Positions 1 to 64,000 of a stretch of 64,000 bases of DNA are shown here, piece by piece. The translations under genes were made by a program, and so were the position numbers. The notes below the pieces were generated by a model. It searched no databases. It was not told the DNA's origin and worked only from the letters and a program-made list of their open reading frames with translations. How positions within the stretch are numbered: position 1 is the stretch's first letter; the number at the start of each line of letters is the position of its first letter. The stretch comes from Synechococcus sp. PCC 7502 (GTDB taxonomy: Bacteria; Cyanobacteriota; Cyanobacteriia; Pseudanabaenales; Pseudanabaenaceae), in NCBI RefSeq assembly GCF_000317085.1, contig NC_019702.1, positions 2,634,394 to 2,698,393 on the forward strand, in the 5' to 3' direction.

Positions 1-201
1 ACTGGAACGAAGCAGATAACCTATCGCTATGATGCCAATGAGATTCGAGTGGGGCAGACTGTGGATGGTGTGAAAACTCGCTATTTAATTGATGCTAATC
101 GTCCGTATGCTCAAGTATTGGAAGAGTATAACGGTTCAGATATTCAAGCTTCCTATGTTTATGGTAATAGTTTAATCTCTCAAATGAAGTCCAATGGCTA
201 A
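1..201 (+). pseudogene. RHS/YD-repeat protein, C-terminal fragment (partial, cut by window start)
   Basis: The frame is open from the first base and ends with TAA at 199-201, giving 66 residues. It contains the RHS/YD-repeat core signature: TYRYDANEIRV, then RYLIDANRPYAQVLEEY and ASYVYGNSLISQ. In intact RHS proteins this is followed by a further core segment with a YDGLGSTR-like motif and a variable C-terminal toxin or tip domain. Here translation stops just after LISQMKSNG, and the sequence after the stop shows no RHS-like continuation. I infer a truncated or decayed tail. RHS proteins are large secreted or cell-surface proteins often tied to contact-dependent competition. Confidence 0.6.
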
Positions 202-261
202 GTGGTAAGTACCAAGAAAAACTCTTTTCGCTGTGGGTTGTATTTTTACTAGGGTTGCTCT

Positions 262-2973
262 ATGGAACCATTACTAGGTATGAGTGACTGGTATCGCCAA
301 GATGTTACATCAGTTTTACGCAACCTGAAGACTGATCTCAATGGCTTGACAACAACGGAAGCTGATCGGCGTTTGTCGCAGCACGGCAAAAACGAATTAA
401 TTGAGCAAGCATCTAAATCTTCTGGGCGCATGCTATGGGAACAATTTACTGCCACACCAGTTTTATTACTGATTGCAGCAGCAGTGGTTTCGGCTTATTT
501 GGGTGACTACAAAGATATGATCGCGATTTTAGCGATCGTTTTGTTTAATGCCTTTTTGGGATTCAATCAAGAATATCGTGCTAGCCAAGCTTTTGCTGCC
601 CTAGAGAAACTGGCAATCCCCAAGGTGCGAGTTTGTCGGGACAACCAATGGCGGGTTATTCTCAGCCCCTATTTAGTAACAGGTGATGTGATTATGCTGG
701 AGGCAGGTGGCTTAGTACCAGCCGACAGTCGTCTCATTGAAAGCATTAACCTCCAGATTCAAGAAGCTACTTTTACAGGTGAGTCCTTACCCGTAGAGAA
801 AACGGTAGCAGCGATCGCTACCGAAAATCTGTCCTTGGGCGATCGCCGCAACATGGCTTATATGGGTACTCTTGTCACCTATGGACGGGGGTTAGCAGTA
901 GTCACCGAAACGGGTATGGAGACGGAACTGGGAAAGATAGCCCAATCTGTACAGACAGTCGAACAACTGCAGACACCTTTGCAACGTCGCCTTGATGATT
1001 TTGGGCGGAAGTTAGCCATTGCCATCCTGCTTTTAGTGGGAGTAATTTTTGTGATCGGGCTATCGCGAGGCGAAAATCTCCAACTCATGATCCTGACTAC
1101 CGTGAGTATGGCGGTGGCAGCAATCCCTGAAGGACTACCTGCCGTGGTTACGATCGCACTAGGGATCGGCTCCTATCGTATGCTCAAACACCAAGCTTTG
1201 ATTCGTAAGTTGCCTGCCGTAGAAACTCTAGGTTCCGTGACCACGATCTGTTCCGATAAAACAGGAACGCTGACCGAAAACCGTATGCAGGTAACGGTGG
1301 TGGACTTAGTTGGACATCGCATCGATTTGACTACCAAGCCCAATGGATACGATAATTTCTCGGTTTTAGGACTAGCCTTAATGGGAGCTACACTTTGCAA
1401 TAATGCCCTTTTTTCAGAAGCAGAACCCAATCACGAACAGGCTTTAGTTTTAGGCGATCCCACAGAAGTCGCCTTATTGGCGATCGCCTATAGTTTAGGT
1501 TTACAGAAGTCAGAATTAGAATGCCAACTGCCGCGCATTTTGGAATTACCGTTTGATTCCGATCGCAAACGTATGACTACCGTCCATAAAACCCATAGTT
1601 TCGACCAGCTCTCACGTCATCTGCATCAGCCTGCCCCCGATTATGTTTCGTTCACAAAAGGAGCGGTAGGTAGTTTGTTAGAGGTTTGTAGTCAGGTTTG
1701 GTATCAGAATCGGGCTGAACCGCTTAGCCCAGACTGGCGGGAGCGCATCGAAACCGCTAATAACCAGCTAGCCGCCGCAGGCATGAGGGTATTAGGAATT
1801 GCCTTTCTCCCCCTAGAGAGATCGGTTAATCCTCCCGTAGAACAGGATTTAATTTTTATTGGGATGTTGGGGATGCTCGACCCTGCCCGACCCTAGGTCA
1901 AACAAGCGGTTGAAATCTGCAAACAAGCAGGAATTCGTCCAATTATGATTACAGGCGATCATCCTCTGATGGCATCACGGATCGCCCAGGAATTGGGTAT
2001 TGCGGATAACGATCGCGTTTTAACTGGTCAAGAATTGAGCCAGCTATCGCCCGAAGAACTCCAGGATCGACTGGATTGGGTGTCGGTTTATGCTCGCGTT
2101 GCGCCCCAGCAAAAGCTGGTTATTGTCGAAGCTCTGCAAAAACAGGGACAAATAGTTGCCATGACAGGCGATGGCGTTAATGATGCTCCGGCTCTACGCA
2201 AAGCTGATATTGGCATTGCCATGGGTATAACGGGTACGGATGTGTCTAAGGAAGCCGCTGATATGGTGCTATTGGATGACAACTTCGCCACAATAGTTGC
2301 TGCCATCGAAGAAGGTCGCGTGATCTACAATAACATCCGCAAGTTCTTGAAATATAGTATGACTGGTAATGCCAGTGGAATCTGGATTGTTCTCCTAGCT
2401 CCATTCTGGCACATTCCCCTACCGCTGTTACCACTGCAAATCCTCTGGATTAATCTCCTTGCCGATGGCATTCTGGCTCTGGCGCTGAGTGTTGAACCAG
2501 CAGAACGTAATATCATGCAACGTCCTCCCTATCACCCTGAGGAGAATATTTTTAAGCGCGGTGTTGGGCGCGATATCCTTTGGGTAGGGCTTTTGATGGG
2601 AATAGCATTTCTAGGGTTGGGCTATTATTTCTGGTCGCACTCTCATCCCCATTGGCAAACTATGGTGTTTACAACTTTGACATTTTCCAGAGCCAGTCTT
2701 GCGTTGGCAATGCGATCGGAATGGGATTCGATTTGGATAATTGGGCTGCGCTCCAATCAGCCGATGCTTATTGCTGTTACTGCTACTTTTGGACTACAAA
2801 TAGCGACTATCTATCTTCCTTGGTTGCAACATGTATTCCAAACCTATTCTTTGACATTATCAGAATTAGGGGTCAGCTTGTTGGTTAGTACAGTGGGTTT
2901 CTGGGCGATCGAAATCGAAAAGTGGTGGATGCGTCACTCCCAAAATTCTCGGAATGTTATATCAAGAAAGTAA
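262..2973 (+). pseudogene. P-type cation-transporting ATPase (PacL/Ca2+-type), split by an in-frame TAG
   Basis: Two open segments in one reading frame (262-1896 and 1945-2973) form a 904-codon P-type ATPase, the normal length for the PacL/SERCA-like family. The order is cation-ATPase N domain (1-80), TGES actuator motif (172-175), PEGLP in M4 (289-293), DKTGTLT with phosphorylated Asp about 332, KGA nucleotide-binding motif, TGDGVNDAP hinge (635-643) and four to six C-terminal membrane helices. The TAG at 1894-1896 sits in the conserved DPARPxVKQAVE stretch, where family members usually have Glu, so GAG to TAG is the simplest change. The stop separates the phosphorylation site from the hinge motif and the C-terminal helices, so without readthrough the protein cannot work. 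No frameshift or other lesion is seen, which suggests a recent event. Confidence 0.88.
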
Positions 2974-3325
2974 AGTTGGAAAGAAGCGATCTCATTCTCT
3001 CAAAACACAGCTTATCTGAATCAATTGAATATCTTAGAAATGGGTTAAGTGAATCTCTATCGTTATATGAGAAATCAGGTAAAGTTGATATTTAAGACTC
3101 TTTAGCTATCCTTTGTGAAATTGCATCTAGCAATTTAGAGATTGCCTCTTTATCAAGCTTGTCAAATACTTCCTTCATTTAACGTATCTTTATCTAAAGC
3201 ATTAATTTAAAAAAAGATAGATCCTCTAGCATTGTAGTTATTATTGTTTCCAATGATTACAGTGGGGAATTTACCCAAGAGATTAAAGTCGGTGATACTT
3301 CTACTCAAATACTGCTCCTGATTAG
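2974..3325. other. Intergenic stretch with gene scraps
   Basis: No full gene is visible in these 350 bases. A 28-codon ORF on the minus strand (3092-3178, start ATG, MKEVFDKLDKE...) and a 39-residue open frame on the plus strand ending near 3095 are too short to judge. Bases 3264-3287 match 24 bases of the lysozyme/IS junction at 13394-13417 exactly. The open frame through that match (GEFTQEIKVGD) looks like a protein scrap. Confidence 0.4.
3264..3287 (+). repeat. 24-bp exact repeat, copy 1
   Basis: The sequence GGGGAATTTACCCAAGAGAT followed by TAAA occurs here on the plus strand and again on the minus strand at 13394-13417. In both places one frame reads GEFTQEIK. Copy 2 lies at the 5' end of the decayed lysozyme gene next to an IS200/IS605-type end. 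Both may be relics of related genes. Confidence 0.6.
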
Positions 3326-4519
3326 TTATTTCCTAGGTAGAGCTAGCGATCGCCCCCGCCAAGTCCAGCCCCATCCAGTTTCAGTTTTAATAATAGAAGT
3401 AATCGCAATACCTGCCACAATTGAGCCACCAAGCCATCCCAGCCACCAATAGCGCAAAGGTTGTTGAAATTGATCAGCGCTAGTTTTTCTTAGGCTAAAT
3501 TGGAGAGCGATCGCTACTAAAGATAATAATAAAATTGCCATTTCCCATCCAGTTTTAAGGGGAACAGCAACCATTTCATAGGCACCAATGATCATGCCCA
3601 GCCACGGTACCAGAAAAATCAGGAGGAATACAAATGCTGAAAAAAGCGTACCCGCCAGATTGGACTGTGAACCCATATAGTAATTTTTTGTCCAGCCTTC
3701 CCACAAAGTTGCAAAGGATTGGTACATTCTGACCTTGACCAGAGTGATCGCCAGCATGAATCGTAAATTTAGTCCCCGCCCCTTCACTAACCTTGCCAAC
3801 TCCACGTCTTCCACAGGTTGATCGGCAACAGCAGTATGTCCACCAATTTTTGTATAGGTATCATGGCGGAATAGCATAAACATTCCCGCCGCAAACGCAG
3901 TTTTATCACTGGGATCATTGACTGCATTAAAATCAAAACCAATGGCGATCGCACTCATAATTAACGGCTGTACTAACCACTCGGCAAAGCAACCACAGAC
4001 AATTTGAGGGGCGCAACTGAGTAGATCACTTTTAGTTTTAATTGCTTCGGATATGGCAGCAGCGATCGCCTGGGGTTCTAGCCTGACATCAGCATCTATA
4101 AATAGTAAATATTCACCTGTAGCCAGATTTGCTCCTTGTTCGCAAGCCCAATTTTTACCCCGCCAAGTTATATTTGTGGGTCGATTGGGTACATTTATTA
4201 GTTGAACTTGAGGATTATTTTTAAATAGGGATTGACCGATCGCCTGAGTTTGATCCGTAGATTGATCATTTGCGATTACAACTTGTAATGGTTGGGGATA
4301 ATCACTGGCTAATATTGCTTCAACGCAATCCCTAATATTAATCTCTTCGTTATAGGCAGGAATAATTACAGATACAGAAGGGTAAATTACGGGTAAATCT
4401 TCGGGATCAAACTCTAAAATTGGAGCCGACTTAATGGAATTTTCTAGTCTTTGGGTAAATATAGCGATCGCCACACAAGCAGCAAAAAGTATAAACAGAA
4501 TAGCGATCGCCAGCAGCAT
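3326..4519 (-). CDS. Family 2 glycosyltransferase, membrane-anchored (CruG/HpnB-like)
   Basis: The protein has 397 residues. It has an N-terminal membrane helix (about 2-22), a GT-A fold (SVIIPAYNEE about 50-59, NDQSTDQT, DAD metal-binding motif about 142-144, later QPVEDVELARL) and three to four C-terminal helices. This is the layout of processive-like GT2 enzymes such as CruG, the carotenoid 2'-O-glycosyltransferase of cyanobacteria, and the hopanoid-linked HpnB. Which acceptor it uses cannot be read from the sequence. It lies 56 bases downstream of sds on the same strand, so the two may be cotranscribed, and an isoprenoid-linked acceptor is plausible. The specific CruG assignment is inference. 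Confidence 0.8.
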   Translation of the reverse strand: MLLAIAILFILFAACVAIAIFTQRLENSIKSAPILEFDPEDLPVIYPSVSVIIPAYNEEINIRDCVEAILASDYPQPLQVVIANDQSTDQTQAIGQSLFKNNPQVQLINVPNRPTNITWRGKNWACEQGANLATGEYLLFIDADVRLEPQAIAAAISEAIKTKSDLLSCAPQIVCGCFAEWLVQPLIMSAIAIGFDFNAVNDPSDKTAFAAGMFMLFRHDTYTKIGGHTAVADQPVEDVELARLVKGRGLNLRFMLAITLVKVRMYQSFATLWEGWTKNYYMGSQSNLAGTLFSAFVFLLIFLVPWLGMIIGAYEMVAVPLKTGWEMAILLLSLVAIALQFSLRKTSADQFQQPLRYWWLGWLGGSIVAGIAITSIIKTETGWGWTWRGRSLALPRK

Positions 4520-4575
4520 TATTTTTGTATTAAATTAGAAATTGAATTAAAGGCTTGAATTTTTATAGATAGAGA

Positions 4576-5547
4576 CTAATGCAATCTATTAAGAATATAC
4601 GGAACCAATTCTAAAAGAGCCTGTTTATGTTTGGAGGTGGGGAGCCACTCAATCGCAGTTATTGCCTGTTTAGCGTAGGACTTTGCTAAATCCCGTGACC
4701 GTTGAATGCCATCACTAGAATTAACTAAGGCGATCGCCTGAGCCAAATCCCCAACCTCCGCAAACTCTCGTTCAATTAAAATTTTGAGTTGAGGTTTTTC
4801 TTCTAAAGCAAATAAAACTGGAGCAGTCAAATTTCCCTGTTGCAAATCAGAACCAGCAGGTTTTCCCAAAGCTTCCGTAGAGCCAGTAAAGTCTAAAATA
4901 TCATCAACAATTTGAAAAGCAATCCCAAAAAACCTACCAAAGTTGTACAACTGTTCTGCCTGCAGGCTGCCAACTCCACTTAATACCCCAGCCGCCTTAG
5001 CACTGCCCGCAATTAAGGAAGCGGTTTTATAAAAACTTTTCTGGATGTAATCTTCCAGACATAAATCCGTATCAAAACAAGTTAAACTTTGCAAAATTTC
5101 ACCTTCAGCAAAATCAGCAATTACCTTAGAAAGCAATTTCACCACTTCTAGGCTATCTAAATTGGCCAGGTACCAAGAAGACTGGGCAAACAAAAAGTCT
5201 CCCGCTAAAACAGCTACCCGATTGCCAAATCTACTGTTTACCGTTGGATTCCCCCGCCGCAAATCTGCCATATCAATGACATCATCATGGACAAGACTAG
5301 CAGTATGAATCATCTCTGTTATTTCCGCCAACCGCCGATGTCGCTGGGTAATATCACAATCCGTCATTGTCGCCCGTGACATCAACAACACGATCGCTGG
5401 ACGCAAGCCCTTACCTTTAGCATCAAATAAATGTTCGGCGGCGGCATATAAAATCGGATGCTTTGCCCCTACTAACTCTTTAAGGTTGGCAGTAAGAGTG
5501 CTTAGATCATCTTTTACCGGTGCGAAAAGTTCGGTGGTTGAGGTCAT
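4576..5547 (-). CDS. sds: Solanesyl diphosphate synthase (all-trans polyprenyl synthase)
   Basis: This is a trans-prenyltransferase that extends farnesyl or geranylgeranyl diphosphate with isopentenyl diphosphate to make the plastoquinone side chain. The first Asp-rich motif is HDDVID, followed by ADLRRGNPTVN. The second is FQIVDDILDF, followed by GKPAGSDLQQGN. I place the start at the ATG ending at 5547 because cyanobacterial Sds proteins begin MTSxTxLFxPV; an upstream ATG at 5562 would add five residues. Length (323 aa) is normal. A GT2 glycosyltransferase gene follows on the same strand. Confidence 0.93.
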   Translation of the reverse strand: MTSTTELFAPVKDDLSTLTANLKELVGAKHPILYAAAEHLFDAKGKGLRPAIVLLMSRATMTDCDITQRHRRLAEITEMIHTASLVHDDVIDMADLRRGNPTVNSRFGNRVAVLAGDFLFAQSSWYLANLDSLEVVKLLSKVIADFAEGEILQSLTCFDTDLCLEDYIQKSFYKTASLIAGSAKAAGVLSGVGSLQAEQLYNFGRFFGIAFQIVDDILDFTGSTEALGKPAGSDLQQGNLTAPVLFALEEKPQLKILIEREFAEVGDLAQAIALVNSSDGIQRSRDLAKSYAKQAITAIEWLPTSKHKQALLELVPYILNRLH

Positions 5548-5723
5548 AGGGTAGGGGTGCATTTATGAAAAGTTGATTTTATAGTTTTTTACATATCTTC
5601 ATATATTCTAAGACAAGCTCATCTTAGTTTAGGAAAAACCCATAATTAAAGCTCGGGATTTAATAAATAAATGTGATTATTCTAAATTGATTAAACCAAT
5701 ACACTTGACATTACTCCTATGTC

Positions 5724-5754
5724 ATTAATCAATCAATTTTATTGATTGATTAAT
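5724..5754. repeat. Perfect 13-bp inverted repeat between sds and cpcS
   Basis: ATTAATCAATCAA (5724-5736) is followed by a 5-base loop (TTTTA) and its exact reverse complement TTGATTGATTAAT (5742-5754). No T-run follows, so it does not look like a terminator. It lies upstream of the putative cpcS promoter, between divergent genes, and could be an operator or a small palindromic repeat. Confidence 0.7.
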
Positions 5755-5771
5755 TGATCAGTGAACCCACT

Positions 5772-5798
5772 TTGACATCTTGATCAATTGGCTATAAA
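5772..5798 (+). promoter_or_regulatory. Possible sigma-70-type promoter of the bilin lyase gene
   Basis: TTGACA (5772-5777) and TATAAA (5793-5798) are separated by 15 bases, shorter than the optimal 17. They lie about 50 bases upstream of the start at 5847 and just downstream of the inverted repeat at 5724-5754. Assigned from consensus only. Confidence 0.35.
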
Positions 5799-5846
5799 TC
5801 AAGTCCTGAACTGGTAATATGAACAAGCATCATCTAAAAATTTATT

Positions 5847-6365
5847 ATGACTATTTCAGATTTTTTTCAGCATAGGGCAGGAACATGGGCTTCGCAACGA
5901 ACAAGTCATCACCTGATCATTAAAAAGTCTGAAAGTGGCAAATCAGAAATCAAAGTCGAATTTTTAGAAGCTAATACCCCTGATGTTACAGCTTTATGTC
6001 AAGAATATAATTTTGATCCAACTCAAGCTATCTGTGGTGCCAAGGTAACTTGGGATGGTTCGATGGAATGGGATAAGGGTGAGGATAAACATCAAGGTTC
6101 GACAATTATCGTGGCGATCGCTGAAGGTGAAAATATCCAATCAGGGAAATTACTGCGTCAACAGGGCTATGCCGAAAAAGCCCCCGTAGTTGGCAGGTAT
6201 GTCATGGGTGAAGATGGGGTTTTAAGTTTAATTACTGAGTATGGCACCTTGTACTCTGAAGAAAAACTGTGGTTTCCCCGTCCTAATGTCTGTATGCGTG
6301 CAGGTATTACCATTGGGATGTCTAATGTTGCCTCCTACTGCACCGAAATTCGGAAAGCTACTTAG
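5847..6365 (+). CDS. cpcS: Phycobiliprotein chromophore lyase, CpcS/CpeS family
   Basis: This is a lipocalin-fold enzyme that attaches phycocyanobilin (or a related bilin) to a cysteine of phycobiliproteins. The 172-residue protein has family signatures: FFQHRAGTWASQRTSHHL near the N-terminus, VTWDGSMEWD and KHQGSTI in the middle, then LLRQQGYAEKAPVVGRY, ITEYGTLYSEEKLWF and RPNVCMRAG. The C-terminal RPNVCMRAG differs slightly from the more usual PNLRLRTS. The exact paralog (CpcS, CpcU, CpeS) cannot be decided from sequence. The gene stands alone with its own likely promoter. A biliverdin reductase gene occurs about 10 kb away. Confidence 0.85.
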   Translation: MTISDFFQHRAGTWASQRTSHHLIIKKSESGKSEIKVEFLEANTPDVTALCQEYNFDPTQAICGAKVTWDGSMEWDKGEDKHQGSTIIVAIAEGENIQSGKLLRQQGYAEKAPVVGRYVMGEDGVLSLITEYGTLYSEEKLWFPRPNVCMRAGITIGMSNVASYCTEIRKAT

Positions 6366-6741
6366 TTAGTTTAAAGGGTAAAGAGAACCTAAATCATGCG
6401 GTTTTAATATGGAGATAAGTTCAATTTTTGGTAATTTTGGGGTTAGAGATTGAGGTGAGTAAAATAACTAATCCTCCTATCGCCTATTCTTCTGAATCTA
6501 AAGGAGAGAACTTTGATTGCCATATTTAGATTTTTGTATATTACCACGGTCTCATATTGAGACTGAATAAAGTTTTCTGCATCATCAAGACTCTATACCT
6601 GGGGTTCACAGATTTTTGCTCGTTTGTGAATGCGTAAGTGGCAACATAGTCAAATCAGATTAAACTAGAACTCAATACTTAAGATTTACTTAATAATTTT
6701 CCTAATTTTAAAACTCCCTACTTATAAAAAATACTTAACCA
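6366..6741. other. Leader region upstream of glgB
   Basis: These 376 AT-rich bases hold no supported gene. The only structure noted is a 6-bp palindromic hairpin, GTCTCA-TAT-TGAGAC, at 6549-6563. A long 5' untranslated region or promoter for glgB is likely here, but no confident promoter could be placed. Confidence 0.4.
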
Positions 6742-9015
6742 ATGATAGCAACCATCTCAACTGAGCAAATTGATCTGATCGTCAAAAATCTGCATCAAGA
6801 CCCCTTTGCCATACTTGGCTCTCACCAAATTGAGCAAGAAGGACAATTGGTTTGGGTAATTCGTGCTTATTTACCAGAGGCAGAGGCTGTAACAGTTGTA
6901 GACCCCGAAAATCATCGGCAATACCCAATGACTGCCGTACATCACCCTCACTTTTTTGAATGTCTGATCCCCGAGGCTCCCAGTTTATTTAGCTACAAAT
7001 TAAAAGTAACGGAGTGGGTAGATGGGAAAAAATGCGATCGCCTAATTTATGATCCCTACGCCTTTAAGTCACCCTTAATTAGTGATTTTGACCGCCATCT
7101 CTTTGCCCAAGGCACCCATTACCAAGTCTATGAAAAGTTAGGCGCACATCCTACCCAAATCGACGGAGTTGAGGGAGTATATTTTGCGGTGTGGGCACCC
7201 AATGCCCGTAACGTCTCAGTATTAGGGGATTTTAACTACTGGGATGGACGCAAGCACCAAATGCGTAAAAGTGAATCAGGGGTGTGGGATTTATTTATTC
7301 CCGATATTGGCGTGGGCTATTCTTACAAATTTGAAATTAAAAACCAAGCGGGACATATCTATGAAAAATCCGATCCCTTTGGCTTTCAACAGGAAATTCG
7401 TCCCAAAACTGCCTCTGTGGTTAATGACCTTAAATATGAATGGCAGGATCAGGCATGGATGGAACAACGGCGCAATTCTAATCCTCTGAATCGACCAATT
7501 TCAGTGTATGAAGTTCATCTGGGTTCATGGATGCATGGTTCCTTTGAAACTCCGCCTACGGATGCCTATCCTATGGTTAGTGCCGCTGACCTTAAGCCCG
7601 GTGCCAGATTTCTTACCTACCGTGAATTAGCAGACAAATTAATTTCTTATGTTAAAGATTTAGGATTTACCCATATTGAGCTTTTACCCGTGGCAGAACA
7701 TCCCTTTGATGGTTCTTGGGGCTATCAGGTAATTGGGCATTACGCTGCCACATCTCGCTATGGTACGCCACAGGATTTGATGTATTTTATTGATCGCTGC
7801 CATGAGGCAAATATTGGGGTGCTTTTAGATTGGGTACCCGGACATTTCCCCAAGGATGGTCATGGCTTGGCATTATTCGATGGCACACACCTCTATGAGC
7901 ATGCCGATCCGCGCATTGGTGAACATAAAGGCTGGGGAACATTAATTTTTAACTACACTCGCAATGAGGTACGGAATTATTTAATTGCCAATGCCCTATT
8001 TTGGTTTGACAAGTACCATATCGATGGAATTCGAGTAGATGCTGTTGCTTCAATGCTTTACCTAGACTACTGCCGTGAAGAAGGAGAGTGGTTACGCAAT
8101 GAGTATGGCGGCAGAGAAAATTTAGGAGCGATCGAGTTTTTCCGTCATCTCCACAGTATTTTATTTAGCTATTTCCCCGGAGTTCTGTCCATTGCCGAAG
8201 AATCTACGGCTTTTCCCTTAGTTTCCCATCCTGCCTATCTAGGAGGCTTAGGGTTTAATCTAAAGTGGAATATGGGTTGGATGCACGACATGCTCGACTA
8301 TTTCAGTATGGACCCGTGGTTTAGGCAGTTTCATCAAAATAGTGTGACTTTTAGTATTATGTACGCCTTTAGTGAAAACTTTGTCCTAGCCTTATCCCAT
8401 GACGAGGTGGTGCATCTGAAGAAATCTTTACTAGCGAAAATGCCCGGTGATGACTGGCAGAAATTTGCTAACCAGCGTTGTCTATTTGGCTATATGTTTA
8501 CCCATCCCGGTAAGAAAACGCTATTTATGGGTATGGAGTTTGGCGTATGGAAAGAATGGAATGTATGGGGCGATTTAGAGTGGGACTTACTCAACTATCC
8601 TCTGCACCAGAATCTGCAAAAATTTGTTAAAGATATTAACCATCTCGTCCAAACTGAGTCTGCTCTCCATGCCCAAGATTTCTCGGAACAGGGCTTTCAA
8701 TGGATTGACTGTAGCGATCGCTCAAATTCTATAGTCGCTTTTATCCGCAAAGATCAAAAGGGAGAGTTTGTGGTGGTGGTTTGTAATTTTACGCCCGTAG
8801 CTCATAGCAAGTATCGGGTGGGAGTTCCTCTGCATGGGTTCTATCAGGAAATCTTAAATAGTGATGCCACCATCTACGGCGGTAGTGGTTTGGGTAACTT
8901 GGGCGGGAAATGGTCTGATCAGTCCTACTACTGGCATAATCAACCCCATAGTTTAGAAGTGTGTGTCCCACCCTTGGCAACTGTGGTATTTAAGTTTATT
9001 CATGCTAAAGCATAA
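6742..9015 (+). CDS. glgB: 1,4-alpha-glucan branching enzyme
   Basis: A GH13 enzyme that introduces alpha-1,6 branches in glycogen. At 757 residues it has two N-terminal beta-sandwich domains (residues 10-110 and the CBM48 with GVYFAVWAPNARNVSVLGDFN about 145-165), a catalytic TIM barrel and a C-terminal beta domain. Catalytic residues are visible: Asp433 in GIRVDAVAS, Glu486 in SIAEEST and Asp554 in LSHDEVVH. The start ATG at 6742 matches the family N-terminus (xxLTxEQIDxIVxNLHQDPFxxLG-like). It forms a single-gene unit; pgi and pfkA elsewhere in the window belong to the same sugar economy. Confidence 0.97.
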   Translation: MIATISTEQIDLIVKNLHQDPFAILGSHQIEQEGQLVWVIRAYLPEAEAVTVVDPENHRQYPMTAVHHPHFFECLIPEAPSLFSYKLKVTEWVDGKKCDRLIYDPYAFKSPLISDFDRHLFAQGTHYQVYEKLGAHPTQIDGVEGVYFAVWAPNARNVSVLGDFNYWDGRKHQMRKSESGVWDLFIPDIGVGYSYKFEIKNQAGHIYEKSDPFGFQQEIRPKTASVVNDLKYEWQDQAWMEQRRNSNPLNRPISVYEVHLGSWMHGSFETPPTDAYPMVSAADLKPGARFLTYRELADKLISYVKDLGFTHIELLPVAEHPFDGSWGYQVIGHYAATSRYGTPQDLMYFIDRCHEANIGVLLDWVPGHFPKDGHGLALFDGTHLYEHADPRIGEHKGWGTLIFNYTRNEVRNYLIANALFWFDKYHIDGIRVDAVASMLYLDYCREEGEWLRNEYGGRENLGAIEFFRHLHSILFSYFPGVLSIAEESTAFPLVSHPAYLGGLGFNLKWNMGWMHDMLDYFSMDPWFRQFHQNSVTFSIMYAFSENFVLALSHDEVVHLKKSLLAKMPGDDWQKFANQRCLFGYMFTHPGKKTLFMGMEFGVWKEWNVWGDLEWDLLNYPLHQNLQKFVKDINHLVQTESALHAQDFSEQGFQWIDCSDRSNSIVAFIRKDQKGEFVVVVCNFTPVAHSKYRVGVPLHGFYQEILNSDATIYGGSGLGNLGGKWSDQSYYWHNQPHSLEVCVPPLATVVFKFIHAKA

Positions 9016-9338
9016 AAATTGGGGATTTACTCAAGAATTTAATTCAAGGCGATCGCTATACCAAGAAATTCATAAATCAAGGGGTAATTTGGCACGAAAA
9101 TCATGTGATTAATGATACAATTACTCAAATAAAGTATTATTACTAGCTTAGATTTATTATTGATTTGCAGATACTTTGCAAGTATATAGACCTAAGTGAA
9201 AGTTTATTACAGTTCTTTACCAATGAGAGCTTGCAACTTAGGATCGCATTTAAGATTTATCTAAAATTTTAGGTTGATTTCTAGTTTAGTCAAGTTCTAA
9301 ATTATTCCTAATAGCTATAAAAATCTGGGGAGGCTGCC
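9016..9338. other. Intergenic region glgB-ilvB
   Basis: No gene is visible in these 320 AT-rich bases. The end contains a strong Shine-Dalgarno sequence, GGGGAGG at 9327-9333, five bases before a TTG codon. This decides the start of the downstream acetolactate synthase. No attenuator-like leader peptide was recognised. Confidence 0.5.
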
Positions 9339-11090
9339 TTGCTACAATCTGGTGCTTTTGCTCTTATAGACAGTATTAAACGACAAGGTGTTCAGCACCT
9401 ATTTGGTTATCCCGGTGGGGCGATTTTACCAGTCTATGACGAAATTTATAAAGCAGAGGGACGAGGTGACCTTAAGCATATTTTGGTTCGCCACGAGCAA
9501 GCTGCGGTTCATGCTGCCGATGGGTATGCCCGTGCTACTGGCAAAGTCGGAGTCTGTATTGCCACCTCTGGACCTGGTGCCACGAACCTAGTTACAGGAA
9601 TTGCCACAGCCCAAATGGATTCCATTCCCTTAGTTATAATTACGGGGCAGGTGCCTTCCTATGCGATCGGAACCGATGCCTTCCAAGAAACTGATATATT
9701 TGGCATTACTTTACCCATAGTTAAGCATTCCTACGTTGTGCGCCGCCCTGAGGATATTGCCCGAATTGTGGCGGAAGCATTTCATATTGCTGGGACTGGT
9801 CGCCCCGGTCCAGTCTTGATTGATATACCCAAAGATATTGCCCAAACTCAATTTGAGTATGTACCTAAGTTAGAAGTTCACCTCCGTGGTTATAAAGAGC
9901 AAACTTTACCCTCGGATATTGCGATCGCTGTGGAGAAATCCATTGAGTTAATTCGTAAGGCACATCGTCCATTACTGTATGTGGGTGGGGGAGCAATCAT
10001 TGCCAATGCCTTTGCTGAAATTAAACAGTTAGCAGAAAGGTTTCAAATTCCAGTTACCACTACGTTAATGGGTAAGGGCATATTTGATGAAAATCACCCC
10101 TTGGCATTAGGGATGTTGGGTATGCATGGTTCTGCCTATGCTAATTATGCGGTTCAGGGCTGCGATCTTTTAATAGCCGTTGGCGCAAGATTTGATGATC
10201 GGGTTACTGGTAGGTTAGATAAATTTGCCCCCGAAGCGAAGGTGATTCATATTGATATCGATCCTGCTGAAGTCGGTAAAAATCGCTTACCTGAAGTACC
10301 AATTGTGGGTGATGTGCGTCAAGTGGTTACAGAACTACTCAATGCCACAGCCTATAAAGAAGAGATCATGACTAAAACATGGCTTGATCAAATTAGCCTA
10401 TGGAAGGAAGATTATCCCCTAATTGCTCCACACTATCCTGATATTTTTTCCCCCCAAGAAGTCATATATGAATTTGGTAGGCAAGCCCCAGAAGCTTTCT
10501 TTACTACGGATGTAGGACAGCACCAAATGTGGTCTGCTCAGTTTTTGAAGAATACTCCACGCCATTGGATTTCTAGTGCAGGGCTAGGAACTATGGGCTA
10601 TGGGATGCCCGCAGCGATGGGAGTAAAGATTGCTTTTCCTAATGATCAAGTAATTTGCATTAGTGGTGATGCCAGTTTTCAGATGAATCTCCAGGAATTG
10701 GCTACCCTTGCTCAGTACGATATAAAAGTTAAGGTGATCATTATCAATAATAGCTGGCAGGGAATGGTACGTCAGTGGCAGGAAGCTTTTTACTCTGAAC
10801 GGTATGCTTCTTCTAATATGGAAGTGGGAATGCCTGACTTTGTTAAATTAGCCGATGCTTTTGGTGTGCAGGGGATGCTAGTTCAGCACGGTGATGACTT
10901 ACAAGCAGTTGTGGCAGAGATATTGGCAAGCGATCGCCCAGTTCTAGCCGACTTTAGAGTTAAACGAAATGAAAACTGCTATCCTATGGTCTCTCCAGGT
11001 AAGAGCAATTCGGAAATGGAAGGCTTACCTGAACCTAAACGCATCCGCTCTGCTTTAGAACGGGAACTGGGATTGGGAACTAGAGCCTAA
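9339..11090 (+). CDS. ilvB: Acetolactate synthase large subunit
   Basis: A ThDP- and FAD-dependent enzyme that condenses two pyruvates (or pyruvate and 2-oxobutyrate) in valine, leucine and isoleucine synthesis. It has 583 residues. The N-terminal ThDP domain has [27 protein letters not shown] and the catalytic Glu in [18 protein letters not shown]. The C-terminal ThDP motif runs from GDASFQMN to [12 protein letters not shown]. The start is TTG at 9339, supported by GGGGAGG five bases upstream; no ATG is better placed. The protein is a few residues shorter at the N-terminus than many homologs. The regulatory subunit gene is not adjacent. Confidence 0.95.
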
Positions 11091-11102
11091 ATATTAGTAT
11101 GC

Positions 11103-12095
11103 TTAACGCCGCTTTTTAGTGGGGGTAATCTCAGCTTGGGCAATTTCTGCATCTAGGATAGTCTGTCCTGTGGCGGAGAGAAATACATCATCAAGACTAG
11201 GCTTAGACTGGGAGAAACTAAAGATCGGAATATTAGCAGTATCGAGACAGGACTGAATTTCTGCCACAGCCTTAGGATCGGGAGCAATTACTAAGTTAAT
11301 GGCATTACCTTGGGCATTATTGATTAAACCACTGGTCACAAACGGTAAATTTTTTAATTGCTTCAAAGCCTGCTCTGCTTCTGGATATTCCGCAAATTCT
11401 TTAATTTTAATTGTCAGGCGATCACCTCCAAGCTGAGACTTAAGATCGCTAGGTGTACCTTCGGCTATAACTTTACCCTTATCAATTATTGCCACCCGTT
11501 CTGCTAAAGCGTCGATCTCTTCGAGGTAGTGACTGGTAATTAGGACAGTGATGCCTTCGGATTTGAGTTGACGTAAGAAATTCCAGATCGTGATCCGAGT
11601 TTGAATATCCAGCCCGACGGTGGGTTCATCAAGAATTAAGATTTTGGGCTGATGTAACAGTCCCGCAGCAAGGTCTAAGCGTTTTTTAAGACCTCCGGAA
11701 TAGGTACCAGTTAATTTATCCGCATACTCCTGTAATTGGAGAAGTTCTAAAACCTCATTAATTCTGGTTTTAATAGTTTTGCTGGGCATGTGATACAAAG
11801 CTGCCTGTAGTTCTAATAACTCTCGCCCCGTTAGGACTTTATCAAGAGCTACTTCTTGGGCGATGTAACCCAAATTTTGACGGATCGCTCTGGCATCGGT
11901 GGCTCCATAGACTTGAATTGTCCCTGCATCTGGTTTTGTCAAAGTGGCAATGCACCTGAGGGTAGTGGTTTTGCCTGCACCATTGGGTCCTAACAATCCA
12001 TAGATTTGCCCCGCTGCGACATTAAGTGAGACATCATCTACCGCCGTAGTAGTGCCATAGGATTTTCTGAGATTTTCAACTATGAGAACAGCCAT
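11103..12095 (-). CDS. ABC transporter ATP-binding protein (DrrA/ABC-2 exporter type)
   Basis: The ATPase has Walker A GPNGAGKTTT, Q-loop AQEVAL, signature YSGGLKKRLDLA, Walker B ILILDEPTVGLD and H-loop TSH. It has a C-terminal accessory domain typical of the DrrA family (polyketide or drug exporters paired with an ABC-2 permease). I prefer the ATG at 12095 (MAVLIVENLRKSYG); the open frame extends to 12149, but the extra 18 residues do not match the family. No permease gene is adjacent. Its stop lies 12 bases from that of ilvB, so the genes converge. Confidence 0.9.
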   Translation of the reverse strand: MAVLIVENLRKSYGTTTAVDDVSLNVAAGQIYGLLGPNGAGKTTTLRCIATLTKPDAGTIQVYGATDARAIRQNLGYIAQEVALDKVLTGRELLELQAALYHMPSKTIKTRINEVLELLQLQEYADKLTGTYSGGLKKRLDLAAGLLHQPKILILDEPTVGLDIQTRITIWNFLRQLKSEGITVLITSHYLEEIDALAERVAIIDKGKVIAEGTPSDLKSQLGGDRLTIKIKEFAEYPEAEQALKQLKNLPFVTSGLINNAQGNAINLVIAPDPKAVAEIQSCLDTANIPIFSFSQSKPSLDDVFLSATGQTILDAEIAQAEITPTKKRR

Positions 12096-12253
12096 GAGGT
12101 TTAATTTTGGGCAAAGATTGCTATAGCTTAATTTTACGACATAATCCAAACCACCTTTGGTTCAAGCAATGTCATATCTTCTTCCAATCCTGGAACAACT
12201 TGTAACTTTTCGGACTTTTCTCCCGAAGCGGTAAACCACAGATCACCTAAATC

Positions 12254-12601
12254 TCACTTGATTTGATCGATACCGTAATTTACTGCCTCTTTGTAATCGT
12301 CTGCATCAAAAATAAATACTCGGTGTGGCTGGGGTTGATGAATTATCCATTCGATAGTTTTCGCATGATGCACCACTCGAATACCCTGATAGATTCCAGC
12401 ACATTCAAATACGCCGCAGGAACACGTCAGTATGAAGTAAGTTCCAGCACTTGTAACACTTTGTTTAAGTTGAGCCAAACAGGTTGCATAAGAATCAAAA
12501 TCTGCGATCGCCTCTTCGTCAACAAAAATTGCAATGACAAAATAAAGATTATCATCGGATTCTGAAGTGTATATGTGACTTTTTATTTTGAGTGTGTTCA
12601 T
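12254..12601 (-). CDS. Hypothetical protein with a CxCGxxxCxG motif
   Basis: A 115-residue soluble acidic protein that I do not recognise. It has a central FILTCSCGVFECAGIYQGI segment: three cysteines in a CxCx5C arrangement, which could bind metal, followed by VVHHAKTIEWIIH. It lies at the edge of the IS-rich island beside a decayed lysozyme cassette on the same strand. The reading frame is intact. Small proteins with such a CSCG...CAGI motif are scattered in bacteria; no role is claimed. Confidence 0.6.
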   Translation of the reverse strand: MNTLKIKSHIYTSESDDNLYFVIAIFVDEEAIADFDSYATCLAQLKQSVTSAGTYFILTCSCGVFECAGIYQGIRVVHHAKTIEWIIHQPQPHRVFIFDADDYKEAVNYGIDQIK

Positions 12602-12669
12602 ACAACACCTTAGACTTTAGTAAAATTGCATACAAGCAAATAAGGTAATTATAATGAATCCCCAGTGAG

Positions 12670-12822
12670 TTATTTAGAGGTTTGGTTATTATTAGGCAAC
12701 CAATAACCCAAGATAAACATCACACATGACCAGTATGGATCACGGTATCCATTAACCAGAATCACCGACAGGCAAAAGCCGATCACAATCAGGCTTAAAA
12801 GTGCGGGCATTTTCCTATCCAT
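12670..12822 (-). CDS. 50-residue single-pass membrane protein at the 3' end of the lysozyme gene
   Basis: The ATG at 12820-12822 opens a 50-codon frame: MDRKMPALLSLIVIGFCLSV at the N-terminus, then a short hydrophilic stretch and a second hydrophobic segment (WSCVMFILGYWL), ending NNNQTSK. Its start overlaps the end of the original lysozyme frame (stop at 12815-12817), which suggests translational coupling. Small membrane proteins next to endolysins are often holin-like. Holin function here is inference only. The frame itself carries no lesion. Confidence 0.5.
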   Translation of the reverse strand: MDRKMPALLSLIVIGFCLSVILVNGYRDPYWSCVMFILGYWLPNNNQTSK

Positions 12823-13413
12823 AGAGAGTAGAGTTCAACAAATTTCTTTCATATTTATGCCTATTTACAAGCCCTTATAACCTTTGACCATCGGCATAAA
12901 CCCATTGATGTAACTGGTTTGCCGCCCCTTCATAGTCTGAATTATTTAATAATTTAAGCAAAGTTGAGTTTGTAAAATCCTCCAAACTAACATTAAAAGT
13001 AAAGCAAACCAAGGCAGAGAATTGATTACTATTTAGAGGTGCTTTCACCGCCTGACACACCCCAAGCTCAAATACTGATAGATCACTATCAAGCAAGTTG
13101 ATCGCCTGTTGCTGGGTGATTATCTGGTTAGGGTACACATTTTGGGTATGCCCATAGCCAATAGTCCAGACTCCGAAACTATCTTGATATGCTTGGAGCC
13201 TGCAACCCTCAAACCGTTTAAGCAGTTCTAGCCCATCTTGGTTAATTTTTGGTCACGGCGACGGCGATCGCCAAGTTTTAACCCATGCCTGATCATCTTG
13301 AAACAATGGGTTATTAACAATCAAACCGTCAATCATCTTAAGAGCATTGTCTTGATGTGGCAGTCCTTTGTAATGTTTAACTAAATCGGAAATTTTAATC
13401 TCTTGGGTAAATT
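12815..13413 (-). pseudogene. GH24 (T4/P22-type) lysozyme, decayed by two nonsense codons
   Basis: A single minus-strand frame can be read from the IS junction at about 13413 to a stop at 12815-12817. It is interrupted by TGA at 13253-13255 and TAA at 12875-12877. Order: a cyanobacterial-type N-terminal segment (KISDLVKHYKGLPHQDNALK), then the lysozyme core LLKRFEGCRLQAYQD followed by GVWTIGYGHT, which carries the Glu-Asp-Thr catalytic set. Next come LNSNQFSALVCFTFNV and WVYADGQRL, and after the TAA the expected tail GLVNRHKYERNLL. CGA to TGA and CAA to TAA would explain the stops. No ATG opens the frame, and the IS200-type element lies at its 5' end. Confidence 0.8.
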
Positions 13414-13417
13414 CCCC
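13394..13417 (-). repeat. 24-bp exact repeat, copy 2
   Basis: The reverse complement of this stretch equals 3264-3287. It spans the 5' end of the lysozyme frame (EFTQEIK) and the first bases of the IS200/IS605-type left end. Confidence 0.6.
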
Positions 13418-13775
13418 GCCCCTTGGGGCGGCTTTCGATTAACATTCAGGAATGAGTGAATATATACACAAAAAACATAACGTAAGTGTATTGATATATC
13501 ATCTTGTATTTCCAGCAAAATATCGAAGGGCGGTATTTGATCAAGAAGTAGATCAGGTACTAAAAGAAGTTTGTTTAGAGATAGAGAAACGATATGAGGT
13601 TAAATTTTTAGAAATAGGAGTAGATAAAGATCATGTTCATTATCTTGTTCAATCAGTACCGACATATAGAGCCTGTTTCATATCTCATGAGTAGCAATTG
13701 TTTTTAGCATCAAACGAATAAAGCAAAGATTGAGTTTAGCCGTAGCATTAAAAAGAGTTCTCTCAAAGTTCTTAA

Positions 13776-14246
13776 CTAAGATTTTGCATCTTTCAACCCA
13801 ATTACCCACCTTGTCGGCACAACTACAAACCCAGACAGACCTTTTTCTGCCTTCTGTTGCTTTGATACCTTAGGAGAAATTTCAAACCTAATCTTAGTCA
13901 TAATCTCAGGATAAACCTTCTGTAAATCAGTCGTCAATTTTTCGATATGATAACCACTATCCAGCAATATCGTAGTTAGGGTAATGTCATCTGGCTTCGA
14001 TTTGAAGTAATCAATGTTAATCGTTAACATCTCAATCAGTCCTTGGTCATCTGATACATTTGCTCTTGTTAAATAGGTAAAGAAAGGAAATCCCAGAGTG
14101 TCAACGGCTAAATGTCTTTTGATCCCGTTAGTTGCTTTGTAGGAGCAGAAGCCCTTGGATTCTATACTTGCATTACAAGTATTTTTCACTGCTTGTGAGT
14201 CAATGATGATTAAAGTTGTCCATTTTGATTTTTTTTGACTGTTCAC
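13776..14246 (-). pseudogene. IS5-family transposase orfB, defective C-terminus
   Basis: This frame carries the DDE core: IIIDSQAVKN (first Asp) and LLDSGYHIE (second Asp). It should continue through a RWVxER motif holding the catalytic Glu. Instead it reads RWVIGLKDAKS and stops. The expected tail (WVERCKILVKNFERTLFNA...) is present in another frame down to a TGA at 13678-13680. A short deletion between the two W-V codons therefore removed the Glu and shifted the frame. The N-terminal end overlaps orfA at an A8 run. Confidence 0.8.
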
Positions 14247-14511
14247 GGGCTGTTGAATGCAAAGCTTCCATAATCGCAGTAAATGTACCTGTATCTTTCC
14301 ACTCCTTGTAGTATCGATACACTGTAGAGAATGGTGGTAAGTCTCGGGGCATATCTCGCCAATTACAGCCGTTTTTGAGTTGGTAGAGTATGCCGTCTAA
14401 AATTTGTCTTTTTGTCCAAGTTGGCGGTCTAGTTTGCTTTTTCTTTGGGAGCAATGGTTCTATAATTTCCCATTCTTTATCTGTTAGGCTACTTGAGTAT
14501 GGATTTAGCAT
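14200..14511 (-). CDS. IS5-family transposase orfA (N-terminal DNA-binding part)
   Basis: A 103-residue protein with LTDKEWEIIEPLLP, the start of the DUF4096-type domain, and NGCNWRDMPRDLPPFSTVYRYY. These are characteristic of IS5/IS427 orfA. The overlap with orfB contains eight consecutive A residues (AGTCAAAAAAAATC), where a frame change would join the two frames into one transposase. Intact by itself. Confidence 0.85.
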   Translation of the reverse strand: MLNPYSSSLTDKEWEIIEPLLPKKKQTRPPTWTKRQILDGILYQLKNGCNWRDMPRDLPPFSTVYRYYKEWKDTGTFTAIMEALHSTAREQSKKIKMDNFNHH

Positions 14512-14825
14512 TTTCTAAGCATCATACATCTTGCTCATAATAGATATGAAACAGGCTCTATAGCGTTACAAAATTGGTAAGACTGATCAAAAGTCTAACA
14601 GCAAGAGAAATATTTAAGAAATGCCCATGGGTCAAGAAAAAATTGTGGGGAGGTGAATTTTGGAGTGACGGGTATTACGCAAGTATAGTTGGAAAGCATG
14701 GAAACGAAGGAATGGTTAAAAAGTATGTAGAAGCTCAAGGAAAAGATTACACAGGCTTACACATAAATAATCAGCTAGAACTCTTTTAAGTTGGATACCC
14801 TGCTGCTTGCGGCGGGGTTATTCAT

Positions 14826-15326
14826 TCATGATTGTTTCACCTTAAATCCAGTTACGGCAAAGGATGTGTTGGGGTAGTTAGTATAAATGTGAATTTTATT
14901 AGGGTTATTTTCCTGTTCAGGATAGAAATAAGAATCAATCCACTCCCAGTTAATCTCAGGAGCAAGTCCTAGATCAGACTCAAAAGCGATAAAGCCAAAT
15001 GGATAATTATTAGGCTGTCCCTCTACTCTCCCAAATCGCTTAGATATGCCGTCAGGGAAAGCAGTCACAGAGATTTTTATAAACCTTGTCGATGCCTCTA
15101 GCGTTAAGGTTGTGGGATTAGTAAAGCTACCTAGTGAATAACTTTCTAACTCCGCTTTATCACAGATAAAATCTTCAATAGCTGTCAATTTATCTTCAAT
15201 CGCATTTAGGAAAGATGGCAAATCAGAAGTACTCCTAATCTGGGATTCATCGCAGGATGAAGGAATCTCAACCGATGAGCTAAAAATTAGCCTTTGCCTG
15301 AGTTCTAGGATTTTAGATAATACCAA
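14826..15326 (-). CDS. Hypothetical protein, possibly 5'-truncated by IS630
   Basis: The frame encodes 166 residues that I do not recognise. Its only start is TTG at 15324-15326, three bases inside the end of an IS630 element. Without the IS the frame runs upstream only to a nearby TAA, with no ATG, GTG or TTG. The native start may therefore be lost. It is rich in aromatic and acidic residues in the second half (EINWEWIDSYFYPEQEN) and ends FKVKQS. Its stop overlaps the original 5' end of the lysozyme gene, so it probably belonged to the same cassette. Confidence 0.5.
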   Translation of the reverse strand: MVLSKILELRQRLIFSSSVEIPSSCDESQIRSTSDLPSFLNAIEDKLTAIEDFICDKAELESYSLGSFTNPTTLTLEASTRFIKISVTAFPDGISKRFGRVEGQPNNYPFGFIAFESDLGLAPEINWEWIDSYFYPEQENNPNKIHIYTNYPNTSFAVTGFKVKQS

Positions 15327-15329
15327 ACT

Positions 15330-15897
15330 TTAAATACGAGCTACAGATAAAGCCTCTAAAATATAATCCCACCCAACAATCGAAGCAATTACCTCCTGAG
15401 TCATAACTTCTAACCTTTCCCGCATTAATGCACGCAACTGGTCAAGATCTTTTGGCAGTTTCCACCTCAACCCTAATTTGAAATGCTGCCACACTCTTTC
15501 AATGGGATTAGTCTCAGGTGCATGGGCAGGCTGAAATAGCAAAAATAATATTTTTAGGAATCTTTAACCGTTTTGCTCTGTGTGCTCCTGCTTGATCCAC
15601 TTGCATAACGATGATGTCACCTTGAAAATATGCGCTTACTAAGTTCAGAAATACTTGGAAGCATTCACTATTAAGGTGAGTAAATTCATAGAAAAAGCTT
15701 TCCCCTGTTGATGGTTCTACAATTCGATAGAGGTAAGTTGCCTTAAACTGCCACTGAACTTTACCTTTGGGTTTGACTCCTCTTGCTGTGATCTTCCTTC
15801 CACTAATTGTCTTTAACCCAATTCGTGTTTCATCTTGACAAAAGAATCTCACTTTGCCATTTAGTCCGATTATATTAATGCCGAACCAGGCAATCAT
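15330..15897 (-). pseudogene. IS630 transposase DDE domain, frameshifted
   Basis: Two frames (15514-15897 and 15330-15542) together match the 188-residue DDE part of copy 2. Motifs are FFCQDETRIGLKT (first Asp), VMQVDQAGAHRAK (second Asp) and AHAPETNPIERVWQHF (Glu). An extra A in the run at about 15541-15545 (AGCAAAAATAAT against AGCAAAATAAT in copy 2) breaks the frame between the second Asp and the Glu. This copy is inactive. Confidence 0.88.
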
Positions 15898-15899
15898 GC

Positions 15900-16205
15900 T
15901 TATAATACTGGCAAGGTTTTTTTATATGCTTCTACTTGCTCTTCTGACTTTCCTGCACTGACTGGACGTGTCACTTTCGGTCTGGCTTTCAGCCGATATC
16001 GGACTAGATGATGCACAGTTTTATAGTTTGATTTGATTCCTAATTGGTTCTCTAACCATTGGCAGATCTGCCCATAACTTTCAAAGCCTTCTGCTTCTTC
16101 CAGCTTTTTTATCAATGCTTTCTGCGCCCATTGTGGAATACTCTGTTTTCGCCCTGTTCTAGGTTTAGTCCTACTATTCCCCCTTTGCGACAATTCCCTA
16201 ACCAA
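15900..16205 (-). CDS. IS630 transposase, middle segment (winged-helix part)
   Basis: A 101-residue frame identical in the second IS630 copy. It holds SIPQWAQKALIKKLEEAEGF and SYGQICQWLENQLGI followed by KTVHHLVRYRLKARPKV, the second helix-turn-helix of IS630 transposases. It ends TLPVL at a TAA just before the DDE frame. An A7 run lies close to that junction and could allow a -1 shift. Confidence 0.75.
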   Translation of the reverse strand: MVRELSQRGNSRTKPRTGRKQSIPQWAQKALIKKLEEAEGFESYGQICQWLENQLGIKSNYKTVHHLVRYRLKARPKVTRPVSAGKSEEQVEAYKKTLPVL

Positions 16206-16390
16206 TCTTGCAATGTAACTCGATGCCGTCCCAGTATTGTCGATGCTGTCTGGATTGTGCTTGCTTGTTTTGTTTTTAACAGATACAGCATCTGAATTCT
16301 TTCTTTATCTGATGCGGTCTTTTGCACTCTCAGCATATGTTTTAGCTCTTCTTCACTTTCTTTGATCTCTAATTTGTATACTCCTGCCAT
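16112..16390 (-). CDS. IS630 transposase, N-terminal segment (HTH)
   Basis: A 92-residue frame, MAGVYKLEIKESEEELKHML at the start, then ERIQMLYLLKTKQASTIQTA and LGRHRVTLQDWLGN: the HTH_29/32-type N-terminus of IS630 transposases. It overlaps the middle segment by about 94 bases in a -1 frame relation. It differs from copy 2 at two residues (T/I and C/Y). Confidence 0.75.
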   Translation of the reverse strand: MAGVYKLEIKESEEELKHMLRVQKTASDKERIQMLYLLKTKQASTIQTASTILGRHRVTLQDWLGNCRKGGIVGLNLEQGENRVFHNGRRKH

Positions 16391-16472
16391 TTTTTTCTTT
16401 GAACTCGGTTTATATATTTATACCATCTGTAGCCTATACTCTTCGATTTGGTATTAGCAGTATTTTAGCTCT

Positions 16473-17450
16473 TTAAACGATTACAGTTTGACCAAGAGCC
16501 GCAGATTTTTCCGCCGCACAGGCAACTGCTAGGGCATAGACTGCGCTGTCAGCATTGGTATAAAGAGGCTTACCATCTAAAAGATGATCGATGACATTTT
16601 GGGTATCTTGCTTAAATAAACCTTTGGGAGCTTCGGCAATTAAGGGTACTTCTCCATCAACTGTGATTAATTTACCTGAGTCGGCAGCAAAAACGATTGC
16701 TCCTTTTGTACCTTGAATTTCGAGGCTGCGTTCCGATGTCCAGAAACTTTCCCCTTTTTTATAACTGACATCGGCGATCGCTCCATTGGTAAATTTTAAC
16801 TGAGCATTACAAATACAAGAACTAAACCTGCGGGGTAAATCATCGCCCAGATAACTAAGCTGACAAGTGACCGAACTAACTTTACCAAACATGGCTGTCA
16901 GTCGGTGAATCCTTGAGGTGGCAGCTACTAGAGGAAATCCAAATAGCTCTGGCATATATGTCCATTTATCTGGGGCAGGACACTGGGGCGTAGTGGTGGC
17001 GTAGCGAATATAATAGGGTTCGCCAATTGTGGGAAGTGCCTGAGCTGCTAAGAGATGAACTTTGCCTAAAAGCTCAATATGCTCGATGTGCAGCATTAAA
17101 TCTTTGTGGTTTGCCAACTCTACCAGGCTTTTTGCCTCAGCAAGTCCTAAACAGAGCGGATATTCCACCACCACATGCTTACCTGTATTTAATGCCTGCC
17201 TCACTATAGCTCCATGCTCTCGATTCACAGTGGATACGACGATTACATCTAAATCAGGTTGGATTACCAGTTCTGACCAAAATTCATAAGCCTTAGTATT
17301 AAATTCTTGGGCGATCGCCTGCACCCGATCCCAATTACCAGCTATGCCTTTTACCTGTACCCGTTGATCTTGGCTAAAGAGTTCTGTTCTGGTTTTAGCC
17401 GCAAAGCCAGTGCCGACAATGCCAACTCGTAATGGTGAAGTTAAATTCAT
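16473..17450 (-). CDS. bvdR: Biliverdin reductase (BvdR type, Gfo/Idh/MocA fold)
   Basis: A 325-residue NAD(P)H-dependent reductase. The N-terminal Rossmann motif is VGIVGTGFAAKTR. The family-specific stretches known from Synechocystis BvdR (slr1784) are present: VVEYPLCL, HIEHIELLGKVH, PAPDKWTYMPELFGFPLVAA and GLFKQDTQNVIDHLLDGKPL. These go well beyond generic Gfo/Idh/MocA similarity. It reduces biliverdin IXalpha to bilirubin and has been linked to phycobilisome physiology. The stop lies 19 bases from the IS630 end at 16451, so the gene just escaped the insertion. Confidence 0.85.
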   Translation of the reverse strand: MNLTSPLRVGIVGTGFAAKTRTELFSQDQRVQVKGIAGNWDRVQAIAQEFNTKAYEFWSELVIQPDLDVIVVSTVNREHGAIVRQALNTGKHVVVEYPLCLGLAEAKSLVELANHKDLMLHIEHIELLGKVHLLAAQALPTIGEPYYIRYATTTPQCPAPDKWTYMPELFGFPLVAATSRIHRLTAMFGKVSSVTCQLSYLGDDLPRRFSSCICNAQLKFTNGAIADVSYKKGESFWTSERSLEIQGTKGAIVFAADSGKLITVDGEVPLIAEAPKGLFKQDTQNVIDHLLDGKPLYTNADSAVYALAVACAAEKSAALGQTVIV

Positions 17451-17508
17451 TTAGTTTTTCTAGATCAACTTCAACATTATTGCTAACTTTTGATTATTAT
17501 GATGACCA

Positions 17509-18615
17509 TTATGCAAATGTTTTACCTACAGCTTCGGAAATATGAGACAACCCAAACTGGTCTAACTTTTGAACTAAGCCTGCGGAAATTTGCTTAACAA
17601 TGGGTAAGCCCTCATAAACCAGTCCCGTATATAATTGCACCAAAGATGCTCCCGCCGTGATTTTATCCCAAGCATTCTGTGCTGAGGCAATCCCGCCCAC
17701 GCCAATGATGGTAATACTACCTTGAGAGATTTGATTAATGAGCTTTATTACTTCTAGCGATCGCTTTTTTACAGGTTGCCCGCTTAATCCGCCAATTTCC
17801 TTAGTAAGGGATTCGGGACTTTGAAGATTTTGACGAGCGATCGTGGTGTTGGTGGCAATTATTCCCGCTACTTGATTTTGCATACTCATCTGCACAACTG
17901 CTTGGATATCTTCATCATTCAGATCGGGGGCAATTTTGACCAGTAAGGGCTTATGTTCAAAGTTTTCAGCTTGCAAAGTTTGGATAATTTCTTGCAGAGT
18001 ATCGACCGCCTGTAAATCTCGTAAGCCTACGGTATTGGGAGAGCTAACATTAACAACAAAGTAATCTCCAAAATCCTTGAGTAACTTAAAGCTGGCAACA
18101 TAATCATTTTTTGCTTCAGATAAAGGCGTAATTTTGGATTTACCGAGATTAATACCTATGGGAATACTGGGTTTGTACTGCTGATAATAGGTTTTTAAAA
18201 ACTCAGCCACCGCTTCTGCCCCAATATTATTAAATCCCATACGATTGATAATTGCCTCATCCTTGGGTAAGCGAAATAGTCGGGGTTGAGGATTTCCACT
18301 TTGCCCATGCCAAGTAATACTGCCCACTTCAGCAAAACCAAAGCCAAAACTAGACCACCCACCAATAGCGATCGCATTTTTATCAAAACCTGCGGCTAAA
18401 CCAATGGGATTTGCAAAGTTAATACCCATAATATTTTGGCTTAATCGAGGATTTTCATATTTTAGAAACCGACTCACTACAGATTGCAAGGGGCTAGAAT
18501 TACCAACGGTCTGCACCGTGGCGATCGCTAAACTATGAGCTAGTTCGGGGTCTAAGGCAAACAGTAAAGGACGTAATACCGCCCGATAGGTGGTTTGAGA
18601 AATTTGGGATAACAT
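17509..18615 (-). CDS. pyrD: Dihydroorotate dehydrogenase (quinone), class 2
   Basis: An FMN enzyme of pyrimidine synthesis that oxidises dihydroorotate with a membrane quinone. It has 368 residues with the class 2 N-terminal helical extension ([15 protein letters not shown]). The FMN/substrate motifs are [53 protein letters not shown] (catalytic Ser in class 2) and [20 protein letters not shown] near the end. bvdR follows on the same strand 58 bases downstream. Confidence 0.96.
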
Positions 18616-18748
18616 AGCTCTGATCCTAGCAGCTTAACAGAGACTGGGTTAAGGAAATTACCCTAAAATTCAGCTATGGCAAGATACGAGAAACGATCTC
18701 TAATACCTATGCTAGGATCGAAGCTTAGTAGATATTCTTCCGATAACT

Positions 18749-19213
18749 ATGGTAATCGCATCTCATCAGTCTAAAGTAAATTCCCATCATGATCTATATG
18801 AGCAAGACTTTTGCCTGTGGGTAGAAAAGGCATCAAGTTTATTACGAGCAGGTAGATTTGATGATTTAGACATGAAGAATCTCTTAGAAGAAATTGAGGA
18901 TATGAGTAATAGTCAGAGGCGATCGCTAAAAAGCAATCTCAAAATTCTCCTGATGCATTTATTGAAGTATAAATATCAACCTGCAAAGCGTTCCAATAGT
19001 TGGCTTTATACTGTAGTTGAACATCGTCAGAGATTATCTGATGCCTTAACGAGCAGTCCTAGTTTGAAAGGATATTTCCTGGAAGTGTTTACGGAAGCCT
19101 ATGAAGCTGCTAAAGAATTAGCCAGTGCTGAAACTGGTTTAGAGATCGATGTTTTTCCAATAGATTCTCCGTTCACGCCTGAGCAAGTCTTAGATAAAAA
19201 ATATTTACCATAA
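18749..19213 (+). CDS. DUF29 family protein
   Basis: A 154-residue protein with the DUF29 layout: YEQDFCLWVEKASSLLRAGR, DLDMKNLLEEIEDMS, LLMHLLKYKYQPAKR and SWLYTVVEHRQRL. DUF29 proteins are very common in cyanobacteria, often near mobile or toxin-antitoxin loci. Their function is unknown. Standalone gene with its own upstream region of 133 bases. Confidence 0.85.
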   Translation: MVIASHQSKVNSHHDLYEQDFCLWVEKASSLLRAGRFDDLDMKNLLEEIEDMSNSQRRSLKSNLKILLMHLLKYKYQPAKRSNSWLYTVVEHRQRLSDALTSSPSLKGYFLEVFTEAYEAAKELASAETGLEIDVFPIDSPFTPEQVLDKKYLP

Positions 19214-19214
19214 A

Positions 19215-19985
19215 CTACGGCAGAATACGAGAAGCGATCGCCAAGGTTAAACTGACCCATCCTCCGCGTTCATCATAATGGCGAATCATTTGGTGATAGA
19301 TATTAGGCTTAACTAGCCACAAAACTTCTAAGGTCACAGGCCTTCTTAATTTAGTTTGAGTGGGACAAACCGAAGCTACACCGTCAGGCAAAAATAGAAC
19401 TTTAATATTGCCCTCCAATTTATTACCAATAGTAGAAATGCGAGTTTGATTTTCCCATCTAGTTTCTGTGGTGAATTGATCGGGCGATCGCCAATCGGGA
19501 TATAAAGTTAGTACCTCACATTGCCATTTTCCCTGTAATTTTTCCCAGCTAATATCTTGGGATAAGGTCGGCTCTTTAGCTTCTAAGTTTTCACGAATAT
19601 AGGTCAGGCGATCGAGTTCTCCCTTTTGGTTAAATAACTGCACCAAACGGCGGCGGGAATTGCCATAAATTAGTCCTAGTTCTGCTCCAAATTCACTATT
19701 AAACCCTAACTGGATTGAACCTTGGGAAAAAGCTCCATTGCTAAAGAAGAGGACGCTACGGGCTAAGGAACTATATTCTAAATTTCGTTCTTGAGTGCCA
19801 CTAGGGTAGAACTGGCGAATAGTTTGACGAATTGCCTTATTCTCATTTCCTCCTGCTAGGATAGTTTCGCTGGGAATATCTTCAATAAATTCACCATTGG
19901 GAGAGATACGGGTAAAGGAACCCTGCCAACAACCTAAATTTTTAAGTAAGCAGTCCCATTGAGATAACGTTGTGGATAAAGTCAT
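19215..19985 (-). CDS. DUF3598 family protein
   Basis: A 256-residue cyanobacterial protein with QWDCLLKNLGCWQGSFTRIS, FFSNGAFSQGSIQLGFNSEFGAELGL after it in two short motifs, and a C-terminal half rich in beta-strand-like segments. These match the DUF3598 (lipocalin-like) family. No catalytic residue is evident. It lies 3 bases from the WecG-type gene on the same strand, so the two are probably cotranscribed. Confidence 0.8.
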   Translation of the reverse strand: MTLSTTLSQWDCLLKNLGCWQGSFTRISPNGEFIEDIPSETILAGGNENKAIRQTIRQFYPSGTQERNLEYSSLARSVLFFSNGAFSQGSIQLGFNSEFGAELGLIYGNSRRRLVQLFNQKGELDRLTYIRENLEAKEPTLSQDISWEKLQGKWQCEVLTLYPDWRSPDQFTTETRWENQTRISTIGNKLEGNIKVLFLPDGVASVCPTQTKLRRPVTLEVLWLVKPNIYHQMIRHYDERGGWVSLTLAIASRILP

Positions 19986-19988
19986 GTC

Positions 19989-20774
19989 TTAAATCTCGGC
20001 TATATTCTTTGTTTTAATTCTTTGTTTTATAAATTGGATCAGAAATAAAATTATAAAAATAGGGTTATTAATCAAATATCTACGCCAGAGTCTCTGTGGT
20101 TCTTGACGCAAACGGTATAACCACTCTAACCCCGAACCCATCATCCACCGTGGTGCCTGAGTTACCTGTCCCCCATGAAAATCAAACGCTGCCCCCACAC
20201 CAATCATCACCGCATTAATTTTACCTTGGGCTTCAGCCATCCAGTATTCCTGCTTGGGACAACCTAAACCCACAAATATAACTTTGGCACCAGAAGCTTT
20301 AATCAAGTTACAGTCCTGCTCCAGTTGATCTCTGAGATTAGATTCCGAAGTAAAAGGGGGTGAATAGGAGCCAGCGATCGCCAAGGTGGGAAATTTTTGT
20401 TTGAGATTTTGCTTTAAGTTTTCTAGGGTTTGCTCTGTACTGCCATAGAGATAGATGGAATAGCCCAAATTACAACTGCGATCGCACCATGCCAACATTA
20501 AATCAGGACCATATACTCGGGGTTGCTGGGTTGCTCCAAGTAATCTTAATGCCCAGACTAGTGGCATCCCATCGGGGGTAACTAGATCGGCATGATCCAA
20601 GACCCTTTGATACTTTCGATCCCAATAACCAGTCATGACCACATGGACATTAGCAGCCACTATATAACAGGATTTTTCAGCATTTACCCATCCTTCAATG
20701 CGATCGCAGGCATCGTTGTAGCTGGTAGCTTGAATATTTGTTTTTAAAACTTGATAGGATTGAGCGGATTTCAA
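19989..20774 (-). CDS. WecG/TagA/CpsF family glycosyltransferase (GT26)
   Basis: A 261-residue transferase for lipid-linked sugar assembly of surface polysaccharides. Motifs: VAANVHVVMTG, DLVTPDGMPLVWALRL, RVYGPDLML, IYLYGSTEQTLENLK, KVIFVGLGCPKQEYWM and MIGVGAAFDFHGG followed by APRWMMGSGLEWLYRL. This is the full domain set. The C-terminal helix (INNPIFIILFLIQFIK) probably contacts the membrane. Confidence 0.92.
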   Translation of the reverse strand: MKSAQSYQVLKTNIQATSYNDACDRIEGWVNAEKSCYIVAANVHVVMTGYWDRKYQRVLDHADLVTPDGMPLVWALRLLGATQQPRVYGPDLMLAWCDRSCNLGYSIYLYGSTEQTLENLKQNLKQKFPTLAIAGSYSPPFTSESNLRDQLEQDCNLIKASGAKVIFVGLGCPKQEYWMAEAQGKINAVMIGVGAAFDFHGGQVTQAPRWMMGSGLEWLYRLRQEPQRLWRRYLINNPIFIILFLIQFIKQRIKTKNIAEI

Positions 20775-20855
20775 AGGATTTAGGGAGTGAGATTTGCTAA
20801 AACTACCATAAAATCTAGGCTAAACTTAGTAAGTGAGCTATGGGGCAGAATATCA

Positions 20856-21338
20856 ATGTCAAAACGAGTCAGAATTGAACCAATCGCTCAAGAAGCGGAT
20901 ATAGAGACCAACGGCAACCTGCTTTCGGTGTTAATGCAGGAAGATTTAAATATTCTCAAGGAGTGTGGCGGACGGGGAATGTGTGCGACCTGTCATGTCT
21001 ATATCCAAGAGGGTATGAATTCTCTAAGTCCCATTGGGAAGCGAGAGCAGCGTACCCTAGAGGTAATCACCACCTGTACACCTAATTCTCGTCTTGCTTG
21101 TCAAGCTAAGGTAATGGCAGAGGGAGTAGTTGTAGAGCTACCTGTGGGGATGTATATTCAGTCAATTCAGGATATTGAGGCTTTAATTGGCAGACGCTGT
21201 GAAAAGCCAATGCTCCACCCTGTAACGGGACAAACTTTAGTGGAAGTGGGGCAGCTAATCACCCGTTCAATGGTGCGCCAGTTGGAAAGTACAGATTTTC
21301 GGATTGGGGAACAGTTGTCTCAAACTAAAAGAGCCTGA
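20856..21338 (+). CDS. 2Fe-2S ferredoxin with a C-terminal extension (Slr0148-like)
   Basis: The start is taken at ATG 20856 (MSKRVRIEPIAQ...), giving 160 residues; the frame is open from 20787, but the extra part is in the divergent promoter region. Cluster cysteines are C37, C43, C46 (CGGRGMCATC) and C82 (RLACQ). This is a plant/vertebrate-type fold with CX5CX2C spacing. After residue 95 an extension contains IGRRCEKPMLHPVTGQTLVE and ITRSMVRQLE, seen in a cyanobacterium-specific subgroup. The V4R-domain gene follows at 200 bases, as in the slr0144-slr0152 operon of Synechocystis, where slr0148 is such a ferredoxin. The operon link is inference. Confidence 0.8.
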   Translation: MSKRVRIEPIAQEADIETNGNLLSVLMQEDLNILKECGGRGMCATCHVYIQEGMNSLSPIGKREQRTLEVITTCTPNSRLACQAKVMAEGVVVELPVGMYIQSIQDIEALIGRRCEKPMLHPVTGQTLVEVGQLITRSMVRQLESTDFRIGEQLSQTKRA

Positions 21339-21429
21339 AATAGCTTTAATCCTTAATAAAGAATATAAGGTCATTCCAAATTAAAGATCACCTTACGCGG
21401 TATATCCACCCAGTACTAAAATCAAGTTT

Positions 21430-21473
21430 AGCTGGAGTTAAGTTTTTGCCTCTGCCCTTCAACTCCCCTAGCT
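21430..21473 (+). repeat. Imperfect inverted repeat in the leader of the V4R gene
   Basis: AGCTGGAGTTAAG (21430-21442) can pair with CTTCAACTCCCCTAGCT (21457-21473) with small bulges, around a T-rich loop. It lies about 65 bases before the V4R start. It could be a leader hairpin or the end of the ferredoxin transcript. Confidence 0.35.
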
Positions 21474-21537
21474 CAAGTCCTATAAAATATATTGCGTAAC
21501 ATCAGCCTATAATTTAACTATACATAGGAAATCTAAA

Positions 21538-22221
21538 ATGACTATCAGCACAGCAGGTTTAGGTAATGCGATCGCTAAAAGCCGCACGATCCAAAGTCAC
21601 TATAGCTTGCAAGACTTTTTTACCCTTAATTCTGAACAGGGTGTAATCTTGGACTGGAACGGTATGCGTAATGTATTAACTAGTGAAGATTTTATTATTG
21701 GTTTGCAAGAGGGTTTAGAAGAAGAGGTCGGGGAAGCCTCTGCCTCGGTGATGTACTCCATTGGCTGTGAATGGGGGCGACAAGACTCAGAGTTTTTTGC
21801 CCAGTGGTTTGAGAAAGATTTTAACCGTAGTATTCGCCAAACCAATTTACCATTTTTACTAGAAACTTGGTGGTGGCCCTTTGCAGCTCAGGGTTGGGGG
21901 CGTTGGAATATGGATATGAGCGATCGCAAGCAGGGATTTATGTTTATTAGTATCTATGATTCGGCGGTGGCGCGTACCCTTGGGGATGTGGGCAAACCAG
22001 TTTGTCATCTGTATGCGGGTTTATTTTCAGGGTTTTTTACCAATTTAGTAAATAAAAAGCTAGACTGTATCGAGATTCAGTGCTATTCCATGGGCGAAAA
22101 TTTCTGTAAGTTTTTGTTGGGTGGTGGTGATCGCATTGATGCAGCATCTTTTTGGTTAAATGAAGGAGCAACTAGTCGGGATATTGAGCGTCGCCTGCGC
22201 GATGGAGGGCTAACTAGGTAA
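21538..22221 (+). CDS. V4R-domain protein (Slr0144/Slr0147-like)
   Basis: A 227-residue protein. The C-terminal half carries a V4R (4-vinyl reductase) domain: GKPVCHLYAGLFSGFF, DCIEIQCYSMGENFCKFLLG. The N-terminal half contains GCEWGRQDSEFF and an unusually Trp-rich ETWWWPFAAQGWGRWNMD stretch. Cyanobacterial V4R proteins of this type are encoded in the slr0144-slr0152 operon implicated in photosystem II assembly and high-light response. The next gene starts inside its stop codon (TAATG), so they are translationally coupled. Confidence 0.75.
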   Translation: MTISTAGLGNAIAKSRTIQSHYSLQDFFTLNSEQGVILDWNGMRNVLTSEDFIIGLQEGLEEEVGEASASVMYSIGCEWGRQDSEFFAQWFEKDFNRSIRQTNLPFLLETWWWPFAAQGWGRWNMDMSDRKQGFMFISIYDSAVARTLGDVGKPVCHLYAGLFSGFFTNLVNKKLDCIEIQCYSMGENFCKFLLGGGDRIDAASFWLNEGATSRDIERRLRDGGLTR

Positions 22222-22472
22222 TGACTAATCAAAAGTTTCTGGGGCAGACGGTTAAGGCTTTTTGGCAGGGTGTAAATTGGGAAAATCGTCCCATCCTCAC
22301 AAATCAGTCTTCATCTTCCGCCATGACTTTGACGGTTCAGGATTACTTTGCCATGATTCCTTGGTCAGGGGGAGCGATTGCCGTTGCCACCTCTAAGCCA
22401 CAAATTCCTCAAGACTTAGGTTCATCTGAAACCTTAGAAGATTTCCTAGATGATATATCCAAATTTTTTTAA
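22221..22472 (+). CDS. Small conserved cyanobacterial protein coupled to the V4R gene
   Basis: An 83-residue protein beginning MTNQKFLGQTVKAFWQGVNW. The centre LTVQDYFAMIPWSG resembles other small proteins of the slr0144-slr0152-type operon. No enzymatic motif is seen. The ATG overlaps the stop of the V4R gene by one base. The C-terminus is acidic (DLGSSETLEDFLDDISKFF). Function unknown. Confidence 0.7.
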   Translation: MTNQKFLGQTVKAFWQGVNWENRPILTNQSSSSAMTLTVQDYFAMIPWSGGAIAVATSKPQIPQDLGSSETLEDFLDDISKFF

Positions 22473-22593
22473 GCCACCTGCATATTCAGACTGAAGCAAA
22501 TTAGTCGATCAAATTAATAGTCAAATTAATAATAGTCATGCCAAATTTTAAAAATTGTGGTTTACTGTGTGCAATGAGAATGTGAGGAAAAGA

Positions 22594-23487
22594 ATGGTTT
22601 CAAATTGGCAACGTGTGAGGAGTTACACTAACCAGCAACCTATCGGCATTTTTGATAGCGGTGTGGGTGGTTTAACTGTATTACAAGAGCTAAAACGTCA
22701 ACTGCCCAACGAAAAAATAGTTTACTTTGCTGATACTGCTAGGGTACCGTGGGGTTCTCGTCCGCAGTCAGAAATTATTGAGTTCGTCCAGCAAATCTTA
22801 AGTTGGATGCAAACTCAACAGGTAAAAATGGTAGTTATGGCTTGCAATACTAGTTCTGCCCTGGCGATTGAAACTGTGCGATCGCAGTTTGACTTACCCA
22901 TGATTGGTTTAATTTTACCTGCTGCTAAGGCGGCAATTAAGTATGGTCAACGCATCGGTGTAATTGCGACTACAGCCACGGTTAATAGTATGGCTTATGT
23001 CAATGCGATTACCGAAACCCACAAGCAATCTCAGGTATGGCAAGTTGCCTGTCCTGAATTTGTCCCATTGATTGAGGCAGATCGGATACACGATCCCTAT
23101 ACCTATGAAATTGCGAAAAACTATCTAACTCCATTAATTGAGGCGGAAATTGATACTTTAGTGATGGGCTGTACTCATTATCCCCACTTGCTTGAAGTAT
23201 TCAAACAAATTCTCCCGCCCTATGTTAAATTTATTGACCCCGCCAAGTATGTCGTTAAGGCTGTCAATCAGGAGTTAGACATTTTAGGTTTGCGCGATCG
23301 CAGTTCTCGTAAGAATGCTGTTACCAAGTTTTATGTCAGTGGTGATGCTGAACAATTTGCGGAGGTTTCCAGTCGTTGGTTAGGGAATAAACCCCTAGTG
23401 CAGAATGTAGAATTATTACCAACGCCATTTACAGTTGAGGAATCATCTTTAATCGAGACCGCAGAGCCCGTTGAACTACTTTCCTGA
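22594..23487 (+). CDS. murI: Glutamate racemase
   Basis: It makes D-glutamate for peptidoglycan. Motifs: IGIFDSGVGGLTVLQEL, YFADTARVPWGS, the first catalytic Cys in VMACNTSSALA and the second in MGCTHYPHLL. The start at ATG 22594 is preferred because AGGAAAAGA lies directly upstream. The open frame begins at 22555. Length is normal (297 aa). The amidase gene starts 40 bases later, so a cell-wall operon is likely. Confidence 0.94.
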   Translation: MVSNWQRVRSYTNQQPIGIFDSGVGGLTVLQELKRQLPNEKIVYFADTARVPWGSRPQSEIIEFVQQILSWMQTQQVKMVVMACNTSSALAIETVRSQFDLPMIGLILPAAKAAIKYGQRIGVIATTATVNSMAYVNAITETHKQSQVWQVACPEFVPLIEADRIHDPYTYEIAKNYLTPLIEAEIDTLVMGCTHYPHLLEVFKQILPPYVKFIDPAKYVVKAVNQELDILGLRDRSSRKNAVTKFYVSGDAEQFAEVSSRWLGNKPLVQNVELLPTPFTVEESSLIETAEPVELLS

Positions 23488-23527
23488 TTTTTCTAGTGTC
23501 AATTCTAGCCGTCAATTCTAATCGTCA

Positions 23528-25090
23528 ATGTTGAGGTATCGTCATTCATCCCTATCAATATCCCTAAGTCTATGTATCCTTCTGACTGGGTATGGGGAAA
23601 AAGCGGTAGCTCAAAGCCAAGATGATCGGGTTTTATATGCCCAAGCTACGGGTCTACAACTGCGGGGAGTTCAAAATACCCCTGAAGGGATAGTGTTACT
23701 AATCAATGGTAATCCCAAAATTCTGAGCCAAAGAGCTATTAACCCTGATCGCCTAGTTATAGATTTGGTTGGTACCGTAGTTCCGCCTAATTTACACAAA
23801 GCCGTAATTCCCATTAATCGTTACGGAGTTAGGCAGGTGAGAATTGGACAAAATCAACAAAATCCTCCCACTGCCCGCATTGTTTTAGATTTTGAATCCC
23901 AAAGCGAAACTAGTACGGTAGACTGGGAAGCAATTTTTACTCCTAATCGTGGGGCTGTAATTATTCGACCCACCAATGCGATCGCAAATAATCCGCCACC
24001 TCGACCATCTCTTTTCAATCCACCGCCATCAAATTCTGGACTTAATGCCAATAACAATAGTGATAACCTCACCCTAATTCAAAAGCTAAACCTTACTCAG
24101 TCTGGGCAGCTTTTAATCCAAACCAATCAACCTTTTACCTATCTTGGTACCGAAGATGTCCCCAGTGGTACCTATAACATCACCATTAATAATGCCAAGA
24201 TTTCTCCGCAATTAGTTCGTCCTAGCCTTGATGGTACTGCTTTAGATGCGATCAGAATGACTCAAGTAGGAAGTTCTGTGGTAATTGGCTTACGTCCTAG
24301 TGTGGGCTGGCGGATTCGTGAAGATGCTCGCTCCGATCCCCAACAGATTTATGTGCAGTTGTATCAGCCTCAGAATAGTAATGCAAATGCCAGTATCAAT
24401 AGAGCAAATCCAAATATTTCACAAAATCCCCCTATTCCCAGTTACCTCGACCCAAATCTCCCGATTACTGATCCCCCTGCAAATCCTCCTAGAACTTCTC
24501 CACCCACACCAAGGGTAATTCCAGCCCCTAATGTGGCTAATCGTGGTAAGGGCGTAATTGTCCTTGATCCCGGTCATGGTGGTAATGACGTTGGCGCAGT
24601 GGGTAATGGTATCTATGAAGCTAATGTGGTTTTGGCGATCGCCTTAAAATTAGGGCGGATTTTGCAGGAAATGGGCTACACCGTTATCTATACCCGTACG
24701 GACAATACTGAAGTGGAACTACAGCCTAGGGTTGATATTGCGGAAAGAGTTAATGCCGATACCTTTGTGAGTATTCATGCTAATTCGCTAGAGGCAAGGC
24801 AAAGCCAAATTAGTGGTATTGAAACCTACTATGCCCCCGGAGCTACCCTGAGTGGACGGTTAGCAAATTTTGTCCATAACCAAATTATTAATACAACTGG
24901 TGCCAGTGATCGCGGGGTTCGTACGGCTCGGTTTCATGTGATTCGTCGTACTTCTATGCCTTCTATTTTGGTGGAAACTGGGTTTGTGACTAATCCCCAA
25001 GAAAGTGCTAATTTGAATAATCCTAGCTATCAAGAACGCATGGCGGGAGCGATCGCCCGAGGTGTAGATCAGTTCTTAAAATCACGCTAA
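23528..25090 (+). CDS. amiC: N-acetylmuramoyl-L-alanine amidase (AMIN plus Amidase_3)
   Basis: A 520-residue exported cell-wall hydrolase. It has a signal peptide (SISLSLCILLTGYGEKAVAQ), AMIN domains (about 40-135 and 180-275) for envelope targeting, a Pro/Asn-rich linker (280-335) and a zinc amidase domain from about 340. The domain has DPGHGG (His350), IYEANV (Glu ligand), FVSIHANS (His ligand) and SILVETGFVTNPQE with the catalytic Glu. In cyanobacteria such AmiC proteins act in cell separation or septal junction drilling. The gene follows murI by 40 bases. Confidence 0.93.
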   Translation: MLRYRHSSLSISLSLCILLTGYGEKAVAQSQDDRVLYAQATGLQLRGVQNTPEGIVLLINGNPKILSQRAINPDRLVIDLVGTVVPPNLHKAVIPINRYGVRQVRIGQNQQNPPTARIVLDFESQSETSTVDWEAIFTPNRGAVIIRPTNAIANNPPPRPSLFNPPPSNSGLNANNNSDNLTLIQKLNLTQSGQLLIQTNQPFTYLGTEDVPSGTYNITINNAKISPQLVRPSLDGTALDAIRMTQVGSSVVIGLRPSVGWRIREDARSDPQQIYVQLYQPQNSNANASINRANPNISQNPPIPSYLDPNLPITDPPANPPRTSPPTPRVIPAPNVANRGKGVIVLDPGHGGNDVGAVGNGIYEANVVLAIALKLGRILQEMGYTVIYTRTDNTEVELQPRVDIAERVNADTFVSIHANSLEARQSQISGIETYYAPGATLSGRLANFVHNQIINTTGASDRGVRTARFHVIRRTSMPSILVETGFVTNPQESANLNNPSYQERMAGAIARGVDQFLKSR

Positions 25091-25164
25091 CTACTTTTAA
25101 TCACTTTTTTGAAATTAATTATCCAGCCCTAGTTCAGCACCAATTTGCCTAAAGTTGCTAGAGA

Positions 25165-25196
25165 TTGACAAACTAAACTTGGCTAGCTAGTATAAT
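25165..25196 (+). promoter_or_regulatory. Putative promoter of the TetR-efflux operon
   Basis: TTGACA at 25165-25170 is followed by TAGTATAAT. TAGTAT (25188-25193) gives a 17-base spacer and TATAAT (25191-25196) a 20-base spacer. It lies directly before the 20-bp palindrome, so repressor binding at the palindrome would block it. Confidence 0.5.
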
Positions 25197-25199
25197 AAA

Positions 25200-25219
25200 A
25201 TGCAAGTAAGTACTTGCAT
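25200..25219. promoter_or_regulatory. TetR-type operator palindrome
   Basis: ATGCAAGTAAGTACTTGCAT reads as a perfect inverted repeat: arms of 9 bases around AG. It is adjacent to the predicted -10 element and 15 bases before the likely tetR start. This is the position of a classical autoregulatory operator. Binding by the adjacent TetR is inference. Confidence 0.7.
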
Positions 25220-25234
25220 AAATTTATAAAATCA

Positions 25235-25840
25235 GTGAGTCAACTAAATCGCAACACAACTAAAACTAAGGATCGGTTAATTCAAGCAGCAATCGAGGTG
25301 TTTTCTAGCGCAGGGGTTGTGGGGGCAACTACCCGTGAAATTGCGCGAGTGGCAGGGGTAAATGAAGTTACACTATTTCGCCATTTTCAAAGTAAGGAAC
25401 AACTATTAGGTGCAGTTGCCGCACATATCACAGCCCTCAACTTAGAGACCTTGCTTCAGCAGGATCAATGGGCAGAGGATTTACACCAAAATCTGCTTGA
25501 CTATGCCCGCTTACATGACCAGATGCTCGAAGAGTACGAGGCTTTGGTACGCATGTTTATTGGTGAGGCAAAGCGGCATCCCCACGAATCCCTGCAAGTG
25601 TTGCAACAGTATTTTCTCCCCCTGCGTGAGCAACTTATTGCCTATTTGCGTACCTGTGTAAATCAAGGCATAGTCCGTGCGGATGTTGACTTACCTCTAG
25701 CGGTGGATCAGTTTACAGGGATGTTACTGGCAGGGATGCTCCGCCGTCATGTGCTTGCAGTTGACCGAGGGTATAGTCGCGATCGCTATGTGGAGGCTTC
25801 TGTGAATTTATTGATTTCTGGCATCACTACATCTATCTGA
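25235..25840 (+). CDS. TetR/AcrR family transcriptional regulator
   Basis: A regulator of about 201 residues with a TetR N-terminal HTH: TKDRLIQAAIEVFSSAGVVG, then TTREIARVAGVNEVTLFRHF and SKEQLL. The C-terminal ligand-binding domain is divergent. I place the start at GTG 25235 because the alternative TTG at 25214 lies inside the operator palindrome. It lies 51 bases upstream of an EmrB/QacA-type exporter, so it most likely represses itself and that exporter. Confidence 0.88.
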   Translation: MSQLNRNTTKTKDRLIQAAIEVFSSAGVVGATTREIARVAGVNEVTLFRHFQSKEQLLGAVAAHITALNLETLLQQDQWAEDLHQNLLDYARLHDQMLEEYEALVRMFIGEAKRHPHESLQVLQQYFLPLREQLIAYLRTCVNQGIVRADVDLPLAVDQFTGMLLAGMLRRHVLAVDRGYSRDRYVEASVNLLISGITTSI

Positions 25841-25891
25841 ATCCTAATAATCAGCTAGAAGCAATATTCTTTAGTTTCTTCAGGAAATTTT

Positions 25892-27493
25892 ATGGCTACG
25901 AATCGTATCTCCTACTCTAATCTAACTAAAAATGTATCTAATGCGGGCTATGTGCAAGGACCCTTAAAATGGGCGATCGCTCTAACAGCTTCATTGGGGG
26001 CGATTTTAGAGGTAATAGATACTAGTATTGTCAATGTTGCTCTTACTGATATTCAAGCAACCCTAGGTGCCACTGTGAGTGAAGTGGGCTGGGTCGTAAC
26101 GGGATATGCGATCGCCAATGTGGTTCTAATTCCCCTTTCCGCTTGGCTAGGTGATGTATTTGGTAAAAAGGCATATTTTGTATTTTCCATGGTGGGGTTC
26201 ACAATTGCTTCAGTTTTATGTGGCTTTGCCGTGAATTTACCAATGTTGATACTCGCGCGCATCTTACAGGGTTTATGTGGTGGTGGATTACTAGCCAAAG
26301 CCCAAACAATCTTATTTGAAACTTTTCCTCCATCGGAACAGGGTATGGCTCAGGCTGTATTTGGGATTGGGGTAATTTCTGGTCCTGCTATCGGTCCAAC
26401 CTTGGGGGGATATTTAACCGATACCTTGGGATGGCGGTGGATTTTCTTTATTAACTTACCCATTGGCATAATTGCTGTGGTGATGGCAATCGTGTTTTTG
26501 CGTCCCGACTCTAAAAGGCGATCGCTACAACAGGCGGTGGATTGGTGGGGTATTGGTTTATTAATTGTTGCTGTGGGCAGTTTACAAACTTTACTGGAAG
26601 AGGGAGAAAAAAATGATTGGTTTGAATCAACTTGGATTTGCCTTCTAGCGATCGCCTCAGGGGTGGGCTTGGCATTATTTATCTGGCGTGAACTTAAGGT
26701 TAAATCTCCGTCAGTGGATTTACGGGTGTTGCGACATCATTCCTTAGCGGCGGGAAGTATTTACTCTGGCATTTTGGGCATGGGGCTGTATGGCACCTTA
26801 TTTGCCGTCCCCTTATTTACCCAAGGCATATTAGGATTTTCGGCAACTCAGACAGGATGGCTACTAGCTCCGGGTGCCTTAGCATCGGCGATTACAATGG
26901 TGCTGTTGGGAAAAATATCAACCAAAGTTGATCCCCGTCTTTTAATTGCTCTAGGGGCAGTGGGTTCAGCTTTAGTGATGTTTAACCTTGCAGGAATTAC
27001 CCCCCAAACTGGAACAAGTGATTTATTCTTACCATTGGTGTGGCGGGGCGCAGTCACAGTTCTGATGTTTCTGCCCTTAAGTCTAGCAACCTTGGGAAAT
27101 TTACCCAAACAAGATATTTCTGCAGGTTCAGGTTTCTATAACTTAACTCGCCAACTGGGTGGAAGTATTGGCATTGCGATATTGACAACTTTATTGGCAC
27201 AACGGGAAGCATTTCACCGAGATGTGCTGTGGACAAAGTTAACACCCTACGATTTGCAAACTACAGAACGGATTGATTTACTGATGGGGGCATTTCAAAG
27301 TTCAGGTTCTGACGCTCATACTGCCTATCAGCAGGCTTTAATGTCTTTAGAGCAAATTATTAACACCCAAGCCGCCGTCCTGTCCTATGCGGATGTTTTT
27401 CGCTTTGTGGGTATTATCTTCCTTTGTTCTCTACCACTTTTGTTGTTTCTGGGGAAGGGAGGAAATAATCTTAAACCCGCTACGGTGCATTAG
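25892..27493 (+). CDS. DHA2-family MFS multidrug exporter (EmrB/QacA type)
   Basis: A 533-residue protein with about 14 membrane helices, as expected for DHA2 proton/drug antiporters. Motif D1-like region LEVIDTSIVNVALTDIQ, motif A GDVFGKKAYFVFSM and motif C GPAIGPTLGGYLTD are visible, followed by GWRWIFFINLPIG. It forms an operon with the upstream tetR. No EmrA-type adaptor is adjacent. Substrate not predictable. Confidence 0.92.
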   Translation: MATNRISYSNLTKNVSNAGYVQGPLKWAIALTASLGAILEVIDTSIVNVALTDIQATLGATVSEVGWVVTGYAIANVVLIPLSAWLGDVFGKKAYFVFSMVGFTIASVLCGFAVNLPMLILARILQGLCGGGLLAKAQTILFETFPPSEQGMAQAVFGIGVISGPAIGPTLGGYLTDTLGWRWIFFINLPIGIIAVVMAIVFLRPDSKRRSLQQAVDWWGIGLLIVAVGSLQTLLEEGEKNDWFESTWICLLAIASGVGLALFIWRELKVKSPSVDLRVLRHHSLAAGSIYSGILGMGLYGTLFAVPLFTQGILGFSATQTGWLLAPGALASAITMVLLGKISTKVDPRLLIALGAVGSALVMFNLAGITPQTGTSDLFLPLVWRGAVTVLMFLPLSLATLGNLPKQDISAGSGFYNLTRQLGGSIGIAILTTLLAQREAFHRDVLWTKLTPYDLQTTERIDLLMGAFQSSGSDAHTAYQQALMSLEQIINTQAAVLSYADVFRFVGIIFLCSLPLLLFLGKGGNNLKPATVH

Positions 27494-27530
27494 TTTGTGG
27501 GGATGATGCTTTGTCTATGACTATCTGCAA

Positions 27531-29036
27531 CTATGCGTCAGAAACTGACAAATTGGCAAGGGTTTGCTCAACAAACTCCCGAATAAAGCTCATGTCTTTC
27601 ATCTTGGCAAAATTTACCCGACAGATATTGATCATGCTTTCCACCGTAAAATCTGATTCTGGGGCTTGATCGAGGTAATCTAAATAACTAACCCCACCGA
27701 TATATGTAAAATAAGCGGCACTAACTGCCTGTACCGTTCCTCCTAAGGCAAAGGTTAGAGCATTGGTTTTCATAAAGTAGGAAACTTGAGAAGCGATTGC
27801 TACCGTTGCTACTTCTACACAGCCGATCTTAATTAAAATTTCTACCATTGCCATGGCGATTTTTTGTGCCTGTTTTAATCCCAATTGGCGATCGTAAAGT
27901 TGGCTTAGTTCTATTAGTAACTTGGCATTAATCGCTACACTGGCAACTATATCTATGGCAGGTATGGGACTAGCAAATATCACGCCCGCATTAATCCACT
28001 GATAACGGGTGATAATAGCCTGCCCTTGCTGATGACGAATTTTTTGTAAACTGGCTTGGGCAGTCTTGTGTAGTTGCTGAAGTTTAGAGTTTACATTTGA
28101 TAACATTAGCTCTTCCCATTCGGAGGAAAGAATAGATTCAATCCGAGTTTTAAGGGCAGCAACATTAGGAGGAACTGGTTCTAGCCATTCTTTGATTAAT
28201 TGGGGTTGATCTTGATGGGTGGTTTCGTACTGTCTAACTGTAATTGGGACTGGGTTGGCAGCGATCGCGACAATATCATCGGGCAGGAGAAATTGAGAGG
28301 TTTTATGCTTTAATTCGGCAATTATGGCATCTTGATCTGGGGGCAGATACTGATCGACTTTATTAAAAACTAAAATAATCCGCTTACCGATTTTTCTTAA
28401 ACCGATAAGAGCCTGATACTCGATCGCCCCTAAATCTCCATCAGTGACAAATAAAAGTAAATCCGTAGATTCCGCAACCGTTTGTGCTTCTGTTTCTTGA
28501 CTTACACCTAAAGAGCCACGATTTTGAATACCAGGAGTGTCAATTAAAAGTATCTTACGCCGTAGGGATGAGCGATCTATAAATGGATCAATATAGGTAT
28601 AAATTTGCTGGGAAACGGTTGTGCCAAGAGTGGGTGCGATTTTGCCTAGATTTTGTTCTCCTCGGTCTTGCCGAAGCAGCGCATTAATTACCGCAGTTTT
28701 ACCCACAGAACTCATGCCAAATACGGCGATCCGAAATTGATTCTGTTCCAGATCGGCTTGAATTTGATCGGCAATGGATTTCAGGTTAGCTTGAATGAGG
28801 CGATCGCTAATTTTACTAATAACTTGATTAACTTCCTCTAGGTATTTAATCAGACTTTGGCGGGTCAGGGGAGGCTCAGTTTCTACGGACTGCGGAGTTA
28901 GTTTTTGCCATAAACCGATTGCGATGATAACGCCAATTACCCAGCTTACAAATTCCCAGTGTTGCCAGTAAAAGGCGATCATGACCGTGCCTAGTCCTGC
29001 TAATCCTATATATTTCCAAGTTTGCAAATTTGTCAT
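27531..29036 (-). CDS. Membrane-associated GTPase with a C-terminal DUF697-like domain
   Basis: A 501-residue protein. It has two N-terminal membrane segments (about 9-22 and 28-44), then a GTPase domain: G1 GMSSVGKT (107-114), a likely G2 Thr, G3 DTPG (166-169), G4 NKVD. After about residue 330 a hydrophobic DUF697-like region contains ASPIPAIDIVASVAINAKLL. This layout is common in cyanobacteria (dynamin-like or Era-like GTPases of unknown role at the membrane). It converges with the exporter gene. Confidence 0.85.
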   Translation of the reverse strand: MTNLQTWKYIGLAGLGTVMIAFYWQHWEFVSWVIGVIIAIGLWQKLTPQSVETEPPLTRQSLIKYLEEVNQVISKISDRLIQANLKSIADQIQADLEQNQFRIAVFGMSSVGKTAVINALLRQDRGEQNLGKIAPTLGTTVSQQIYTYIDPFIDRSSLRRKILLIDTPGIQNRGSLGVSQETEAQTVAESTDLLLFVTDGDLGAIEYQALIGLRKIGKRIILVFNKVDQYLPPDQDAIIAELKHKTSQFLLPDDIVAIAANPVPITVRQYETTHQDQPQLIKEWLEPVPPNVAALKTRIESILSSEWEELMLSNVNSKLQQLHKTAQASLQKIRHQQGQAIITRYQWINAGVIFASPIPAIDIVASVAINAKLLIELSQLYDRQLGLKQAQKIAMAMVEILIKIGCVEVATVAIASQVSYFMKTNALTFALGGTVQAVSAAYFTYIGGVSYLDYLDQAPESDFTVESMINICRVNFAKMKDMSFIREFVEQTLANLSVSDA

Positions 29037-29187
29037 TGCTAAAGTTATTAACTAACCACAAGCATATTTTATGATGGCAAGGCTATAGTCAACCAAAACT
29101 ACACAATGTGTATAATGCGAGACCAATAAATGACCAGTGAGGATTTTTTTAAAAATGTTAACTAATCTATAATTAAAATCAAACGTT

Positions 29188-29842
29188 TTAACAGCAATAG
29201 TTCAAACTCCCGTTAAACCTTTAACCCTGACCGAGTTTCTGCAATTACCAGAGACAAAACCTGCCTGTGAATTTAAGTTATCCAAAAACCGATGCCACAG
29301 GGTAACCACAGTACTATTCAACTCGATCTTGGCTCTAATATTAACCTTGCTCTTAAGCCTCAACATTACGCCCGTGCCTATGCTGAATTGCGTTGTAATT
29401 TTGGTGAACGGTCAATTATTCCCGATATTTCAGTTTTCACTTGGGAACGCATTCCCCGAGATCGCAATGGTAAAGTATAGTAGCTGCCATAGAAATTAGG
29501 ACAAATAAATCATGTAAGTGTATTACTACCCAATTTATAGATGTCTTAACTATTCTGTCCCTCAGTATATCTAATCTTTTTGAAATTGCTCCTGATTGGA
29601 CAATAGAAATTCTCTCGCCAGAGCAAAACCAAACTAAGGCTATCCGCAATATTCTGCATTGTCTAAATCATGGCACCCAGATGGGTTGGTTAATTGATCC
29701 TGAAGAGGAGTTAGTATTTGTCTATGGATTTGATCGCACGATTAATATATTTGAAGATGGTAGTGATCGCTTACCTATACCAGCTTTTGCAGAGGCTTTT
29801 CAAATTACAGTCAGACAAATTTTTAGTTGGCTTGAATCCTAA
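29188..29842 (+). pseudogene. Uma2-family (DUF820) endonuclease-like gene, broken
   Basis: Three pieces reconstruct an Uma2 protein. The N-terminus is TAIVQTPVKPLTLTEFLQLP (start codon apparently changed to TTA at 29188). After a small deletion and frameshift near 29280 come IQKPMPQGNHSTIQLDLGS and RSIIPDISVFTWERIPRD. After a 90-bp insertion come LFEIAPDWTIEILSPEQNQ and GTQMGWLIDPEEELV, ending FSWLES. Uma2 genes are highly repeated in cyanobacteria and have PD-(D/E)XK-like folds. At least four lesions (start loss, deletion, frameshift, insertion with TAG) make this a clear pseudogene. Confidence 0.88.
29480..29569. mobile_element. 90-bp insertion in the Uma2 pseudogene, possible MITE
   Basis: The insert separates codons that are normally adjacent (NGKV and SNLFEIAPDW). 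It is flanked by direct repeats AGTATA (29474-29479 and 29564-29569). Its ends share weak inverted similarity around AGGACAAATAA and, from the other side, GGGACAGAATA. A miniature element with a TA-type target duplication is the likely explanation. Confidence 0.5.
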
Positions 29843-30004
29843 GCAATTAATTACTATCTAGGCACTATCAGCTTGCTTAATATATGGCTCAACTTCTTGA
29901 CTCTAGAGATCATAAAGTTTTTAAGTTATTGCCCAAGCCATTAAGTTGGTAGGTGATAAATTGGGCAATTAGTCTAGCAATATGACAAATAAGCAAAATT
30001 AATT

Positions 30005-31090
30005 ATGACAAAACCCAAACGTGTCGGCATATTGACCAGTGGTGGAGATTGTGGCGGTCTAAATGCGGTAATTCGTGCAGTTGTGCGCCGTGCCCGTGAT
30101 TATGACATGGAAATTTATGGGATCAAAGAAGCAACTCAAGGATTAATGAGCCGTCCTGTGGAGGCAGAGCTACTAGATATTAAGAAAGTATCAGGAATTT
30201 TAAGGTACGGTGGCACAATTCTAGGAACAGTCAATAAAGGTAACCCCTTTGCTTACCCTATGCCCGATGGTTCTGTGATCGATCGCTCCCAAGAAATGAT
30301 TGAAGGCTATCACATCCTCGGATTAGACGCATTAATTGTAATTGGTGGGGATGGCAGCTTAGCAATTTTACGCAAGTTAGCACAGCAAGGAAATATGAAT
30401 ATTGTGGCAGTACCTAAGACTATTGATAATGACCTAGGTGCAACCGAAAACTCCATTGGTTTTAATACCGCAGTCACCGTCGCCGTAGAGGCACTAGATC
30501 GCCTGACCTATACAGCAATTAGCCACAGTCGAGTCATGATTTTAGAGGTAATGGGGCGGGATGCAGGACATATTGCCGTTAGTGCGGGTATCGCTGGGGG
30601 CTGTCATATTATCTTAATTCCAGAAATTCCCTATAGCTTAGATGAAGTATGCGATCGCCTCATGAATAGAGCCTTAAAAGGATTTAACTTTAGTACCATG
30701 ATCGTGGCTGAAGCTGTCAAAACCCCCTCAGGTGAACCAGTAAAATATACCAATAGCTTAGGGCAGAGTCTCTACGGTGGCATTGGGCAGTATTTGGGTG
30801 ATGAGATCAGCAGACGGACAGGCATGGAAACTCGGATTACTACCCTTGGTCATGTGCAACGTGGCAGTACACCCTCAGCCCTTGATCGGATTCTTGGGGC
30901 TGCCTTTGGTGTGGCGGCTGTGGATTTAATCTCGCAGTATAAGTACGATCGGATGGTGGCATGGGTAAATCGAGAAATTATAGATGTGCCAATTAGCGAA
31001 GCGATCGCCCAGTACCGAGCCGTGGATGTAAACGGTAGCTTAATTCATACTGCTGTGGGCTTAGGTACCTATGTGGGCGAAATTCCCTAA
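30005..31090 (+). CDS. pfkA: 6-phosphofructokinase
   Basis: It phosphorylates fructose 6-phosphate. Motifs in 361 residues: GILTSGGDCGGLNAVIR (nucleotide loop), YGGTILGT, GGDGS (114-118), PKTIDND (137-143, catalytic Asp) and MGRDAGHIA. Gly at the GGDGS position is typical of ATP use, while Lys in PKTIDND is typical of a different subgroup that includes PPi-dependent enzymes. The phosphoryl donor should therefore be treated with care. The 3' end overlaps the convergent hydrolase gene by 30 bases. Confidence 0.93.
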   Translation: MTKPKRVGILTSGGDCGGLNAVIRAVVRRARDYDMEIYGIKEATQGLMSRPVEAELLDIKKVSGILRYGGTILGTVNKGNPFAYPMPDGSVIDRSQEMIEGYHILGLDALIVIGGDGSLAILRKLAQQGNMNIVAVPKTIDNDLGATENSIGFNTAVTVAVEALDRLTYTAISHSRVMILEVMGRDAGHIAVSAGIAGGCHIILIPEIPYSLDEVCDRLMNRALKGFNFSTMIVAEAVKTPSGEPVKYTNSLGQSLYGGIGQYLGDEISRRTGMETRITTLGHVQRGSTPSALDRILGAAFGVAAVDLISQYKYDRMVAWVNREIIDVPISEAIAQYRAVDVNGSLIHTAVGLGTYVGEIP

Positions 31091-31951
31091 CCAGTTTAGA
31101 ACCAGAGGATTAACCGCATTGGGGTTTTCATCATGGGGACAATGACCTGTATTGGCGATCGGAATCACTTGAATATCTTTCTGACTTGCCATTGCTTGGA
31201 AAATCTTTGCCCCTTTGATCGGAGTCCAAGGATCAGCTTCCCCCCACAGCACCAGTACTGGACAGTTAACCCTAGGTAGTAATTCTTCAGGTTTAGGACC
31301 CGCAGGTGCAGTCAAAATTGAGGCAAATACCGCTTGGGCTCCCTGATCACAGGAAGGTAAGTATAGTAAATCTACAAGCTCTTCGGTAATGGCAGTGCGA
31401 TCGCAATACACTTGGGTCAAAGTATTCCGAATTCGATGTTTTTGGCGAACTTGATTAAAAATAAATTTACCTGTAATCGGCGAACCAACTAACTTTGTAA
31501 AGCCAGCCATAATTAACCCCAAAACTGGATTTAGTTCATGGGGACGATGATTTAATCCACCCGCCACATTTAATAAAACTGCACCCTTAACCATCTCCGA
31601 ATGATTAGCTGCCATCATTAAACTCAGTAATGCCCCAATGGAATTGCCAATAAATACCCCAGGAGTTTGAATATGGGCTAGCCAAAAATCCCTGAGTAGT
31701 TCTTGCCATAGTTCTAAAGAATAGGCGATCGCAGGCTTATCTGACTCCCCAAAGCCCAATAAATCTATGGCATATACCCTGTATCCAGCCTCTGCCCACA
31801 CAGGAATATTTTTACGCCAATGCCCAATGGATGCCCCAAAGCCATGCACTAAAACCAAAGGGATACCTTTACCAGAAACACTGTAAGTTATTTGATGATC
31901 ACGCCAAGTCCAATGCAGTTTGGAGGCGATCGCCAATTGTTCAGAAATCAT
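31061..31951 (-). CDS. Alpha/beta hydrolase (cyanobacterial/plastid type)
   Basis: A 296-residue alpha/beta-fold hydrolase. Oxyanion region LVLVHGFGASIGHW, nucleophile elbow GNSIGALLSL (Ser), Asp in LWGEADPWTP and His in NTGHCPHDENP. The cap region is helical. Homologs occur in plants, including pheophytinase-like proteins. No substrate can be assigned. Its 3' end overlaps that of pfkA by 30 bases. Confidence 0.88.
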   Translation of the reverse strand: MISEQLAIASKLHWTWRDHQITYSVSGKGIPLVLVHGFGASIGHWRKNIPVWAEAGYRVYAIDLLGFGESDKPAIAYSLELWQELLRDFWLAHIQTPGVFIGNSIGALLSLMMAANHSEMVKGAVLLNVAGGLNHRPHELNPVLGLIMAGFTKLVGSPITGKFIFNQVRQKHRIRNTLTQVYCDRTAITEELVDLLYLPSCDQGAQAVFASILTAPAGPKPEELLPRVNCPVLVLWGEADPWTPIKGAKIFQAMASQKDIQVIPIANTGHCPHDENPNAVNPLVLNWLGNFAHIGT

Positions 31952-32032
31952 TGAGTTTTATTAATTTTTGTATAGAACTATTCACTATTCTATAACTAAC
32001 TTATATTAAATCGATTTTCCATTAAGTACACT

Positions 32033-32332
32033 TTAATCAAATTCCTTTGGGTCAGAATGTAGCCGTTTGTGCAGCATAGACTTAATCACTTTCCCGCCGC
32101 GGAGATGCTGTTTAACAATGACTGGGACATCCTGAGGCTTAACGTGCCAATAGTAAACCTGCTGATCGGCTACAAGCACGATCGGACCTGAGCCGCATAA
32201 GCCTAAGCACCCACAGCCAATTACCATCACTCCATCAACTGGCTCTAATTTAAACCTTTGGAGAACCTTAGCTGCCCCATCCTTAAAGCAGGTACGATGC
32301 TGACAAACCAAAACCTCACGTTTCAGATTCAC
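32033..32332 (-). CDS. Thioredoxin-like [2Fe-2S] ferredoxin
   Basis: A 99-residue protein: LVCQHRTCFKDG then VIGCGCLGLCGSGPIVLV. The cysteine pattern (CX4C ... CGCLGLCG) is that of the thioredoxin-fold 2Fe-2S ferredoxins related to NuoE. It may be a small electron carrier in the cytoplasm. Standalone gene; partners not evident nearby. Confidence 0.85.
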   Translation of the reverse strand: MNLKREVLVCQHRTCFKDGAAKVLQRFKLEPVDGVMVIGCGCLGLCGSGPIVLVADQQVYYWHVKPQDVPVIVKQHLRGGKVIKSMLHKRLHSDPKEFD

Positions 32333-32703
32333 GGTAATTTAGCGAGATTCGTGACATTTTGCATAGGTTGAAAGCAAGAAGGAAGCAAGAAATATGAAAG
32401 TTACAAGTTAATTTTTTTTGATTCTGTAGGATTCTTAGTCTTGGATTTTGAGTTGCATTTATAAGTCATTAACTATTCATCACCAAAACATAGTTGCAAA
32501 ACTAAATTTGACTAAAAATTTAACTAATAGTTTAAGTTGTTGAGCTTTAATATTGACTTAATTTAGTATATAATTGAGAACCCAGTTTGTACTTATATCT
32601 TGTTTCTTTCATTATTTTCTTTTATTTTAAATATGAACTACGAAATATTGAGATACAAAGTCTAAACTCCTAAACCTTAGTAAGTATATTTGAAAACTTT
32701 AGC
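32333..32703. other. Divergent intergenic region upstream of rps1
   Basis: 370 AT-rich bases with no gene. The direct repeat AAGCAAGAA (about 32370-32390) is the only pattern noted. The promoter and 5' leader of rps1 should lie here. No confident promoter was placed. Confidence 0.4.
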
Positions 32704-33711
32704 ATGGTCAATCAGACAAAAACCCCTCCCAATGTTGGCTTTACCCACGCAGACTTCGCCGCATTACTAGATAAGTATGACTATCACTTCAGCCCCGGCG
32801 ACATTGTGGCAGGTACTGTTTTTAGCCTAGAACCAAGAGGTGCTTTGATTGATATTGGGGCTAAAACTGCCGCCTATATTCCCATTCAGGAAATGTCCAT
32901 CAATCGTATTGATCAGCCTGAAGAAGTTCTACAGGATAATGACACCCGTGAATTTTTTATTCTTGCCGATGAAAATGAGGAAGGGCAACTAACCCTATCA
33001 ATTCGTCGCATTGAGTATATGCGTGCATGGGAGCGGGTTCGTCAACTGCAAAAAGAAGATGCTACCGTGCGTGCTTTGATTTTTGCTACAAACCGAGGTG
33101 GTGCCTTGGTCAGAATTGAGGGTTTACGAGGATTTATTCCTGGCTCTCACATCAGCACTCGCAAAGTTAAAGAAGAGCTAGTAAATGAAGAGTTGCCCCT
33201 AAAGTTTTTAGAGGTAGATGAAGACCGCAATCGACTAGTACTCAGCCATCGTCGGGCATTAGTTGAACGGAAGATGAACAAGCTTGAAGTGGGTGAAGTT
33301 GTCATCGGTGTTGTGCGTGGAATCAAGCCCTATGGTGCCTTTATCGATATTGGTGGGGTCAGTGGCTTGCTACACATCTCTGAAATTTCCCACGATCACA
33401 TTGATACTCCCCATAATGTCTTCAATGTCAATGATGAAGTTAAGGTCATGATCATCGATCTCGATGCCGAAAGAGGAAGGATTTCACTTTCTACCAAGCA
33501 ACTAGAAGCAGAACCCGGTGATATGGTTAAGAATCCTCAGGTTGTCTATGATGGGGCGGAGGAAATGGCGGCAAAATTCCGTGAACAGATGAATCAGCCT
33601 GTGGCAAGTCTAGCTATTACTGAAGATGGAGTTGAGGCGATCGCCATTGATGATATTGAAATTCCTTCGGCTGAAGAAGAACCAATTATTGAAGATGAAA
33701 CTGATGCTTAG
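32704..33711 (+). CDS. rpsA: 30S ribosomal protein S1 (cyanobacterial three-domain form)
   Basis: A 335-residue protein with three S1 domains (about 30-100, 115-180, 195-265). The third has the most canonical RNA-binding sequence: GVVRGIKPYGAFIDIGGVSG, LLHISEISHDHI. It ends in an acidic tail. Chloroplast and cyanobacterial S1 proteins have this short form, versus six domains in Escherichia coli. It binds mRNA for initiation. Confidence 0.95.
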   Translation: MVNQTKTPPNVGFTHADFAALLDKYDYHFSPGDIVAGTVFSLEPRGALIDIGAKTAAYIPIQEMSINRIDQPEEVLQDNDTREFFILADENEEGQLTLSIRRIEYMRAWERVRQLQKEDATVRALIFATNRGGALVRIEGLRGFIPGSHISTRKVKEELVNEELPLKFLEVDEDRNRLVLSHRRALVERKMNKLEVGEVVIGVVRGIKPYGAFIDIGGVSGLLHISEISHDHIDTPHNVFNVNDEVKVMIIDLDAERGRISLSTKQLEAEPGDMVKNPQVVYDGAEEMAAKFREQMNQPVASLAITEDGVEAIAIDDIEIPSAEEEPIIEDETDA

Positions 33712-33917
33712 TTATTAACAAATTTTCTAGGCTCATAGTTCAGTGAGTTACTTAGAGGTGGAGAGCATATATCAATGATTAGGGTGATCAAGATAGAACT
33801 TTCTACCTCTTTTTTCTTTCTTTATTTAGTAAAGAATTGAGTAAAAATGAATTTTGAAGTATGAATAGCGAAATACAATGACAGCAGACTTATTGCTGAT
33901 TTTGTCGGCTTTGGTGT

Positions 33918-34325
33918 CTAAATTTTTGGCTTGATCAGTGACCTACCGATGTTAGGAATCAGACTGGCATCAGCAAACCAGCCAATGGACATACCGATTG
34001 CTGCAATAATTCCTAATACGAAAAAAGCTTGCCACCTGTTACCACTAATTGCCTGTACTTCGAGGCGAGCTATATACATCAGTAATGCCCACACCAAACA
34101 AATACCAACGGATAAAACTAGAACTTCTGCCCGAGCAAAGACAAAGTATATAGCAGCGATCGCCCAACCCACGGCAAAAATCCAATTAATTCCAAAAGCG
34201 ATCGCTCCACTGGTAAGCCAGATTTTCCAAGCGGCACCATGAATAGATAAAAGCCACCCGAGCACTGCATAACCAGAAATTAGTAGGGCAAGGGAAAGTC
34301 CGGGAATCTTCCTAATAATTTGCAT
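33918..34325 (-). CDS. Hypothetical small integral membrane protein
   Basis: A 135-residue protein with four predicted membrane helices (SLALLISGYAVLGWLLS, SGAIAFGINWIFAVGW, VLVLSVGICLVWALLMY and FFVLGIIAAIGMSIG). I do not recognise a family. It lies 18 bases downstream of the SLOG/DprA-like gene on the same strand, so the two are probably cotranscribed. Confidence 0.7.
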   Translation of the reverse strand: MQIIRKIPGLSLALLISGYAVLGWLLSIHGAAWKIWLTSGAIAFGINWIFAVGWAIAAIYFVFARAEVLVLSVGICLVWALLMYIARLEVQAISGNRWQAFFVLGIIAAIGMSIGWFADASLIPNIGRSLIKPKI

Positions 34326-34343
34326 AGTTTATTCCAGATAAAT

Positions 34344-34856
34344 TTAGTCCAGATAAAATAAGGTCACAACTTTGCGCTGTTCCTCGGCATCTTGACAAGT
34401 AGTTAGTAAAGTATAGCTATCATGGTAAGCAAAGCAGATGAGGTGCTGACATTTAGAGATAATTTCCTGATTACAAAGGCTACTGGCATCAGCTAGGGAT
34501 AGGTCATCATTTTCACTATGCTCAATCAAGTGCATTACGTTTTCTAGTTGTTCCCTCGATTCGGCAGGTTGCCTATCTAGGCTTTGGGGCAGAATCACTG
34601 TTAACAAGTCGGGATTAGCACGCATTGCCCCACGAATAATAGCAAGATTTGTGCCGATCGCCCCCGATGTAATTACACTATTACCACCCAGTACTAGGGC
34701 ATAGCTTAACAGTTCAATTAAATGTTGATGGGTAAGCGGCACATGACGAGAACCTAAAAGAGCATAGCGTTTAGAGCTTTTTTGCTGAATTGTTGCAAGT
34801 TCTTGAAGGAAATCGTCAATTTTAGGTAAATTAGGGATATTAACTGACTGAGTCAA
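34344..34856 (-). CDS. SLOG/DprA-like Rossmann-fold protein
   Basis: A 170-residue protein. YALLGSRHVPLTHQHLIELL and LGGNSVITSGAIGTNLAII, followed by RANPDLLTVILPQSL, match the nucleotide-binding core of the DprA/LOG superfamily (GS-x-G and SGAxxGxxL signatures). It lacks the rest of DprA. Members of the SLOG group may sense nucleotides; the specific role is unknown. It is cotranscribed with a small membrane protein. Confidence 0.65.
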   Translation of the reverse strand: MTQSVNIPNLPKIDDFLQELATIQQKSSKRYALLGSRHVPLTHQHLIELLSYALVLGGNSVITSGAIGTNLAIIRGAMRANPDLLTVILPQSLDRQPAESREQLENVMHLIEHSENDDLSLADASSLCNQEIISKCQHLICFAYHDSYTLLTTCQDAEEQRKVVTLFYLD

Positions 34857-34976
34857 AAAGCCTCCTGCTCGGCAATTGCATTAAATACATAGAAAAAATA
34901 TAGACTAGTTGCTACTTATTTTAGATAGCAAAACAATATCATTGATCAAATTATTCTCCTATAGATTACACAGAGA

Positions 34977-36569
34977 TTACTTTAAACTAGCTTCTAGGCT
35001 TGAGGGCATACTAAAGTTACCCTTAAGATGAATACGCTGATTGGCATAGAGATGGCGTAAAATCCGATAAATTACCTCAGTTTGCTCGACAGCATTAATT
35101 TGAGTGGCAATTTCGGTAAGGGTAACTGGGGTTTTACTATTGGCGATCACTGCTACCACTTGCTTTTGCAATGCTAAAACTGCTGCTGCTGCTTTTTTCC
35201 CGGCTTCCACGCCCGGTTGGTGATAGGCATTAATATTAACTAAAGAAGCATAGAAACTTACAGCCCTTTCGTAGAGAGCAATTAACGCCCCAATGGTAAA
35301 TGCTGAAACACTGGGAATTGTGACCGTAATTGAATCTCGTCCATTTTCATATAGTGCTTGACGAGTCCCCTGCAATAATCCCGATAGGTAATCACCACTG
35401 GTAATACCCGGTTCCAGTTCGAGTTGCACCCCTGTGCCACTGGTATCATTGAGAACTTCAATAAAAGTAGCAAAAAAGTTGGGTACCCCTTCTCTAAGTT
35501 GCTGCACATAGGCGTGCTGATCCGTTGAGCCTTTGTTGCCATAGACAGCAATGCCTTGATAGACCGTATTACCCTCAAGGTCTTTTTCTTTGCCCAAGGA
35601 TTCCATCACCAGTTGTTGCAGATAGCGACTAAATAATAACAGTCGATCTTTGTAGGGCAGGATGACCATATCTTTTAAGCCCTTACCATCTCCCGAAAAA
35701 TACCACGCCAATGCTAGTAACGCCGCAGGATTTTGCTTAACATATTCAACTCTAGTAGCACTATCCATAGTTTTTGCCCCGCGCAGCAGCGATCGAATAT
35801 CTATGCCTTGGAGGGCAGCAGGTAATAAGCCTACGGCAGAAAGTTCCGAGGTGCGTCCACCGATCCAGTCATACATGGGAAATACTTCGATCCAGCCTTC
35901 CTTTTTAGCCAGTTGATCCAAATTACTACCTATACCTGTAACCGCAACTGCATATTTGGCAAAGTCTAACCCTGCTTGAGCATAGACAGCCTTCACCTCC
36001 TGCATGGCATTATTGGGTTCGGGAGTTCCACCAGATTTAGAAATGGTAATTACTAGGGTTGTAGCTAGGCGATCGCCCAGTTGGGAAAGCACCAGATCAA
36101 TACCATTGGGATCGGTGTTATCAATAAAACTAATATTTAAAGGAGGATTAGGAACTGCCAAAGCTTGAGCCACAAACTGCGGTCCTAATGCCGATCCGCC
36201 AATACCAATGGAAACAATATCGGTAAATTTAGTAGCTGTGGGGGGATGAATTGCCCCTGAGTGAATTGCTTGAGCAAAGGTTTCAATTTGATCGATGGTG
36301 GAGTTGATGGCATCACGGAGTTCTGGACTAGGAGCTATTTCTGGTGATCTAAGCCAATAATGTCCTACCATTCTCTGTTCATCGGGATTAGCGATCGCTC
36401 CAGCTTCCAATGCTTTCATATCAGCAAATGCCTTAGCAAATTTAGGCTCAATGCTCGTGAGAAAATCCTGAGAAAATTTCATACGGCTAATATCAACATA
36501 AAGTCCTAAATCTTGGTTATAGTACAACCAGTCCTGATAACGTTGCCATAACTCTGCTGGATTCATCAA
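34977..36569 (-). CDS. pgi: Glucose-6-phosphate isomerase
   Basis: It interconverts glucose 6-phosphate and fructose 6-phosphate. 530 residues. Motifs: [16 protein letters not shown] (phosphate binding), [23 protein letters not shown], and [11 protein letters not shown] near the active-site His/Glu region. Cyanobacterial forms have this short length. Start ATG at 36567-36569; an additional ATG two codons upstream of the preferred methionine cannot be excluded. Confidence 0.95.
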
Positions 36570-36897
36570 ATTAGACCTCTAAATATTTAGCTTTTATATT
36601 TGTTTTTTGTTTGTTTTTTGTTTGGATGCTCTGAACTTTGCCAAACCGATCAAGTCTCTAACTATCTTGAGTTGTATCTTGAGTTTAAGATACTGGCTAA
36701 TTTTACTATGGTGATCCTACAGACTTATGAGTAGTTGCTGATATTAATCCGTTAATTCTTAAGAATTTACTTTTGCAAAGCTGGGTTATATTTGCCCTAA
36801 CTTTTACACTGATTTAAGGGCAGTGATCTCTTATTAGGATGTTTTTGCCACAAACATAACTTTCCTCTGACTGGGATTACGCTAAGATCATAAAATT
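36570..36897. other. Divergent intergenic region pgi / membrane protein
   Basis: 328 bases with no gene. A short T-rich tandem pattern (TTTGTTTTTTGTTTG) lies near 36601-36622. Promoters for both flanking genes are expected here. None was placed with confidence. Confidence 0.4.
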
Positions 36898-38352
36898 ATG
36901 CAGACTACCGCTAAAACCTTTGATCCTAGTGATACCCGTGCCATAACCTTAATTGGTGTTTATGCCTTTTATACGGGCTGTTTAATGTTGCTGGTAATTG
37001 CTACACCGGTGTTACGCCTGAGGTCTTATTACCAAGGATATGAATTGGCAATAGTAACGGTGGCGATCGCTATGATCGGATGGTTACTATCGGGCAACTG
37101 GAGTAAAGCTGTAACCAAAAGTTGCTATTACAATCTGCCTATGAGCTATCCTCCTCAACTATTGGTGGTGATTGCTCTATTTTGGCTAGGTTTATTACTT
37201 ATATATAGTCTTAATTTGAACCAAGTAATAACCGATGGTTTTGTAGCGGGAATGTGGGCGATCGCTGCCACAACTTTGATCTCCGCCTCTGTGCGCCTAG
37301 GTAGTAATAAGCAGGTGGGCAACTCTAAATATATTGGGCAAAATATCCAAGGTATACAAAATATTAGTATCACAAGTATTAGTCCCCAATCTAATCAAGA
37401 GCAGATTATACTTACCCCTAATGTAATTACCCAGCAAACGGGGCAGTTCAAAGGATTAATGTGTTTAATCTTAAGTCTATTTACTTGTACTACCCTAGAG
37501 CTACCCGATGGAGTTACGGAGTTATTAGCGATCGCCCTAGCTGGGGCGGGGTTAACTGGTTTAAGTACATGGCAATTGCTAGTATATCCATCTAAACGCT
37601 TAATCTCTATGCAGTTCAGCGGTATTTGGGGCATGGAATCCAGTTTTACAATTAATGCCGTGCAGTTTTCCCGCTTAGAAACAATCAAACTCAAAGAAGT
37701 TGATATGCAATGGCTGCAATTAGCAGGAAGCGACAGTATAGTTACTCTGCCTAGTCCCTTAACTGATGCGATCACTGATGGAAAGCAAGGTAATTCCAAG
37801 CAGCAGAATGATCACCTAGCTAATAGCTTAACTTCAACTTTAATTGATAGTCTTAATTTTTCTGCCCATCAAATCAGCCGAGATACTCTAGGTGTAATGA
37901 ATATCCTTTTGCCACAAAGTGTGGGAATTTTTGCAGGGTTGGTAATTTTATGTCTAGGAGTTGCCTTATTAATGCTGCTACCTTTACCATCGGGAGTATC
38001 CTTGGCAACCTATATGTTATTTTTAGGAATTTGTTTGGTTAGCCCTAGTCTTGCCCGCTTGGTAGTTGGCTTAGTTGCCCCAAGTATTATGACTCCCGAT
38101 CGCTCCAACCTAATTTTACCCGCTTGGCAGGTGGGTGCAGGACTAATCTTGATCGCCCTATTTTCTGGGTCTCAGTTTTACAGTGAAGTTTATACCGCAG
38201 TTGATAGTCAAATTGGAAGTCAAGCTGTAAGGCAAATGGTAATTCATGTGGAAAATTTTTGCAGCTTGGCACTGGTTTGGTTATGTGGTGGTGTAGGTAC
38301 CTGTATTTTGGCTTTATCTCGGCGATCACCCCTAATTACCAAGCGATTTTAG
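36898..38352 (+). CDS. Hypothetical multi-pass membrane protein
   Basis: A 484-residue protein with about four N-terminal helices (YTGCLMLLVIATPVL; YELAIVTVAIAMIGWLL; LLVVIALFWLGLLLIYSL; MWAIAATTLISASV), a middle region with two more hydrophobic segments and three or four helices at the C-terminal end. I do not recognise a family. A SGNH-like hydrolase gene follows at 71 bases on the same strand, so the pair may act together at the envelope. Confidence 0.7.
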   Translation: MQTTAKTFDPSDTRAITLIGVYAFYTGCLMLLVIATPVLRLRSYYQGYELAIVTVAIAMIGWLLSGNWSKAVTKSCYYNLPMSYPPQLLVVIALFWLGLLLIYSLNLNQVITDGFVAGMWAIAATTLISASVRLGSNKQVGNSKYIGQNIQGIQNISITSISPQSNQEQIILTPNVITQQTGQFKGLMCLILSLFTCTTLELPDGVTELLAIALAGAGLTGLSTWQLLVYPSKRLISMQFSGIWGMESSFTINAVQFSRLETIKLKEVDMQWLQLAGSDSIVTLPSPLTDAITDGKQGNSKQQNDHLANSLTSTLIDSLNFSAHQISRDTLGVMNILLPQSVGIFAGLVILCLGVALLMLLPLPSGVSLATYMLFLGICLVSPSLARLVVGLVAPSIMTPDRSNLILPAWQVGAGLILIALFSGSQFYSEVYTAVDSQIGSQAVRQMVIHVENFCSLALVWLCGGVGTCILALSRRSPLITKRF

Positions 38353-38423
38353 TACGGTTTATGGTAGGTTAAATTCTGCTATCCGATCAGGCTTCCGATA
38401 CTTGATGCCCTAATAACACCCTA

Positions 38424-39758
38424 ATGCGTAAATATAGATACGGTTCTTCCTATTCATCTAAGTCCAACCAGTGGCTGCGAAATACTTTAATCATGCTATT
38501 TATTGGCATTCCTTTGCTCCTAATTTCCTTGGAACTAGGGTTAAAAAATTTTGCGCCTGCTTCTTGGCTAGGTAATCAATCTAGTAATACGACTCAAACC
38601 TATGAGTTAAAGCTAGTGGGAACCGATGGTAAACCGTTAACAAACTTGCCCTTCAATCCACCTAACGGAGACCTAGAAGTTAAAACCAGTGCGGTGAGTG
38701 GCTATGACCTTGTTCCCAATCAAAATTATAAATTTTGGCAGATCAATGCTCAGGGCTTTAGGGTAAATCAGCCCCTTCCGATCAATAAGGATCAAAATCA
38801 AGTTCGGATTTTTATAATTGGGAATTCTACAGCTTTTGGCACTTTGGCTGCTAATAATCAAGCTACCATAGCTGCCAAATTAGAGCAGTTGCTGAGTAAG
38901 CGTTTACAGGATCAAATCGATCAACCCAAGAAGTTTCAACCACCCGTTTTTCCCTACTACGCCGATCAAGTGGAAAAGGTGCAATTATTACCGCCTCGAA
39001 TTCGGATTGCTAATTATCAAGTGATTACGGCGGCAGTACCTGGTTATACCTTTACCAATCAGTTATCACTGTGGGCGCATAAAATCTCTGAATTTAAGCC
39101 TGATTGTTTAATATTTTTGAATGGTTACGAAGACCTGCGATCGCCCAGTTCTAAGCCTACCCGTGAACTAATTAAACTTGAAGACATTCTGCAAAAGCAA
39201 GAACAACAGGAGCAAAGCAAAAACCAACAACAATGGGAAAACTGGCTGAATAGTTTTTATATCGTCAAGGCATTTCGTCATCTATTTACTCCCACTGCCC
39301 TACCCCAAGCATCTGGCTATTATCAGGTTTTTAATGCCAATCAACTAACAGCCGATCCCCAAGAACTTAAGCTTAGAATTGCCAATTATGAGGCTAATTT
39401 GCGTAAAGTTGCCAATCTAAATGCCCAAATTCCCATTATTGTTGCCCTCCAGCCTGAAATTACGGGGAAAACTACCCCCACGGCGGCGGAAGCGGAAATT
39501 ATTAAATCCCTAGGTAAAGACTACAGCGATCGCATTAGCTCCTCCTACCAAAATTTAGAATCTAATATCCTAGACCGTAAGTTTAATAAAATTAGATTAA
39601 TTAGTCTTTATAAAGCTCTTAATGAAACCAAGGAGCAGGCATTTATTGACCCCATTCATCTCACTGATGTCGGTAATACTCTAATCGCCAAGAAATTATT
39701 AAGCGTGATTGAAGATACATTTAAACTAGAACCGCAACCCGCCTCTGGTCCTTCCTAA
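38424..39758 (+). CDS. Membrane-anchored SGNH-like hydrolase
   Basis: A 444-residue protein. It has one N-terminal helix (TLIMLFIGIPLLLISLELGL) and then an extracytoplasmic domain. SGNH-like blocks are visible: GNSTAFGTLAANNQAT (block I Ser), FLNGYEDL (block III-like Asn) and DPIHLTDVGN (block V Asp-x-x-His). It is likely an esterase or O-acetyl-modifying enzyme for envelope glycans, by family analogy. The upstream neighbour is a polytopic protein of unknown role. Confidence 0.75.
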   Translation: MRKYRYGSSYSSKSNQWLRNTLIMLFIGIPLLLISLELGLKNFAPASWLGNQSSNTTQTYELKLVGTDGKPLTNLPFNPPNGDLEVKTSAVSGYDLVPNQNYKFWQINAQGFRVNQPLPINKDQNQVRIFIIGNSTAFGTLAANNQATIAAKLEQLLSKRLQDQIDQPKKFQPPVFPYYADQVEKVQLLPPRIRIANYQVITAAVPGYTFTNQLSLWAHKISEFKPDCLIFLNGYEDLRSPSSKPTRELIKLEDILQKQEQQEQSKNQQQWENWLNSFYIVKAFRHLFTPTALPQASGYYQVFNANQLTADPQELKLRIANYEANLRKVANLNAQIPIIVALQPEITGKTTPTAAEAEIIKSLGKDYSDRISSSYQNLESNILDRKFNKIRLISLYKALNETKEQAFIDPIHLTDVGNTLIAKKLLSVIEDTFKLEPQPASGPS

Positions 39759-39826
39759 AGCTAAACTAAAATTTAGGAGAGTGAATATGAAAATTTCCCA
39801 GAACTAACCATGTATTTATCAAGTTT

Positions 39827-40288
39827 ATGACCTTATCTCGGCTGATTTATTTAAGTTATGCTGCGCCCAATCTCGGCTATTCCGATCTGTTAGACATAAT
39901 GGAAAAGTCAGAAAGAAATAACTCCGCAGCAGCAGTCACAGGAATGTTGTGCTATGGGGACTTTATGTTTCTGCAAATTTTAGAAGGCGATCGCAAAGTA
40001 GTTAGTCAAACCTATAGTCGGATTTTGGTTGATAAGCGTCACTTTGATAGTGAATTAATTGAATTTACCGCAATTGATGCTCGACTATTTGGGGGCTGGT
40101 CAATGCAGGTTGTGCAGTTAGATTCGTTTATGCCCGATCAGGCTCGCCAGATTTTAATCAAATATTCCAGTTCAGCTAAATATGCCCTTGGTTCCATGAA
40201 TGCGCGCCAGTCTCTTAACTTTATGGTGGAATTATCGGCAATTTACAGTCAAATTAATTCAGAGATCGCTCAAAAAAACGGAGATTAA
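39827..40288 (+). CDS. pixD: BLUF-domain blue-light photoreceptor, PixD-like
   Basis: A 153-residue protein that aligns without gaps in numbering to PixD (Slr1694). Tyr8 (SRLIYLS), Asn32 (RNNS), Gln50 (FLQILEGD), Trp91 and Met93 (GGWSMQ) are all present; these form the flavin hydrogen-bond network and signal switch. The C-terminal helices (SAKYALGSMNARQSLNFMVE) also match PixD. In Synechocystis PixD acts with PixE in phototaxis. No pixE-like gene is adjacent. The symbol is by similarity. Confidence 0.88.
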   Translation: MTLSRLIYLSYAAPNLGYSDLLDIMEKSERNNSAAAVTGMLCYGDFMFLQILEGDRKVVSQTYSRILVDKRHFDSELIEFTAIDARLFGGWSMQVVQLDSFMPDQARQILIKYSSSAKYALGSMNARQSLNFMVELSAIYSQINSEIAQKNGD

Positions 40289-40392
40289 ATCACTGGCTTT
40301 AGTACTGCAACTCTCCGATCTCAACGTGATCATGGCATATACTGCGTAATATCAATCAATCAGTAATAAGTTCAAAATAAATACAAAAATTA

Positions 40393-41208
40393 ATGAGATT
40401 CTTCCAAGGTAAATTTAAAAAATCCATTGCCCGCATTGAAGTCCTAGGAGCGATCGCTGGAGCAACCCGAACTAGAGTCCTAGAAGCTTTAGAATTTGTG
40501 CAACAAAAACGCTTTCCCGCGCTAGTCCTACGCATCGACAGCCCCGGTGGTACCGTTGGCGACTCCCAAGAAATTTATGATGCCATTAAACGTACCCGTG
40601 AAAAAACTAAAGTAATTGCTAGCTTCGGCAATATTTCCGCTTCAGGTGGAGTGTATATTGGCGTTGGTGCTGACCACATTATGGCAAACCCCGGTACGAT
40701 CACGGGCAGCATCGGTGTAATTTTGCGAGGTAATAACATTGAGAGACTACTGGAAAAAGTTGGGGTTTCCTTTAAGGTAATTAAATCTGGCACATATAAA
40801 GATATTTTGGCATTTGATCGAGATATTACCGATGACGAACGCATTATTCTTCAAAGCCTGATCGATAGTAGTTACAATCAATTTGTTAATACCGTAGCAG
40901 AAGGCAGAAAACTCAGTCCCGCTACCGTGCGCTCGTTTGCCGATGGTAGAGTATTCACGGGAGAACAGGCTGTGGAATTAGGTTTGGTTGATCGCCTTGG
41001 CAATGAAGATGATGCCCGTCGATGGGCTGCGGAACTGGTGGGCTTGAATCCAACTACAACTAAATTTTTTACCATTAAGCCACCTAAGCCATTTCTAAAT
41101 AGATTTTTACCAGCATCTGCGCTATCAACATCTTCACTAGCAGTGGGATTTAACCGCTTGCAATTTGAACTAGAGACCAATGGCGTACCTTTATGGATGT
41201 GGCAGTAG
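40393..41208 (+). CDS. sppA: Signal peptide peptidase SppA, short form
   Basis: A 271-residue serine peptidase of the S49 family. Catalytic Ser84 lies in ISASGGVYI; general-base Lys136 in KSGTYKDI. LRIDSPGGTVGDSQEIYDAI forms the substrate groove. It lacks the N-terminal membrane helix of Escherichia coli SppA and resembles the short cyanobacterial SppA. It degrades cleaved signal peptides, and in cyanobacteria related proteins affect phycobilisome turnover (established for SppA1 of Synechocystis). Confidence 0.9.
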   Translation: MRFFQGKFKKSIARIEVLGAIAGATRTRVLEALEFVQQKRFPALVLRIDSPGGTVGDSQEIYDAIKRTREKTKVIASFGNISASGGVYIGVGADHIMANPGTITGSIGVILRGNNIERLLEKVGVSFKVIKSGTYKDILAFDRDITDDERIILQSLIDSSYNQFVNTVAEGRKLSPATVRSFADGRVFTGEQAVELGLVDRLGNEDDARRWAAELVGLNPTTTKFFTIKPPKPFLNRFLPASALSTSSLAVGFNRLQFELETNGVPLWMWQ

Positions 41209-41277
41209 TCTATTTGCTTTAACTTATTGCCTTAACATAGCTTAAAATAAATTAATCTTGTGGAGTGATGATTATCT

Positions 41278-42705
41278 GTGGCAACCATAAAAGCTCGTAA
41301 ATCTCAGAATTCGGGTAACCAAAATTCGGATAAAAGGAGAACAAAGGGTTCTCCTAAATTCAAAGTATTTGTGTTCTTTCTGATCCTTGCTCTTATTTCT
41401 GGAGGTATTGGGGCAGCATTAGCTTTTTTTATGTCTAGTAAGCCATTTCAACAACGGGCTTTAAACTCTGCCGAAGCAGGAACCTTTAATTCAGATATAG
41501 CTTCTGCTACCTTGGGGTTACCAGCTCTAACTCGCCCTGTTAATGTTTTAGTCTTAGGTACCATAGTCCTCAGTTCGGATTTACCTGGGGCTGCTGACCT
41601 ACCTAAGCCAGAATACCTAGCACAAACCAGCTCCAGTCTGGATGGACAGAGTGATGCCATGATTTTGGTGCATCTAGACCCCGTTACCCAAAAAGTAACT
41701 GCTTTATCTATTCCCCGTGATAGCAGAGTTGAGATTCCCGGCTATGGCGTGCAGAAAATTAATGCAGCTAACTATGTGGGCGGGGCGGTACTTTCTGCAA
41801 AAACCGTAAGTAAATTAGCAGGTGATGTCACCATAGATCGCTATGTGCGCGTAAATGTAGAAGGGTTTGGGCAGTTAATAGATGCCCTAGGTGGGATCGA
41901 AATCTATGTGCCTAAGCGCATGAAATACCAAGATGACAGTCAACATCTTTATATTAATTTGAATCAGGGACAGCAGTTACTGGATGGGACTAAAGCGATT
42001 CAATATATGCGCTATCGCCATGATGAGTTGGGAGATATTGGGCGAGTTCAGAGGCAGCAGGCTTTTTTTCGTGCGCTTATTGCCCAAAAACTTAAACTTG
42101 AAACCATTACGCGCATTCCCGATATTCTGACTGTAATTAAACAGAATTTGGATACGAATATGTCAGTACAGGAGTTATTGGCGATCGCTGCTTTTGTTTC
42201 TAAGGTAGATCGCAAAGATACCAAACTCATGATGGTACCCGGCAGGTTTAGTACTCCTTCAGAATATCCCCTCAGTTATTGGATTGTGGATGATCACAAG
42301 CTGGCACGGTTAATGCAAGAGCATTTTAATGTGACTTACAGTAACCCAGAGTTAGCAAAAGACGATCAACAAGAGTTTAGCCCTCCCAATCTTAGGGTTG
42401 CAGTTCAAGATACAACCTATTACCCCGATCGCATTAAAGTCGCAACTAAAGCCTTGATTCGGGCGGGTTATGCTCAAACCTTTGCCGATAGTGAAAGACC
42501 GCCAGTAATTTTAGAAAAGACCCAGATTATTGCCCAAGATGGAAATCTCAATAGTGCCGAACAGGTGCGTAATGCCCTAGGCGTTGGGGAAGTGGTTCTG
42601 GAATCCACAGGAGTTTTAGATTCTGATGTTACAGTGCGATTGGGTAAAGATTGGCTAGATGTCTCTAAGCGGATTTTGAAAGCAGAGGAAGTAAAACCAA
42701 AGTAA
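41278..42705 (+). CDS. LytR-CpsA-Psr (LCP) family protein
   Basis: A 475-residue protein, start GTG at 41278. One membrane helix (FKVFVFFLILALISGGIGAA). The LCP catalytic domain has DAMILVHLDPVTQKVTALSI, PRDSRVEIPGYG and YMRYRHDELGDIGRVQRQQ with the conserved Arg and Asp. The C-terminal part (from about 370) matches the LytR_C domain. LCP proteins transfer glycans to peptidoglycan or other wall acceptors. Confidence 0.9.
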   Translation: MATIKARKSQNSGNQNSDKRRTKGSPKFKVFVFFLILALISGGIGAALAFFMSSKPFQQRALNSAEAGTFNSDIASATLGLPALTRPVNVLVLGTIVLSSDLPGAADLPKPEYLAQTSSSLDGQSDAMILVHLDPVTQKVTALSIPRDSRVEIPGYGVQKINAANYVGGAVLSAKTVSKLAGDVTIDRYVRVNVEGFGQLIDALGGIEIYVPKRMKYQDDSQHLYINLNQGQQLLDGTKAIQYMRYRHDELGDIGRVQRQQAFFRALIAQKLKLETITRIPDILTVIKQNLDTNMSVQELLAIAAFVSKVDRKDTKLMMVPGRFSTPSEYPLSYWIVDDHKLARLMQEHFNVTYSNPELAKDDQQEFSPPNLRVAVQDTTYYPDRIKVATKALIRAGYAQTFADSERPPVILEKTQIIAQDGNLNSAEQVRNALGVGEVVLESTGVLDSDVTVRLGKDWLDVSKRILKAEEVKPK

Positions 42706-42733
42706 CACCTTTGGATTACCTAGCTTTACGGCA

Positions 42734-42982
42734 TTACCATTTTAAAAAGGCAGCTTCACTTCCTTGCTCGTGCCTAATTTTGGCATCACGCTCGAACCAC
42801 TTAATCACTTGATCTGCTTTTAACTCCTCTACGGTCACTTGGTAATCTTGGGCAATGTGAATGAGTAAACGCATGGAGGAAATCGTCAGGCGGGTTAAAA
42901 ATTTTTCGTGCTGGGATAGTAATGCGCCATCCACAGCTATGGATTCATCGGTCGATAGAAATTGGATAGAGTCTTGATTCAT
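42734..42982 (-). CDS. Small conserved cyanobacterial protein
   Basis: An 82-residue protein: LSTDESIAVDGALLSQHEKF and LTISSMRLLIHIAQDYQV. It is predicted mostly helical and soluble. No known domain is recognised. It starts 13 bases downstream of the fructosamine kinase-like gene on the same strand and is likely cotranscribed. Confidence 0.65.
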   Translation of the reverse strand: MNQDSIQFLSTDESIAVDGALLSQHEKFLTRLTISSMRLLIHIAQDYQVTVEELKADQVIKWFERDAKIRHEQGSEAAFLKW

Positions 42983-42995
42983 TGGAAATCCTTAA

Positions 42996-43856
42996 TTAGC
43001 CCTTAATTTCTTTGATCATCCCTTGGGCAGTGGAGCCGTAACTACCGCCGAACAAATTGAAGTGATTAAGAATATGGTACAAGTTGTAGAGGGTTTTGCG
43101 GGACTGATAGCCTGAATCTAGGGGAAAAACTTGGTTGTAACCTTGATAAAACTGCGAGGGAAATCCTCCAAATAACTCGGTCATGGCTAGATCAACTTCG
43201 CGATCGCCAAAGTAAAGCGCAGGATCAAAAATTACAGGTGTCCCCAACTGATCAAACCCCATATTCCCAGACCAGAGGTCTCCATGTACTAATGAGGGTT
43301 GAGGATTATAACCTTGAAACAGAGGAGGAACTAGTTGCCATAATTCCTGATCAGAAGCGATCACCTGTAATCCTTTTTGCCTAGCCAGTTTGATCTGGTA
43401 TAACAATCGATGTTCTATGAAAAAATCAACCCAATTAGATGTCCAATGATTAATTTGTGGAGTGGCACCAATGGTATTTTGCTGATCCCAGCCAAAGCCT
43501 GAGCTAGTTGTAACCCTGTGTAATGCCGCTAAATTCTGCCCTAGTTGTGACCAATTGCCATTACGTCCAAATTCTATCCACTCGGTGACAATATAGGAGA
43601 AACCATCGGTGATACCCCAACAGATGGGCTTTGGTACTTGAATGGTATGGGTATTATAAATTTGATTGAGGGCGATCGCCTCTGCCTCAAACATCCCTAG
43701 TCTAGGTGCCGTATTAGTTTTTACAAAAAATTTATTGGAGCGATCGCTCAAACAGAAAGCCTGATTAATACTCCCTCCACTCACAGGTTGCTGATGGGGA
43801 TTAATTAATCTTTGCCCTGTTGCCTGAAATATATGGGTAACAATTTCATTGAGCAT
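42996..43856 (-). CDS. Fructosamine kinase family protein
   Basis: A 286-residue protein with an aminoglycoside-phosphotransferase-like fold: VSGGSINQAFCLS, FFVKTN (ATP Lys), VHGDLWSGNMGFD (catalytic loop Asp and Asn) and IFDPALYFGDREVDLAMTE (metal-binding Asp). Family members phosphorylate ketoamines such as fructosamines or ribulosamines, starting protein deglycation. It lies just upstream of a small conserved gene. Confidence 0.9.
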   Translation of the reverse strand: MLNEIVTHIFQATGQRLINPHQQPVSGGSINQAFCLSDRSNKFFVKTNTAPRLGMFEAEAIALNQIYNTHTIQVPKPICWGITDGFSYIVTEWIEFGRNGNWSQLGQNLAALHRVTTSSGFGWDQQNTIGATPQINHWTSNWVDFFIEHRLLYQIKLARQKGLQVIASDQELWQLVPPLFQGYNPQPSLVHGDLWSGNMGFDQLGTPVIFDPALYFGDREVDLAMTELFGGFPSQFYQGYNQVFPLDSGYQSRKTLYNLYHILNHFNLFGGSYGSTAQGMIKEIKG

Positions 43857-43976
43857 GATTAAGTTTTACTAGTTTGAATATTTTATAGATTTACCTGTAG
43901 AAATTTATATTGAGACAACTTTAAGAATTTTAGATTGATTAATTAGTAAAGAATTATCGTTATTTATATACTCTCT

Positions 43977-44372
43977 TTAGCGTGAATATAATCCTTCAAA
44001 ATTGCAACTAACACCATGATGAGCATCACAATTTGTTTCCCTTACTATTAACTGATTACTAGAAAAAATAAATGTTAATCTACAGGAATCAGATTCCGTA
44101 TTGAAGCCAACATTATATTCAGCAATATTTGCAGTAATCCACTGAGCATAACCATCTAACTTGCCAATGCACAAGTATGGTGGAGGATTACCCACTGAAA
44201 GGTTAAAATCTATTGCTCTTTGCTTACTTTTTTTTCCCTCTCTAATTACTACTTTGCCGTTAGCCTTATTACGATAGTAAGTACCTGACCAGTTTTGGGC
44301 TTGCACATTCAAACTACTAGCAGTGATTACATTTAAAAGAAATAGTGTCCAGAATGAAGTAATTTTTATCAT
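43977..44372 (-). CDS. Hypothetical secreted protein
   Basis: A 131-residue protein with a signal peptide (ITSFWTLFLLNVITASSLNV, cleavage probably after AQA/QAQ). The mature part contains GTYYRNKANGKVVIREG and four cysteines (YLCIG, DSCRL, NCDAHHG, SCNFEG) that may form disulfides. No family is recognised. A terminator of the ycf65 gene lies 32 bases upstream on the same strand, so it is probably its own unit. Confidence 0.65.
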   Translation of the reverse strand: MIKITSFWTLFLLNVITASSLNVQAQNWSGTYYRNKANGKVVIREGKKSKQRAIDFNLSVGNPPPYLCIGKLDGYAQWITANIAEYNVGFNTESDSCRLTFIFSSNQLIVRETNCDAHHGVSCNFEGLYSR

Positions 44373-44403
44373 TAGTTATTCCTCTTTTCAATTACTTACA
44401 ACG

Positions 44404-44436
44404 CTAAAATAAAAGCCACGGCAAAAGGCTATGGCT
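44404..44436 (-). terminator. Rho-independent-type terminator of ycf65
   Basis: On the minus strand AGCCATAGCC TTTT GCCGTGGCT forms a stem (AGCCA paired with TGGCT, with inner GC pairs), followed by TTTATTTTAG. It lies 47 bases after the ycf65 stop. Confidence 0.65.
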
Positions 44437-44482
44437 TCTATTAGTAATACATTTAGTCTCAATCAATTAATTAACGCAATAA

Positions 44483-44782
44483 TTAAGCACTACCCGTAAA
44501 AATTACATCTAAGAATTTTGCCTGTGCCTCGCTCATGGGGCGACGTTTGCCTTCTTCTTGCCAGTAGTTGATAACTTCCGTAGCCTTATTAAGCAATTCA
44601 ATCCGTTCTTGATCTGTAATCCATGATTTAGATTCCATCTCAGTTTGAAGCTGCTCCCAAGCATTATCCCTAGGCCAAAAGTAGTATTTCGTTAAAGGAC
44701 TATTGCCCTTGCCCACTACTTGATCTACTGCCAATGCCACATCTTTTTCTAGCCAAAGAACCTTTAGAATAAACTGAGTCAA
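44483..44782 (-). CDS. ycf65: Ribosomal protein PSRP-3/Ycf65
   Basis: A 99-residue protein with the Ycf65 signature: [38 protein letters not shown] and [10 protein letters not shown]. It is a small-subunit ribosomal protein (cS23/PSRP-3) of cyanobacteria and plastids. A terminator-like hairpin follows. Confidence 0.9.
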
Positions 44783-44835
44783 ACTTTATTACCTCTCTGC
44801 AAATTTAATCTTTCATAGCGATCTTTTATATTACC

Positions 44836-45597
44836 ATGCTTAGCCTTTCTGATGTTGCTTTAATTTTAGATATTGATGGGGTGATTAGAGATGTATTTGG
44901 ATCCTATCATCGAGCTTTAGCAGATACGGTTGAGCATTTTACTGGCTACCGCCCAACTTCAGAGGATATAGATTTACTCAAAACTGAAGGTATTTGGAAC
45001 AACGACTGGGAAGCTTCGTACGAATTGATTAGACGTTATGCTACCAAAACCAGAAAAACTATAGATGTTGAATATGAGGCGATCGTAGAGTTTTTTCAAA
45101 GTCGCTATCGTGGGCATGATCCAAACAATTGGACAGGATATATCACTACGGAAACTTTGATTGCTACTCCAGAATATTTTAAGCAGCTAACTGCAAGCGG
45201 GATCAAATGGGGATTTTTTAGTGGTGCTACCTATGCTTCAGCTTCATACGTCTTAAATCGCTTGGATATTAGCGATCCCATTTTGGTGGCAATGGAAGAT
45301 GCTCCGGGCAAACCCGATCCCACTGGTTTATACCAATCTGCCCAAAAACTAGATTATCCATCCTTGGTAATTTATGCTGGCGATACTGCTGCGGATATGT
45401 TGACCGTAAAGAATGCTCGCCAAAATTATCCAGAGTTAAAGTATATTGCCGTGGGTATTTTGCCTCCCCATGTCCATCACCGTGATCCTGAAGCTTATAC
45501 GCAAATGCTTATTACCAATGGGGCTGATTTAGTTGTACACAGTATTTTGGAATTAAATCCTGAAACTATTGTTAAGTTAATTCAGATTTTCAAATAA
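44836..45597 (+). CDS. HAD-superfamily hydrolase (TIGR01548-like)
   Basis: A 253-residue phosphatase-like protein. Motif I is ALILDIDGVIRD (nucleophile Asp), motif III region PGKPDPTGLYQ with Lys, motif IV IYAGDTAADMLTVKNAR. The cap contains RYRGHDPNNWTG. Cyanobacterial homologs form a conserved HAD-IA subgroup; substrate unknown. It is divergent from ycf65 with a 54-base gap. Confidence 0.82.
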   Translation: MLSLSDVALILDIDGVIRDVFGSYHRALADTVEHFTGYRPTSEDIDLLKTEGIWNNDWEASYELIRRYATKTRKTIDVEYEAIVEFFQSRYRGHDPNNWTGYITTETLIATPEYFKQLTASGIKWGFFSGATYASASYVLNRLDISDPILVAMEDAPGKPDPTGLYQSAQKLDYPSLVIYAGDTAADMLTVKNARQNYPELKYIAVGILPPHVHHRDPEAYTQMLITNGADLVVHSILELNPETIVKLIQIFK

Positions 45598-45672
45598 ATT
45601 CACGCTTTTACCTCGAACTTATGGCAGTAGGTACGGAAAGCCGATCTAGGGCGTTAAAGATTTTGGAGTATA

Positions 45673-45699
45673 TTGGCACTCAATGAGGTAGAGTGCTAA
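45673..45699. promoter_or_regulatory. CIRCE operator (HrcA binding site) of groESL
   Basis: TTGGCACTC (45673-45681), a 9-base spacer and GAGTGCTAA (45691-45699). This matches the CIRCE consensus TTAGCACTC-N9-GAGTGCTAA with one mismatch. It lies 51 bases before the groES start, the standard position. The operon is therefore expected to be repressed by HrcA. Confidence 0.93.
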
Positions 45700-45750
45700 A
45701 TCACAGACTACCCAAAAATTGAAAGTTTAAAGCATGGAGGATTAGTCATA

Positions 45751-46062
45751 GTGGCTTCATTGACGGTACAGGCAAGTGCGCTCAAACCATTGGGCGATCG
45801 CATTTTAATTAAAATCGTTGCCAAAGAAGAAAAAACAGCTGGCGGTATCTTTTTACCTGATACAGCTAAGGAAAAGTCCCAAATTGGCGAAGTTACTGCT
45901 GTCGGTGCAGGTGCTCGTAATGACAAAGGCGAGCGTGTAGCCTTAGAAGTCAAAGTTGGCGATCGGGTCTTGTATTCCAAGTATTCAGGGAATGAAATCA
46001 AAGTTGACGGCGTAGATTACCTGCTAGTGGCTGAGAAAGATATTTTGGCGATCGTTGAATAA
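45751..46062 (+). CDS. groES: Co-chaperonin GroES
   Basis: A 103-residue protein starting at GTG 45751, with GGAGGA at 45736-45741 as ribosome binding site. The family motif [12 protein letters not shown] and the mobile loop [19 protein letters not shown] are present, and the C-terminus is [12 protein letters not shown]. It caps GroEL for protein folding. groEL follows at 71 bases in the same operon, under the CIRCE operator. Confidence 0.97.
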
Positions 46063-46103
46063 TTAATTTCTAGGCAAATTATTCAAACTAATTACCCAAA
46101 TAA

Positions 46104-47783
<1,680 letters not shown>

Positions 47784-47815
47784 TAGCTTGCGCCATAAGT
47801 TACCGCAATATAATT

Positions 47816-47849
47816 AAATTCTCGGCATTAACCTGTCGGGAATTTTTTT
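47816..47849 (+). terminator. Rho-independent-type terminator of groESL
   Basis: AAATTCTCG (47816-47824) pairs with CGGGAATTT (47837-47845, one G-U pair) and a T7 run ends at 47849. It lies 33 bases after the groEL stop, between convergent groEL and queC. Confidence 0.7.
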
Positions 47850-47868
47850 AGGTAATTTAGTAAATAAC

Positions 47869-48555
47869 CTAGGGCTGATAAATACTTCTCCCCACAGCCG
47901 TTGCTAATTCTGGTAATCCTGCTTCGATCAAAGCCCGATCGCGAATCCGACAAGAATCACACACCCCGCAAGGTTCAGCATCGCCTTGGTAGCACGACCA
48001 TGTGAGGGCGATCGGCACATTAAGCTTAATAGCACGTTTGATAATATCTAGCTTGGAATCCATCACCAGAGGTGCCAGAAGCTTTGGAGCTTTACCCTCT
48101 AGGGCAGCCTTAGAAGATAGATTAGCAAGATTTTGAAATGCCTCTAAATATTCAGGACGACAGTCAGGATAGCCAGAATAATCCACAGCATTAATCCCCA
48201 GATAAATTGCCTCTGCGGACTTTGCCTCTGCCAAGGACATGGCGATCGCAATAAATACAGTATTTCGACCGGGGACATAGGTTGTAGGAATAGTATCCGT
48301 TTGCAACCCATCCACTGGAATAGCGATATTTTCATCAGTTAAGGCAGAGCCGCCCCATTGGTGTAATCTTACATCTAAAATGTAATGCTCTTTAATTCCC
48401 AATTCCTTGGCAATATTGCGAGCCGCCCGTAATTCCCGTTCGTGCCGTTGTCCATACCGAAAAGATAACCCAATGGGTTCATAACCATCGGCGATCGCCT
48501 GAGCCGCAGCAGTTGCTGAATCAATTCCACCTGAAAGTAAAACCACTGCTCTCAC
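47869..48555 (-). CDS. queC: 7-cyano-7-deazaguanine synthase
   Basis: A 228-residue ATP-dependent enzyme that turns 7-carboxy-7-deazaguanine into preQ0 for queuosine. The PP-loop is [11 protein letters not shown] (SGGIDS 8-13). The C-terminal zinc cluster is [16 protein letters not shown]. It starts at GTG 48555, which overlaps the queE stop codon (TAGTG), so the two are translationally coupled. Confidence 0.95.
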
Positions 48556-49172
48556 TAACGTACTCCCAAATATTTATGGGTTTGTAAGCTTAACCGCCAT
48601 TGGGGATGTGCCAGTACATAATTTAAGGTTAGTTCCTGTGCTTCAGGGTTGCCCCATTGTGGTTGCAAGTATTTGAGGGTACTAAGATCGACAAGGCTAG
48701 ACTGTAACTCTGCCCATTGGAGATCGCTTTCACTAGATACAACTATTTTCAATTCTTGCACTTGAGCATAGACACTGGGATGGGGAGGTTTAAATGTTTT
48801 TGGTGATAGGGTCACCCAATCAAAGTTACCACTTTTAGGATAAGCTCCTGAAGTTTCTAGGTGAATAGAAATATGCGTTTTTCCCAAAGCCAGCCTAATT
48901 GAATCAGTTAGGGGATCAAGATTATGCATTAATGGTTCACCTCCAGTGATAACAGCGATTGCTGGTTTGATCTTACCCACAGTATCGGCAATATCATGCA
49001 CAGGTTGCAGAGGATGTGAATTGACATTCCATGACTCTTTTGTATCACAAAATCTACAGTGGACATCGCAGCCACCAAGCCGAATAAAAACGGCATTAGT
49101 CCCTGCCCATGCTCCCTCACCTTGGACAGAATGAAAAGTTTCCACAACTGGATAGGAAATCACCGTGGGCAT
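48555..49172 (-). CDS. queE: 7-carboxy-7-deazaguanine synthase (radical SAM)
   Basis: A 205-residue radical SAM enzyme that converts 6-carboxy-tetrahydropterin to 7-carboxy-7-deazaguanine. The cluster motif is [15 protein letters not shown] (C35, C39, C42, the CX3CX2C form). [12 protein letters not shown] and TGGEPLM (SAM-binding) are also present. It is upstream of queC with a one-base overlap. Confidence 0.95.
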
Positions 49173-49206
49173 TAATTTCTTATATTTTTTTAGTACTAAT
49201 TTTTCA

Positions 49207-49413
49207 CTAAACCTTAGAACTGAGATGACGATCTATAGCTCTCCCAATCAAGGCATCATGGTTTTTGATCAGCTTTTGCATCAAGATTACTGGTTCGGCT
49301 AGGGAATTAAAATATTGAGAAAAAGGGTTTGTTTGAGGCTTGGAGATTGCTGTTTCTAAGTCATTGATAAGTTGATCAAGAAGCTGATCAAATAATTGCT
49401 CGGCTCGATTCAT
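49207..49413 (-). CDS. Small hypothetical protein (helical)
   Basis: A 68-residue acidic and hydrophilic protein, MNRAEQLFDQLLDQLINDLE then FSQYFNSLAEPVILMQKLIK. It is not recognised. Its start overlaps the stop of the upstream 113-residue gene by 4 bases (ATGA type), so it is translationally coupled to it. Confidence 0.65.
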   Translation of the reverse strand: MNRAEQLFDQLLDQLINDLETAISKPQTNPFSQYFNSLAEPVILMQKLIKNHDALIGRAIDRHLSSKV

Positions 49414-49751
49414 GATTTCGTCTCAAAGAATAACTTATATAGTACATAGGCGATCGCCACCATAAATACTAAAGAAACTGCCGCCGCCACTAGATTGACG
49501 AGAAACTTAACTATGGCAAACGTCAATATACCAACCACAGCGATCGCTGCGATTTTAGTTACACCTGTTAAGCTATTAATCCAATTCACAAGTCCCGAAA
49601 GACTAGTTTTAGCGGTTTCCACAGTATTATCTGATACTTGATTAAATTCTGTTTTAAAGGGATCGGCACTCTTGAGGGGTGGCTCAAATTTGTTACTGAC
49701 TTCTCGCTCTAATTGGCGAAATCTTTCTTCTAAATCATCTGAGTTACTCAT
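49410..49751 (-). CDS. Small hypothetical membrane protein
   Basis: A 113-residue protein with a charged N-terminal half (LEERFRQLEREVSNKF) and two C-terminal hydrophobic stretches (IAAIAVVGILTFAIVKFLV; AVSLVFMVAIAYVLYKLF). No family is recognised. It is coupled with the following 68-residue gene. Both are common-looking small cyanobacterial proteins of unknown role. Confidence 0.65.
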   Translation of the reverse strand: MSNSDDLEERFRQLEREVSNKFEPPLKSADPFKTEFNQVSDNTVETAKTSLSGLVNWINSLTGVTKIAAIAVVGILTFAIVKFLVNLVAAAVSLVFMVAIAYVLYKLFFETKS

Positions 49752-49904
49752 AGGACTTCAATTTACATAAAATTCGGGCTAACGATATCAGCCTAGTACT
49801 TAATTATTGCCGATCAATCCCGTAAATGTAGATAAAATTATCTTATCTAAGGTGAGCAAATTAGCATCATAAATTCATTTAGTAATTTTAGAGAGTATTT
49901 AAAC

Positions 49905-50636
49905 TTAGAAATCTTCAGCATTTTCAATTTCATGCTTAATTTCCAAATACTTTTCCCTTACAGCTTTAATATCTTGCCACATAAACCATTTAGGGCTTCC
50001 TTCTTCACGACTGGCATTGCGTAATAGGTAAGCAGGATGGAAAATTGGCATTACCCAACGTCCTTGCCATTGACTCCACTCTCCTCGAATTTTAGTAATT
50101 CCCCGTTTATCTCCCGTAATTGCTTTAACCGCAGTTGCCCCTGTCAGGAGAATAATTTTAGGATCAACTAAACGAATTTGCTCTAATAGGTAGGGTTTAC
50201 AGGCTGTTACTTCTGCTTCAGTGGGTACTCGATTGTCTGGTGGACGGCACTTATTGATATTGCAAATATATACATCTTGGGTGGGGTCAAATTGTACAGA
50301 AGCAAGAATTTTATCTAATAGCTGTCCCGATCGCCCCACAAATGGTAGTCCAGTTTCATCTTCACTTTCTCCGGGTGCTTCACCAATAATCATAATCAGA
50401 GCTTGGCGGTTTCCTCTTTCGATTACTACGTTTTTGCGGGTATAGGCTAAATTGCATTTCTGGCAGGCGATCGCCTCAGTTTTAAGATCATCTAGGTTAG
50501 CATAAACTGTAGTTGTGGCTGGTGAGTTTGAGATATTAATGGATTGTGCAGTTTGCCCTAAGGAGTGCCCCAACGCCTGATTTCCCTGCTCTAAAGACTG
50601 TTCAAAATTAAATAAGCTAATTTGTTCGCCCGCCAT
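49905..50636 (-). CDS. Uracil-DNA glycosylase, family 4 (Fe-S type)
   Basis: A 243-residue protein. Cluster Cys 58 and 61 (CQKCNLA) and two further Cys downstream support a 4Fe-4S cluster. The family motif is IIGEAPGESEDETGLPFVGR followed by SGQLLDKIL; the C-terminal motif is MPIFHPAYLLRNAS. It removes uracil from DNA at the start of base excision repair. Residues 1-45 are an N-terminal extension. Confidence 0.92.
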   Translation of the reverse strand: MAGEQISLFNFEQSLEQGNQALGHSLGQTAQSINISNSPATTTVYANLDDLKTEAIACQKCNLAYTRKNVVIERGNRQALIMIIGEAPGESEDETGLPFVGRSGQLLDKILASVQFDPTQDVYICNINKCRPPDNRVPTEAEVTACKPYLLEQIRLVDPKIILLTGATAVKAITGDKRGITKIRGEWSQWQGRWVMPIFHPAYLLRNASREEGSPKWFMWQDIKAVREKYLEIKHEIENAEDF

Positions 50637-50725
50637 GTGTTTATAACCAAGCCAAGTAGGATTTAGAAACTGTAGAATTAATTTGTATTGTAAACTCTCA
50701 AATAACCCTTCAGATCAGATATTTC

Positions 50726-51493
50726 ATGCTGGAATCATTAGTACCAATTGCTCAGGAGCATACTCAGAATAAAATTTTAAACCCTTCGGTCAAAATATCT
50801 GGACTTAATTACTACTTTGGTGAAGGTGATTTAAAAAAACAAGTACTTTACGACATTAATCTGGAACTATATCCGGGGGAAATTGTGATTATGACGGGAC
50901 CCTCAGGCTCTGGCAAAACTACACTGTTAACCTTAATTGGGGCATTACGCACCGCCCATGAAGGGAGTTTACAAGTGCTTGACCATCAAATTAGTGGCAT
51001 GAACAAGTCAGAGTTAGTAGAGGTTAGAAAAAATATTGGCTTTATCTTTCAATCCCATAACCTGTTTCATTCGTTAACTGCTCGGCAAAATGTACAAATG
51101 GCTGTGGATTTAATGCCTCGGAATACTAAAGGAATTCCTGCCCAAAAAGCTGCGGATATTCTAGGTAAATTAGGATTAGCAGAGAGAGTCGATTATCGTC
51201 CATCTGCGCTATCGGGAGGACAAAAACAAAGGGTAGCGATCGCCCGTGCCTTAGTTCATAGTCCTCAATTAATCCTTGCCGATGAACCAACCGCAGCCCT
51301 AGATAAACAATCGGGTCGAGATGTGGTGACACTTATGCAAAAAATGGCAAAGGAAGAAGGCATCACAATTTTAATGGTGACCCACGATAATCGAATTTTA
51401 GATATTGCCGATCGCATGATCAAAATGGTGGACGGTTATTTAAGCTCTGATCAGGCACTTAATGTTTCCTCTAATGATGTAGGGATGTTGTAA
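50726..51493 (+). CDS. DevA-family ABC transporter ATP-binding protein
   Basis: A 255-residue ATPase. Walker A GPSGSGKTTLL, Q-loop IFQSHNL, signature LSGGQKQRVAIAR, Walker B LILADEPTAALD, H-loop VTHD. The overall sequence resembles the DevA subfamily (TIGR02982-type, exporters with DevB and DevC; MacB-like). No devB or devC neighbour exists here, so it is an orphan ATPase in this window. The 3' end overlaps the convergent hydroxylase gene by 43 bases. Confidence 0.85.
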   Translation: MLESLVPIAQEHTQNKILNPSVKISGLNYYFGEGDLKKQVLYDINLELYPGEIVIMTGPSGSGKTTLLTLIGALRTAHEGSLQVLDHQISGMNKSELVEVRKNIGFIFQSHNLFHSLTARQNVQMAVDLMPRNTKGIPAQKAADILGKLGLAERVDYRPSALSGGQKQRVAIARALVHSPQLILADEPTAALDKQSGRDVVTLMQKMAKEEGITILMVTHDNRILDIADRMIKMVDGYLSSDQALNVSSNDVGML

Positions 51494-52719
51494 GTAAGAT
51501 TTGGTTGCCTGCCTATTAGTCCCATCATGAAATACATAAGGATTTTCTTAAATGGTGCTAAAACAGCGATCGCCAAACCAATTCTTCTAATTACTTGCCA
51601 GAGCCAAAACTGATTAGAAAATAAGCGATTAGTAATATCCGTAACCGTAATCACTGCCCAATTATCCCAGCGTCGCCAGTTTTGATAACGTTTCAGCACC
51701 GCCATTGTTCCCAAGTCTTCACCTTTATTAAAGGCAGTTAAAATAATTTCAGCGATCGCCCCCGCATCTCTAATGCCCAAATTCATACCCTGTCCCGCTA
51801 CTGGATGGGTAGTATGTGCCGCATCACCAATTAACGCTAATCGAGGTTGAATGTAAGTCTGGCTGTGCATCCAACGGGGATTATAACTGGCACGAGTTTT
51901 TGATTCTAGGGTTAAATTTCCTAGTTTTTCTAATAATTCTGTCCCAAATCGCTTAGTTAATTCCTGCATAAAGGCTTGATCATCTAATGCCAAAAGTTCC
52001 GTAACTTCAGAGTTTTTCGCTGTCCACACAATGCAAAAGCGATCGCCTGCTAAAGGCAACAAAGCAAAGGGACCACTGGACTGAAATCTTTCATAGGCTA
52101 TATTCTGATGGGGAAATTCGGTTTTAATCGTCACCACAATACAGGTTTGATCGTAAAGCTTTTCTGATATGGGAATGTCTGCTAAATTGCGGACTAGCGA
52201 TCGCCCCCCATCGGCACCAATCAATAACTTAGTTTCCAGCTTCGTAATTTTACTGCCTGAGTCAACTTTAACCGTCAAATATTCGCTAGATTCATGAAAA
52301 ATATCCACGATTTTAGCGGGACAGATTAAATCAATATTGGGGCATTGTTTAATAAATTCCCATAAAGCCTCTTGGGTAACTTGATTCTCGATCACATAGC
52401 CTAAAGCTGATTTGTTGATGTCCTCACGATTTAGGCAAACTTTTTGGGGGTAATTGCCATCGGAAACTTGAATGCTGTGCATAGGCGTTACACTTCGTTT
52501 GACCATACCGCCCCACACGCCGATTTTTTGCCAAATTAGACTAGACCCAAGGGCAACCGCACTGGCACGTCCATCAGCACTAAACTCATTGTGTAATAGC
52601 TCAGCTTTTGCCTCAATAATGCCAACTTTTAACTGTGGATTTGAGTCTAAATTTGCACCTAAAGCACTGGCAACAGTAGCTCCTATTATCCCACCACCGA
52701 CTATCAAGACATCAAACAT
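51451..52719 (-). CDS. UbiH/VisC-type FAD-dependent monooxygenase
   Basis: A 422-residue flavoprotein hydroxylase. N-terminal FAD motif LIVGGGIIGATVASALG. Mid-protein LIGADGGRSLVRNLADI. The C-terminal motif LALIGDAAHTTHPVAGQG, then MNLGIRDAGAIAE, is the class signature. Bacterial relatives hydroxylate ubiquinone rings. A cyanobacterial role in a quinone or other ring hydroxylation is plausible but not shown. It overlaps devA-like by 43 bases at the 3' end. Confidence 0.88.
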   Translation of the reverse strand: MFDVLIVGGGIIGATVASALGANLDSNPQLKVGIIEAKAELLHNEFSADGRASAVALGSSLIWQKIGVWGGMVKRSVTPMHSIQVSDGNYPQKVCLNREDINKSALGYVIENQVTQEALWEFIKQCPNIDLICPAKIVDIFHESSEYLTVKVDSGSKITKLETKLLIGADGGRSLVRNLADIPISEKLYDQTCIVVTIKTEFPHQNIAYERFQSSGPFALLPLAGDRFCIVWTAKNSEVTELLALDDQAFMQELTKRFGTELLEKLGNLTLESKTRASYNPRWMHSQTYIQPRLALIGDAAHTTHPVAGQGMNLGIRDAGAIAEIILTAFNKGEDLGTMAVLKRYQNWRRWDNWAVITVTDITNRLFSNQFWLWQVIRRIGLAIAVLAPFKKILMYFMMGLIGRQPNLTYNIPTSLEETLSA

Positions 52720-53134
52720 AAACGCTTCGCACTTATATTAAAAAGTATTAACTATCCACTCTCTATGATAACTGCTACTTTTCGATTCCTTTTCCCTAAA
52801 GGGTTATTTAGCCTATTTTTAAAGAATTAATTGATCGACTATGGCTGTCTCGACCAAAAGGTCAAATTGTTTTGAATGTTTAATCAGGAAATTAGTGTTT
52901 TTAACTCCTTCGTTTATGATTCTAGGGCTTATTCAGATTTTGAATTACAATCAAAGCTACTATGCAGCAGTTACAGCCTATTTCACAACTAAAGGATACG
53001 TTGGGGAGCTGCGTCCTAGGAGTTCTAACCCTATACCCCGCACTACATAAACCCGTAAAAGACTGTGGAGATCGAATTTCCTAATATTTACTAAATTCCA
53101 GTAATACTATTTTATCCATTTCAACGCGTAGCTG
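52720..53134. other. Intergenic region with a doubtful small ORF
   Basis: About 415 bases with no supported gene. A 69-codon frame (52841-53050, MAVSTKRSNCFECLIRKLVF...) has no clear ribosome binding site and unusual composition, and I do not accept it. The segment 53000-53037 has GGGG (53000-region) and CCCC (53035-region) that could close a hairpin, so a non-coding RNA cannot be excluded. Confidence 0.35.
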
Positions 53135-53947
53135 ATGAATAGACGACTTCGTAGATTGGGGCTAATCCTCACAATTATTTTTCTATTAATGCCTTTATTG
53201 GCTCCAGTTTTGCAACATCTAGGTATATTGTCAGACCCCAATGAGTTTTTAAGTAATCCGATTCATGCAGCTCCATCTTGGCAGTATATTTTTGGTACCG
53301 ATCAACAGGGGCACGATATTTTAGCAAGGTCGATCGCTGGAGCGGGGGTAGCATGGCAAGTGGTAATTGCTTCTACTTTTTTGAGTTTGGTGATCGGGGT
53401 ACCTTTGGGCATGATCAGTGGCTATCAAGGCGGCTGGTTAGATCGGGTTTTAGTATTTTTCATGGATGCCCTTTATACGATCCCCGGTTTATTACTATCA
53501 ATTACGATCGCTTTTGTGGTGGGGCAAGGTGTATGGAATGCAGCGATCGCCCTTAGTGTTAGTTATATTCCCCAGTATTTTCGGGTAATTCGTAACCAAA
53601 CCGTCAGCGTCAAAACCGAATTATTTATTGAAGCTGCTCAAGCTCTGGGTGCCAATACTTGGACAGTTTTAACTAAATACTTAGCGCAAAATGTGATTCA
53701 AACTATTCCCGTGTTTTTTACCCTTAATGCTGCCGATGCCATTTTAACTTTGGCGGGGTTAGGCTTTTTAGGACTAGGCGTACCCGAAGATATACCTGAA
53801 TGGGGACATGATTTAAAACAAGCTTTAGATGCCCTATCCACAGGTGAGAATGTGTGGTGGACAACTCTATTTCCCGGATTGGCAATTACCCTAATGGTGG
53901 TGGGACTATCTTTGCTCGGTGAAGGACTAACCCAAAAGCCAGAGTAA
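53135..53947 (+). CDS. ABC transporter permease, DppC/OppC-like
   Basis: A 270-residue permease with about six helices. N-terminal helix LILTIIFLLMPLLAPVL. FGTDQQGHDILARSIAGA is the periplasmic signature of the DppC/OppC family. The EAA loop is EAAQALGANTW with following GlxxN-like residues; GWLDRVLVFFMDALYTIPGL is the conserved central part. No other subunit is adjacent. Cyanobacterial members of this type often stand alone, with the rest of the transporter elsewhere. Confidence 0.9.
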   Translation: MNRRLRRLGLILTIIFLLMPLLAPVLQHLGILSDPNEFLSNPIHAAPSWQYIFGTDQQGHDILARSIAGAGVAWQVVIASTFLSLVIGVPLGMISGYQGGWLDRVLVFFMDALYTIPGLLLSITIAFVVGQGVWNAAIALSVSYIPQYFRVIRNQTVSVKTELFIEAAQALGANTWTVLTKYLAQNVIQTIPVFFTLNAADAILTLAGLGFLGLGVPEDIPEWGHDLKQALDALSTGENVWWTTLFPGLAITLMVVGLSLLGEGLTQKPE

Positions 53948-53960
53948 ATATCGTAGCTAT

Positions 53961-53990
53961 AAAAAAATAGGCTGACTACAATAGCCAGCC
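53961..53990 (-). terminator. Rho-independent terminator of ycf35
   Basis: On the minus strand GGCTG (complement of 53986-53990) pairs with CAGCC (complement of 53970-53974) across an 11-base loop, followed by TATTTTTTTA. It begins about 30 bases after the ycf35 stop. Confidence 0.8.
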
Positions 53991-54019
53991 GTAAGTTTGT
54001 ATAACAAGTGTTTATCCGC

Positions 54020-54370
54020 TTACTGTACTACCAGTTTGACATTAGCATTGGCAAGGGCGGGACGCTTTGCTTCAACAAGGGTTTTGTTAACAGCATATTT
54101 TTGGTTGATAGAGTTAATCAACTCAGTTTGGTTGTGCTTTTTAGCAACTCCCCAAAGGTCAGCGATCAAGTCAAAGGAACCATCAGCATTGCGAGACCAA
54201 CCTAAATCATAGTCGCCTTCAAGAACTGCAACGATTTCAGAGCGAATGCGTTGACCGTTGTAACCACGAACATCTGCTTCAGTTTTAACCGTAATACCCA
54301 AATCACGAAGAGAAGACTTCAAAATTTCGGCTTCAGTAATTTTTGTGCGAAGTGTGCTGAAATGAGACAT
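54020..54370 (-). CDS. ycf35: DUF1257 protein, Ycf35
   Basis: A 116-residue protein with the Ycf35 signature: MSHFSTLRTKITEAEILKSS, then VRGYNGQ, YDLGWSRNADGSFDLIADLW. Ycf35 is conserved in cyanobacteria and red-algal plastids; function unknown. It lies 101 bases downstream of ycf46 on the same strand and is followed by a strong terminator, so the two probably form an operon. Confidence 0.88.
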   Translation of the reverse strand: MSHFSTLRTKITEAEILKSSLRDLGITVKTEADVRGYNGQRIRSEIVAVLEGDYDLGWSRNADGSFDLIADLWGVAKKHNQTELINSINQKYAVNKTLVEAKRPALANANVKLVVQ

Positions 54371-54471
54371 AATAGTTTAGCTCCTGTAAATGTGTTTGAA
54401 CCGTTTAGGACTGCTAGCTTAGTGTTTGCCGACATTTGGCTAGCCTTTACCCAGCAAAACTGGGAAAGCTT

Positions 54472-55995
54472 TTAGAACTCCATACGCTGATATTCAGCGA
54501 AGGTAGTTGCTGCGGGACGCGCTCGCAACTTTGCCCAATCACGCAACGCTGTTACCTGTTCTGTCATGGTGCGTGAAAGTGGGGTTGTCGATTTGACCGC
54601 AGAAATAATATCTAGTTGGGTAAACTCCCGATCTTGGGCAAAAGCTTCGTACATAGCTGCGATAATTGCCTGCTCGATCTCTGCTCCAGAAAATCCTTCT
54701 GAGACATTAGAGAGTTGATCTAGATCAAACCTTGTTACATCTGAGCGTCTTCTGCCCAAATGAATTTCAAATACTTGACGACGTTCATCAAAGTCAGGGA
54801 GATCGACAAAAAATATCTCATCAAATCTACCTTTACGGAGAAACTCTGCTGGGAGGCGATCGGCGCGGTTAGCAGTAGCCATTACAAATACGGGGGATTT
54901 TTTCTCCTGCATCCATGTGAGGAATGTGCCGAAAATTCGAGATGAAGTACCACCATCTGAGTCCGCCGAGCCTGCGCTGCCAGCAAATGCCTTATCCAAT
55001 TCATCAATAAATAAAATAACTGGGGATATGGATTCTGCCGCTTTGAGTGCATTCCGCAGATTTGCTTCAGAACGACCGACAGTGGAGCCATCATAGACCC
55101 TACCCATGTCCAGTTTGACTAAAGGTAACGACCATAGCCGAGAAGTGGTTTTAGCAATTAATGACTTACCACAACCAGGAATACCTAAAATCATCATGCC
55201 TTTGGGTTGAGGCAATCCGTATTCCCTTGCCCGTTGACTAAACGCATTAGAACGCTGCTTAAGCCATCGCTTTAGCTCTTCCAGTCCGCCAACTGCATTT
55301 ATCCCTTCCTCTTGTTCAATGTATTCCAAAATACCGTTGCGACGAATTAGCTGCTGCTTTTCAGAAAGAACTATCTCTACTTCAGCTTCGGTGAGGCGAC
55401 CAGTTGTGACTTGGGCTTTACGATAAACCTTTTCAGCTTCGTCTCGGGTTAAACCTAAAGCGGCTCTCAGTAGCTTTTCCTTAGCCTCTGAACTGAGTTT
55501 GTGCGATCGCTGTCCTAGCTGGGTATTTAATACTTCCGTAAGCTCTGCCATATTGGGTAGGGCAAAATCCAGAACTACAATCTCCTTTTCTAACTCTATG
55601 GGAATAACCTGAATTGGAGACATTAGAATTATGGACTTTTCTACTCCCTTAAAGCTGGCGATCGCATCCCTCAGCCACCGAATTACCCCAGGAGTGTTAT
55701 CAAGAAAGGGATGTAAGTCCTTGAAAATGAATATAGCTGGTTCCTTATGCTTGATTGTCCAGTCTATGGCTGCTTCGGGGGAAATTGTATTGTGTTGGGT
55801 GACGGTACTGGGCTGACCATATTCTACTAAACCGTGGGTTACAGTCCATATAAATACTTGTCTAGGGGGCTTATTGGCAACTGATGTAATTTGAGCAACA
55901 TGGGCGATCGCCTTTTCAGCTCTCTCTTCCTCTGAAGTTGTAAGGTAGATCAGGGGATACTGTGCCTGTATAAGTATGTTTAATTCTTCTTGCAT
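54472..55995 (-). CDS. ycf46: AAA+ ATPase, Ycf46
   Basis: A 507-residue AAA protein. The N-terminal half (QAQYPLIYLTTSEEERAEKA ...) is the Ycf46-specific domain. The AAA domain has Walker A GIPGCGKSLIAKT, Walker B VILFIDELDKAF, sensor and arginine-finger region (FLRKGRFDEIFFVDLP, a typical second-region-of-homology). Ycf46 is conserved in cyanobacteria and plastids; the Synechocystis homolog (slr0374) responds to stress and low carbon. The adjacent ycf35 and an RHH/CPEC protein complete the local cluster. Confidence 0.9.
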   Translation of the reverse strand: MQEELNILIQAQYPLIYLTTSEEERAEKAIAHVAQITSVANKPPRQVFIWTVTHGLVEYGQPSTVTQHNTISPEAAIDWTIKHKEPAIFIFKDLHPFLDNTPGVIRWLRDAIASFKGVEKSIILMSPIQVIPIELEKEIVVLDFALPNMAELTEVLNTQLGQRSHKLSSEAKEKLLRAALGLTRDEAEKVYRKAQVTTGRLTEAEVEIVLSEKQQLIRRNGILEYIEQEEGINAVGGLEELKRWLKQRSNAFSQRAREYGLPQPKGMMILGIPGCGKSLIAKTTSRLWSLPLVKLDMGRVYDGSTVGRSEANLRNALKAAESISPVILFIDELDKAFAGSAGSADSDGGTSSRIFGTFLTWMQEKKSPVFVMATANRADRLPAEFLRKGRFDEIFFVDLPDFDERRQVFEIHLGRRRSDVTRFDLDQLSNVSEGFSGAEIEQAIIAAMYEAFAQDREFTQLDIISAVKSTTPLSRTMTEQVTALRDWAKLRARPAATTFAEYQRMEF

Positions 55996-56060
55996 AGCGC
56001 AATACCGCTGATCTAAGTTTTTTAATTTTTTAGTAAATTCAAGAAATTGATGAAAGCTAG

Positions 56061-56378
56061 CTACAAAATTGCCATCTCTCCATCCGATTTAATTACCTGT
56101 CCATTAGCATTTGTAGCACTTGATAGAGAGACGTTACCAGTAAGTGATATAAGTTCTCCACTCTTAAATACTAATGACTGCGTACATTCCGGACAGCTAT
56201 ATACCTGATGGGTATGCCCAACCCCAGCACTTTCAACCACATCTGGATAGGAAAGATAAAACGATATAGCTTTTTCAGCCAAATCAGACATAGGGTCTTG
56301 ATCAATCGCTGCCCTGATCTTTAACTGGTGACGTAAGTCTGAAGATAGGTATAAAGTTACTTTTTGCTTGTCCTGCAT
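56061..56378 (-). CDS. Possible ribbon-helix-helix protein with CPEC motif
   Basis: A 105-residue protein. The N-terminal LYLSSDLRHQLKIRAAIDQD and MSDLAEKAISFYLSYP resemble a CopG/RHH DNA-binding domain. The second half has YSCPECTQSLVFKSGELI, with two cysteines as in a zinc ribbon half. It lies 65 bases upstream of ycf46 on the same strand. A regulatory role is inference. Confidence 0.55.
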   Translation of the reverse strand: MQDKQKVTLYLSSDLRHQLKIRAAIDQDPMSDLAEKAISFYLSYPDVVESAGVGHTHQVYSCPECTQSLVFKSGELISLTGNVSLSSATNANGQVIKSDGEMAIL

Positions 56379-56595
56379 ATTATGTTGATGGATTGAATAA
56401 CCTGTCTTTGCGTAATCTTACAAACTAATATACTTGCTGTAGCGTTATAACGCTAAATAATTAATATATCTTTACAATGCAACTGTTTCCTGCTTTTTAC
56501 CGTCACGCTTAATATATATCAAATGCCAGCGTCACCACAGGTTTTAGCTAAAAGTATCTAGCTAAAAGTATCTAAAACTATGAGGAAATAACTCC

Positions 56596-57063
56596 ATGAA
56601 AACATCTCAATTTACAGGCTTGGTAGTGACATTAATTGGCTTTGGTTTAGCTTGGAATGTGCGATCGCAGCCGAATAATATGACTCTTTCTCGCAACTTT
56701 CGCCCCGATCCCATTGTGATTGAAGGTAGTGCTGGCGGTAATGTCAGTTTGGTAAAACTAGCAGGGGTGGATGCCAAATGTCGGGGTTTTGCCAGTTCTC
56801 AGCCCAATCATGTAATTGAATTGAGTAGTAATTTCCCAATGTTAGATATTTTGGCTTATACCAATAATATTAATGATGATCTGACTATGCTAATCAAAGA
56901 TAATAATGGCTTAGTGATTTGTGCTGATGACGAATACCAAAAACGCTACCCCCAATTTACTCGTCGGCTACGCCAAGGTACTTATCAAATTTGGGTAGGT
57001 AACAATGAGCAGGATAAATTGATTCGGTATAAGTTGTCTGTAAGTGAATCTCCACAAAAATAA
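56596..57063 (+). CDS. Hypothetical secreted protein, PPC-like
   Basis: A 155-residue protein. N-terminal hydrophobic segment (FTGLVVTLIGFGLAWNVRS). Mature part: IEGSAGGNVSLVKLAGVDAK, NHVIELSSNFPMLDILAY, TMLIKDNNGLVICADDEY, GTYQIWVGNN. The order of strands is like bacterial PPC domains. It lies 21 bases before ureD but belongs to a different functional type. Confidence 0.6.
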   Translation: MKTSQFTGLVVTLIGFGLAWNVRSQPNNMTLSRNFRPDPIVIEGSAGGNVSLVKLAGVDAKCRGFASSQPNHVIELSSNFPMLDILAYTNNINDDLTMLIKDNNGLVICADDEYQKRYPQFTRRLRQGTYQIWVGNNEQDKLIRYKLSVSESPQK

Positions 57064-57084
57064 GAGAAATAAATAAAAGGAATA

Positions 57085-57936
57085 ATGGGATCAAGCTCTT
57101 GGCAGGGAAACCTGCGGCTCAACTACGGCTACCACGATGGCATAACCCAGGTTATTAAAAATATTAGTCAGGCTCCTTTGCGAGTGCAGAAGTCTTTTTA
57201 TCCCGAACAGAAAGATATTTGCCATACGGCGATCTTGCATACAGCAGGTGGGATTGTGGGTGGCGATCGCCTAGATGTAATGATTAATTTAGGGGAAAAA
57301 TCTCAATCGCTAATTACTACTGCCACCGCCAGCAAAATTTATGGAGCCAAAACCGATCCAAATATAAAACAAAAATCGATAAACGCCCAGCAAACTATAC
57401 ATAGCCATTTACAGTCGGATAGTTATTTAGAGTGGCTACCGCAGGAAACCATCGTTTTTGATGGCGCAATTTATCATCAGAAACATCATATCGAGCTTGA
57501 ACAAAATGCCCTATGGTTGGGATGGGAAATTGTGAGATTTGGGCGTAGTGCCAGAGGTGAAAGATTTTTATCAGGTAGTTGGCGATCGCACACAGAAGTA
57601 TGGCGAGCAGGAATTCCCCTTTGGATTGATCGACAGTGGTTACAGGGTGGCGAAGCCATGATTAATAGTCTTCACGGGTTAGATCGATGTTCGGTGGTTG
57701 GCACCTTGGCTTTAGTGGGAAAAACAGTAAATCAGGACTTGCTCCAAAATATTCATATCCTCAGTTCCAGCTATAGTGGACAATTGGCAGTCACAGGACT
57801 GGTTGAAGGTTTAATCTGTCGGTATCGAGGGCATTCAACCTCAGAAGTCAGAACTTGGTTTATAGCGGTTTGGGAACTTTTACGTTTATTCTATATACAT
57901 CGACCTACTTGTATCCCGAGAATTTGGTTAGTCTAA
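57085..57936 (+). CDS. ureD: Urease accessory protein UreD
   Basis: A 283-residue protein needed for nickel insertion into urease (with UreF and UreG). Motifs: LRLNYGYHDGITQVIKNISQ, HTAGGIVGGDRLDV, TATASKIYGAK, EWLPQETIVFDGAIY and EIVRFGRSARGERF. Full length with C-terminus WELLRLFYIHRPTCIPRIW. ureA follows at 56 bases. ureB and ureC do not follow. Confidence 0.95.
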   Translation: MGSSSWQGNLRLNYGYHDGITQVIKNISQAPLRVQKSFYPEQKDICHTAILHTAGGIVGGDRLDVMINLGEKSQSLITTATASKIYGAKTDPNIKQKSINAQQTIHSHLQSDSYLEWLPQETIVFDGAIYHQKHHIELEQNALWLGWEIVRFGRSARGERFLSGSWRSHTEVWRAGIPLWIDRQWLQGGEAMINSLHGLDRCSVVGTLALVGKTVNQDLLQNIHILSSSYSGQLAVTGLVEGLICRYRGHSTSEVRTWFIAVWELLRLFYIHRPTCIPRIWLV

Positions 57937-57992
57937 TTTAAATTAGTTTTTGGTTTAATTAGTATCAACATTTAGTCTAAAGGAACCTCTAA

Positions 57993-58295
57993 ATGCAGCT
58001 ATCCCCCCAAGAGAAAGATAAACTCCTGATTTTTACCGCCGCTTTAGTTGCTGAACGTCGCCAAGCAAGGGGTATAAAACTCAACTATCCTGAGTCTGTA
58101 GCATTGATCACTGCCGCTATTTTGGAAGGTGCAAGAGATGGTAGAACTGTGGCTGAATTAATGAGTTACGGTACCACGATTTTAACTAGAGACGATGTGA
58201 TGGAGGGAATTGCAGAGATGATCCATGAGGTGCAGGTGGAAGCAACTTTTCCCGATGGGACAAAACTAGTAACTGTACATAACCCCATTCAGTGA
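57993..58295 (+). CDS. ureA: Urease subunit gamma
   Basis: A 100-residue structural subunit of urease: [52 protein letters not shown] and EAVQVE-like [16 protein letters not shown]. It ends at 58295. The usual downstream ureB and ureC are not found; the next gene is a glycoside hydrolase-like gene, so the urease genes are split in this genome. Confidence 0.95.
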
Positions 58296-58451
58296 ACTTT
58301 TGATCTGATTAGCGATCTGGCTCTCTGCCGTAGTTGAGGTCTTTAGTGCTGTAAGATTAGAAATACCTCTGCTGTATGTAAATATTTTGTGATTATTCCT
58401 GTGGCTATTTTGGTAGCTATTTTGCAAATATAAAGTTAACTATAAAGTGAT

Positions 58452-60404
58452 TTGATGCGATATTTATTTACTATTCTTATGCCTTTGGCGATCGCCAGCC
58501 TTAGCATTGATTCTTTAGCGATACAGGCACAGACTAATGCAAGAGCAGAAACTAAGTTAAGTCGCAATGTGCAGATAGACCCCGATGCCGCTAGAACAGA
58601 GTCGAATATTCCCGTATCTAACTTAACTATTAATACCCTTGAGGTAATTGGGATGCGTCAAGATTTACAGGAACTAATCGGTAGAATTGAAAACTCTATT
58701 AATACAGCTACAGCAAGCCGCACCTATCAAGAATCCGCTCTTCAGAAGCAAGCGATCGCCAATGCCAAGCAGTTTTTGGAAAATTTTAATCAAATGGTGC
58801 AAAGTGGTAATTCTCAAGCAGTCAGAAGACAATGGCAAATGGTACGTCAAGAACTTTTGCGAGAATATCCCACTAATACGTTGTCAAACCTACCTGAGGT
58901 TAGAGCAATTTGGGTAGATCGAGGCACTATTGTTGCCGCAGGCTCTGAACGTAAACTGGCAGTAATATTTGATCGCATGGAAGCGGCGGGCGTAAACACG
59001 GTTTTCTTAGAAACTATAAATGCGGGCTATCCTATCTATCCCAGTGCGATCGCTCCCCAACAAAATCCTTTGGTTAAGGGTTGGGATCCCCTGGCTTCGG
59101 CGGTGAAGTTGGCACATGAGCGCCAAATGGAGCTTCATGCTTGGGTCTGGGTATTTGGGGTAGGTAATCAACGGCACAATCTGCTAGTGAATAAACCCGC
59201 TAGTTATCCAGGTCCAGTATTAGAACGTAATCCTAGTTGGGCAAACCTAGAACGTAACGGCAGAGTATTTGCGCCTGAAGGTAAAACTTTTCTCGATCCC
59301 GCTAATCCCGCTGTCCAGAATTATTTGCTTTCTCTGTATAAAGAAATAATTACCCGTTACGATGTGGACGGCTTACAACTAGACTATATTCGTTACCCTC
59401 GTCAAGAGGTAGGTAGAGATCTTGGATTTGGGATTGCAGGCAGAAAAGAGTTTGAAGCTTTGACTGGGATTGATCCGATCTCTATTTCCCCCAATAACCC
59501 TTCTCTATGGTGGCTGTGGACTAGCTTTAAAGTGCAGCAGATTGATAATTTTGTTGCCAAGGTTTCTAAAGAACTTAAGCAAATTAAGCCTCGTACTATT
59601 ATTTCCGCCGCCGTATTTCCTTGGAAGTCACTGGATCGGCTCAACAAAATTCAGCAAAATTGGGAGGCTTGGGCTAGTCGTGGTGAGGTGGACTTAATGG
59701 TACCAATGACCTATGCTCCAGATACAAGTGCCTTTCTACAACAAGGGGTGCAACCTGCCCTAGCTGGGATATCCCAAGCTCCAGCCTTACTCTTGCCCGG
59801 TGTTTTAATTAAAAATTTAGGTAATACAGAACTACTAGATAAGCTTCAGGCATTACGGGATTTACCTGCGGGAGGTTATTCTCTATTTGCGGCAGAGCAT
59901 TTACGCCCTGGTTTTACAGACGTTTTACGATATTTGCAAACCAGTCAAGGTGAAAATATAATTCCCTATCGAGAGCCATTTCGGGCTGCCCTAAGTCGAT
60001 ATGCTGCCCTGAAGGAGGAGTGGACTCTTTTGGTGCAGAGCGATCGCCTCTGGATTAGTAAAGATGACTTGATCGACTGGCAAAAACAAGTACAGGTTTT
60101 GGATCGAGCCTTAATTGAACTCAACCTTCGTCCCAGTCGAGATCGCCTTAATCAAGCCCAAACAGCCCTTGAAAATATGTCCACAAATTTAGGGAAGTGG
60201 ATGAATTTAGAAAACTTAGAGAGGCGTTATCGGGTCACAACATGGTCAAATCGCCTAGATGCGATCGGGGCAATATTACGGTTTGGCGATCGTACAGCTT
60301 TTTCTCAAGGATTACCAACAGCAATCAAGGTAGTACCAGATTCAGCCAAAACTTCACCTAAAAGTAATGTTGAGGTAGGAACGTTAGTAAATCAGAATAA
60401 ATAA
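58452..60404 (+). CDS. Family 10-like glycosyl hydrolase (GHL10, DUF187 type)
   Basis: A 650-residue secreted protein. Signal peptide (MRYLFTILMPLAIASLSIDS...). A helical region (80-145) precedes the GHL10 domain: VRAIWVDRGTIVAAG, MEAAGVNTVFLETINAGYPI, LHAWVWVFGVGN, VDGLQLDYIRYPR, VDLMVPMTYAPD. A coiled C-terminal part follows. Cyanobacterial homologs are numerous; substrate unknown. The TAA stop (60402-60404) coincides with the terminal bases of an IS982 remnant, so the last residues may have been altered. Confidence 0.88.
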   Translation: MMRYLFTILMPLAIASLSIDSLAIQAQTNARAETKLSRNVQIDPDAARTESNIPVSNLTINTLEVIGMRQDLQELIGRIENSINTATASRTYQESALQKQAIANAKQFLENFNQMVQSGNSQAVRRQWQMVRQELLREYPTNTLSNLPEVRAIWVDRGTIVAAGSERKLAVIFDRMEAAGVNTVFLETINAGYPIYPSAIAPQQNPLVKGWDPLASAVKLAHERQMELHAWVWVFGVGNQRHNLLVNKPASYPGPVLERNPSWANLERNGRVFAPEGKTFLDPANPAVQNYLLSLYKEIITRYDVDGLQLDYIRYPRQEVGRDLGFGIAGRKEFEALTGIDPISISPNNPSLWWLWTSFKVQQIDNFVAKVSKELKQIKPRTIISAAVFPWKSLDRLNKIQQNWEAWASRGEVDLMVPMTYAPDTSAFLQQGVQPALAGISQAPALLLPGVLIKNLGNTELLDKLQALRDLPAGGYSLFAAEHLRPGFTDVLRYLQTSQGENIIPYREPFRAALSRYAALKEEWTLLVQSDRLWISKDDLIDWQKQVQVLDRALIELNLRPSRDRLNQAQTALENMSTNLGKWMNLENLERRYRVTTWSNRLDAIGAILRFGDRTAFSQGLPTAIKVVPDSAKTSPKSNVEVGTLVNQNK

Positions 60405-60483
60405 CCTAAGTTGCCATCCATAAATTAACACTAAGAGCAGGAACAAAGAGCATAACCTTAATCCGCGAGAGAATGAATTGATT
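60403..60483 (-). mobile_element. IS982-family remnant (3' end)
   Basis: On the minus strand this encodes KVMLFVPALSVNLWMAT and a stop, which matches the C-terminus of IS982-type transposases (the one at the window end shows KAMLFVLALSV). The terminal bases AACCTAAGTTGCCA (60403-60416 region) resemble the end AACCCAAGTTGCTA of the IS982 at 63114. Only about 80 bases of the element remain, next to an IS1 end. Confidence 0.75.
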
Positions 60484-60779
60484 TAGGGGCGTTGCATAAT
60501 GAAGAATGAGTTCAAGAAAGAGAGATGCAATGTCCAAAGTGTGGGTCTGAACAAATACACAAAAATGGAATTAAGCAAGGAAAACAAAATCACATTTGTG
60601 CTGAATGTGGTCGTCAATTTATAAGTCAAGGGTGAACAAACAAAAGCATATCCAGAAACTACCAAACAAACATGCCTGAAGATGTATCTCAATGGTATGG
60701 AATTCAGGTCTATTGAAAGAGTTATGGGAGTACATCACACCACAGTAATTAATTGGGTTAGACAAGTTATACCAAATCG

Positions 60780-61346
60780 TTAAATACGAGCTACAGATAA
60801 AGCCTCTAAAATATAATCCCACCCAACAATCGAAGCAATTACCTCTTGAGTCATAACTTCTAACCTTTCCCGCATTAATGCACGCAACTGGTCAAGATCT
60901 TTTGGCAGTTTCCACCTCAACCCTAATTTGAAATGCTGCCACACTCTTTCAATGGGATTAGTCTCAGGTGCATGGGCAGGCTGAAATAGCAAAATAATAT
61001 TTTTAGGAATCTTTAACCGTTTTGCTCTGTGTGCTCCTGCTTGATCCACTTGCATAACGATGATGTCACCTTGAAAATATGCGCTTACTAAGTTCAGAAA
61101 TACTTGGAAGCATTCACTATTAAGGTGAGTAAATTCATAGAAAAAGCTTTCCCCTGTTGATGGTTCTACAATTCCATAGAGGTAAGTTGCCTTAAACTGC
61201 CACTGAACTTTACCTTTGGGTTTGACTCCTCTTGCTGTGATCTTCCTTCCACTAATTGTCTTTAACCCAATTCGTGTTTCATCTTGACAAAAGAATCTCA
61301 CTTTGCCATTTAGTCCGATTATATTAATGCCGAACCAGGCAATCAT
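60780..61346 (-). CDS. IS630 transposase, DDE domain
   Basis: A 188-residue frame starting ATG 61346. Motifs: FFCQDETRIGLKTISG (first Asp), IIVMQVDQAGAHRAK (second Asp), LLFQPAHAPETNPIERVWQH (Glu) and C-terminal helices. All three catalytic positions are present. The frame lies -1 relative to the preceding winged-helix frame; the junction holds an A7 run (TATAAAAAAACC) that could allow slippage. Confidence 0.85.
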   Translation of the reverse strand: MIAWFGINIIGLNGKVRFFCQDETRIGLKTISGRKITARGVKPKGKVQWQFKATYLYGIVEPSTGESFFYEFTHLNSECFQVFLNLVSAYFQGDIIVMQVDQAGAHRAKRLKIPKNIILLFQPAHAPETNPIERVWQHFKLGLRWKLPKDLDQLRALMRERLEVMTQEVIASIVGWDYILEALSVARI

Positions 61347-61348
61347 GC

Positions 61349-61654
61349 TTATAATACTGGCAAGGTTTTTTTATATGCTTCTACTTGCTCTTCTGACTTT
61401 CCTGCACTGACTGGACGTGTCACTTTCGGTCTGGCTTTCAGCCGATATCGGACTAGATGATGCACAGTTTTATAGTTTGATTTGATTCCTAATTGGTTCT
61501 CTAACCATTGGCAGATCTGCCCATAACTTTCAAAGCCTTCTGCTTCTTCCAGCTTTTTTATCAATGCTTTCTGCGCCCATTGTGGAATACTCTGTTTTCG
61601 CCCTGTTCTAGGTTTAGTCCTACTATTCCCCCTTTGCGATAATTCCCTAACCAA
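61349..61654 (-). CDS. IS630 transposase, middle segment
   Basis: A 101-residue frame identical in sequence to that of copy 1 (15900-16205). It contains the second helix-turn-helix (SIPQWAQKALIKKLEEAEGF, SYGQICQWLENQLGI). Its stop TAA is directly before the DDE frame. It overlaps the N-terminal frame by about 94 bases, also in a -1 relation. Confidence 0.75.
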   Translation of the reverse strand: MVRELSQRGNSRTKPRTGRKQSIPQWAQKALIKKLEEAEGFESYGQICQWLENQLGIKSNYKTVHHLVRYRLKARPKVTRPVSAGKSEEQVEAYKKTLPVL

Positions 61655-61839
61655 TCTTGCAATGTAACTCGATGCCGTCCCAGTATTGTCGATGCTATCT
61701 GGATTGTGCTTGCTTGTTTTGTTTTTAACAGATACAGCATCTGAATTCTTTCTTTATCTGATGCGGTCTTTTGCACTCTCAGCATATGTTTTAGCTCTTC
61801 TTCACTTTCTTTGATCTCTAATTTGTATACTCCTGCCAT
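61561..61839 (-). CDS. IS630 transposase, N-terminal segment
   Basis: A 92-residue frame, MAGVYKLEIKESEEELKHML, then ASTILGRHRVTLQDWLGNYR. It is the N-terminal HTH part. Both IS630 copies have the same frame breaks. If programmed, two shifts of -1 would be needed to make a full transposase. Confidence 0.75.
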   Translation of the reverse strand: MAGVYKLEIKESEEELKHMLRVQKTASDKERIQMLYLLKTKQASTIQIASTILGRHRVTLQDWLGNYRKGGIVGLNLEQGENRVFHNGRRKH

Positions 61840-62366
61840 TTTTTTCTTTGAACTCGGTTTATATATTTATACCATCCGTAGCCTATACTCTTCGATTTGG
61901 TATTACCCGATTCTATCGCTCCTGAAAACGTGCCAGATGTCGGTGAATTAGATGAACTTGAAACTTTTGTTGGTTCAAAAAAAACAAGATCTGGCTATGG
62001 ACAGCAGTAGACCATTTTTGCAAAGGTATCCTTGCATGGACTTTAGGCGATCACAGTGCTGAGACTTTTGAACCATTATGGGCAATTGTGGCAGTATGGC
62101 AATGCTATTTCTATGTCACTGACGGTTGGACTGTATATCCAAGTTTTATCCCTGATGGTGATCTGATTATTAGCAAGACTTACATGACCAGAGTTGAGGG
62201 TGAAAACTCTCGGTTACGTCACTATCTTGCGCGATTACACAGTAAAACTTTCTGCTATTCCAAATCTTTGGATATGTTGCGATACTCTATACGATTGCTA
62301 GTTCACTATCTTCATGACCCTTCTATCCTTTCTTCTATCTGATTCATACTTCTATCTGCAACGCCC

Positions 62367-62626
62367 AGCATGCCGATAAAGGGCAAATAGCGATCGGGAT
62401 TTTGTCCACTGGTTTGCTGAATTTGATCGCGTAAATTGACAACTAAGACTTCCAGCAGATTTTGCCAGTGGGATAACTGGGGGGCACTGGAGAGTTTGCG
62501 CGTCACCAACCAAGCACCAACGCCCAGTGGTAGCATGATCGCCCATGTAAACACCAAGGTGGCATTAATCTATACAAAGCCCCACTGCCAAAACACGATC
62601 TCATCTGGGGTCAGACTAATGTGCAT
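62367..62626 (-). pseudogene. atpB: N-type (Na+-type) ATPase subunit a, truncated relic
   Basis: On the minus strand ATG (62624-62626) begins MHISLTPDEIVFWQWGFV, then TAG (62570-62572), then INATLVFTWAIMLPLGVGAW and LLEVLVVNLRDQIQQTSGQN followed by PDRYLPFIGML, after which IS1 begins. This matches subunit a of N-ATPases (separate from the cell's main F-type ATP synthase). CAG to TAG is one way to explain the stop. The C-terminal two-thirds is missing. Confidence 0.75.
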
Positions 62627-62786
62627 GAAGTCTCCTTGACGATTTCTGCTGCAACTTTTCAATGGTGCGATTGCGTACCCAAATAAATGTCCTAAGCAAA
62701 CGATCAGATGCCAGATTGCGTTTTCTTGGGTGATTGCTAGCACTAAAGCAAATCCTGGGTCGCGATCGCTAGTCGTCCAAAAAATC
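62627..62786 (-). pseudogene. atpR: N-ATPase AtpR-like relic, frameshifted
   Basis: On the minus strand one frame reads GFALVLAITQENAIWHLIVC; a shift of one base continues as RTFIWVRNRTIEKLQQKSSR and then overlaps the atpB start. Order and sequence type fit AtpR (the small protein upstream of atpB in N-ATPase operons). The N-terminal part is lost at the IS1 fragment boundary. Assignment rests on position plus weak similarity. Confidence 0.5.
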
Positions 62787-63113
62787 GGTAGTGTTACAAA
62801 GTTGTTGAACAGATTAAATTAGAGAAGAATAGGAAACTCATACCGATTAATAAATAGACCGATTACAATATCGTGCATCAGAATCGACTTAGAGAAACAA
62901 ATAGTCTTTCTCGCCAATCGTTTAATTCGAGTTCTCAAAGTTAAATGTTTACGCTCAATTTTCTGAGTATATACTTTGCTAATTACATGAGTAGTCGGGT
63001 CGAGGATGCGTTCATAGCCACCCCAAGTATCTGTGAAGAATCGAGTGATACCGAAAGGAGCCAATAGATTGATCAACGAAACCAAAGCATGATCTTGGTG
63101 AGGTGCTAATACA
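62787..63113 (-). mobile_element. IS1-family fragment, second copy
   Basis: One end, GGTAGTGTTACAAAGTTGTT at 62787-62806, looks like a terminal repeat. The other end is cut by the IS982 element at about 63114. It carries only the 3' half of the transposase gene. Confidence 0.65.
62819..63113 (-). pseudogene. IS1-family transposase, C-terminal half (fragment)
   Basis: About 97 residues: APHQDHALVSLINLLAPFGI, FFTDTWGGYERILDPTTHVI, KIERKHLTLRTRIKRLARKT and CFSKSILMHDIVIGLFINRY. This is the C-terminal DDE half of an IS1 transposase. The N-terminal half is missing because of the IS982 insertion. It differs in sequence from the other IS1 copy, so it is another IS1 type. Confidence 0.8.
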
Positions 63114-64000
63114 TAACCCAAGTTGCTACCTAATAGCTGAGGGAAAGAAATCTGCTACAAAGGAAAAGATGCAAGTAGCAGCAAGAAAAATGAATGATGA
63201 AATTATAGCGATTTATTGCTTATGCGATGACATTCTAAGAGCAATGAATCATCGTGGTGATCGACAACAAGAAATGAGTGATGGCGAAGTAATGACCACC
63301 GCTATAGTTGCCACTATGTATTTTTGTAGAAATTACGAGAGGGCAAGAAAATATTTATCAGAACTACAATACATCCCCAAAATGCTTAGCCGAAGTCGCT
63401 TCAACCGCAGACTATATCGAGTTGAGCAAATGCTGTTGATATTGTTTGAAGCGTTGGGGCAAACATGGAAACAACTAAACACGGAATGGGTTTACAGCAT
63501 TGATAGTTTTCCCATACCTGTCTGTGCCAATATCCGCATTCCAAGGTCAAAAATCTATGATGGCAAACAAGAGTATCGAGGCTATCAAGCCAGCAAGAGA
63601 AGATACTTTTATGGTATTAAAATTCATCTGATGGTGACGGAGTCAGGAGAGCCTGTGGAATTTTTTCTAACTAATGGTTCATTTGCTGATGTTAAGGGCT
63701 TGAGAGTATTTCCATTTGATTTACCTGAAGGCTCTGTGGTCTATGCAGATAGAGCTTACAACGATTATGAGGTTGAGGATTTGTTGCTTGAAGCCGAAAA
63801 TATCCAGCTCTCAGCTATGCGAAAAAGCAGCTCAACTCGACCTCTTGCTGGTTATGTTCAGTTTCTTCAACACCATAAGCGCAAAGTTATTGAAACCACT
63901 GGCAGTTTAATATCCCAACTTTTACCTAAATCTATTCATGCTGTCACGGCTAAGGGATTTGAGCTTAAAGCTATGCTCTTTGTCCTTGCTCTTAGCGTTA
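63114..64000 (+). mobile_element. IS982-family element, cut by window end
   Basis: The left end ACCCAAGTTGCTACC lies at about 63116-63130. It begins within the second IS1 fragment. The transposase starts at 63190 and runs off the window. The right end is not visible. A related end is found at 60403. Confidence 0.8.
63190..64000 (+). CDS. IS982-family transposase (partial, no stop in window)
   Basis: The frame opens at ATG 63190 (MNDEIIAIYCLCDDILRAMN) and has no stop through base 64000, giving 270 codons. Motifs: EMSDGEVMTTAIVATMYF, MLSRSRFNRRLYRV, YSIDSFPIPVCANIR (first Asp), YGIKIHLMVTESGEPVEFFL, VVYADRAYNDYEVEDLLLE (second Asp) and KAMLFVLALSV near the edge. This is the IS982 DDE family. 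It appears intact so far. Confidence 0.9.
   Translation, partial: MNDEIIAIYCLCDDILRAMNHRGDRQQEMSDGEVMTTAIVATMYFCRNYERARKYLSELQYIPKMLSRSRFNRRLYRVEQMLLILFEALGQTWKQLNTEWVYSIDSFPIPVCANIRIPRSKIYDGKQEYRGYQASKRRYFYGIKIHLMVTESGEPVEFFLTNGSFADVKGLRVFPFDLPEGSVVYADRAYNDYEVEDLLLEAENIQLSAMRKSSSTRPLAGYVQFLQHHKRKVIETTGSLISQLLPKSIHAVTAKGFELKAMLFVLALSV

Follow-up and report, generated by a model that had tools for sequence, protein, structure and literature searches.

Within the window analyzed here, the whole 64,000-nucleotide stretch of Synechococcus sp. PCC 7502 DNA, three genes on one strand were originally predicted to match three gene types of the slr0144–slr0152 (Pap) operon of Synechocystis sp. PCC 6803, and the rest of that operon to be missing, with murI in its place. 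The locus raises the question of what these three genes are and what has become of the others. It is nearly certain that the trio represents the Slr0148, Slr0144 and Slr0145 types within the FeS/V4R/globin cluster of cyanobacteria, which forms the Pap operon core and is scattered in this genus; equivalence to the Slr proteins is based on gene order, domain type and published descriptions. The genome (G000) comprises three contigs, is 99.93% complete and carries the window on contig C3.

Gene content of the locus

The first gene of the trio (Table 1), for which the ORF listing gives an ATG start at 20856, encodes a protein that matches Pfam Fer2 (E 6.8e-9), whose best solved relatives are of the putidaredoxin/adrenodoxin types and whose cluster ligands are spaced C37-x5-C43-x2-C46...C83. 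This spacing and these relatives fit Slr0148, i.e., Fed5, which is classed as adrenodoxin-like (PMC4284462, in excerpt). The protein continues for 77 residues past the last cluster Cys, which amounts to about 60 extra residues. This C-terminal extension had been described as specific to cyanobacteria; it is real, and within the phylum, which was the range compared, it extends beyond the class to which this genome belongs, as it was also found in a genome of another class (G010). Its pattern RR..HP.TG..LVE.G.LI.RS presumably resembles a short RNA polymerase beta-prime motif.

The V4R-B gene and the small gene are coupled by TAATG at 22219-22223, as had been noted from the sequence. The overlap is also one base in the genus sister (L068) and four bases in the Pseudanabaena loci. 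The Trp-rich N-terminal half ascribed to the V4R protein was likewise borne out, with six of its nine Trp residues lying in the first half. A spurious small gene was ruled out by its conservation beside V4R-B. As for regulatory signals, the HLR1 high-light regulator box, scanned for with what we take to be its consensus, was not enriched in the window (32 matches against 41.3 expected), and promoter and terminator scans gave nothing exceeding shuffles.

Table 1. Features of the locus (positions in the window) and detached core genes (positions on contig C3 of the genome).
Feature	Position	Strand	Basis
Upstream neighbor, divergent from the FeS gene (presumably wecG)	19989..20774	-	ORF; same place in genus sister
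Adrenodoxin-type [2Fe-2S] (FeS) protein, Slr0148 (Fed5) type, 160 aa	20856..21338	+	Fer2 match, solved relatives
V4R-B, V4R protein of Slr0144 type, 227 aa	21538..22221	+	PF02830, E 3e-21
WWWP codons, Trp111-Trp113	21868..21876	+	V4R-B row alignment
Predicted Zn site	22003..22107	+	Cys156 22003-22005, Glu179 22072-22074, Cys182 22081-22083, Cys190 22105-22107
Small "string" protein, Slr0145 type, 83 aa	22221..22472	+	Overlaps V4R-B stop by one base
Motif copy 1 VKAFWQGVNWEN, residues 11-22	22251..22286	+	Motif pattern
Motif copy 2 VQDYFAMIPWSG, residues 39-50	22335..22370	+	Motif pattern
Acidic conserved C-terminal motif TLEDFLDDISKFF, residues 71-83	22431..22469	+	Alignment
murI, glutamate racemase; neighbor outside the set	22594..23487	+	TIGR00067, E 1.7e-84
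Slr0146-type globin (globin 1)	C3:2558195-2558656		Globin tree, PF00502 over cut-off
Slr0147-type V4R (V4R-A)	C3:337329-337988		Identity to V4R-A of intact clusters
Slr0149-type globin (globin 2)	C3:117113-117586		Globin tree, PF00502 over cut-off

Relatives and distribution in the phylum

The relatives comprised 23 named cyanobacterial loci and one from Eremiobacterota, all obtained in one scan of genome contigs. In Pseudanabaena and several other relatives the order FeS-V4R-small-globin-V4R is contiguous on one strand; other cyanobacteria have V4R-small-globin-V4R, with FeS-globin either after it or apart. A locus of Pleurocapsales (L089) carries the whole nine-gene series V4R-small-globin-V4R-FeS-globin-Fer2-TPR-kinase, its Fer2 being a plant-type ferredoxin. 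The assignment of the trio to three Pap gene types is upheld by these relatives, which carry the same genes in order, and the arrangement is beyond chance because this order recurs in independent genomes.

At least 56 of the 386 genomes of the phylum have a V4R match, a lower bound given that the search for relatives begins with a loose first look. The cluster being absent from most sampled genomes, it does not answer a general need of photosynthesis. V4R-B was found in 54 of the 386 genomes in 65 copies, 59 of which have V4R-A no more than 5 kb away. Those with no V4R-A nearby are the gene in the window, a copy that lies at the end of a contig, and four additional copies, these all in genomes that also carry a paired one. 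The extra copies (G280:C2:1907959, G247:C1:352131, G179:C1:1949453, and G089:C1:874905) belong to genomes of one family (f19), and there is no string gene near them. Since contiguity of V4R-B and V4R-A is the rule, the simplest reading is that the scatter is derived in this genus.

In G010 the locus (L121, G010:C109:3001-18000) reads ParA/BcsQ-like ATPase-unknown-FeS-V4R-B-string-globin-V4R-A-heme oxygenase-protein kinase. As this genome belongs to another class, the protein kinase and the string protein may both be ancient parts of the cluster.

Location of the remaining core genes

The core count used here covers the Slr0144- to Slr0149-types; the Slr0150-type ferredoxin and the Slr0152-type kinase belong to large generic families. 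All six core genes are present on the same chromosome, at four sites. The statement that murI stands in place of the other, missing operon genes therefore holds at the locus, where murI comes directly after the trio; genome-wide it does not, and loss of the remaining core genes is ruled out by globin 1, the second V4R gene and globin 2 at three other sites. Searches of the genome also returned a second V4R pair, a lone V4R, further FeS relatives, and twelve phycobilisome-family matches.

Assignment of the detached genes was made against their relatives. In a globin tree of 63 rows (57 different), C3:2558195 joins the cluster globin 1 sequences (99/69) and C3:117113 falls in the FeS-linked globin 2 clade (99/92), both separate from the light-harvesting phycobiliproteins. 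The detached V4R-A shares 59–70% identity with V4R-A of intact Pseudanabaena-type clusters, compared with 31% to the copy in a second cluster of the same genome, and the FeS protein of the trio shares 77–89% with those of related clusters, compared with 44% to its second-cluster copy. The genome thus holds an adrenodoxin-type FeS protein, both V4R clades (unlinked) and cluster-type globins (unlinked); contiguity is lacking, and with four sites this is a gene set and not an operon.

Within the genus, comparison was made with one other genome (G386, the same as G387 via L068 and its coordinates). Its trio proteins are 61–89% identical to those of the window and are flanked by the same neighbors, murI included. 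In both genomes V4R-A adjoins hisI; the surroundings of globin 2 match between the two and those of globin 1 differ. In the genus sister hisI-V4R-A, globin 1, and globin 2 lie on contigs other than that of the trio. This genus has split the ancestral FeS-V4R(B)-small-globin1-V4R(A) block while keeping all core genes. A broken operon whose six core genes have nevertheless been kept suggests selection as a set, with slr0151 dispensable. No orthologue of Slr0151 was found in the genome: the L089 query matched only repeat-level stretches within residues 121-265, and gave one further weak match at residues 29-146 (E 0.06).

The detached V4R-A gene is followed by a DUF1993 gene and further ORFs (L005:10267-12889; G000:C3:338267-340889), none of which are there in the genus sister. 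We take those besides DUF1993 to be transposase-like ORFs and a GGDEF-like gene.

Predicted structure of V4R-B

An AlphaFold2 model of V4R-B was obtained with pLDDT 84.4 and pTM 0.81 from an alignment of 47 rows picked from a larger row set. In fold it best matches the phenol- and zinc-binding sensor domains found in PoxR, MopR, and DmpR (E from 5.9e-8, Z 14.2–14.9), extending over 176–184 residues, nearly the whole length, at 13–18% identity; V4R-like BcsD (Z 12.5), Bet3/TRAPP subunits, and MJ1460 come next. A PDB profile search with the V4R alignment placed MJ1460 first (E 0.0034), and DmpR, MopR, and PoxR, which the fold search listed, were unlisted there at E up to 1.

The four residues of the predicted zinc site are kept in 45 of 45 V4R-B rows, Eremiobacterota and G010 included. 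At the same columns PoxR has Cys, Glu, Cys, and Cys, and V4R-A, which is without most of these residues, has Gln for Glu in 39 of its 45 rows and Asn for the last Cys in 35. V4R-B thus shows both the predicted fold and the zinc-ligand residues of the DmpR/MopR/PoxR-type V4R domain. The zinc ligands of DmpR are printed as Cys151, Glu172, Cys177, and Cys185 (PMC7264223, in excerpt). In the PoxR alignment, as in V4R-B, the Glu stands three residues before the second Cys, and from this spacing the printed DmpR Glu number may be off by two. The WWW at 111-113 was found in all 45 V4R-B rows and in none of the 45 V4R-A rows; these row sets contain repeats (L100 equals L004, and L056 is the L074 locus as judged by its globin).

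The small string protein

No Pfam or NCBIfam model matched the small protein over cut-off, and a literature search for slr0145 found it mentioned with no function of its own. Members of the family range from about 80 to about 250 residues and repeat a 12-residue motif, V..FF...NW.G, in two to five copies. An alignment of 21 members gives the blocks V..F[FW]...NW.N and V..[YF]F...[PS]W.G, which are of the same form, and an acidic short C-terminus; other members terminate in ...LF. Four copies are present in L064; in G247, G280, and G179 the pattern finds four and inspection by eye a fifth, and in G010 three or four are seen by eye.

Two or more copies occur in 35 of 38 distinct members, against no more than a single protein with that many in each of 1000 shuffled sets. 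The pattern was written after the family had been looked at, and the second-cluster small proteins (L004, L055, L100), which fail it, were left out. Elsewhere the motif appears in 24 of 2269 other ORFs, five of which are members missed by the first search; the only other ORFs with at least two copies (L064, L066, L089) are all among those five. The looser pattern used for the count in the 38 members finds one or more copies in 76 of 2265 other ORFs and two or more in three. As a DNA pattern the motif gives seven hits on one genome strand (control 1 and 1), one being the copy in the window. The small protein was matched in 51 genomes of the phylum sample, 50 of them with V4R-B; the other match (G159) is weak and has three stops. 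The small gene lies within 700 bp of 53 of the 65 V4R-B copies.

The structural model of the small protein reached pLDDT 70.3 and pTM 0.40 and places short helices on the motifs; a PDB profile search returned only designed coiled coils and chance-like matches. A weak model with short helices at the motifs is as expected of a flexible chain with docking helices, and the protein could possibly serve as a flexible multivalent tether, a reading we hold tentatively. It is rather doubtful, though conceivable, that Slr0145-type proteins would form a new family of multivalent strings threading V4R-B/V4R-A pairs (and globins) as beads on a string, in the manner of BcsH with V4R-like BcsD, with a docking motif whose copy number varies between lineages and an assembly that here outlived the break-up of the operon.

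A second, paralogous cluster

The genome also carries a second five-gene FeS-V4R-small-globin-V4R cluster (C3:1749102-1752457; L004:8102-11457). Its FeS protein has a degenerate receiver-like N-terminus and its globin bears a CRRD motif; V4R-B, a small protein, and V4R-A make up the rest. It is preceded by a PAS/GAF histidine kinase gene, one for an AraC-type regulator, and one for an EAL protein. Duplications of the cluster, both full and partial, have already been reported (Rockwell 2023, PMC10151467, in excerpt).

Receiver-like FeS proteins are encoded at L004:8102-9100 (G000:C3:1749102-1750100) and at L050:7191-8225 (G000:C3:1453191-1454225), each located after genes for a PAS/GAF histidine kinase and an AraC-type regulator. 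The N-terminus of the former matches Pfam Response_reg below cut-off (E 0.12); the latter gene has no adjoining V4R or globin. The receiver-like and FeS parts, fused in this genome, are two adjacent ORFs in the genus sister (L130:10048-11642, G387:C215).

Possible role of the gene set

What we infer beyond the retention of the gene set starts from published work on its relatives. Slr0144–Slr0149 have been localized to the thylakoid membrane, where a Slr0149-GFP pull-down supports their interactions (PMC9880817, in excerpt), and bilin binding has been shown for BBAG globins from related clusters (PMC10151467, in excerpt). Thylakoid location, bilin-binding globins, the zinc residues, the motif chain and the V4R fold together suggest a ligand-holding V4R pair and globins tied by the string protein, with the FeS protein as redox partner. 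The core products probably act as one complex, and it is somewhat likelier than an even chance that the best overall explanation is a scattered set retained with its products still acting together, in that they would cooperate at the thylakoid despite the split of their genes.

Under this explanation V4R-B would be a zinc-stabilized ligand-pocket domain pairing with a zinc-poor V4R-A, by analogy with TRAPP, where V4R-fold subunits pair (V4R heterodimers are known there by PDB titles). The pair would bind a small hydrophobic ligand, for which a tetrapyrrole or precursor seems the best candidate, albeit with less than even confidence in the tetrapyrrole type. The string protein would dock several V4R/globin units through two to five helical VxxFFxxxNWxG motifs (two here), and the adrenodoxin-type protein may pass an electron to the assembly, or report redox state at it, during photosystem II assembly or repair.

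The CxRD cysteine, which serves for bilin attachment, is missing from both main-set globins, which weakens a covalent-bilin role. The photosystem II link rests partly on Slr0151 in Synechocystis, and as no orthologue was found it may fail to carry over to this genome. Both absences argue against transferring the Synechocystis picture unchanged. In the literature, fed5/slr0148 has been called dispensable (PMC4284462, in excerpt), which conflicts with the incomplete segregation of a slr0148 deletion (PMC8887894); HoxEFU gave no reaction with Fdx5 (PMC7363133, in excerpt), and the roles of Slr0144 and Slr0147 are described as unsettled in a paper of 2026 (PMC13326532, in excerpt).

The products might instead be a signaling module, one that senses redox state and aromatics or tetrapyrroles on behalf of regulators, and no assembly factor; we regard this as unlikely yet the strongest of the alternatives. 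The nearest folds of V4R-B are those of sensor domains, the paralogous cluster follows the kinase, the AraC-type response regulator and the EAL protein, its FeS protein has the receiver-like N-terminus, and a third FeS gene of this kind lies behind another kinase/regulator pair; in G010 and L089, too, the cluster has a protein kinase gene nearby. The trio itself, however, adjoins no kinase or regulator, and the published data cited above place the Synechocystis proteins at the thylakoid. It is very improbable that the trio is a decaying relic whose job is done by the complete second cluster, even though the globin of that cluster retains the CxRD cysteine absent from the two main-set globins. 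The trio proteins are conserved in the genus sister, with Cys, Zn-ligand and motif residues intact, and globin 1, V4R-A, and globin 2 are retained in both genomes of the genus; it is the V4R-A of the second cluster that has lost its Pfam V4R signature, and two Pseudanabaena-family genomes (G193 and G346) have kept both cluster types. Least probable of all is an enzymatic role in chlorophyll synthesis, in which V4R-B would act as a 4-vinyl reductase and take electrons from the ferredoxin: V4R-B does match the BchJ model (E 2.7e-5) and the FeS gene adjoins it, but its 24.1 bits fall below the cut-off of 74.3 (NCBIfam TIGR02019), the domains it matches in fold over its whole length are ligand sensors and not enzymes, V4R occurs in a minority of genomes, and cyanobacteria possess other divinyl reductases.

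Comparison with known systems

The retained gene set is closest to slr0144–slr0152 of Synechocystis sp. PCC 6803, with the 0148, 0144, and 0145 types in the window and the 0146, 0147, and 0149 types elsewhere on the chromosome. It differs from the Pap operon in its four sites, in having FeS before the V4R gene, and in that a Slr0151 orthologue was not found. With the BBAG and pre-PcyA clusters (Rockwell 2023, PMC10151467, in excerpt) it shares an FeS protein, a globin, and a pair of V4R proteins from two clades; unlike in those, no bilin reductase or heme oxygenase was recognized beside the trio, and the globins are detached and without the CxRD cysteine. The cluster of G010, by contrast, has a heme oxygenase gene. 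V4R-B resembles the sensor domains of DmpR, MopR, and PoxR in its predicted whole-domain fold and its aligned three Cys and one Glu, and differs from these regulators in having neither ATPase nor DNA-binding domains. BcsD/BcsH (PDB 7zzq, a beads-on-a-string filament) likewise combines a V4R-like fold unit with what is, according to the entry title, an associated string-forming protein, and the likeness of BcsH to the small protein is one of analogy. Set against these systems, the genes described here are a scattered version of a known gene set, of which one element, the motif-bearing string protein, may be new.
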